Shown: piece after piece, positions 1 to 25,366 of the stretch
Layout of the letters: the number at the start of each line of letters is the position of its first letter
How positions within the stretch are numbered: the first letter of the stretch is position 1
Virus record (IMG/VR): IMGVR_UViG_3300036859_000551
Coordinates: 1-25,366 of that record
Strand: one strand, 5' to 3'
Source: a virus
DNA length: 25,366 nucleotides
Translations under genes and position numbers: made by a program
The notes under the pieces: model-generated
What the model was told of the DNA's origin: nothing
Database searches by the model: none
Seen by the model: only the letters and a program-made list of their open reading frames with translations

Positions 1-203
1 CTGACTGCGGGATTGCCATTTCCCGGCACATAATAGGACGACGGCGAAATGGCTGGCCCAGAAAAAGCATTTTGCAACCGGACACTGGCGCCGCCACCTT
101 GGCCGCTTCCGGGCGATGCCGCCTGAAAGATGGCAAAGTTAGCCGATGATGCCGTTGTGCAAATACACAAAACAACAATGGAAAAAATAGATTTCCATTT
201 CAT
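1..203 (-). CDS. Secreted protein, 3' end outside window
   Basis: The gene starts with an ATG whose first base is at 203 and runs off the left edge, giving at least 67 residues. The start forms an ATGA overlap with the stop of the gene before it, so translation is probably coupled. The N-terminus is a clear Sec signal peptide: MKWK, then a hydrophobic core (IFSIVVLCIC), then a small-residue cleavage region near TASSA. The visible mature part is rich in Gly, Ser and Pro with a short Gly run. I do not recognise a family. It is the third consecutive gene here whose product begins with an export signal, which suggests a shared role outside the cytoplasm or on the virion surface. Function unknown. 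Confidence 0.7.
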   Translation of the reverse strand, partial: MKWKSIFSIVVLCICTTASSANFAIFQAASPGSGQGGGASVRLQNAFSGPAISPSSYYVPGNGNPAV

Positions 204-973
204 GGAGCCACGCTTACGCCCGCAACAGCAGACAAAACACCACTCCCAGGATTGCCAGTAATGGTAACACTGGCAGCGCCCGCATCGCGATTTGCAGCAG
301 CGGCATTAACTGCGCAAGTATTGTCTATAAAGACCTGGGTGCCGCTGACACTGGAAAAGTTAGCTGCCGAGACAAACCCGCCAACTACTATATTTCCAGT
401 GGCGCTAGTGACAGCAACACTTATAGGGGCAGCATTCGTTGCAGAATTGAAATTTGTGAAAGCTGCACCATCGCTCGTTTGATTTACACCAGAAAAAGAA
501 ATTGCAGACGTTGTTATTTGTGTTGATCCTGTCCAAGTAAGATGAAGCGTCTTGTTTCCTGCCGTCGGATTTCTAAGTCCAAACAGCGCGATAGCACCAG
601 AACCGCTCGTAACTGTACCAAGATTAGTCATAGCCTGATTGGTGGGGCTTCCTCCAGCAGTATCCCACGTAGCAGCCACACTTGAGAATGCCGTTGCCCC
701 ACAATCGATAACCGTAGCAACGAGGCCCGGATTTGTTAGGCCGCCAGTAATAGTCAGCCCAATATAATCTTGAACTGTAACCGATGCGCTTGATTGTTGA
801 TTTGTACCAACCTGATCTAGCGTTACGGTGCTTCCTCCCGCTGGCGCAGGGTCAAGAGCACCGCGACTCTGGAACGTCCCCGGCGGGAAGCCCGGAAGCA
901 CAGACTGCGCGAGTGCGCCGATCCACGCCGTCAGCCCACAAGCAACAAGCAGGACAGTGAGAACGCGCCTCAT
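200..973 (-). CDS. Secreted beta-rich phage protein (257 aa)
   Basis: I chose the ATG at 973 because it overlaps the upstream stop as ATGA; an in-frame ATG six codons earlier would lie inside the previous gene. The N-terminus (MRRVLTVLLVACGLTAWIG, then ALAQS) is a Sec signal peptide with likely cleavage after ALA. The mature part is Thr/Ser/Ala/Gly-rich and alternates like beta-strands. Motifs such as ATWDTAGG, FGLRNPTAGNKTLHLTW and ISFSGVNQTSDGA resemble a beta-sandwich family I remember from many phage and bacterial surface proteins, in which a Trp-containing strand is followed by 'NPxxGxxxxxxxW' and 'SGV(N/D)QT'. A virion appendage or exported adhesin is plausible. The family match is from memory; the signal peptide is visible directly. 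Confidence 0.75.
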   Translation of the reverse strand: MRRVLTVLLVACGLTAWIGALAQSVLPGFPPGTFQSRGALDPAPAGGSTVTLDQVGTNQQSSASVTVQDYIGLTITGGLTNPGLVATVIDCGATAFSSVAATWDTAGGSPTNQAMTNLGTVTSGSGAIALFGLRNPTAGNKTLHLTWTGSTQITTSAISFSGVNQTSDGAAFTNFNSATNAAPISVAVTSATGNIVVGGFVSAANFSSVSGTQVFIDNTCAVNAAAANRDAGAASVTITGNPGSGVLSAVAGVSVAP

Positions 974-2619
974 GTAAACCGCCCAACACATACAACAGTG
1001 ACGTTAGCGCCTGTCGTTATCTTCCAGGCACCACTGACACTGATCGCACCAATCGGAACCGCGAACGGCACGAGATTAGATACCGACGACGCGCCTCCAG
1101 CAAAGGATACGATCGCCGTCGCGTCATCTAGGATAGTTACAACACCCGGCGAAGTCGTCCCAGGCGTTACAACACAGTGCGAGAGATAATCGCCCGTCGC
1201 GCCCGTGGCACCGAGCGATTGCGCTGTCTGCGACGCTGCTACGGTTTCGTAGGCATTTGCGGCACCGATCGATGTATTGACAGTAGTAAGCCGCTGGTTC
1301 GTCCTCTTGATTAGTGCGATCGCGGAGCACGTGCCGTTGTCGGTCGAGCACGCGCTGTCTGCTTGCGCTCCGAGATCGACCATAGCGCCAGAAGCAACGG
1401 AACCGCTCGCTAGCGCTCCAGAGGAATAAGACCCGCTCGCAAACACGCCGCTGGCCGCCTTGATGGCTACCGCCACCTGATCGCTGGCAATGACAACCGG
1501 CGAGCTGTTCGCGGAGGTTGCCGATCCGTTCGCATTCGAATTGGTCACGAAGGCATTGACGCCAGGGACCAGCACCGCGCCGGGCGACGTGCCGTAGTTC
1601 GCCATCGCGCCGAGCGTGCCGCCGGCCCAAGTCGGAACCGATACTGTAGCGTTAAGGTTGGCCGCTGTTGGATTACGAACGGTGACTCCTGCGGTCGTCC
1701 CAGGCATCCGATCCCAGGTCGTTCCGTTCCACACCCAGCCGGCAACCGCCCCTGTGTTGTTCCCATTCACCCCATCGCCGAGCGCGATGCCGGCAAGCCA
1801 ATTCTGCGCATTCGTGCCGTCGCTCAGCCCAATGCGGACAGGGTTCCCAGCTAGTGCCGCCCCAGTCGCTGCCGGCCCCACCACTTGGGCGTTCAAGCTG
1901 CTCGCCGTTACCTGCGTCGCCGCGAAAGTTGTATTGCCAATCGAGCCCCCTGCCTGGAACGGCGAGCCCAGCGTCGTATTGAGTGTCGTCAGCCGCTGAT
2001 TGTTCCGCTTCGTCAGTGAAAGCAGCGAGCACGTGCCGTTGTCCGTTGTGCAGGCGGCATCCGTCGTAGTGCCCTGCGCCACATCTGCCCCATCCGCGAC
2101 CGTAACTGCGCCACCACCGCCCGCACCACCCCCACCCCCACCTGTCCCAGTCGGTAGTCCCGCCCCACCAGTGAGATTCACCACAGTGGTAGATGTGCTC
2201 GTCGCACACGTGAGCTGCGTAGCAGCTAGGACAGTGAAAGCAAACCACCCCCCATTCGGCGCGATAGGCTGCCCCGCCGTGGTTGCCGCCGCCCCCAGCT
2301 GACAGTACGCGATGTTTGTCGTCCCCACATTGCTCGCCACGACAACTGTCCCCGCTGGGAGAGTGCCCGTTGCCCCTCCTGTGGTCGCCGTGATGGGCGT
2401 CCCGGTCGTGGCAGCGGTGAAGCCGCTGAAAGATGCCGAGAACGACCCGGTAACTGGCAATGGCGTGCTCGCCGTGACCGGGATGCAACTCCCTCCGCTC
2501 CCTGTCGTAGTGCGGGTACACAGTGCCGTCGGCGACTGCGCCGCCCCAGGACCCGCAGCTAGGAGCAAGAGGCCCACTAAGGCCGCTGCCCCGAGGAAGA
2601 GCCTCTTGCCTATGTCCAT
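970..2619 (-). CDS. Secreted tail/fibre-like protein with internal repeat (549 aa)
   Basis: It starts at an ATG preceded by GGGAGAGCGGAG. Residues 1-28 are a Sec signal peptide (MDIGKR, then LFLGAAALVGLLLLAAGPG, ending AAQ). The rest is low in charge and rich in Ala, Gly, Thr and Ser, with a Gly-rich hinge near residue 160. A segment of about 35 residues containing TDNGTCS and KRxNQRLTTxNT occurs twice, near residues 190 and 440; the matching DNA includes an exact GAGCACGTGCCGTTGTC in both copies. The C-terminal part (SQTAQSLGATGATGDYL, then TSPGVVTILD, then FAVPIGAISVSGAWKITTGA) resembles a module I remember from phage head and tail surface proteins. It probably belongs to the virion or an exported phage product. 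A signal peptide on such a protein is odd. Confidence 0.75.
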   Translation of the reverse strand: MDIGKRLFLGAAALVGLLLLAAGPGAAQSPTALCTRTTTGSGGSCIPVTASTPLPVTGSFSASFSGFTAATTGTPITATTGGATGTLPAGTVVVASNVGTTNIAYCQLGAAATTAGQPIAPNGGWFAFTVLAATQLTCATSTSTTVVNLTGGAGLPTGTGGGGGGAGGGGAVTVADGADVAQGTTTDAACTTDNGTCSLLSLTKRNNQRLTTLNTTLGSPFQAGGSIGNTTFAATQVTASSLNAQVVGPAATGAALAGNPVRIGLSDGTNAQNWLAGIALGDGVNGNNTGAVAGWVWNGTTWDRMPGTTAGVTVRNPTAANLNATVSVPTWAGGTLGAMANYGTSPGAVLVPGVNAFVTNSNANGSATSANSSPVVIASDQVAVAIKAASGVFASGSYSSGALASGSVASGAMVDLGAQADSACSTDNGTCSAIALIKRTNQRLTTVNTSIGAANAYETVAASQTAQSLGATGATGDYLSHCVVTPGTTSPGVVTILDDATAIVSFAGGASSVSNLVPFAVPIGAISVSGAWKITTGANVTVVCVGRFT

Positions 2620-2631
2620 CTCCGCTCTCCC

Positions 2632-3378
2632 TTACGCGAGCCGATAAACGACATACGTGTTCGCCGCTGTCCGCCGACAGCGGAAGAGCCCACTTCCGCT
2701 GATGATGGTCGCGTCCGTGAGCGAGCCGATGGTCGGATTGCCCACAATCGTCACATCCGTGTTGACAGTGATCGTCGCGTCTGTCGAGGCACCCGTCCCA
2801 GTATTGATGACGCAGAAGTCGAACGAGTCCCCTGTCACCACACCCGGCAGTTCCGCGTCAATGAGCGTTCCAGTGGGCAGTTGATGCACGCTCGGCCCAG
2901 TCGCCCCTGTCGTGGTGATGAGCCCAGCAACAAGCTCTGCCGCCGTAATCGCCGCCGTGACAGTTTTCGCTGCTGGCGCTCCCTGCGTCTTCAGCACCGC
3001 AGCCCCGTTTACCCGCTGGTAGAGGCTCCCGTCCTTCCCCGTAGAGGATTTGGCCCCAGCAGTCAGAACGACGTTGCCACCATTGCTAACGCCCGCCGTG
3101 CCCGCCCCAGCAGTAAGGGTCGCATTGCCGCCGGCACCAGAAGTGGCACCGCCTGCCGCAGCAGCGATCGCGACAGCACCGCCCGCAGCAGTGGCCGTTT
3201 GCGCTGCCTGCCCGGTGATGCCCAAGGAGCTATCGCTGCCAGCGATCGCTCCAGTCGTGACTGTCGTGGCGCTGACCGGCCCAGTCCCCCCAGTAATCCC
3301 GTTCACCGTATCGATGATACTGTTGAGCACCTCCCCCATGAAGAGGCGGAAGCCGTTCTGTACCCTGTTGATAGCCAT
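2632..3378 (-). CDS. Phage fibre/tail-like structural protein (248 aa)
   Basis: It starts at ATG 3378 after a strong AGGAGG eight bases upstream. The N-terminus (MAINRVQNGFRLFMGEVLNSIIDTV) is an amphipathic helix typical of phage structural proteins. Residues 40-115 are Gly/Ala-rich with repeated 'GG..V.LTAGAG' units like those in trimeric phage fibres. The C-terminal 100 residues (AELVAGLIT, GTLIDAELPG, GDSFDFCVINTG, FRCRRTAANTYVVYRLA) match a beta-structured module I remember from phage tail and head fibres. There is no signal peptide, unlike the next three genes downstream. It lies after the gp4-like gene, where P22-like phages carry tail genes, so a tail needle, fibre or head-fibre role is reasonable. 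The exact role is unknown. Confidence 0.75.
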   Translation of the reverse strand: MAINRVQNGFRLFMGEVLNSIIDTVNGITGGTGPVSATTVTTGAIAGSDSSLGITGQAAQTATAAGGAVAIAAAAGGATSGAGGNATLTAGAGTAGVSNGGNVVLTAGAKSSTGKDGSLYQRVNGAAVLKTQGAPAAKTVTAAITAAELVAGLITTTGATGPSVHQLPTGTLIDAELPGVVTGDSFDFCVINTGTGASTDATITVNTDVTIVGNPTIGSLTDATIISGSGLFRCRRTAANTYVVYRLA

Positions 3379-3450
3379 AGTGTAGTCCTCCTAGAAAGCC
3401 GGACTAAGCCGGGGGTTGAAGTTAAGCGCAATACGCAGTCCGCTGCCCGC

Positions 3451-3783
3451 TCAAGGCAATCCGAGAGCGGTCTTCAAGTTCGCGTTTCCACTGATCGACG
3501 TGATCGAGGGGAAGTGCAGGAAGCCATATCGATCGAGGCTTACGCTCCCGGTCAGCCCAGCACCGGACAGGACCTCCAGCAGATCTTCTGGCCCCATCAT
3601 GCTCGGGTTGACCTGCACGACCTGTCCCCCCGGCGTGAACGTAAGCGAGAGGAAGTCCTGCGGCGTGGTGATCGTCCGATCGGCGACAGAAGGCGTCCCA
3701 CTCTTCTGCACCTGCGTTGTCGGCGCCTGCCGAATGGGCAGAAGCGGCAGTTGTGCGATAGGAAACGTCCCGTTGATTGCCAT
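3451..3783 (-). CDS. Small phage structural-region protein (110 aa)
   Basis: I prefer the ATG at 3783: it follows GGAGGACCCTCTACT and gives MAINGTF, echoing the MAIN start and GGAGG leader of the next gene downstream. An in-frame ATG at 3816 would overlap the end of the gp4-like gene and has no comparable ribosome binding site. The protein is Pro/Gln-rich near the N-terminus, then has a compact domain (DFLSLTFTPGGQVVQVNPSM, then LEVLSGAGLTGSVSLDRYGFLHFPSI). No family recognised. Its place between the tail accessory factor and the fibre-like gene suggests a minor tail or neck component. Confidence 0.65.
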   Translation of the reverse strand: MAINGTFPIAQLPLLPIRQAPTTQVQKSGTPSVADRTITTPQDFLSLTFTPGGQVVQVNPSMMGPEDLLEVLSGAGLTGSVSLDRYGFLHFPSITSISGNANLKTALGLP

Positions 3784-3821
3784 AGTAGAGGGTCCTCCGT
3801 TTCTAGGCCCCGGCATGAGGC

Positions 3822-4559
3822 CTATCTGATCTGGTCACTATACGGGTTGTAGATGCCCGGGCGAGTAAGCTCCGTCGGCATCCGCAGCCGCGCGATCTGA
3901 TAGTTGCTCCCCCGGAGCACTTCCCGGGCCTCTTTGGCCCTCATCGTGAGCATCGGGTCGGGCGGCAGCTGGTAGCCAATGCGGAGCAGCTCTGCGAGCG
4001 ACAAGTAGAGTGCCAGCATGTACTCCTGCGGCAGCAGCAGCTGATCGCCCAGCACAGCGACCTCACTTAGCACCGCCTTCAGGCTGATGAACACACTGTA
4101 GATCGCCGCCTGCGGCACCGGCCAGGGGTAGATCGTCCCCAGGGGCCACCCACTGTCGTAGAAGATGTAGCTGGGGAAAGACGTGAGACTCTTCAGCGCG
4201 ATGTTGTTGTAGTCCTCCCGACTTTGCAGCAATTCCAGCGGATAGTCGATCTGATTGGGCTGGCTCTGCACCAGTTGGCGGAAGAACGCACTTTCGAGCC
4301 TATCCGGCCTCACATCCACGTCGAGGTCGCCCCCAGGACCCACGGTGTAGGATTGTGCCCCGGTAGACGTAATGCCCACCGTCACGAGGTGAAACACCAG
4401 CCACCTCTTCATCCTCCACTGCGCCAGCATCCAGTTGAGCCTGCGCAGCCCATTCTGCATGTCGTAGGCGTTGGCCGTCTGCCCGATGCCCAGGATACCC
4501 GCATCAGTAAGGGCGAGAGAGATCAGGTCCTCCCCCGTGACTGGCGTATCGACGGCCAT
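3822..4559 (-). CDS. P22 gp4-like tail accessory / head completion factor (245 aa)
   Basis: The N-terminus (VTGEDLISLALTDAGILGIGQTANAYD, then QNGLRRLNWMLAQWRMKRWLVFHL) is characteristic of the P22 gp4 / tail accessory factor family. These proteins bind below the portal after packaging, close the head and connect it to the tail. A helical C-terminal half (LPQEYMLALYLSLAELLRIGYQLPP) follows a beta-rich middle with YTVGPGGDLDVDVRPDRLES. It is somewhat longer than P22 gp4, which is about 166 residues from memory. Its place downstream of coat agrees with the P22 order portal, scaffold, coat, gp4. Confidence in the family is good; the precise stoichiometry or enzymatic role cannot be judged. Confidence 0.85.
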   Translation of the reverse strand: MAVDTPVTGEDLISLALTDAGILGIGQTANAYDMQNGLRRLNWMLAQWRMKRWLVFHLVTVGITSTGAQSYTVGPGGDLDVDVRPDRLESAFFRQLVQSQPNQIDYPLELLQSREDYNNIALKSLTSFPSYIFYDSGWPLGTIYPWPVPQAAIYSVFISLKAVLSEVAVLGDQLLLPQEYMLALYLSLAELLRIGYQLPPDPMLTMRAKEAREVLRGSNYQIARLRMPTELTRPGIYNPYSDQIR

Positions 4560-4572
4560 GCCGGGTCCCCTG

Positions 4573-5046
4573 TTACTTCTTCAGCGCCACGAGCGGATCG
4601 GGCGGCGGAGCGGCAGGCACTGCCCCTGGGGCTTGGCCAGCGGGCGCTTGCGCCGAGGGGGCCGGGGCTTTGTCTGTCCCTCCGCCGTTCGCCGCAGTAG
4701 CCGGGCCTGCCATGCCCTGCGCTTCATCCGCGGCCTTGCCCTTCGGCACCCCGCCTGGCAGCACCGCTGCCTCCGGCACCCCCCGCTCATACCGGGCGAT
4801 CTTATCCATCGCCTCGGCGAGCTTCGTCGCCAGCGCGTCGCGCTCCGCTGCGACCGGATCGGCCTTCGGGCTGTCCCCTGCCCACATCTTCACCGCGACC
4901 TCTTCGGTCTGATCCTTGCAGGTGATCTTCCGCCCGTCCGCTCGTCGCACTTTCTTCGGATACTCGGCGAACGGCTTCAGATTGCCATCCGGGCCAACCG
5001 GGCCGATTTTGTGCTCGAGTTCCATCTTCTGATAGACTTGCTTCAT
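4573..5046 (-). CDS. Hypothetical protein between coat and gp4 (157 aa)
   Basis: The start at 5046 follows GGAGCAGGACA and begins MKQVYQKMELEHKIGPVGPDG. An in-frame ATG at 5133 is rejected because it would translate through a strong hairpin. Residues 1-60 look folded (EHKIGPVGPDGNLKPF, KKVRRADGRKITCKDQTEEV), residues 65-95 form a likely helix or coiled coil (AAERDALATKLAEAMDKIARYER), and the last 60 residues are low-complexity Ala/Pro/Gly. No family recognised. The position next to coat, and a hairpin plus the CCCAGGACAG element in its leader, suggest a head decoration or assembly factor made at a level different from coat. This is inference. Confidence 0.7.
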   Translation of the reverse strand: MKQVYQKMELEHKIGPVGPDGNLKPFAEYPKKVRRADGRKITCKDQTEEVAVKMWAGDSPKADPVAAERDALATKLAEAMDKIARYERGVPEAAVLPGGVPKGKAADEAQGMAGPATAANGGGTDKAPAPSAQAPAGQAPGAVPAAPPPDPLVALKK

Positions 5047-5077
5047 TGTCCTGCTCCGTTGCTTCAACTCGATGCTT

Positions 5078-5087
5078 CTGTCCTGGG
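5078..5087 (-). repeat. CCCAGGACAG element, copy 1
   Basis: Minus-strand CCCAGGACAG, about 30 nt upstream of the 157-aa gene start. One of four exact copies in the window, all in spacers and all in the sense of the gene downstream. Confidence 0.6.
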
Positions 5088-5092
5088 ATGAA

Positions 5093-5129
5093 CTGCCCCG
5101 GGGCGAAGCATCTGAACTCCCCGGGGCAG
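5093..5129. terminator. Strong GC hairpin after coat gene
   Basis: An inverted repeat with perfect 11-nt arms (CTGCCCCGGGG at 5093-5103 and CCCCGGGGCAG at 5119-5129) and a 15-nt loop. Each arm contains the self-complementary CCCCGGGG. There is no U-run, so it may be an RNA processing or mRNA-stabilising element, or a partial terminator that lowers expression downstream of coat. Confidence 0.6.
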
Positions 5130-5147
5130 CCAATTGCGCAAGGGTAG

Positions 5148-5174
5148 AGCGTTGGGACCTACCCGCGCAACGCT
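5148..5174. repeat. Second inverted repeat after coat gene
   Basis: Arms AGCGTTG (5148-5154) and CAACGCT (5168-5174) with a 13-nt loop lie directly after the coat stop codon and before the larger hairpin at 5093-5129. The two would form tandem stem-loops in the coat mRNA 3' region. Confidence 0.45.
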
Positions 5175-5183
5175 ATCGCCGCG

Positions 5184-6416
5184 CTAGACGGCGTTGGCAA
5201 CTGCCACGGCCCACTCCGGCCGCACCCACAGATATCCGTACAGCACGTCCAGCCTCGTAACCATCTGGTCCGTCTGCACGTTGTAGTCCGTAATCATGCG
5301 CATCGAGATGCCGTCGAACGACTCCCTCGCGGCCTCGTGGACACCCCGGGGCATTTCGAGGTCGGCGGTGGCCATCGTGACCGCCTCCGGCGCGTAGGCG
5401 ATGTTCTTTCGGTACACTGCTGCCGGCAAGGTCACGACATCGACATCTGATCCGTTCGGCGGGCTCTGGTCCACCGTCTGATACTGCACCTGAACGCCTC
5501 CCACTGCCGGGATGAGCGCCGGATAGATCGGAATGCTCGTCCCCCCCGACGCCACCGCCGCCGTCACGACGAACTGTCGCCGCGTCCCCAGCGTCTGCTT
5601 CGTAATGCGGTTGACCGCATTCACGTCCTCGATCGTGATGATGTCCCCCTGGTTGAGCCCCCCGGTGATCGCACTGGTCGTCAGCGAGAGCCCAGTCTGC
5701 CCCGCCCCAGAGATGGTCGCCGCGGTGTTCGTCCCACTGATAACCGTATACGTTGCTGTCGTGTGCTTGATGATAGTCTGGTCGCTGTACCAGTCAAAGC
5801 GCAGACTATCCCGGGCCATCATCCCGGTGCGGTACTGCTCGCTGACCTTCGGCGCCGGGTTGAAGAGCCCCGCGAGCGAGCCCACCGTATCGGCCATGCT
5901 ATTGGGGTCGAGGATCGCGCACCAGTTGTTCATCGGCACGCTGTTGTTGTCCAGCGTCGCCCCCGCGTTGAGCCACGTGGTCTGCGTGGGCGCGATCACG
6001 GCCCCCGCGTTGAGGTTCGCGACGAAATTGCACACACCCCCTTCCACGCCACTCATCACGTCCACGGCCACGGCGCCCGCGAGAGTGTTCACCATGGGTG
6101 CCAGGATGCGCCGCGAGTAGTCGTCCAAGGACATGGTCCTGTCCGCGGTCGAAAAGCTCACATCCACGCCTTTCTGCGTGGCAAGCACGAGCGAGGTGCT
6201 CTGCTCCGCCGTGTCCTGGACCGACGCCGCCGGCCCCGTCCGCGGGGTGAAGTCGTTCGGCAAGCGGATGCGGAGGGCTGTCCCGATCTTCGCCCCAGTC
6301 TTGGCGAAGCTATCGTCATACTGCATGTCCACGTTCCGCAGGAACGCGTTGCTGTTCTTCCACAGCCGCACGGCCTCCCGGGTAATCATATTGATCGTCA
6401 GAAGAGAGTTGGCCAT
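5184..6416 (-). CDS. Major capsid (coat) protein, P22 gp5-like (410 aa)
   Basis: The N-terminal pattern (LLTINMITREAVRLWKNSNA, then YDDSFAKTGAKIGTALRIRL) followed by SVQDTAEQSTSLVLATQKG and RTMSLDDYSRRILAPMVN matches the P22 coat family, which adopts the HK97 fold. Length 410 is close to the 430 of P22 gp5. Residues 190-330 hold a beta-rich insertion-like stretch (TIKHTTATYTVISG, NQGDIITIEDVNAVN). The start codon follows GGAGG five bases upstream, which is buried in a long inverted repeat. The scaffold gene lies upstream and a structured spacer lies on each side. A second gene at 13647-14063 carries a fragment of this protein in rearranged order. Confidence 0.95.
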   Translation of the reverse strand: MANSLLTINMITREAVRLWKNSNAFLRNVDMQYDDSFAKTGAKIGTALRIRLPNDFTPRTGPAASVQDTAEQSTSLVLATQKGVDVSFSTADRTMSLDDYSRRILAPMVNTLAGAVAVDVMSGVEGGVCNFVANLNAGAVIAPTQTTWLNAGATLDNNSVPMNNWCAILDPNSMADTVGSLAGLFNPAPKVSEQYRTGMMARDSLRFDWYSDQTIIKHTTATYTVISGTNTAATISGAGQTGLSLTTSAITGGLNQGDIITIEDVNAVNRITKQTLGTRRQFVVTAAVASGGTSIPIYPALIPAVGGVQVQYQTVDQSPPNGSDVDVVTLPAAVYRKNIAYAPEAVTMATADLEMPRGVHEAARESFDGISMRMITDYNVQTDQMVTRLDVLYGYLWVRPEWAVAVANAV

Positions 6417-6420
6417 CTGA

Positions 6421-6483
6421 GCCTCCAGCTGGCGCGGCCCGGGGATTCCTGTCCTGGGGCGGCGGAACGAGCTGGCTGGAGGC
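6421..6483 (-). promoter_or_regulatory. Coat leader stem-loop sequestering the ribosome binding site
   Basis: In the coat mRNA, GCCTCCAGC (complement of 6475-6483) can pair perfectly with GCTGGAGGC (complement of 6421-6429). The second arm contains the GGAGG that serves the coat ATG at 6416. The 45-nt loop carries GC-rich sequence and the CCCAGGACAG element. This could tune coat translation relative to scaffold. The repeat is visible; regulation is inferred. Confidence 0.5.
6449..6460 (-). repeat. GCCCCAGGACAG element, copy 2
   Basis: Minus-strand GCCCCAGGACAG in the loop of the coat leader hairpin, about 32 nt upstream of the coat ATG. Confidence 0.6.
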
Positions 6484-6570
6484 CCTATATGAGCAGCCTA
6501 TGCGCGAGGCGAGAGTGGGAGCCTGCGAGTCCCCTTCGTGGGTGGCGACCTCCCACATCCTGCGCCAGTG

Positions 6571-6593
6571 CGGGTGGGTTAAGGCCCCACCCG
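6571..6593. terminator. Hairpin after scaffold gene
   Basis: Arms CGGGTGGG (6571-6578) and CCCACCCG (6586-6593) with a 7-nt loop sit just past the scaffold stop. A second, weaker repeat (GTGGGAG 6515-6521 / CTCCCAC 6550-6556) follows. No U-run is present, so complete termination is doubtful, since coat must still be transcribed or use another promoter. Confidence 0.4.
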
Positions 6594-6599
6594 AGGCCT

Positions 6600-7418
6600 C
6601 TATCGCCTTGCCGCTCCATTCGCGCGAGATGCCTCGCGCAAGCGCACAAACTCTTCCATCGGGATATCGTCGTCGTCGATCTTCCAGACCTTCGCCGCCG
6701 TCCCGCCCACGGCGGGCGTGATCGGTGCTGGTGCGCTAGAGGTCCCCGGCCCTGGGGCTGGCCCCGCCGCCTTGGCTGCGAGCTTCGCCAGGGCCACCGA
6801 AGCCGCCGCCGGGGACAGCGAGACAATCCTATCCGCCTCTTGCGGGTCCTTTGCCATCGCGTAGAGCACTTCGGCGGCAGAGCCCGTTTCCAGCGCTGCT
6901 TCGATCAAATACTGCGGCATCGGGCCAAACCTCCCCGTATGCGCACTCACGACTGCGTCGAAGTCCCCGTGCTTCCCCCGCCCATCCACCACGATCTGAT
7001 CCGCCCTCTCGCGAAACCTCGTTGCAGCGCTTTCTGCCCGGACAGCGGCTTGGAACTCAGGCGTCCCGGGGACGACTGCCCGCGGCCCCACCGGGGGTGC
7101 TGGTGGCGGCTGTTGCCCATCCACTGCTGCTGGGGGCTGCGGCACTACTACCTGCTCCAGCCGCGCTTGCATGAGCGCCAACTGCGTCTCCGCCGCCTCC
7201 GCCCGCCTTATCGCGTCCCACTTCTCTCGCGTGAGGCCGTCGATCCGGGTCGCGGTGCGTGACTGCACCGCCGCCGCGTCATCGGGTGGCGGCGCTGGTG
7301 GCGGCGCTGGAGGATCACCACCAGGCGCTGGGGCTGGCGGTTCAGCCACCGCTGGTGGCGTGCCCTCATCCGGCGGCGCCCATACGGGGCGATACGTATC
7401 GAGCAGATGGTGCTTCAT
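6600..7418 (-). CDS. Scaffolding protein candidate (272 aa)
   Basis: It lies directly upstream of coat and two genes after portal, the position of scaffold in P22-like phages. Composition fits: a disordered Pro/Ala/Gly-rich N-terminus (residues 15-48), a helical/coiled-coil stretch (REKWDAIRRAEAAETQLALM, about residues 63-85), another Pro/Gln-rich linker, a helical region (FQAAVRAESAATRFRERADQ), and a short basic C-terminus (LREASRANGAARR), as expected for a tail that binds coat electrostatically. The length is near the 303 of P22 gp8. The start overlaps the previous stop as ATGA. Scaffolds are poorly conserved, so this rests on position and composition. Confidence 0.75.
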   Translation of the reverse strand: MKHHLLDTYRPVWAPPDEGTPPAVAEPPAPAPGGDPPAPPPAPPPDDAAAVQSRTATRIDGLTREKWDAIRRAEAAETQLALMQARLEQVVVPQPPAAVDGQQPPPAPPVGPRAVVPGTPEFQAAVRAESAATRFRERADQIVVDGRGKHGDFDAVVSAHTGRFGPMPQYLIEAALETGSAAEVLYAMAKDPQEADRIVSLSPAAASVALAKLAAKAAGPAPGPGTSSAPAPITPAVGGTAAKVWKIDDDDIPMEEFVRLREASRANGAARR

Positions 7419-7783
7419 TGTCCGTCAGCCCTAGCTATGCTACGCGCTCTGCGCCGCAAGGCCCGGTTGCCTCGGGCGAGCGAGCTATCGCCCAATAGGG
7501 CATGGTAAATCGATTCGTGCAAGTGGGCGTGGGCCGGGATGGCCAACATTCCGGCCAATGTGTCCCGGGCAGCGTCGCAAAGCCGCGGAAGCATGAGTTC
7601 CACGAAGCGCTCTCGGGCAAACTCGCGAGTAAGCTCTGGGCACAGTTCCTTCCACTTATCGTAGATCGCGTTATCGTGCATCACCTCTTCATACAGCGAT
7701 TGCGCCATCTCCCTCGCAGTTTCAACAATCAACTTGTGCCGATGGACTGTCCCCGGCATTCGTCGTTCCACCCGATCGATCAT
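7415..7783 (-). CDS. Hypothetical head-region protein (122 aa)
   Basis: It overlaps both neighbours by 4 nt (ATGA on each side), so it is translationally coupled between the ADP-ribosyltransferase-like gene and scaffold. The product is mostly helical, with REMAQSLYEEVMHDNAIYDK in the middle, FARERFVELMLPRLCDAARD after it, and an Arg-rich C-terminus (ALRRRARSIARA). I recognise no family, but a small helical protein in this slot recurs in phages of this type as I remember them. A head assembly factor or co-scaffold is possible. No catalytic motif is visible. Confidence 0.7.
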   Translation of the reverse strand: MIDRVERRMPGTVHRHKLIVETAREMAQSLYEEVMHDNAIYDKWKELCPELTREFARERFVELMLPRLCDAARDTLAGMLAIPAHAHLHESIYHALLGDSSLARGNRALRRRARSIARADGQ

Positions 7784-9471
7784 TCTCGCCTCCCTATATC
7801 ATACACTCTGCCATCCGGGCCAAGCACGAGCACACTCCCCGCAGCAAGCCCCGCAACGCTCGCGAGTAAGTTGTTCTTCCCCCACTCACTCGGGCGAAAC
7901 TGCGCAAACCTGCTCCGCACCGTCCCTGGGTCAAACGTCGCATAGACGGTCTGCGGATCGACCTTCTGCGATCCCGGCGCATCCATCACATTATGCAGCG
8001 CCACGCCCTTATACTCTCCCGTATCCCACTTCCCAAGCTTCTTCATCGCTTCTCGCGCCTTTTCCTGCGCCTTACTCCACTCACTCCCCTTCGCGTCGTA
8101 GACGAAGTACTTGCTCGTGTCGAGCAGCAGCGGCTGTACCTGCGGCCGCCGCAGCGAGGGCGCGCCGTAGTTCCCACTACTGTACTCCTGCGCGTACATA
8201 TTCGCCAGCGCCGCCGGGTCCCCCGCCTTCGGCCCTGGAGCGGCGGAGAAATACGCCCCGCCAAACGTCCCACTCGTATCGGGCATCTGCCTCGGCGCCT
8301 GCCCCACTCCCCGAAACGCCGGCGTCTGGTACGGCGAGGCTGCCCTCCACGCTTCTCGCTCCGCCCACGGCACCTCCGGCGCGACAAGCGGATTGGCTGC
8401 GGACCAGCCCTGCGGTTTGTACTCCGGAATGCCCGGCGAGCCGGGCGCCCCCTTCGGATTCTCTTTCTTCCACGCATCCCACTGCGCCTGCACGAGGGGC
8501 TGCAGTTCCTTGCTGTACATCGCGATGATCTCTTTGGGCTTCGCCCCCTCTTGCAGCCCCTGCAAAATGTCCTCGATGTACTTCGTCTTCTCCTGCGGCT
8601 TCGCCACCCCTGCCACGTCGAAGATCGAGGCCCCTGGATTGCCCGCGAGCTTCGCCTCGATAGCCTTCTCCGTGATCGGGACAGAGGTTGTCTTCGCCCC
8701 CGCAGATGATTTGAACGGCCCTTCTACTCCGAGCGCATAGAACGCCGGGCTATCCCCCCACCCAATCATCTTCTGCCACTCCGGCAGATGGGCCTTAATC
8801 TGTGCTTGCTCCTCCGCCGTATACGTCGAGGTAAGCCACTTCTGCGCCTCCTTCGGCTCCATATGATAGAGCTTCCCCGCAATGTTGTTCAGCGCATGTG
8901 GTGGCAGATCTCCCCCCGACAGGGCTGCCACGGCCTTTGCCTTCGCATCAGCCGCCACCCCCACGGGGGCCTTCTTCGCCCCCTCATATGGCAGCCCCAA
9001 CGCCTCCATGATCCCCTGCAGCGCCGCCTCGATCTGATCGTTACTCGTGGCCAACCCGGCCTTCGACTTGGCCTGGGCCGGCGTGAGCCCGGCAGAAACC
9101 TCTGCTAGCGACTGCTCCACGCTCTTCACCCCCTTCGGCGCGTGCTTGCCCAGCACCCCCGCGAGCATCCCCTTCGCCCCGGGCATCAGCCCCCCGGCGG
9201 CCGCGAGCGGCGCAGCCGCCTTCGGCCCCGGCATGAGCCACCCCAGGAGTTCTGCCACGGCAGAACTCCCCGCGCCCTCCGGGTCCCCCGTCGGGAGCTT
9301 CCCCTCAGCAGTAGGAGTCGGAGGCGGCTGTACCGGGCCCGCTCCTCGCAGTAGCTGCTCCCTCGAGTATCGCGCTACTTCCGGGAACAGCGTGCTGCCC
9401 ACCGTATCGAGCAGGGGATTGCGCGGATCGAGCGGAGGCCGCCGAGGCAGTACGCTATACGTGTCACTCAT
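7780..9471 (-). CDS. Portal-adjacent protein with C-terminal ADP-ribosyltransferase-like domain (563 aa)
   Basis: It starts in an ATGA overlap with the portal stop, after GGCAGGACA. Residues 1-385 are a Pro/Ala-rich, largely helical region (for example EEQAQIKAHLPEWQKMIGW) with no family I recognise. Residues 386-525 resemble the ART-PolyVal type of ADP-ribosyltransferase: an Arg in TPAFRG (the usual 'Y/FRG or YHG' NAD-binding start), GGAYFSAAP (the 'xxFT/S' strand), LANMYAQEY, RRPQVQPLLLDTSKYFVYD ('V.P..L....p..vD'), YKGVALHNVMD and TVYATFDPGTVRS ('Y.vFdp..I.S'). A hydrophobic stretch follows (LLASVAGLAAGSVLVLG). In such phages these proteins are thought to travel in the head and enter the host with DNA. 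Enzymatic activity is inferred; the final catalytic Glu is not obvious. Confidence 0.65.
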   Translation of the reverse strand: MSDTYSVLPRRPPLDPRNPLLDTVGSTLFPEVARYSREQLLRGAGPVQPPPTPTAEGKLPTGDPEGAGSSAVAELLGWLMPGPKAAAPLAAAGGLMPGAKGMLAGVLGKHAPKGVKSVEQSLAEVSAGLTPAQAKSKAGLATSNDQIEAALQGIMEALGLPYEGAKKAPVGVAADAKAKAVAALSGGDLPPHALNNIAGKLYHMEPKEAQKWLTSTYTAEEQAQIKAHLPEWQKMIGWGDSPAFYALGVEGPFKSSAGAKTTSVPITEKAIEAKLAGNPGASIFDVAGVAKPQEKTKYIEDILQGLQEGAKPKEIIAMYSKELQPLVQAQWDAWKKENPKGAPGSPGIPEYKPQGWSAANPLVAPEVPWAEREAWRAASPYQTPAFRGVGQAPRQMPDTSGTFGGAYFSAAPGPKAGDPAALANMYAQEYSSGNYGAPSLRRPQVQPLLLDTSKYFVYDAKGSEWSKAQEKAREAMKKLGKWDTGEYKGVALHNVMDAPGSQKVDPQTVYATFDPGTVRSRFAQFRPSEWGKNNLLASVAGLAAGSVLVLGPDGRVYDIGRRE

Positions 9472-11783
9472 TGTCCTGCCCCCGGTACATCCGGTACGCC
9501 CGGCACCCTCATCACCTGCGAGTGCGCGTAGTCATGCCCCGCGAGCGCATCCGCCACGGCCTTCGGCGGTTGCGGCGGACTGAAGTCTGGCTGCAGCGGT
9601 TCGGGCGTCGCAGATGGCGGTGGCACCACTGCCAGGTCCATCGACAGCAGATCCGGCATCAGATCGGCCATGATCCCCCGGATATCCTCGGGCGTAATAG
9701 CCGGACTCGTCCTCGCCCCGTCCGCGCCTGCGCCGGCCTGCGACGCTTTGCCCATCCCATCCACCGCGATCTTCGCGGCCTGCAGCTTCGCATTCAGAAG
9801 CACGCCCAGCCGGTTCGTGAACTGCTGATACGCGGCAATCCTGTCCCGGCCCTCTGTCCCCCGCCCCTTCAACTTCTCCTTCGCCAGGTCGTCGAGGGCT
9901 TTGGTCAAGAGCCCCTGCAGCTGCTGTATCGCCTGCATCATTTGCTGCTCCTGCGGGCTCGGCCCCTCCCCCAGTGCATGCGGCGGCACCATCCGCCGAA
10001 GCCGCTGGCTGGCCTCTTCCGCATGCGGGAAGTCCCCCGCGCGGAAGAGGATGTCCCCCAGAATGGCCGTCAGCGCCGGGTTCTGCGTCAGTATGAGCTT
10101 AAACGCCTCGAACGCCTCCTCCCGCTGCGTCGCATAGCCCGGGCCTGCCGCGGCCTGCACTTCGTACTTCCCGAGCTTCGGATTGAGCGTATGCTGCACC
10201 GCCGCCGTGCGGCCCGCCTGCTTCTGCACCTCCACCTGCTGATGATGCTGCTGCGCCTGCGGGTCAATCGTCAGCTCGATCTCTGTCCCATCTTCCGCCA
10301 TCATCATCAGCACCCGGCGTGTATCGTACACCAGCGGGAATACCTCTAGAGCCATCCGCCCCACGTGCTGCAGCGCGAGGGCCATCCCATCCAGGTAGTG
10401 GAACGTCGCCCTCTCCCCCATCTGCGCCCGTTCGCGCTGGGCAAGCGCGCTGCGCTCATTCCCCGGCTGGCCGAAATTGGCCTCCTGCTGCCCGCTCGCC
10501 ATCGCGAACTCCGCCTGCGCGATCTGCATCCCCTGCAGCGCCACGGGCGCGCTCACGGGGGGCTCAATACGCTCCGGCGCCGGGATGGTAGAGCCATCCT
10601 CCCGGAGCGACTTATACGGCAGCACCGCGACGTTCTGCGTATTCGCGTTGTTCCAGTACGTCTCGAAGCCCTCAATGGCTTCTGCCGGGGCTTTCCAGGG
10701 AGTCTTCGTCTGCAGCGCCCCATATTCGACCGCCGAAGAGGACCAATAGTTGTACATCCTCTGCGGATCAATGAGCGCCCGAGTGTGCGACTTGCAGTCA
10801 TACTGCCCCTCGATGATAGTCTCTTCCGCGCAGACCTTCGCAATCGGAATGTATGTCCCAGGCCACGTCCCGCGTTCAACAACTTTGGTCCCGAGTATCA
10901 GGTAGTACTCGACCTTTATGTCCTCCACCGGCCGCCGTTTAACTTGCGGGTCATTCTCCAGTTCCTGCAGCATCTCCGCCGTATAAGGTTTGTTGCTCTT
11001 TCCTCCCTTCGTCAGCGTCGAACGACGCACCCCTGCCACCTGCCCGTCCGCCCCCCTTACGAAGTACAGCATATCCCGCGTCCTCACGCGCCGATAGTAC
11101 TCGCACCGCCGGACCATGTCCTGCCCCATCCAGCCGGCGGTGTCGCCCAGCGCGTTCTGCGCCGCCAGATCCTTCCACTTCGGATGCTCTTTCTCGAACT
11201 CCTCACGCGACGTATCGTCGAAGACGAAGCCGAAGTTGGCATCGCTCTTATCCGGCTCCTTCGCGTCCGGGTCCAGGTAGACAGTTAGAGGGTCCCTAAT
11301 GCCCTTGATCAGCACCTCCTGCGCATCGCTCTCATTGTCCACATACTCGGTAATGAGCCGCAGATACGCCCACCCCGCGTTGACCTCGAAGTGCGCACAG
11401 CGGTCGTACCACCACTGGGCGCGCGACCTGTACTCCACGTGCTTAATCCACGCGTTATACACCTGGGCGCTCGCATACGTGGCCTCACCGCCGGTGGCCC
11501 GGAAGGTGATACTCGGCTTATTCTGCCTCATATCATTCGTAATCTGCAGATTGTGCTGCCGAACTTTGTTAATGGTCAAACAGGGGCGCTCATCCACGTC
11601 CCGGTTCCTGCGGATCTCGTTCGGCCACTGATACCCGTTGTACGCATCCGCCTGAGAGAACTTATAATCGTCCAGGAACCACGTCCTGGCAGTTGACTCC
11701 CACGTCTCGCAGCGATGAAAACGCTCCATCGCCTCGCGCACCACGGGCGAGAGCCCCAGTGCTGTCGCGTCATCCAGTGCCAT
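9468..11783 (-). CDS. Portal protein, P22 gp1-like (771 aa)
   Basis: The sequence shows the P22-type portal signature: RTWFLDDYKFSQADAYNGYQ near the start, then RPCLTINKVRQHNLQITNDM, RQNKPSITFRATGGEATYAS, EYRSRAQWWYDRCAHFEVNA and DPLTVYLDPDAKEPDKSDA. The length of 771 is close to the 725 of P22 gp1. The C-terminal third is Gln-rich and helical, compatible with barrel helices. It forms the dodecameric DNA channel at one head vertex and docks the terminase. It sits two tiny genes after large terminase and just before the ADP-ribosyltransferase-like gene, and overlaps the latter by 4 nt. GGGGA precedes the start by seven bases. Confidence 0.95.
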   Translation of the reverse strand: MALDDATALGLSPVVREAMERFHRCETWESTARTWFLDDYKFSQADAYNGYQWPNEIRRNRDVDERPCLTINKVRQHNLQITNDMRQNKPSITFRATGGEATYASAQVYNAWIKHVEYRSRAQWWYDRCAHFEVNAGWAYLRLITEYVDNESDAQEVLIKGIRDPLTVYLDPDAKEPDKSDANFGFVFDDTSREEFEKEHPKWKDLAAQNALGDTAGWMGQDMVRRCEYYRRVRTRDMLYFVRGADGQVAGVRRSTLTKGGKSNKPYTAEMLQELENDPQVKRRPVEDIKVEYYLILGTKVVERGTWPGTYIPIAKVCAEETIIEGQYDCKSHTRALIDPQRMYNYWSSSAVEYGALQTKTPWKAPAEAIEGFETYWNNANTQNVAVLPYKSLREDGSTIPAPERIEPPVSAPVALQGMQIAQAEFAMASGQQEANFGQPGNERSALAQRERAQMGERATFHYLDGMALALQHVGRMALEVFPLVYDTRRVLMMMAEDGTEIELTIDPQAQQHHQQVEVQKQAGRTAAVQHTLNPKLGKYEVQAAAGPGYATQREEAFEAFKLILTQNPALTAILGDILFRAGDFPHAEEASQRLRRMVPPHALGEGPSPQEQQMMQAIQQLQGLLTKALDDLAKEKLKGRGTEGRDRIAAYQQFTNRLGVLLNAKLQAAKIAVDGMGKASQAGAGADGARTSPAITPEDIRGIMADLMPDLLSMDLAVVPPPSATPEPLQPDFSPPQPPKAVADALAGHDYAHSQVMRVPGVPDVPGAGQ

Positions 11784-11784
11784 T

Positions 11785-11934
11785 CTAGTTCCCCGCTATC
11801 CCCATCACCCCGACTACGACTGCCCAGGCAGCCGCGAGCACCGCTGCCCACACCGCCAGCCCCACAAGCGTGAGCACTGTCAGGTTGAACAGCAGCACCA
11901 GCCGCTCCACTCGCATCCTCGCCCGCAGCCCCAT
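11785..11934 (-). CDS. Small membrane protein, holin-like candidate (49 aa)
   Basis: The ATG at 11934 shares one base with the previous stop (TGATG), which I prefer to an in-frame upstream ATG at 12018 that would overlap that gene by 85 nt. The product has a basic N-terminus (MGLRARMRVER) and then about 35 uninterrupted hydrophobic residues (LVLLFNLTVLTLVGLAVWAA onward), long enough for one long or two short membrane spans with a tight turn. It ends VMGIAGN just before portal. A holin or other membrane role is possible but unproven; it is 4 kb from the lysozyme gene. Confidence 0.55.
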   Translation of the reverse strand: MGLRARMRVERLVLLFNLTVLTLVGLAVWAAVLAAAWAVVVGVMGIAGN

Positions 11935-12119
11935 CACTGCTGCCCCCGGCACTCGAACGAGTAGGAGCCCAACGAGGGCCGCCACCTGCGCACCACCGTC
12001 CGCAGTACTTGCTCGCACCGTGCCTTCGTCGCATACACCGCATTCACGTGCGGCATCGGCAAGCAGATGTCACTCATGCACGTGATTATCACTGCCCATC
12101 CCACAACTGTTGGGGTCAT
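11934..12119 (-). CDS. Small exported Cys-containing protein (61 aa)
   Basis: A strong ribosome binding site (GAGGAGAGGAAG) precedes the ATG, ten bases after the large-terminase stop. Residues 5-20 are hydrophobic (VVGWAVIITCMSDICL) and could be a signal peptide or membrane anchor. The rest has Cys at C14, C19, C35 and C57, with KARCEQVLRTVVRRW and a C-terminal GSYSFECRGQQ. Two Cys in a likely exported part suggest a periplasmic disulfide. I vaguely recall similar small secreted phage proteins ending in '(V/F)(E)CR', but name no family. Coupled by TGATG to the following membrane protein. Confidence 0.6.
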   Translation of the reverse strand: MTPTVVGWAVIITCMSDICLPMPHVNAVYATKARCEQVLRTVVRRWRPSLGSYSFECRGQQ

Positions 12120-12129
12120 CTTCCTCTCC

Positions 12130-13650
12130 TCACTTCAGCCACCCAGTCGAAGTCGCGTTGCCCCCGCCACGCAGGCTAAGCCCGCGCAAGCGCCCGAGCA
12201 CGCCCACCCGCTCCCCCGGCTCGGGCAGCTTCAGCCGAAACTCGGTCTTCCTTCCCATCTGGCTCGCGACTGCGAAGTACCGGAAGGCATCCCCGATATC
12301 GCTGTGCTCCGGGGTCTTCCCCAGCTGCTTCGTCGTCGGGTCGATATCATACACGTACTCTCGCAGCCCCTTCACTCCCTCCGCCGTGCGCGCCCGGTCG
12401 AAGTAGCAGTTCGGGAAGATCGTTCTCGCGGCGTTGATACCATCAAGCACGGATAGCTTGGGCACAAGCCTGCAGCGGTCCTTGTAGCCCTTCGCCTTAA
12501 CCTGCTCCTCCACCGACATCTTACTCCCAATCGTCTTCGCCGCTGCGTCGTGCGGGAGCCACAGCGTATCGTACACATAGCCCCTCCGCTGCAGCACCTC
12601 CAGATAGTGATCGATGTGCTTGCGATTGGCCTTGTAAAAGTCGATGAGCCTGTAGTCCCACGACACTTGCTGCACAAACCACATCACCGTGTAGTCGCTG
12701 CGCCCGATATCGAAGTACACACTAACTGGCAGGTGCCTCAGCGGCTCCACCTCGCATATCCTGCCCTGCTCCTGGGCCTCCCGCAGCTCATCCGCGTAGA
12801 CCGCTCCATCGAGGTTGACCAGGCACTCCCCTTCCCAGATATGATTATAGAGGTCCAGACTGCGCCTCTTATCCGCTTCCATATCCGCCCGCAGCATCTC
12901 CATCGGGAAGTACGGATTGTCCCTCCACGTGACCTTCTGCACAATCGCGTTCTCGGGCGGAGATACGACGAAGCGCTGGTGGGTATCGCCACTTTCCAGT
13001 TCGGGGTTATACATAATCCAGAACTCTGGCCCCATCTTCAGCGGCCCATGCGGGGGCTTGGTCCGGATAGTGGGCGTGAGCACGCGCCAACTGGCCTCAC
13101 TTATCGGCTCGGCCTCCTCGGCGAGCACCAGGTCATCGCCCTCATGCGACTTGACCTTGTTGTGATTCCGCCTCAGGCCCTCGAAGGCGAACTCCGTCCC
13201 CTGCGCAGTCGTCCCTTTCCTGCCCCGAATGATATCGTCCAGCACCTCGTAGTGATCCCCCAGGCTAAGCAGCTGCATTTGGTCCGCCAGGGTCTTCTTG
13301 ACAGAGTCCCGGAGGCTATCCTGAATCTCTCTCACGCACAACACCCGCAGGCCGTCGTGCGACCGCCCATCCCCCATCTTCAACTGCCCCGCCGGGCCAC
13401 CACCCATCCCAATGACGAGCGAGGCTCGCGCGGCGCTCCAGGACTTTGCGCCGCCTCTGCCGCCGTATAGGACCTTATACCTGGCCTGCTGCACATCCCT
13501 CGCATCCACCCCCGCCGCGAGTGCTTCCTCCCGCGTCCAGTACCCCTGCCGCCTCGCGCAGAACGGCTGAAACAGCACCTGCATCTTCGGCGGAAACGCC
13601 GCATTGACCACGACAGGCGAGGGGGCGAGGAGCGAGGCCGCGAGCGTCAT
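12130..13650 (-). CDS. Terminase large subunit (506 aa)
   Basis: ATPase domain: Walker A YGGRGGAKSW at residues 62-71, Walker B LVLAEEAE at 174-181 and the coupling motif MYNP near 213. Nuclease domain: FDIGRSDYT with Asp near 314, LPHDAAAK near 366-372 and SDIGDAFRY near the end, the three acidic sites of the RNase H-like terminase nuclease. This is the motor that cuts and packages phage DNA. About 30 residues (CARRQGYWTREEALAAGVDA onward) before Walker A look inserted compared with the terminases I remember. The start overlaps the Tat/coat-fragment gene by 4 nt (ATGA). The putative small subunit lies about 4 kb upstream. Confidence 0.95.
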   Translation of the reverse strand: MTLAASLLAPSPVVVNAAFPPKMQVLFQPFCARRQGYWTREEALAAGVDARDVQQARYKVLYGGRGGAKSWSAARASLVIGMGGGPAGQLKMGDGRSHDGLRVLCVREIQDSLRDSVKKTLADQMQLLSLGDHYEVLDDIIRGRKGTTAQGTEFAFEGLRRNHNKVKSHEGDDLVLAEEAEPISEASWRVLTPTIRTKPPHGPLKMGPEFWIMYNPELESGDTHQRFVVSPPENAIVQKVTWRDNPYFPMEMLRADMEADKRRSLDLYNHIWEGECLVNLDGAVYADELREAQEQGRICEVEPLRHLPVSVYFDIGRSDYTVMWFVQQVSWDYRLIDFYKANRKHIDHYLEVLQRRGYVYDTLWLPHDAAAKTIGSKMSVEEQVKAKGYKDRCRLVPKLSVLDGINAARTIFPNCYFDRARTAEGVKGLREYVYDIDPTTKQLGKTPEHSDIGDAFRYFAVASQMGRKTEFRLKLPEPGERVGVLGRLRGLSLRGGGNATSTGWLK

Positions 13651-14063
13651 TGCTGCCCCCGATAGCCCGAGGGGAGCCGAACCCGCAAAGTCGCTCCTGG
13701 TCGAAATGGCAAGTCAAAAGCATTCGGCTCGTTCTCGAGAGACTGAAGAAACGCATTGCTGTTCTTAAACAGCCTCACTGCCTCTCTCGTGATCAGGTCA
13801 ATCGTAAGTAGTCGGTTGTTGACCGTCGGCGCAAGAACACGCTCGGCATATTCGTCGAGCGTCATAAAATCCGGGGCCAGCGCCTTCACCGGCATCAACG
13901 ACGCCACCCGCACAATCGCCGGGGCAGCCAGGATCGCGCCAAGGCCAGCCAAAAACCCGCGTCGAGATGGTACTTCTAACATCGGCCTATGGCCCACTTT
14001 CGTATTTCCGAACATGGGCCTATCGGCCCAATTTCGTCCCGGAGGGGAGAAGCCCCACTTCAT
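13647..14063 (-). CDS. Tat-signal protein fused to transposed coat-protein fragments (138 aa)
   Basis: I favour the ATG at 14063, preceded by GGAGGGGAGGGG. A GTG at 14111 and an ATG at 13982 are in-frame alternatives; the latter would put the Tat motif right at the N-terminus. In the 138-residue form, SRRGFL lies at 33-38, followed by a hydrophobic core (AGLGAILAAPAIVRVASLMP), a classic twin-arginine signal. Then come MTLDEYAERVLAPTVN (67-82), matching coat residues 95-110, and LLTIDLITREAVRLFKNSNA with AFL (85-107), matching coat residues 5-26, then ATLRVRLPSGY, matching coat 46-56. The two coat segments are in reverse order relative to coat. By hand, the DNA of one segment is about 73% identical to coat (52 of 71). 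It is coupled to large terminase by ATGA. Function unknown. Confidence 0.7.
   Translation of the reverse strand: MKWGFSPPGRNWADRPMFGNTKVGHRPMLEVPSRRGFLAGLGAILAAPAIVRVASLMPVKALAPDFMTLDEYAERVLAPTVNNRLLTIDLITREAVRLFKNSNAFLQSLENEPNAFDLPFRPGATLRVRLPSGYRGQQ
13980..14036. repeat. Imperfect direct repeat with palindromic core
   Basis: Two near-identical units, 13980-14002 and 14013-14036, each contain GGCCTAT(C)GGCCCA followed by TTTCG. Both lie in the 5' part of the Tat/coat-fragment gene or in its leader, depending on the start used. Read in frame they give WADRPM and VGHRPM. A related perfect palindrome lies at 23646-23659. Confidence 0.6.
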
Positions 14064-14076
14064 CCCCTCCCCTCCG
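14040..14076 (-). promoter_or_regulatory. Hairpin covering the Tat/coat-fragment ribosome binding site
   Basis: Arms CGGAGGGGA (mRNA sense, complement of 14068-14076) and TCCCCTCCG (complement of 14040-14048) pair perfectly across a 19-nt loop that contains the ATG at 14063. The Shine-Dalgarno sequence is therefore in the stem, and initiation at 14063 would need the hairpin to open. Confidence 0.45.
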
Positions 14077-14121
14077 AGACAGGCAGCCCATTGTGACTGC
14101 CTAATACTCACGGTCTTGGGG

Positions 14122-14137
14122 CTTCGCCTAGGCGAAG
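14122..14137. repeat. 16-nt perfect palindrome over a stop codon
   Basis: CTTCGCCTAGGCGAAG reads the same on both strands and includes the TAG stop of the 158-aa fibre-like gene. It could form a terminator-like stem or bind a protein; no U-run follows. Confidence 0.5.
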
Positions 14138-14604
14138 TCCTTCGCGATCGAGTAGTACAAGTACTGCGGAGCCGCTGTCGTCCCGATGTTCTTGATCCCC
14201 ACCAGGTCCGTCTTATTCGCCCCGGTAGAGAGCGGTGTCCCGCTCACGAGCGTCGCCCCGCCACTGCCCGCCGCGACAGTGAGAATCCTGCTGCCCGTGC
14301 CGTCCTGCGTGATCTTCCCCGTCACGATCTGCCCGCCCTGCATATTGCTAAGCGTCAGCGTAGCGTTGCCCGCCCCGAAGGTCATCGAGAAGTTATTGCT
14401 CGTACTCGCATCGAACGCTATGGCCGCTGCGTAGGTGATCGCTGTCGGCGCCCCCTGCCCGAGGCCGATGAGCTGCGCCGGCGTGGCCGCCACGCTCTGC
14501 GGGGCAATGCCCTGCCCCAGGTTCGTATCCACCGGGACAGTTGCGACAGCCGTCAAGCTCGTGGTTGTCGCTGCCGGCAGTCCTGGTGTGAAAAAGCCAC
14601 TCAT
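14128..14604 (-). CDS. Phage fibre/head-decoration-like protein (158 aa)
   Basis: AAGGAG precedes the ATG at 14604. The protein is beta-rich and low in charge. The core (AIAFDASTSNNFSMTFGAGN, LTLSNMQGG, GKITQDGTGSRILTVAAG, ANKTDLVGIKNIG) matches a module I remember from phage tail fibres and receptor-binding tips, pattern 'D.s..n.f.vtl..n.TL....~G....l.i.QDgtGsrt.tw...lst.a.ktDll'. The N-terminal 45 residues are Ala/Thr/Pro-rich. It stands apart from the other tail-like genes, between the nuclease group and the Tat/coat-fragment gene, and has hairpins at both ends. It is probably a virion surface component; the exact position is unknown. Confidence 0.7.
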   Translation of the reverse strand: MSGFFTPGLPAATTTSLTAVATVPVDTNLGQGIAPQSVAATPAQLIGLGQGAPTAITYAAAIAFDASTSNNFSMTFGAGNATLTLSNMQGGQIVTGKITQDGTGSRILTVAAGSGGATLVSGTPLSTGANKTDLVGIKNIGTTAAPQYLYYSIAKDFA

Positions 14605-14622
14605 CTTTCGTACTCCTTCTTT

Positions 14623-14640
14623 GGGCAGCGGGCGCTGCCC
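14623..14640. terminator. Hairpin upstream of fibre-like gene
   Basis: GGGCAGC (14623-14629) and GCTGCCC (14634-14640) form a 7-bp stem with a 4-nt loop in the 90-nt gap after the 80-aa gene. On the minus strand it is followed by AAAG and not a U-run, so it may be a weak terminator or a processing site. Confidence 0.4.
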
Positions 14641-14694
14641 CCTTGCCAGTCACAATGCCGCTGACACTCGGCCTCCAGCGCTCACGCGCCGAAC

Positions 14695-14937
14695 TTATAC
14701 GTGGGGCTTCGCCCCGGCCAGCCCGCAAGAGCCCGTGCAGTCGGGCTCCGCCTCGCGCCCACTCCCGAGCGAGGCACTGGGCCGCTTGCGGTGATAGGTC
14801 TCCTTCGAGTGATACTCCCCTCCCTCGCTGTGCGACACATGCCGCACATAGCCGTTGTCGATCCGGCGCACTGTCACGCTCCTGTGCGACGACATCTCAC
14901 TCGGCATCGCCACTGTCGGCGCACTATCTTTCGCCAT
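14695..14937 (-). CDS. Small basic phage protein (80 aa)
   Basis: The ATG at 14937 follows GGAGAGTAGAG and overlaps the previous gene by 14 nt; a longer in-frame start at 15024 would run through that gene and has no good ribosome binding site. The middle (SVTVRRIDNGYVRHVSHSEG, then EYHSKETYHRKRP) matches a small family I remember from phages, with a 'RRI(D/E)NGY' motif and a C-terminal 'FxxxRP'. The last 25 residues (SASLGSGREAEPDCTGSCGL) look unstructured. Unknown function. Confidence 0.65.
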   Translation of the reverse strand: MAKDSAPTVAMPSEMSSHRSVTVRRIDNGYVRHVSHSEGGEYHSKETYHRKRPSASLGSGREAEPDCTGSCGLAGAKPHV

Positions 14938-15064
14938 CTCTACTCTCCTTCGGATAGAAGAACACCCTACTTCCGCTCCACAAACGCCAGGCTTTCCACG
15001 CCGCCAGCGCTCGCCCATTCCCACAGGAGCGAAACCACTTGTAGTAATGCACCATGCGGATCAC
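14924..15064 (-). CDS. Small basic protein, GTG start (46 aa)
   Basis: The GTG at 15064 forms a GTGA overlap with the nuclease stop; an internal ATG four codons later (MVHYYKWFR) is an alternative. The product is rich in aromatic and basic residues: MVHYYKWFRSCGNGRALAAW, then KAWRLW and VFFYPK. I remember short phage proteins with a 'hYYRWFRs..~..A...AWR' pattern in comparable small-gene clusters. Function unknown; nucleic-acid binding is possible from the charge. Confidence 0.6.
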   Translation of the reverse strand: MIRMVHYYKWFRSCGNGRALAAWKAWRLWSGSRVFFYPKESRDGER

Positions 15065-15549
15065 GCGAGCGCCCCCCGGCCAAGCCAGTGCAACGTAGGT
15101 ACGCCCCCTGCCGCCAAGGCGAACGCGCTCCCGAGCGTCCCGACAACTGCCTCGGGCCGAGTCTCCCGCGTCAAGTGCCGGGCGACCACGATCCCCCTTA
15201 TCGGACGCTCGAAGATATGTTCGAGCAGCGGTTTGTAGAGGTCCTCTATCTGCCTTCTGCCCTGCCCTGTCTCCGACAGTTTGCACTCGAACACGAGCAC
15301 AACTTCCGGGGCTACCACGAGCACATCAAACTGCGCATAGCCGTGCCCACCATCGTCCACGTACTCCACCCACTGCCCCGGCACTGCGTTGGACCACCGC
15401 GACACTATCGCCGCCGCCGCCCGCTTCTCATACTGTATCCCCAGGGCCTTCATCCCACGCGGCGCGCGCCTCCGGGGGATGCATGCTGGCCAGTCGCACA
15501 GCCGTGCCCACCTCAGCCCGCTGACGACCCTATGCCTATCCCTCGCCAT
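15061..15549 (-). CDS. PD-(D/E)XK-type nuclease-like protein (162 aa)
   Basis: The ATG at 15549 shares a base with the previous stop (TGATG). The N-terminal part has WARLCDWPACIPRRRAPRGMKA, possibly a small Cys-containing element, then GIQYEKRAAAAIVSRW. The core QFDVLVVAPEVVLVFECKLS carries the restriction-endonuclease-like motif: an Asp in one strand (FDVLV) and E-x-K in the next (FECK). RRQIEDLYKPLLEHIFERPI follows. A single-domain nuclease of this size may act in DNA repair, recombination, end processing or host DNA breakdown. I remember similar phage proteins near terminase and lysis genes. Fold assignment is fairly good; substrate unknown. Confidence 0.7.
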   Translation of the reverse strand: MARDRHRVVSGLRWARLCDWPACIPRRRAPRGMKALGIQYEKRAAAAIVSRWSNAVPGQWVEYVDDGGHGYAQFDVLVVAPEVVLVFECKLSETGQGRRQIEDLYKPLLEHIFERPIRGIVVARHLTRETRPEAVVGTLGSAFALAAGGVPTLHWLGRGALA

Positions 15550-15788
15550 CAGTTCACAATCCTCATCCCAATACCCCCGCCACCCTCATCCACCGGCAGC
15601 TTCAAGTACTCCAGCACCGGACTCACACAGAGCGGACTCACCCGCCTGTGCTCTTTCGTTACCTCTTTCTGCACGTATTCCATGAACTCTGCGACGTTCT
15701 CACCCTGCTCTCGCCAACGCAGCCACAGCGTTCGCTCCCCCGCCGTACACCTGCACTTCCACTGCGCCTCGAGCCCCTTACTCGCCAT
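15549..15788 (-). CDS. Small phage protein with Cys pair (79 aa)
   Basis: The ATG at 15788 lies within the last codons of the HTH gene (11-nt overlap). Motifs WKCRCTAGERTLWLRWREQGEN, AEFMEYVQKEVTKEHRRVSP and VLEYLKLPVDEG look like a conserved small phage protein. The CRC and later PLC cysteines could bind metal, but spacing is not diagnostic. It is coupled by TGATG to the nuclease gene, which suggests a joint role. Unknown function. Confidence 0.65.
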   Translation of the reverse strand: MASKGLEAQWKCRCTAGERTLWLRWREQGENVAEFMEYVQKEVTKEHRRVSPLCVSPVLEYLKLPVDEGGGGIGMRIVN

Positions 15789-16059
15789 CGAGTCCTAGCT
15801 CTTTCCGCGACAGCGCCCTCGGCGCACTGGGCTTCTGCCGGGCCTCTGACGCCCGCCTCGGCTCTGCCACCGGCGCCACTCTCGTCGTCGCATGGTCGTC
15901 CCCGCCCCGCTCCCTCCAGCTATGCGACACGACCGAGTTCTTCGTCCTCCCGAGCAACTTCCCCACCTCTGCCGTACTCTTCCCCCTCGACAGATGGTAC
16001 TCCGCCAGCTCCTTCTCCCCCTTCGACCACGGCCGCGCGTTCTTCGGTGCCACTGCCAT
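15778..16059 (-). CDS. GcrA-like helix-turn-helix protein (93 aa)
   Basis: The N-terminal 50 residues (RPWSKGEKELAEYHLSRGKS, TAEVGKLLGRTKNSVVSHSW) show a Trp-starting helix, then 'sxxeVgklLGRTkNSVvsh.wR', which resembles GcrA and related helix-turn-helix regulators ('sasqIA..LG.vTRnAVigKvhR'). GcrA controls cell-cycle transcription in Alphaproteobacteria. The remaining 40 residues are charged and disordered. The phage protein could regulate late genes or redirect host transcription. It is two bases downstream of the 84-aa gene. The DNA-binding fold is likely; GcrA function is inference. Confidence 0.6.
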   Translation of the reverse strand: MAVAPKNARPWSKGEKELAEYHLSRGKSTAEVGKLLGRTKNSVVSHSWRERGGDDHATTRVAPVAEPRRASEARQKPSAPRALSRKELGLDGE

Positions 16060-16060
16060 G

Positions 16061-16315
16061 TCACTTCTCCTTCTGCCTGGGGCTGTCCACGCACATCACA
16101 GGATGCCAGCTGAACTCATACGCGGGCTTCCCGTCCGGCGTAGACTGCCCTTCCACCCGCCACACGTTCGTCAGCACCATCTTCATCCGAAACTCCACGC
16201 CATCCGCAAACACGTATCGAGAAAAGGGCTCCTGCGCCGCGACGAACTCCACCGGCGTGCGCACCGCCGCGCCGTACTGCGGATTCGGCCCGCTCGCTGG
16301 CACACTCGCACTCAT
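16061..16315 (-). CDS. Small phage protein, beta-rich (84 aa)
   Basis: It overlaps the lysozyme stop by 4 nt (ATGA). The central region (FSRYVFADGVEFRMKMVLTN, VWRVEGQSTPDGKPAYEFSW) has alternating hydrophobic and polar residues typical of a small beta-sheet protein. I remember similar short proteins with 'FADG.efRmK.v.t.v.Rv.g..~~~G.P.Y.f' in phage genomes. Possibly a minor structural component. Function unknown. Confidence 0.65.
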   Translation of the reverse strand: MSASVPASGPNPQYGAAVRTPVEFVAAQEPFSRYVFADGVEFRMKMVLTNVWRVEGQSTPDGKPAYEFSWHPVMCVDSPRQKEK

Positions 16316-17190
16316 GGGTCTATCCCCGCGCGCTTCCTCGCGTCGTCCAGCGCCTTGACCGTCTGCGCTCCCACCACCCCGTCGATGTCGAGCCGCTCCC
16401 GGGTCTGGAAGACCAGCACCGCCTGTCGAGTCCTGGGGCCGTAGACCCCATCGACGACGAGCGGCGGCTCAGCGCCAAGCAAGTTCAGGCTTTCCTGCAC
16501 CCACTTCGCCCCGGTAGACGGGCTGTGCGGCGTCTGCGGCACCCCCACCGCATCCGCTACCCACTCCTTCTGCAGCGCTACCCGATCCCCCGGATAGTGG
16601 TTCATATCAATTCCCGGGTGCCCCGGGATAGAGATGCCATCGACAGCGTGCGGCGCCGGCCCAAGCCCATCCCCGCTGTACTGCCACAGCCAGGGCTCTT
16701 GCCAGCTCCGCTGTACGACCGGCCTGCTGCTGTACTGCGCGAGCCATAACCTGTGCCCGCCGAAAAAGCTGTCCGCCCGACTGCCCAGCAGTTCCTTGGC
16801 CGTGTTCCCGCTGTAGATGATCGGCCTCCTACCCACTGCCTTCGCCACCCCCACTAGCCACTCTTCCGCCGCATCCACGCTCACACGGTTGTCCTCCCAG
16901 TCGAGGGCCATCAAGTCCCCGCTCTTCGGCTGCGCATACGCAAGATACCACTCCACCTGCTGCGCGATCCCCCCTTGTCGGATGAAGTGATACGTGCCCC
17001 ACAAGAGGCCTGCCGCGAGCACCTGCCCCCGCCGCTCTGCCATGGGCTTGTCCACAATCGTGCGCCCCTCTGTCGCCTTATGCACCACCCCCCAAATGCC
17101 TGCCGCCGCGGCCCGGCGAAAGCCATCCCGCTCCACCGCATTATAGTGCGAGATATCCACCACCCGTGGACTAATGCTTATCCCTGCCAC
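16312..17190 (-). CDS. Endolysin: GH25 lysozyme with peptidoglycan-binding domain (292 aa)
   Basis: Residues 9-215 form a GH25 muramidase: VVDISHYN (Asp12) at the first strand, HKATEG near 37-42, GTYHFI near 65-70 and the catalytic MALDWEDN with Asp97 and Glu99. Later strands are RRPIIYSGN, LWLAQY and LWQYSGDG, with GIDMNHYPGD closing the barrel. Residues about 225-285 are a PG_binding_1 domain (WVQESLNLLG, VDGVYGPRTRQAVLVFQTRE, DGVVGAQTVKAL). It cleaves the glycan strands of peptidoglycan for host lysis or entry. No signal peptide or SAR anchor is visible, so a holin would be needed. The start overlaps the Tat beta-helix-like gene by 13 nt. Confidence 0.92.
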   Translation of the reverse strand: MAGISISPRVVDISHYNAVERDGFRRAAAAGIWGVVHKATEGRTIVDKPMAERRGQVLAAGLLWGTYHFIRQGGIAQQVEWYLAYAQPKSGDLMALDWEDNRVSVDAAEEWLVGVAKAVGRRPIIYSGNTAKELLGSRADSFFGGHRLWLAQYSSRPVVQRSWQEPWLWQYSGDGLGPAPHAVDGISIPGHPGIDMNHYPGDRVALQKEWVADAVGVPQTPHSPSTGAKWVQESLNLLGAEPPLVVDGVYGPRTRQAVLVFQTRERLDIDGVVGAQTVKALDDARKRAGIDP

Positions 17191-17648
17191 ATCGACCTCC
17201 GTTGCTTCGCCCGACCGTACTCGGCAAGAAAGAGCGTCCTGCCCTTCCGCCCCACGTAGTGTACCTCTCCCGCCACGCCCGCAAACGTGGCTCGATGCCT
17301 CTTCTCCACGCTGAAGACCGGCAACTCGAGGTCCAGGTCACTCACCTCCAGTACAATCCGCTCCACGCGAATGCGCGCATCCTCCGGAACAGTGATTGTA
17401 TTGGTAACTCGATACACTCCTCGGTGGAAGACCACACCCCGGTAGCCCTCCGCCCCGCACGCATCAGTCTCGAACACGAGGGGCTCCCCGTGCATCAGAG
17501 CCGACAGGCCCCCCGTATCATCGTGCTTCCCATCCCCGACGATCGAGGGCAGATTGCCCAGTCCCGCGCCCTCCACCGGGAACGTCGTTGCCCCGATGAG
17601 GGAGATCATCCCGCCCAAGAAGCCCCTTCGTGATAGACTAACTGCCAC
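17178..17648 (-). CDS. Tat-signal protein with beta-helix-like stub (156 aa)
   Basis: I chose GTG at 17648, eight bases after AGGAG and overlapping the previous stop by 11 nt. It gives a near-ideal twin-arginine signal at once: VAVSLSRRGFLGGMISLIGA ending near VEGAG. A start further upstream (17759) would bury this in an Arg-rich stretch. The mature part begins LPSIVGDGKHDDTGGLSALM, the 'GDG..DDT.al' hallmark of pectate-lyase-3-like beta-helices and phage tailspikes, then YRGVVFHRGVYRVTNTITVP, one more helix-like rung. It stops after about 110 mature residues, so only a stub of a beta-helix is present. It precedes the lysozyme. An exported cell-envelope role is possible; catalytic activity is doubtful. 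Confidence 0.7.
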   Translation of the reverse strand: MAVSLSRRGFLGGMISLIGATTFPVEGAGLGNLPSIVGDGKHDDTGGLSALMHGEPLVFETDACGAEGYRGVVFHRGVYRVTNTITVPEDARIRVERIVLEVSDLDLELPVFSVEKRHRATFAGVAGEVHYVGRKGRTLFLAEYGRAKQRRSMWQG

Positions 17649-17805
17649 TTTCCGTCTCCTCGAAGAGCATCGAGCCAATCGCCCGATCAACCTGCCTGGC
17701 CCTCGCCACTGCCTCATGTATCCCATAGGGCACACCTGCCTTGGCCCTGCCCCGCGCAACAGCGCGCGCTACTCGGGCGACCCAGTACTCCCGCGGACTA
17801 GCCAT
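17638..17805 (-). CDS. Small helical phage protein (55 aa)
   Basis: The ATG at 17805 overlaps the stop of the terminase small subunit candidate by 8 nt. The product (MASPREYWVARVARAVARGR, then AKAGVPYGIHEAVARARQVD, then GSMLFEE) is Arg/Ala-rich and helical. A longer in-frame start at 17853 lies within the upstream gene and is less likely. Function unknown. Confidence 0.6.
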   Translation of the reverse strand: MASPREYWVARVARAVARGRAKAGVPYGIHEAVARARQVDRAIGSMLFEETESGS

Positions 17806-18421
17806 CTTGGCGCTCCGCTTGCAGGTCCAGCACCGCCCCCTGCTCGGCGCCACTTGGCGCCGAGGGGAACGAGATATTCACCTGCACCGGCGCGGCACCG
17901 CCTGCCCCGGTCCTGGGGCCACCCTTCGCCGGAGCAGTACTTCTGTCAAATGCGAACTCCGCAATGTCCTTCACCTCCCTTGTCGTGAGCCGATCCGGGG
18001 TCTCGTCCAGCCGCTTCTGCAGCTCCCCTGCCGCGCTAAGCCCCAGGAGCCCCAATCGCTCGTGGGCGTCGAGAAACCTCGCCTCGGCCTGCGTACGGTA
18101 GTACTCGAGGACCTCGCAGAAGAGCGGGTCCTCCGTCAGCATATGCACCCTCTGCGGGGTGTAGCCAATCGCGAGCGCCGCCTCGACCTGCGATGCCCCA
18201 CTCGCCAGCAGTCGCGCAAGCGCATGGTGCTTCGCCTCCACGCGCGCCAGAGGCTGGACCGGCGCCGGCAGTTGCCCCTTCGCGAGCCCGCTCACATCTT
18301 CCTGGGTCAACTGTCGCACGAACTCTACGGTCAACTCTTGCCTCGGCCTGCCCCGCCGCAGCCTATCCAGCCCGAGGTTCTCCACTAGCCGAAGCTCCGC
18401 GCTATCGCCTTGGCTGTCCAT
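17798..18421 (-). CDS. Terminase small subunit candidate (207 aa)
   Basis: A central helix-turn-helix-like segment (ALARLLASGASQVEAALAIG, then YTPQRVHMLTEDPLFCEVLE, then YYRTQAEARFLDAHERLGLL) is like the DNA-recognition part of phage small terminases, which bind the packaging site and hand DNA to the large subunit. A conserved-looking RLTTREVKDIAEFAFDRS follows, also common in such proteins as I remember them. The N-terminus is charged (RLRRGRPRQELTVEFVRQLT) and the C-terminus is Gly/Pro-rich. It is the only such candidate in the window, but lies about 4 kb upstream of the large subunit, with lysis, nuclease and fibre-like genes between. A general HTH regulator is the alternative. Confidence 0.6.
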   Translation of the reverse strand: MDSQGDSAELRLVENLGLDRLRRGRPRQELTVEFVRQLTQEDVSGLAKGQLPAPVQPLARVEAKHHALARLLASGASQVEAALAIGYTPQRVHMLTEDPLFCEVLEYYRTQAEARFLDAHERLGLLGLSAAGELQKRLDETPDRLTTREVKDIAEFAFDRSTAPAKGGPRTGAGGAAPVQVNISFPSAPSGAEQGAVLDLQAERQDG

Positions 18422-18427
18422 CGTGCG

Positions 18428-18586
18428 CTACTTCCCTCGCCTCTTCCCCGGGGCCTTCCGCGGCAGCTTCCCGCCCCGGTCGGCCTTCATGTACTCGCGG
18501 GCGACGGCCTTGGGGATGCCGAGCGTCGAGCGCCCTGCTGCCGCTGCTCCCATCGCCCTTCTCTGCTTCTCACTCACTGGGGGCAT
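18428..18586 (-). CDS. Small basic phage protein (52 aa)
   Basis: AGGAGG lies eight bases before the ATG at 18586. The product (MPPVSEKQRRAMGAAAAGRS, then TLGIPKAVAREYMKADRGGK) is Lys/Arg/Gly-rich with a basic tail. It matches a short phage family I remember with the pattern 'MP..S..Q.raM.aAa.GkstlgIPk.VakEYm.AD'. Likely nucleic-acid associated or virion-associated; unknown function. Confidence 0.7.
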   Translation of the reverse strand: MPPVSEKQRRAMGAAAAGRSTLGIPKAVAREYMKADRGGKLPRKAPGKRRGK

Positions 18587-18821
18587 CGTACTGTCCTCCT
18601 GCTGGCTTCGCCAGATCTTCCCTGTTGATATCTCCCTGGGCCTCCTTCCACCGCCGCACTTGCCGGATAAAGCATTCTGTCGCGGCACCGTAGGAGTGAA
18701 AGGACATTCTGCTCTCACTGCCATACGTGTCATCCCACGCCACGACGAAGTGATTGCCCTCGCTGCGCTCCCCTGCCGGGACGTACTCCAGGCTGACCGG
18801 GCAGTTGGGAGGGAGGGGCAT
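18570..18821 (-). CDS. Hypothetical phage protein (83 aa)
   Basis: The ATG at 18821 is ten bases past the previous stop with only a weak ribosome binding site, so coupling to the gene before it is likely. The protein contains EGNHFVVAWDDTYGSESRMSF, then ATECFIRQVRRWKEAQGD, and overlaps the next gene by 17 nt. No family recognised. Confidence 0.6.
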   Translation of the reverse strand: MPLPPNCPVSLEYVPAGERSEGNHFVVAWDDTYGSESRMSFHSYGAATECFIRQVRRWKEAQGDINREDLAKPAGGQYDAPSE

Positions 18822-18831
18822 CGGTGTGGGC

Positions 18832-19080
18832 TCAATTCGGCGGCGGGCTCGGCGCCCCTACTGGCACTGGCCCGCCCACTGCCGCACCAATCCCCTCCGT
18901 CCCCTCAATCTCGAGCCCATAGTGCCTCTTAACCTGCATCGTCGGCGATGCCACGTACAGGGGATCGAGCGCCCAGGCTAGGGCCTGCTTCGCAGCGTAG
19001 AGTGCCTCGTAGGCCGGGCCAGGCGGTGTCTGCGTGCAGAATACCATCAGTCTGTCGTGTTCACGCTGGATAAAGCTCAT
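18832..19080 (-). CDS. First gene of the leftward operon, hypothetical (82 aa)
   Basis: AGGAG lies eight bases before the ATG. The N-terminal half (MSFIQREHDRLMVFCTQTPP, then YEALYAAKQALAWALDPLYV) is helical and matches a small phage protein I remember from several genomes. The C-terminus is Gly/Pro-rich. It is the first gene after the promoter at 19141-19169 and so heads the virion/lysis operon. Function unknown. Confidence 0.7.
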   Translation of the reverse strand: MSFIQREHDRLMVFCTQTPPGPAYEALYAAKQALAWALDPLYVASPTMQVKRHYGLEIEGTEGIGAAVGGPVPVGAPSPPPN

Positions 19081-19140
19081 TGGAGGGCTCCTGGTTGGCG
19101 GCGATCCTGGGGCTTGGGCGTGCGACGGGGCGTGCGACGA

Positions 19141-19169
19141 GGGTAGGCATAGGGAGGGGCAGTTGTCAA
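19141..19169 (-). promoter_or_regulatory. Promoter of the leftward late operon (candidate)
   Basis: On the minus strand TTGACA (19169-19164) is 17 nt from CTACCC (19146-19141). The -35 is consensus and the -10 poor, as in promoters needing an activator. Transcription would start near 19134, 54 nt before the 82-aa gene. The 306-nt gene-free stretch 19081-19386 also holds two direct repeats, a nested dyad and a terminator. Confidence 0.5.
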
Positions 19170-19195
19170 TGGGGGCGTGGATGGAACGGCGCATG

Positions 19196-19249
19196 TGTGG
19201 GTCGGCCCGGATGATGGCGACAGCGCAGTGGCCCATATGTGGGTCGGCC
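19196..19249. repeat. Direct repeat TGTGGGTCGGCC, 42 nt apart
   Basis: Exact 12-nt copies at 19196-19207 and 19238-19249, upstream of the leftward promoter. The offset equals four helical turns, so both would face the same side of DNA, as with activator or repressor sites. Confidence 0.5.
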
Positions 19250-19284
19250 AGAAGTCGAGTAGTACTCGCTTGAGCTTCTGGCCG
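19245..19284. promoter_or_regulatory. Nested inverted repeat upstream of late promoter
   Basis: Outer arms CGGCCAGAAG (19245-19254) and CTTCTGGCCG (19275-19284) enclose inner arms CGAGT (19256-19260) and ACTCG (19264-19268). It overlaps the second TGTGGGTCGGCC copy. It may be a regulator binding site or a structured RNA element. Confidence 0.5.
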
Positions 19285-19339
19285 GTCCAGCCGCAGAGCC
19301 CGCTCGGCCCTACCCCCGGCAACTGCCAGGACAAACGCC

Positions 19340-19368
19340 AAAAGGCCAGGCGACTGGCCTGGCCTTTT
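19340..19368. terminator. Bidirectional intrinsic terminator
   Basis: A perfect 12-bp stem (AAAAGGCCAGGC at 19340-19351, GCCTGGCCTTTT at 19357-19368) with a 5-nt loop and an A-run/T-run on either side. It works as a rho-independent terminator in both directions. On the minus strand it closes the 34-aa peptide unit and insulates the late promoter. Confidence 0.85.
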
Positions 19369-19386
19369 GCTTCGCGCTGTTGGACT

Positions 19387-19491
19387 CTATCTATGCAGCA
19401 GCCTCCACAGCCACCAGCGCACACGACTACGTCTGATGCGCGACCAGCGGGCGAGGGGCATAGCATGGGGCTTGCGATAGTGCGGGCGCAT
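19387..19491 (-). CDS. Trp/Arg-rich 34-aa peptide
   Basis: The ATG at 19491 is preceded by AAAGGGAG nine bases upstream, by a promoter 17-nt-spaced at 19522-19550, and the stop is followed by the strong terminator at 19340-19368. The peptide (MRPHYRKPHAMPLARWSRIR, then SRVRWWLWRLLHR) has five Trp, about eleven basic Arg/Lys residues and no acidic residue. Its C-terminal half could form an amphipathic cationic helix. A longer in-frame start at 19578 would begin before the promoter and is rejected. It could be a membrane-active or nucleic-acid-binding peptide. Function unknown; reality of the gene rests on the complete set of expression signals. Confidence 0.55.
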   Translation of the reverse strand: MRPHYRKPHAMPLARWSRIRRSRVRWWLWRLLHR

Positions 19492-19521
19492 GGGCTTCGG
19501 CTCCCTTTCCAACGATGCCCC

Positions 19522-19550
19522 AACGTACCACGCCCGCGCGCCGCAGTCAA
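19522..19550 (-). promoter_or_regulatory. Promoter of the 34-aa peptide gene
   Basis: Minus-strand TTGACT (19550-19545), a 17-nt spacer, then TACGTT (19527-19522). The start site would be near 19515, giving a leader of about 24 nt. Confidence 0.55.
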
Positions 19551-19587
19551 CCGCGCGGGCAGCATATCTGCCATGCAAGACTGGGGC

Positions 19588-19616
19588 TTGCTTCGCCGCT
19601 CGCCTTGTGTTAGGGT
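19588..19616 (+). promoter_or_regulatory. Promoter of the 75-aa gene
   Basis: TTGCTT (19588-19593), a 17-nt spacer, TAGGGT (19611-19616). The leader after it (TTGCAC, ATCA, AAAGGACC, CACGCC) is like that of the gene at 21217. Confidence 0.5.
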
Positions 19617-19644
19617 TGCACTATCAGATGAAAGGACCACGCCT

Positions 19645-19872
19645 ATGCCACACGATATAACTGCGGATTACAGTCGCATGGTCGCACACTTGGCCGTTGC
19701 CGCCGCGCACGTCGCGGTCACGATCAATCCTCTTGGCCTGCGGTCGCGCGACCCAGACCATGCCCTGCAAGTCGCGGTCGGCCGCATCGCGGGGCAGTTG
19801 ACTGATACTACGCAGCACAATATCTTCGTCGCGGCCAAGCAGTTGCTGGCCGATGGTAAGGTGACTGCGTGA
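19645..19872 (+). CDS. Hypothetical small protein (75 aa)
   Basis: AAAGGA precedes the ATG by eight bases, behind its own promoter, and a GC hairpin follows the stop, so this is a single-gene unit. The product (SRMVAHLAVAAAHVAVTINP, then HALQVAVGRIAGQLTDTTQH, then FVAAKQLLADGK) is helical and Ala/Val-rich. No family recognised. It is the first plus-strand gene of the accessory zone. Confidence 0.65.
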   Translation: MPHDITADYSRMVAHLAVAAAHVAVTINPLGLRSRDPDHALQVAVGRIAGQLTDTTQHNIFVAAKQLLADGKVTA

Positions 19873-19896
19873 GGCACGGCCATCGGCCGCGAATGT

Positions 19897-19917
19897 CCGG
19901 GGCGATGTCCGCCCCGG
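19897..19917 (+). terminator. Hairpin after the 75-aa gene
   Basis: CCGGGGCG and CGCCCCGG form an 8-bp GC stem with a 5-nt loop, followed by TTGTTGCCGTT. A likely rho-independent terminator with a poor T-run. Confidence 0.6.
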
Positions 19918-20000
19918 TTGTTGCCGTTCCTACCGTGCCAGCGTTGGGGGCCACCTTCGGATTTACGAATGTGGGCCAGCATGCTGCGGTGTGCTCTCTG

Positions 20001-20018
20001 GTTAAATAAAAAATTTAG
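20001..20018. other. AT-only island in GC-rich DNA
   Basis: GTTAAATAAAAAATTTAG stands out from GC-rich surroundings and contains the short dyad TAAAT-AAAAA-ATTTA. It lies in the 265-nt gene-free stretch 19873-20137. It could be a bending or unwinding site, or the T-run end of a terminator for the minus-strand gene at 20138. Nothing else is clear here except a GGCGG-ACAA-CCGCC hairpin flanked by GCAACATTG repeats near 20095-20130. Confidence 0.3.
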
Positions 20019-20137
20019 ACAACTCGAAAGAGCGCCACAGCATCCCGGCCCACCCGGCATAGGTGGCCCATCAGCATTCACGCGACCTTGGGCAACATTG
20101 GGGGCGGACAACCGCCGCAACATTGCGACAAGAGCCA

Positions 20138-20335
20138 TCACCCCGCATTGCACACCGCGCCATCGTGCTCGCCGCCCCATGCATCGCCCCGCACCCGCGC
20201 AAGCCGTGGCACGCCGCTGCCGCTGTACCACGCCAGCACCGTGCCATCATCGCGCACCATGGCGACGGTGGCGACAACCCCAGCCGCTGTGATAACCCGC
20301 TGCCCTGGCAACACGTTAACAGATTGCACGTTCAT
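20138..20335 (-). CDS. Small SH3/KOW-like protein (65 aa)
   Basis: It has its own promoter and AAGGAA upstream of the ATG. The core GQRVITAAGVVATVAMVRDD, then GTVLAWYSGSGVPRLARV, has the feel of a small SH3-like beta-barrel ('G..V...G..atV..v..DG.v...w.~G'). That likeness is weak and from memory. Function unknown. Confidence 0.6.
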   Translation of the reverse strand: MNVQSVNVLPGQRVITAAGVVATVAMVRDDGTVLAWYSGSGVPRLARVRGDAWGGEHDGAVCNAG

Positions 20336-20357
20336 GACTGTCGTTCCTTATCCGCTG

Positions 20358-20386
20358 TTGATAGCACACTGCGCGCCCATTGTCAA
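20358..20386 (-). promoter_or_regulatory. Promoter of the 65-aa gene
   Basis: Minus-strand TTGACA (20386-20381), a 17-nt spacer, TATCAA (20363-20358). It begins just after the hairpin at 20401-20422. Confidence 0.65.
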
Positions 20387-20400
20387 GCCCCGCAAAGCGG

Positions 20401-20422
20401 CCCGGGGCACAACGGCCCCGGG
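20401..20422 (-). terminator. Hairpin after the 173-aa gene
   Basis: CCCGGGGC (20401-20408) and GCCCCGGG (20415-20422) with a 6-nt loop lie between the end of the 173-aa gene and the next promoter. No strong U-run follows, so termination may be partial. Confidence 0.5.
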
Positions 20423-20446
20423 ATAGTTATTGCACCGCACCGCACG

Positions 20447-20968
20447 TTAGGCCGCATCGCCCTCCGCGAGCGTCGCCATCGCATCGAGCTGTTGCTTCGC
20501 AAGCGACTCCGCCGCCGTGCGGTACTTCGCAACTGCCAGGTACGCATCGACCATGGCCGCGACCGCATCGCCGGACCCCTTGCCGTGCGGCCACTTCAGC
20601 CCCTTCGCCGTGGCCTGCCGCCGCAGCACGCCGGTCGCGATGTCGCGCACGAGGCGCTCCAGCGGAGTCACCTTGGCCACGCCCGGGCCACGCACGCCGA
20701 GGGTGCCGTTGGTGATGGCGCTGACCTTTTCCGCGAAGGTCTTGTCCTGCAACTCGGCCAGTTCGGCCTCGGTGTACTTCGGCTCGTCCTTGTCGGGACC
20801 GTCGCCCCCGCGCGTGGCCTTCTTCGCCGTGCTGACCTTGCTGGCGACTTCGTTGCCGAGCACGTGATTGATGCCGCGCTGCAGAAGGGCCACGATGCTG
20901 GTCTGCGGCAGGGTGGCGATATCGACTTCGTCGCCCCCGATGTTGACGGTGTTGGCTTGTGCGTTCAT
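20447..20968 (-). CDS. Hypothetical phage protein (173 aa)
   Basis: The start at 20968 follows GGAG with good spacing and a consensus-like promoter; longer in-frame starts would run through the promoter. The N-terminus (MNAQANTVNIGGDEVDIATL, then SIVALLQRGINHVLGNEVAS) looks like a conserved domain, followed by a charged stretch (DGPDKDEPKYTEAELAELQD), a helix with TPLERLVRDIATGVLRRQ, and a C-terminal helical region (VDAYLAVAKYRTAAESLAKQ). I remember similar proteins of unknown function in phage accessory regions. It is the largest of the individually promoted minus-strand genes here. Confidence 0.75.
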   Translation of the reverse strand: MNAQANTVNIGGDEVDIATLPQTSIVALLQRGINHVLGNEVASKVSTAKKATRGGDGPDKDEPKYTEAELAELQDKTFAEKVSAITNGTLGVRGPGVAKVTPLERLVRDIATGVLRRQATAKGLKWPHGKGSGDAVAAMVDAYLAVAKYRTAAESLAKQQLDAMATLAEGDAA

Positions 20969-21041
20969 CTTCGATGCTCCATGTTGTTCGCCCGATGTCC
21001 GGGCATTTCCGTGGCCGGGGCAACCGCCCGACCATGCCGCA

Positions 21042-21070
21042 TATGTACCACGGCCGCAGGCCGATGTCAA
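21042..21070 (-). promoter_or_regulatory. Promoter of the 173-aa gene
   Basis: Minus-strand TTGACA (21070-21065), a 17-nt spacer, TACATA (21047-21042). The leader is about 65 nt. Confidence 0.65.
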
Positions 21071-21150
21071 GCGCCTCGATCGCCCGCGCCCCGCAGTACG
21101 TGCATGGCCTCGCGGCGCGTTCATGCGCGCGGTGCATGGCCGCGCGATTG

Positions 21151-21185
21151 CGAATGTTGACAACCCCGAACATTCGTGATAGGAT
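21151..21185 (+). promoter_or_regulatory. Promoter with operator-like dyad
   Basis: TTGACA (21157-21162), 17 nt, TAGGAT (21180-21185). A perfect inverted repeat CGAATGTT (21151-21158) / AACATTCG (21169-21176), 18 nt centre to centre, covers the -35 and the spacer. That is where a dimeric repressor would block polymerase. Confidence 0.65.
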
Positions 21186-21216
21186 CGTTGCACGATCACA
21201 GAAAGGACCCCACGCC

Positions 21217-21438
21217 ATGAACGGCAAGTACGCAGGCTACCACACGTTCGAGAGTGGCGGATCGTTCGAGATCTTTTGGGACGATAATGACCAGTGGAGG
21301 AACTTCGACCGCGAGGGCAATCCCGTGGCCCCAGGGTGGTACTGGTGGGCGTGCGGCCCGGGAGGCCTGCCGGATGGAGAGCCGAACGGCCCGTTTAAGA
21401 GCAGCGCAGAAGCGTATGATGATGCGGTGGGAGGCTGA
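21217..21438 (+). CDS. Small Trp/Gly-rich protein (73 aa)
   Basis: GAAAGGA precedes the ATG; an in-frame ATG further upstream would include the promoter and is rejected. The product (YHTFESGGSFEIFWDDNDQW, then FDREGNPVAPGWYWWACGPG, then GPFKSSAEAYDDA) is aromatic and acidic, with a C-terminal 'GPF.sa..A..dA' pattern that I remember from small phage and bacterial proteins. Function unknown. The next gene follows two bases after its stop. Confidence 0.7.
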   Translation: MNGKYAGYHTFESGGSFEIFWDDNDQWRNFDREGNPVAPGWYWWACGPGGLPDGEPNGPFKSSAEAYDDAVGG

Positions 21439-21440
21439 AG

Positions 21441-21839
21441 ATGCCCCTAACGCAGGATAGGATGCTCGCCGTGCTGGCCGAGGCCCGTGCGATGCGCGAG
21501 GCGCGCTCGCGGGTGATTGCCGACATGCGGGCGGGGATAGCCGTGGCCCGGGCCGAGGCCATGTCCGCCGATGAGGCGCTCGCGATGCTCGTCGGCATTC
21601 TCGACAACAGCCCCGAGCCCTCGTGGCAGGCCACGGCCGTGGAGGCGTACCACTTCCGCCGGAACGCGGGAAGGAACGAGCGAGAGGCGCGTCGGATGCG
21701 TCGCAGGCGCGGCGTGGCCGCGGCCGTCGGGCGGATGCCCGAGCCGGAGCCGTTGCCGGAGCCCCCGGACGCTATCACGGCCGACGAGGCCGAAGCGGCG
21801 TTCATGTCCGGTGCAGTCACGAGGCCGGGGGACAAATGA
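21441..21839 (+). CDS. Helical charged protein (132 aa)
   Basis: GGGAGG lies just before the start, two bases after the previous stop. The product is Arg/Glu/Ala-rich and helical (LAEARAMREARSRVIADMRA, then DEALAMLVGILDN), has a basic patch (RRMRRRRGVAA) and a Pro/Glu-rich C-terminus (MPEPEPLPEPPD). Its last 23 nt overlap the end of the convergent gene at 21817-22038. No family recognised. Confidence 0.65.
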   Translation: MPLTQDRMLAVLAEARAMREARSRVIADMRAGIAVARAEAMSADEALAMLVGILDNSPEPSWQATAVEAYHFRRNAGRNEREARRMRRRRGVAAAVGRMPEPEPLPEPPDAITADEAEAAFMSGAVTRPGDK

Positions 21840-22038
21840 AGTGCGTGCGCGCAGTGCGCAAGCGCGCGGCGAGGGCCTCGTCGTCGGTATAGACGAAATA
21901 GGTGTGGCGTTCGCCCTGCGTGATGCCCGTGCCACACACATTACACGTATGCGTATATCGCCCGCGCACGCGGCGCTCGCGTAAGAGTGTCACGAGCGGA
22001 AAGTCGGAGTGCGGGGGATCGTCGCATCGAGTAGTCAT
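21817..22038 (-). CDS. Putative zinc-binding small protein (73 aa)
   Basis: The ATG at 22038 follows GGAGGTACG; an alternative ATG at 22050 lies almost at the expected transcription start. The core THTCNVCGTGITQGERHTYF, ending ARTHFICPPAS, has Cys-x-x-Cys, then Gly-Glu-Arg-His, then His-Phe-x-Cys, matching a compact zinc-ribbon-like module I remember from phage and bacterial small proteins. It is convergent with, and overlaps, the plus-strand gene before it. Role unknown; nucleic-acid or protein binding possible. Confidence 0.7.
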   Translation of the reverse strand: MTTRCDDPPHSDFPLVTLLRERRVRGRYTHTCNVCGTGITQGERHTYFVYTDDEALAARLRTARTHFICPPAS

Positions 22039-22058
22039 CCGTACCTCCATGATGGCGA

Positions 22059-22087
22059 AGGATAGCATAGCGGCACACGAATGTCAA
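22059..22087 (-). promoter_or_regulatory. Promoter of the zinc-binding-like gene
   Basis: Minus-strand TTGACA (22087-22082), a 17-nt spacer, TATCCT (22064-22059). The -35 overlaps ACATTCGTG, the same half-site as in the dyad at 21169-21178. Confidence 0.65.
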
Positions 22088-22134
22088 TATGCACCACGGC
22101 ATGCCCCCCATGCAACCGACGCATGGCCGGGGCA

Positions 22135-22163
22135 TTGACACGGGTGTGCTCCCATGCTAATGT
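22135..22163 (+). promoter_or_regulatory. Promoter of the rightward operon
   Basis: TTGACA (22135-22140), 17 nt, TAATGT (22158-22163), divergent from the promoter at 22059-22087. The following 190 nt (22164-22353) hold no convincing gene; this long GC-rich leader could be structured, with CCGGGGCAACACCCGG forming a small stem near 22204. Confidence 0.65.
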
Positions 22164-22353
22164 GTGCGTGTTCGGTTGGCCTTCCGCCTGCCGTGTACGC
22201 CGCCGGGGCAACACCCGGCACGCTGCCCCGACACCCTTAACCCCCGTCCATAGCCGAGTCATGATGCTAGCCATGGGACGCGCGGACAACGGGACGAGTC
22301 GAATGCAAAGCGGTACACGGTAGGCGCGAGGCCAAGCCCAGGATAAAAGGATC

Positions 22354-23031
22354 ATGACAATGGGAACGGAACTAAAGCCGCTGCTCGCCGGGCAATTGGA
22401 CTTCGTCCTGTTCGACGGCAGCAGCAGCATGCAGCCGCAGTGGTGGGACTGCCTAGCCGCGCTGGAAGCGATGCGACAGCGGCTCGTATCGGCCCAGGTC
22501 GCGAGCCACATGCTCGTGTCGGTGTTCGACACCACGGATCATGCATTCGTCCAGCGTGACGTGGCCGTGGCCGATTGCCCCAGTTTCACGCAGGAACCCC
22601 TCCGGGCGTACTTCGACTCGACGCCCCTCTTTGACGCGATAAACGCCATGGGAAGGCATCTAGCGAGATTGTCCCCGCGCCAAGCATCCATTCTGATCGT
22701 GACAGACGGAGAGGAGAACGCAAGCGACACGACGCTGGAGGAGGCCCGGCAGGTGCTGGACTGGTGCCGGGCGCAGGGCTGGCAGGTCACGTTCATGGGG
22801 GTGGACTTTAATAACAGTCGGCAGGCAAGGGCGCTAGGCGCCGACGAGAGCAATAGCATCGGCGTGCAGAGGCGGTTGCTCACTGCCGCCGCCGAGTTGT
22901 TCGCCGAGAAGCGCGTGGCCTATGGCCACAGCGGCAAGAGCATCCGCTTTAGCGGGGAAGAGAAGACCGAGTTCGGCGGATATCTCGTGGCCCCGGGCGG
23001 CAAAGCCCCCAAGTCGGAGCCCGTGGCATGA
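22354..23031 (+). CDS. von Willebrand factor A domain protein with MIDAS (225 aa)
   Basis: AAAAGGA lies just before the ATG at 22354. The fold is a single vWA domain: LDFVLFDGSSSM gives the metal-ion-dependent adhesion site D21-x-S23-x-S25, STPLFDAI supplies Thr90, and ILIVTDGEENAS supplies Asp118. The strands VSVFDTT and VTFMGVDFN fit the Rossmann-like core. The last 60 residues (YGHSGKSIRFSGEEKTEFGG) are a C-terminal extension. vWA proteins usually mediate protein contacts and often pair with MoxR-type ATPases, but none is visible. It heads a coupled operon, overlapping the next gene as ATGA. Role in the phage unknown. Confidence 0.85.
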   Translation: MTMGTELKPLLAGQLDFVLFDGSSSMQPQWWDCLAALEAMRQRLVSAQVASHMLVSVFDTTDHAFVQRDVAVADCPSFTQEPLRAYFDSTPLFDAINAMGRHLARLSPRQASILIVTDGEENASDTTLEEARQVLDWCRAQGWQVTFMGVDFNNSRQARALGADESNSIGVQRRLLTAAAELFAEKRVAYGHSGKSIRFSGEEKTEFGGYLVAPGGKAPKSEPVA

Positions 23032-23237
23032 GCATCGCAGGGAAGGTGGTGAAGGAACTGCTGTCGCAGCGGCCACGGGCGCCCCTAGCGCCGACGCTCA
23101 AGCGCATGGGTGCGGCCCAGGACCGGGATGCGACGGGGAAAGCCCTGGTGCTGTACGATGGTGGAACGCAGTATCGGTTCCCCGACGGGAGCACGCTGCG
23201 CATCGGGAAAGATGGGAAGCTCGTCGGGAGCCCGTGA
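23028..23237 (+). CDS. Small hypothetical protein (69 aa)
   Basis: It starts in an ATGA overlap with the vWA gene. The N-terminal half is basic and helical (AGKVVKELLSQRPRAPLAPT), and the C-terminal half (ALVLYDGGTQYRFPDGSTLR, then IGKDGKLVGSP) is a small beta-hairpin pattern. No family recognised. Coupling suggests it works with the vWA protein. Confidence 0.6.
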   Translation: MSIAGKVVKELLSQRPRAPLAPTLKRMGAAQDRDATGKALVLYDGGTQYRFPDGSTLRIGKDGKLVGSP

Positions 23238-23238
23238 C

Positions 23239-23655
23239 ATGACTGCGCCGCAGACCAACCCGAATACCGAGGTGAACCTTGAGCGGCTCGTCAAGATCAT
23301 GGGCATGACGGCGGTTGGGAATGACCACGAGGCGCTGGCGTTCCTGCGGAAGGCCAATGCGATGCTGGCAGAGGTCGGCTGGACGTGGGAGCAGCTCCTG
23401 CGCGGGAAAGTCGCCGTGATAGCGAGCCCGTTTGCAACGCTGCGCGAACCGCCGGAGCGGGCACCAGCCCCGGGCTGTGGCGCGAGCGTTCCGCCGAAGC
23501 CACAGCCCAGGCCCCCGCAAGCGCCATCGCAGGCGGCTCCACAGCCGCAGCCCGCAGCGCCACAGGCGCCGCCATATCCGCACCCTGGGCATCGGCCGAG
23601 GCGCAAGAAGCAGCCCGTCGCCCCAGCGTTCACGCTGGGTGAGTTGGGCCTATAG
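23239..23655 (+). CDS. DUF2786-like helical protein with Pro-rich tail (138 aa)
   Basis: The ATG at 23239 is one base after the previous stop (TGACATG). Residues 14-55 (LERLVKIMGMTAVGNDHEAL, then AFLRKANAMLAEVGWTWEQL) resemble the short 'llrml.s..~~EAlaAarka..ll...gl.w..l' motif of DUF2786-type phage proteins, from memory. Residues 80-125 are Pro/Gln/Ala-rich and disordered, and the tail is basic (PRRKKQP). The stop codon lies inside a perfect 14-nt palindrome. Confidence 0.65.
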   Translation: MTAPQTNPNTEVNLERLVKIMGMTAVGNDHEALAFLRKANAMLAEVGWTWEQLLRGKVAVIASPFATLREPPERAPAPGCGASVPPKPQPRPPQAPSQAAPQPQPAAPQAPPYPHPGHRPRRKKQPVAPAFTLGELGL

Positions 23656-23659
23656 GCCC
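23646..23659. repeat. GGGCCTATAGGCCC palindrome at a stop codon
   Basis: A perfect 14-nt palindrome that includes the TAG of the 138-aa gene, related to the repeats at 13980-14036. The CCCAGGACAG element follows directly (23658-23667). Confidence 0.55.
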
Positions 23660-23667
23660 CAGGACAG
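23656..23667 (+). repeat. GCCCCAGGACAG element, copy 3
   Basis: Plus-strand GCCCCAGGACAG 12 nt upstream of the 62-aa gene start, running on into its GGAGGAG ribosome binding site and overlapping the palindrome at 23646-23659. Confidence 0.6.
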
Positions 23668-23679
23668 GAGGAGCACGCG

Positions 23680-23868
23680 ATGACATATGATCGGCTGCGA
23701 GATGTACTCCCCAGCGACCTGCCGTGCGCAGTCCGGGAAGCCCTCATAGGGAACGTGGTGGTAGGGAACCTCAGCGTGACAGGCGCCCTCCACGTGGGAG
23801 TGGCGATAGCGGAGCGGCTTAGGCGCCTGGAACGGGAAGAGTTGGCACAAGCGCTAGGAGCCCCCTGA
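23680..23868 (+). CDS. Small hypothetical protein (62 aa)
   Basis: AGGAGGAG precedes the ATG by about eight bases. The product (MTYDRLRDVLPSDLPCAVRE, then LIGNVVVGNLSVTGALHVGV, then IAERLRRLEREELAQALG) ends in a charged helix. No family recognised. It is coupled to the next gene by TGATG. Confidence 0.6.
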   Translation: MTYDRLRDVLPSDLPCAVREALIGNVVVGNLSVTGALHVGVAIAERLRRLEREELAQALGAP

Positions 23869-24017
23869 TGTACCGCACCCCACAGGTATTCCGCTGCCCG
23901 TCGGGCTGGTATTGGCGATCTGCCGATGGCAAGGTGCTGCACGGCCCGTACAAGTCCCGGCAGGCCGCGCACAAGGCCGCGAGCGAGGCGGGAGCGCTAG
24001 CGGCGGGAGCGGTGTGA
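23868..24017 (+). CDS. Small AP2-like/arm-type protein (49 aa)
   Basis: The ATG shares one base with the previous stop (TGATG), and the stop shares one base with the next start (TGATG), so it is tightly coupled on both sides. The product MYRTPQVFRCPSGWYWRSAD, then GKVLHGPYKSRQAAHKAASE, has a 'GWYWR..DG...GPY.S...A..AA' layout typical of short three-strand plus helix domains. Such small proteins with 'GPF/Y.s...A..A' are frequent in phages. DNA binding is possible but unproven. Confidence 0.6.
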   Translation: MYRTPQVFRCPSGWYWRSADGKVLHGPYKSRQAAHKAASEAGALAAGAV

Positions 24018-24916
24018 TGCATAAGCAGACGCTCGCGGAGCGGTATCTGGCCGAGGCCACAGCGGTAGACGGAACGGCGGACCCCCGGTCGCGCCTGCAG
24101 GTGCACGACTACGTCATCCGGGCGCTCGCGCCTCCGCCGCCCAAGACCGTGCTGCACGCCCCGCCGGAGATGGCCGATAGGTTCGTCTTTGCGGAGCACC
24201 CGGCGCTCGTCGTGGGGAAGTTGATCGGGGCAGGGCTGCTGCGGGTGGAGCAGCTATACGCTGCGCTGCGCATGCCCAGCAGCCGCATGTGGCTGGAGTA
24301 CCCGGAAGACGAGGGCAGCAGCGGGTTGCTCGCGGTGCGCACGGGCGGCGGCAGCCGGATTGCCCTGACCTGCGTACACGGCTGGAAGGACGTTCATCCG
24401 CTCGCGCATGTGGAAGTTGATGGACTGCGGAACGGCTGTGTGGTCGATGTGCTCTGGACATTCCATTCGAACTATGCCAGGGAGTACATGAACCAGGACG
24501 TTAGCTCGTTCATGTCGGCATTGTTCCTGCTGTGCGTGCCCAGGCTGTGCGAGGTGAGGACGAGCCCCGGCTTGCCGGGGAAGATCGCGCGCACCGCGCG
24601 AGAGTTTCCAGCGGTAGAGTTTAAGCAAGTCAAGAGCGTCATCGGCGGGAAGAGCGTCCGGTATCTGAGCCCCCGGAAGGAGGGCGAGACAGAGGTGGAG
24701 TACCGCAAGCGGCTGCATCATGTCGTGGGGCACTTTCGCACGTATAAGATGAAGTGGGGCTCGCACGGGGAAGCGGAGCGGCCAGGCGGCCCGGTCATCG
24801 CATGGGTGCCGGATCACTGGAGAGGGAGCGCCGAGCGCGGGATCGTGATTAAGGAGCACTTGATGCAACAGAAGGAGGCGCCCATGGCGGGGCAGCCCGG
24901 TAAGCGGGACACCTAA
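24017..24916 (+). CDS. Conserved-looking phage protein, unknown function (299 aa)
   Basis: The ATG at 24017 is in a TGATG overlap with the previous stop; an earlier in-frame ATG at 23912 would overlap that gene by 100 nt. The N-terminal half (PPEMADRFVFAEHPALVVGK, MWLEYPEDEGSSGLLAVR) is mixed alpha/beta. The middle has YMNQDVSSFMSALFLLCVPR. The C-terminus holds RLHHVVGHFRTYKMKWG and VPDHWRGSAERGIVIKEH, which resembles a 'H.V.GHFR......WV..HWRG....G.v...Y' motif I remember in unnamed phage proteins. The His/Arg pattern may bind metal or nucleic acid. No catalytic family identified. Confidence 0.7.
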   Translation: MHKQTLAERYLAEATAVDGTADPRSRLQVHDYVIRALAPPPPKTVLHAPPEMADRFVFAEHPALVVGKLIGAGLLRVEQLYAALRMPSSRMWLEYPEDEGSSGLLAVRTGGGSRIALTCVHGWKDVHPLAHVEVDGLRNGCVVDVLWTFHSNYAREYMNQDVSSFMSALFLLCVPRLCEVRTSPGLPGKIARTAREFPAVEFKQVKSVIGGKSVRYLSPRKEGETEVEYRKRLHHVVGHFRTYKMKWGSHGEAERPGGPVIAWVPDHWRGSAERGIVIKEHLMQQKEAPMAGQPGKRDT

Positions 24917-24934
24917 CGCCCCCTGTAGTTGATC

Positions 24935-24977
24935 GTTGCCCCCAAGAGCCAGGTAAGTCGTCAGGTTTGGGGGCAAC
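24935..24977. terminator. Long hairpin between plus-strand genes
   Basis: Perfect 11-nt arms GTTGCCCCCAA (24935-24945) and TTGGGGGCAAC (24967-24977) with a 21-nt loop, in the 110-nt spacer after the 299-aa gene. No T-run follows, so it may be an attenuator, a processing site or a protein-binding element. The CCCAGGACAG element follows at 24985. Confidence 0.5.
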
Positions 24978-24982
24978 AGTGA

Positions 24983-25007
24983 GCCCCAGGACAGAAGCCC
25001 CAGGACC
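24983..25007 (+). repeat. GCCCCAGGACAG element, copy 4 plus degenerate copy
   Basis: An exact GCCCCAGGACAG (24983-24994) followed at once by GCCCCAGGACC (24997-25007), upstream of the gene at 25027. A tandem arrangement. Confidence 0.6.
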
Positions 25008-25026
25008 GGGGCAGTAGGAGATGAAG

Positions 25027-25366
25027 ATGACATATAAGATAGGGAACTACCCCCTGCCCTCATTTGCCGCCTATGTGTGGCTGGAGGGGCATGAGTTAGT
25101 ACTTGGATTGCCTCCACGCGAGGCGCACGAGCGCGGGCACCAAGTCCGCATTCCGCTAGAGAAGTGCAGCATCGAGTCGAGCGCATGGGGGCAGCCCCTC
25201 GCCCGGCAGCTCGGGTGGAAGGCCCTGCTGGATACGCTCCGGGAGCGATCGCGCGCCGGGGCTCGGGACCGCTTCCACGTCGGGACGAAGGCCGACCCCA
25301 CGCAGCAGATGCTCGAAGCGGTCATGCGCAGCAACGCCCCAGTGAAGCGGCACGATGAGGCGGGGA
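25027..25366 (+). CDS. Hypothetical protein, 3' end outside window
   Basis: The ATG at 25027 is six bases after AGGAG (25016-25020); the ATG at 25021 is in frame but touches the ribosome binding site. At least 113 residues are visible: MTYKIGNYPLPSFAAYVWLE, then GLPPREAHERGHQVRIPLEK, then WKALLDTLRERSRAGARDRF, then DPTQQMLEAVMR. No stop codon before the edge. No family recognised. Confidence 0.65.
   Translation, partial: MTYKIGNYPLPSFAAYVWLEGHELVLGLPPREAHERGHQVRIPLEKCSIESSAWGQPLARQLGWKALLDTLRERSRAGARDRFHVGTKADPTQQMLEAVMRSNAPVKRHDEAG

Follow-up and report, generated by a model that had tools for sequence, protein, structure and literature searches.

Why would a phage encode a small protein in which an export-type signal is joined to out-of-order pieces of the phage's own major capsid protein? 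This question was raised by a gene located in the 25,366-nucleotide stretch of DNA that we analyzed as a whole (the window, corresponding to positions 1 to 25,366 of IMG/VR virus record IMGVR_UViG_3300036859_000551). A sequence-only reading had proposed that this gene encodes a twin-arginine (Tat) signal followed by coat protein segments in swapped order, that it is an old or horizontally acquired copy rather than a recent duplication and that it is coupled to the large terminase gene. The product was suggested to be a decoy interfering with assembly of related phages, a remnant with a reused export signal or an envelope protein. We found that the observation itself is real, whereas its interpretation was supported in part only: the Tat signal, the coat segments in swapped order, an old and not recent copy and the coupling to terminase are supported. 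The features of the window used in the analysis are the following:

13647..14063, minus strand: fusion gene of a Tat-type signal and coat fragments, 138 aa, ATG start at 14063, TGA stop
14064..14075, minus strand: Shine-Dalgarno stretch GGAGGGGAGGGG before the ATG
13908..13967, minus strand: twin-arginine signal SRRGFLAGLGAILAAPAIVR (residues 33-52)
13884..13907, minus strand: motif VASLMPVK following the signal (residues 53-60), family consensus x-x-S-[LI]-M-P-V-K
13818..13865, minus strand: coat-like segment 1, MTLDEYAERVLAPTVN, equivalent to coat residues 95-110 (start of the spine helix, by analogy with the HK97 fold)
13734..13811, minus strand: coat-like segment 2, LLTIDLITREAVRLFKNSNAFLQSLE, equivalent to coat residues 5-30 (N-arm)
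13662..13697, minus strand: coat-like segment 3, GATLRVRLPSGY, equivalent to coat residues 45-56
12130..13650, minus strand: terminase large subunit (TerL; Terminase_3 PF04466, E 3e-21), whose start overlaps the stop of the fusion gene
5184..6416, minus strand: the phage's own major capsid (coat) protein, P22 class, source type of the segments
6087..6134, minus strand: coat residues 95-110, counterpart of segment 1
6327..6404, minus strand: coat residues 5-30, counterpart of segment 2
6249..6284, minus strand: coat residues 45-56, counterpart of segment 3

The reading frame is open at 13647-14111 on the minus strand and its best start is the ATG at 14063, preceded by GGAGG at 14075-14071 with a 7 nt spacing, while the stop codon overlaps the TerL start as ATGA. 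Residues 33-52 of the 138-aa product display the twin-arginine motif, a moderately hydrophobic stretch and an AxA-like cleavage site, and the arginines and APAIVR align across 73 relatives. The profile models of Tat signals align at this position but score just under their curated cut-offs (TIGR01409, 13.9 versus 16.7 bits; PF10518, 14.3 versus 22.7 bits), and Tat-dependent export was not assayed. Alphaproteobacterial Tat signals of the APAIVRA type share with this one the RRxFL motif, the hydrophobic stretch and the APA/VRA end, but here the signal is followed by a near-invariant S-[LI]-M-P-V-K motif and the cargo consists of virion protein pieces. No PHROG, Pfam or NCBIfam family covers the protein, the sub-threshold Tat signal being the only match.

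The coat protein of the window is a P22-type major capsid protein (PF11651, 6e-33; phrog_283 major head protein, 1e-59). Aligning the fusion protein with this coat showed that residues 67-82 match coat 95-110 (62% aa identity, 62% nt), residues 85-110 match coat 5-30 (73% aa, 69% nt) and residues 123-134 match coat 45-56 (50% aa, 44% nt), with third codon position identities of 31%, 42% and 8%, respectively. The sequence-only reading had given about 73% as the DNA identity of one piece; this value is the amino acid identity of the N-arm piece, whose DNA identity is 69%. Neither of the two local scores was reached in 5,000 shuffles (58 versus a maximum of 37; 115 versus a maximum of 52) and a tblastn comparison to the coat gave E=5e-12 with 48% identity. 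With a profile of the P22 class, segment 1 aligned at model positions 113-129 (E 1e-3) and segments 2 and 3 together at 19-75 (E 4e-14). The protein is not a coat, since only residues 5-30, 45-56 and 95-110 are present, in changed order and without the complete capsid fold (N-arm, E-loop, spine, P and A domains, I-domain), but it is derived from or related to one. Third codon positions near chance alongside conserved amino acids argue against a pseudogene or a recent duplication of the phage's own coat. Three outcomes announced beforehand as fatal to the observation, namely coat similarity no better than chance, homologues lacking both pieces, or a frameshift, were each examined and none applies to the close homologues; more distant members of the family carry other pieces.

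In order to determine whether this design is restricted to the window, we searched 2.9 million viral contigs of IMG/VR with a DNA pattern for APAIVR-xxx-[LF]MPV. This yielded 75 stretches, each encoding a small protein (mostly 80-160 aa) with the same signal and a different tail, although a few are cut by contig ends or are near-identical pairs. A second scan, whose pattern stopped at APAIVR[VA], gave 73 such ORFs, 39 of them new, for a total of 115 distinct ORFs sharing one conserved module (RRxFLxGL..APAIVRx-x-S-[LI]-M-P-V-K) followed by unrelated tails. Among the 73 ORFs, which were not selected for it, [LI]-M follows the signal at a fixed distance in 73 of 73 and is preceded by S or N in 71 of 73. 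Third codon positions are variable in this block whereas first and second positions are nearly fixed, indicating that conservation operates at the protein level. The S-[LI]-M-P-V-K motif is nearly as conserved as the signal itself, which a plain export signal would not need. We considered that its invariant Met could be an internal translation start, but Shine-Dalgarno strength before it is no higher than in synonymous shuffles (1.49 versus 1.69) and this possibility was rejected. A subfamily (L211, L226, L240 and L255; L numbers designate the stretches recovered in the scans and G numbers the carrying records) displays DSLMKLHHIPERWATVWGVG after the signal and a longer, shared, non-capsid tail, and the tails of L035, L070 and L252 share a Cys/His-rich stretch (GVPRCxxCxxxxGMCxHTGGP) of unknown origin.

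To identify the origin of the tails without presupposing it, we collected most of the carrying contigs, clustered their genes into 84 protein families, and scanned 86 tails, 600 control small genes and 430 shuffled tails against all of these families. Twenty tails produced hits at E<0.01, compared to 3 control genes and no shuffled tail, which rules out a generic habit of small phage genes. Every hit fell into one of four families, all major capsid proteins: representatives of three are named major head protein in PHROGs (phrog_212, 9953, 334) and the fourth is the P22 coat class of the window, phrog_283. Further own-contig proteins matched by tails in pairwise or profile searches are also major head proteins (phrog_9953, 138, 1357), and the capsid of another record in the set matched by one tail is phrog_3437. 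Portal and terminase families, although present in as many contigs, were not hit. Among all six-frame ORFs of 76 contigs, significant capsid-profile hits outside capsid genes occur only in Tat ORFs and in one ORF directly beside two of them.

The capsid pieces are moreover of the phage's own class. In contigs whose capsid could be typed, all 26 tails that could be assigned fall in the class of their own phage (six classes), and 25 of 41 tails match their own capsid protein at Z>4, against 2 of 246 comparisons to other classes (Mann-Whitney p=4e-11). For the window, Z is 22 to its own coat, with a mean of 0.1 and a maximum of 1.5 to other classes. Independently, PF11651 occurs in 10 of 67 searched records, and all but one of these (G006) carry P22-type tails. 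Within a class the own capsid ranks high but is not always first (mean normalised rank 0.21, simulated p<5e-5), so that the pieces follow their phage but are not recent copies. A coincidental similarity or a misassembly artefact had no evidence in its favor and is refuted by the shuffle and control-gene tests, by the second scan made without the LMPV requirement, and by a BLAST search against isolate phages in which a Tat tail hits capsid regions.

With profiles of seven capsid classes, 38 of the 115 tails show capsid segments at E<0.01. About half of the segments originate from the N-arm, a quarter from the spine-helix region, and the rest from the I-domain, A-domain or C-terminus (regions named by analogy with the HK97 fold). 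In contrast to P22-like and other HK97-fold major capsid proteins, only 20-60 residues are present, reordered and behind an export signal. Four of the five tails with two recognizable segments are in swapped order: the window and L026 (P22 class, spine then N-arm, the first segment of L026 being weak, E 0.07), L245 (phrog_9953 class, spine then N-arm) and L047 (C-terminus then spine); by eye L058 is also swapped. Swapped order is thus a recurrent feature across unrelated capsids. Phages with several of these genes carry different pieces in them: L047 has an N-arm, a C-terminus plus spine, and a C-terminus piece, and L012 has two pieces. In L004 (9358-10342; G034:20073-21326, minus strand) three consecutive genes carry the coat I-domain (no signal), the spine helix (Tat) and the N-arm (Tat), in the reverse of their order in the coat. 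About two thirds of tails have no detectable source, and a few derive from other virion proteins: two (L006, L007) carry a tail collar domain (PF07484, best E 1e-13), one a head-tail adaptor match and one a weak portal match. The window itself contains a second Tat-like ORF at 17178-17759 on the minus strand (SLSRRGFLGGMISLIGATTF), with a tail that by eye resembles the start of a tailspike domain (GDGKHDDTGGLSALM...HRGVYRVTNTITVP); it overlaps the start of the lysozyme-like ORF 16312-17190 and has no family match.

The predominance of N-arm and spine helix, which are subunit-contact elements of HK97-fold capsids, raises the possibility of superinfection interference, in which the fragments would act as dominant-negative capsid pieces against related phages in the same cell, the Tat signal keeping them away from the producer's own assembly or clearing them in time. 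Own-type matching means that close relatives, the likeliest co-infectors, would be hit. Capsid-derived restriction exists elsewhere, as with Fv1 and enJSRV Gag (PMC6361761), which are likewise partial capsid-derived proteins kept as separate genes, but those are host genes in animals with no export signal, whereas here the gene is in the virus and carries one. A prophage protein also blocks assembly of other phages (PMC10884400), although there is no evidence that it is a capsid fragment or Tat-targeted. However, export would remove the inhibitor from the cytoplasm where capsids assemble, and the producer's own coat, being of the same type, would also be affected. We regard this explanation as unlikely.

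Several lines of evidence indicate that these are real genes, probably under selection. Of 80 Tat ORFs, 27 overlap the next gene by exactly 4 nt, the next most frequent offset having five, and four loci have coupled tandem pairs. Alignable tail pairs show dN well below dS (window versus L044: 0.51 versus 2.33), although pairs were chosen for alignability and one close pair with indels (L245/L247) shows dN about 0.7 of dS. Members L186 (Bradyrhizobium erythrophlei GAS478) and L181 (Rhizobium MAG), found in bacterial genome records, are homologous with tails 54% identical (dS 0.92, dN 0.40); their neighbourhood was not examined. A non-adaptive origin, in which a mobile Tat-signal reading-frame start would repeatedly fuse to debris of the most expressed gene to give inert products, could account for the diversity of the tails, the two thirds without known source and the L245/L247 pair. 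It is nevertheless improbable, since only own-type capsid pieces read in the sense frame were found, third positions are near saturation while amino acids are kept, the genes show translational coupling and tandem copies with different pieces, the design recurs over at least six capsid families, and the [LI]-M motif is invariant. The remnant with a reused export signal put forward by the sequence-only reading is therefore not supported.

Gene neighbourhoods suggested another scenario, a membrane tether, in which the signal would dock at the inner membrane while the coat segment co-assembles with capsids, bringing assembly or packaging to the membrane. The adaptor architecture is compatible with this view, and several genes lie next to packaging or head genes: TerL in the window, a TerS-like gene in G011, a gp4-like gene in G027 (the G011 and G027 neighbours being named by eye) and the coat in G012. 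Other members, however, lie in different regions or on the opposite strand from the coat (16 of 41), the choice of capsid region varies and collar pieces do not fit, making this scenario doubtful.

Only six stretches were found in 84,980 species genomes, in Rhizobium, Methylocapsa, Hyphomicrobiales, Bradyrhizobium, another alphaproteobacterial MAG and one Marinimicrobia MAG, and 8 of 37 phage records have a tyrosine integrase match. We infer that the carriers are mostly virulent phages, most probably of soil alphaproteobacteria, and lysogenic immunity is disfavored as the main role, with the reservation that records may be incomplete. Isolate phage genomes gave no member at the sensitivity used: whole members hit only capsid regions there, and tblastn of the signal alone returned nothing, possibly because of low-complexity filtering. 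The family may consequently have stayed invisible to culture-based work. Literature searches for Tat-signal plus capsid proteins in phages found no description of such a fusion in the open-access papers covered, which leave out most subscription journals, and no such protein family is described in the databases and papers searched.

What the analysis demonstrates is a two-module gene family with signs of translation: a constant Tat-type signal ending APAIVR and followed by x-x-S-[LI]-M-P-V-K, conserved at the protein level, and a second module differing from phage to phage, which in about a third of members is recognizably one or two short, often swapped, segments of the carrier's own type of major capsid protein. 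Delivery to the host Tat translocase, binding to coat partners and their removal or tethering are inferences. They rest on the reasoning that a constant part implies a common host partner and an own-capsid part implies a target recognizing that capsid; a shared module plus a phage-specific module is what an adaptor between a common host partner and the phage's own capsid would look like. Our preferred, though tentative, explanation is that the protein is a Tat-targeted capsid mimic. Its second module would imitate contact elements of the coat and bind whatever binds the coat (a coat-sensing defence protein, or the coat or scaffold of a co-infecting relative), which would then be carried to the membrane or periplasm as a Tat hitchhiker, out of the way of the phage's own capsid assembly. 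In this view each phage would need its own capsid type as bait, and the shared signal would work for all because they share hosts. Tat co-exports partners that lack signals (PMC4273604) and can pass unstructured segments of 100-120 aa, though a hydrophobic stretch can stop export (PMC6708511), and capsid proteins are direct triggers of bacterial immunity, as with CapRel (PMC9712102). The T4 Lit protein likewise recognizes the capsid Gol peptide. In these defences a piece or the whole of a capsid protein is the recognized molecule, while here the phage itself supplies separate capsid pieces with an export signal, and no link to a sensor has been shown. It is to be noted that export, binding and phenotype were not measured and that no partner protein was identified. 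The AlphaFold2 model of the window protein was uninformative (pLDDT 57.5, with helices at the signal, the spine piece and the N-arm piece), so that the protein may not fold and Tat may reject it. The use of different capsid regions by different phages also fits several functions. The idea of an exported, permuted coat fragment is strengthened by the recurrence of the design in unrelated phages, while the earlier decoy and envelope proposals are not decided by sequence.

We consider it about as likely as not that unrelated phages independently build an exported or membrane-targeted mimic of their own capsid protein on one shared Tat-signal platform, several per genome with different capsid pieces, as a dedicated anti-immunity or inter-phage competition system, which would be a kind of phage gene not described before. 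One export-signal module is shared by phages with otherwise unrelated heads and, where a source could be recognized, is mostly fused to pieces of the carrier's own type of capsid, which implies a common host-side partner and a selective need to present capsid pieces at or beyond the inner membrane. The family points to an unknown way of handling, decoying or exporting capsid pieces during infection. It would give a new handle on how phages deal with capsid-sensing immunity or with rival phages, and a sequence rule (signal + S-[LI]-M + capsid segment) by which unannotated small phage genes can be sorted.
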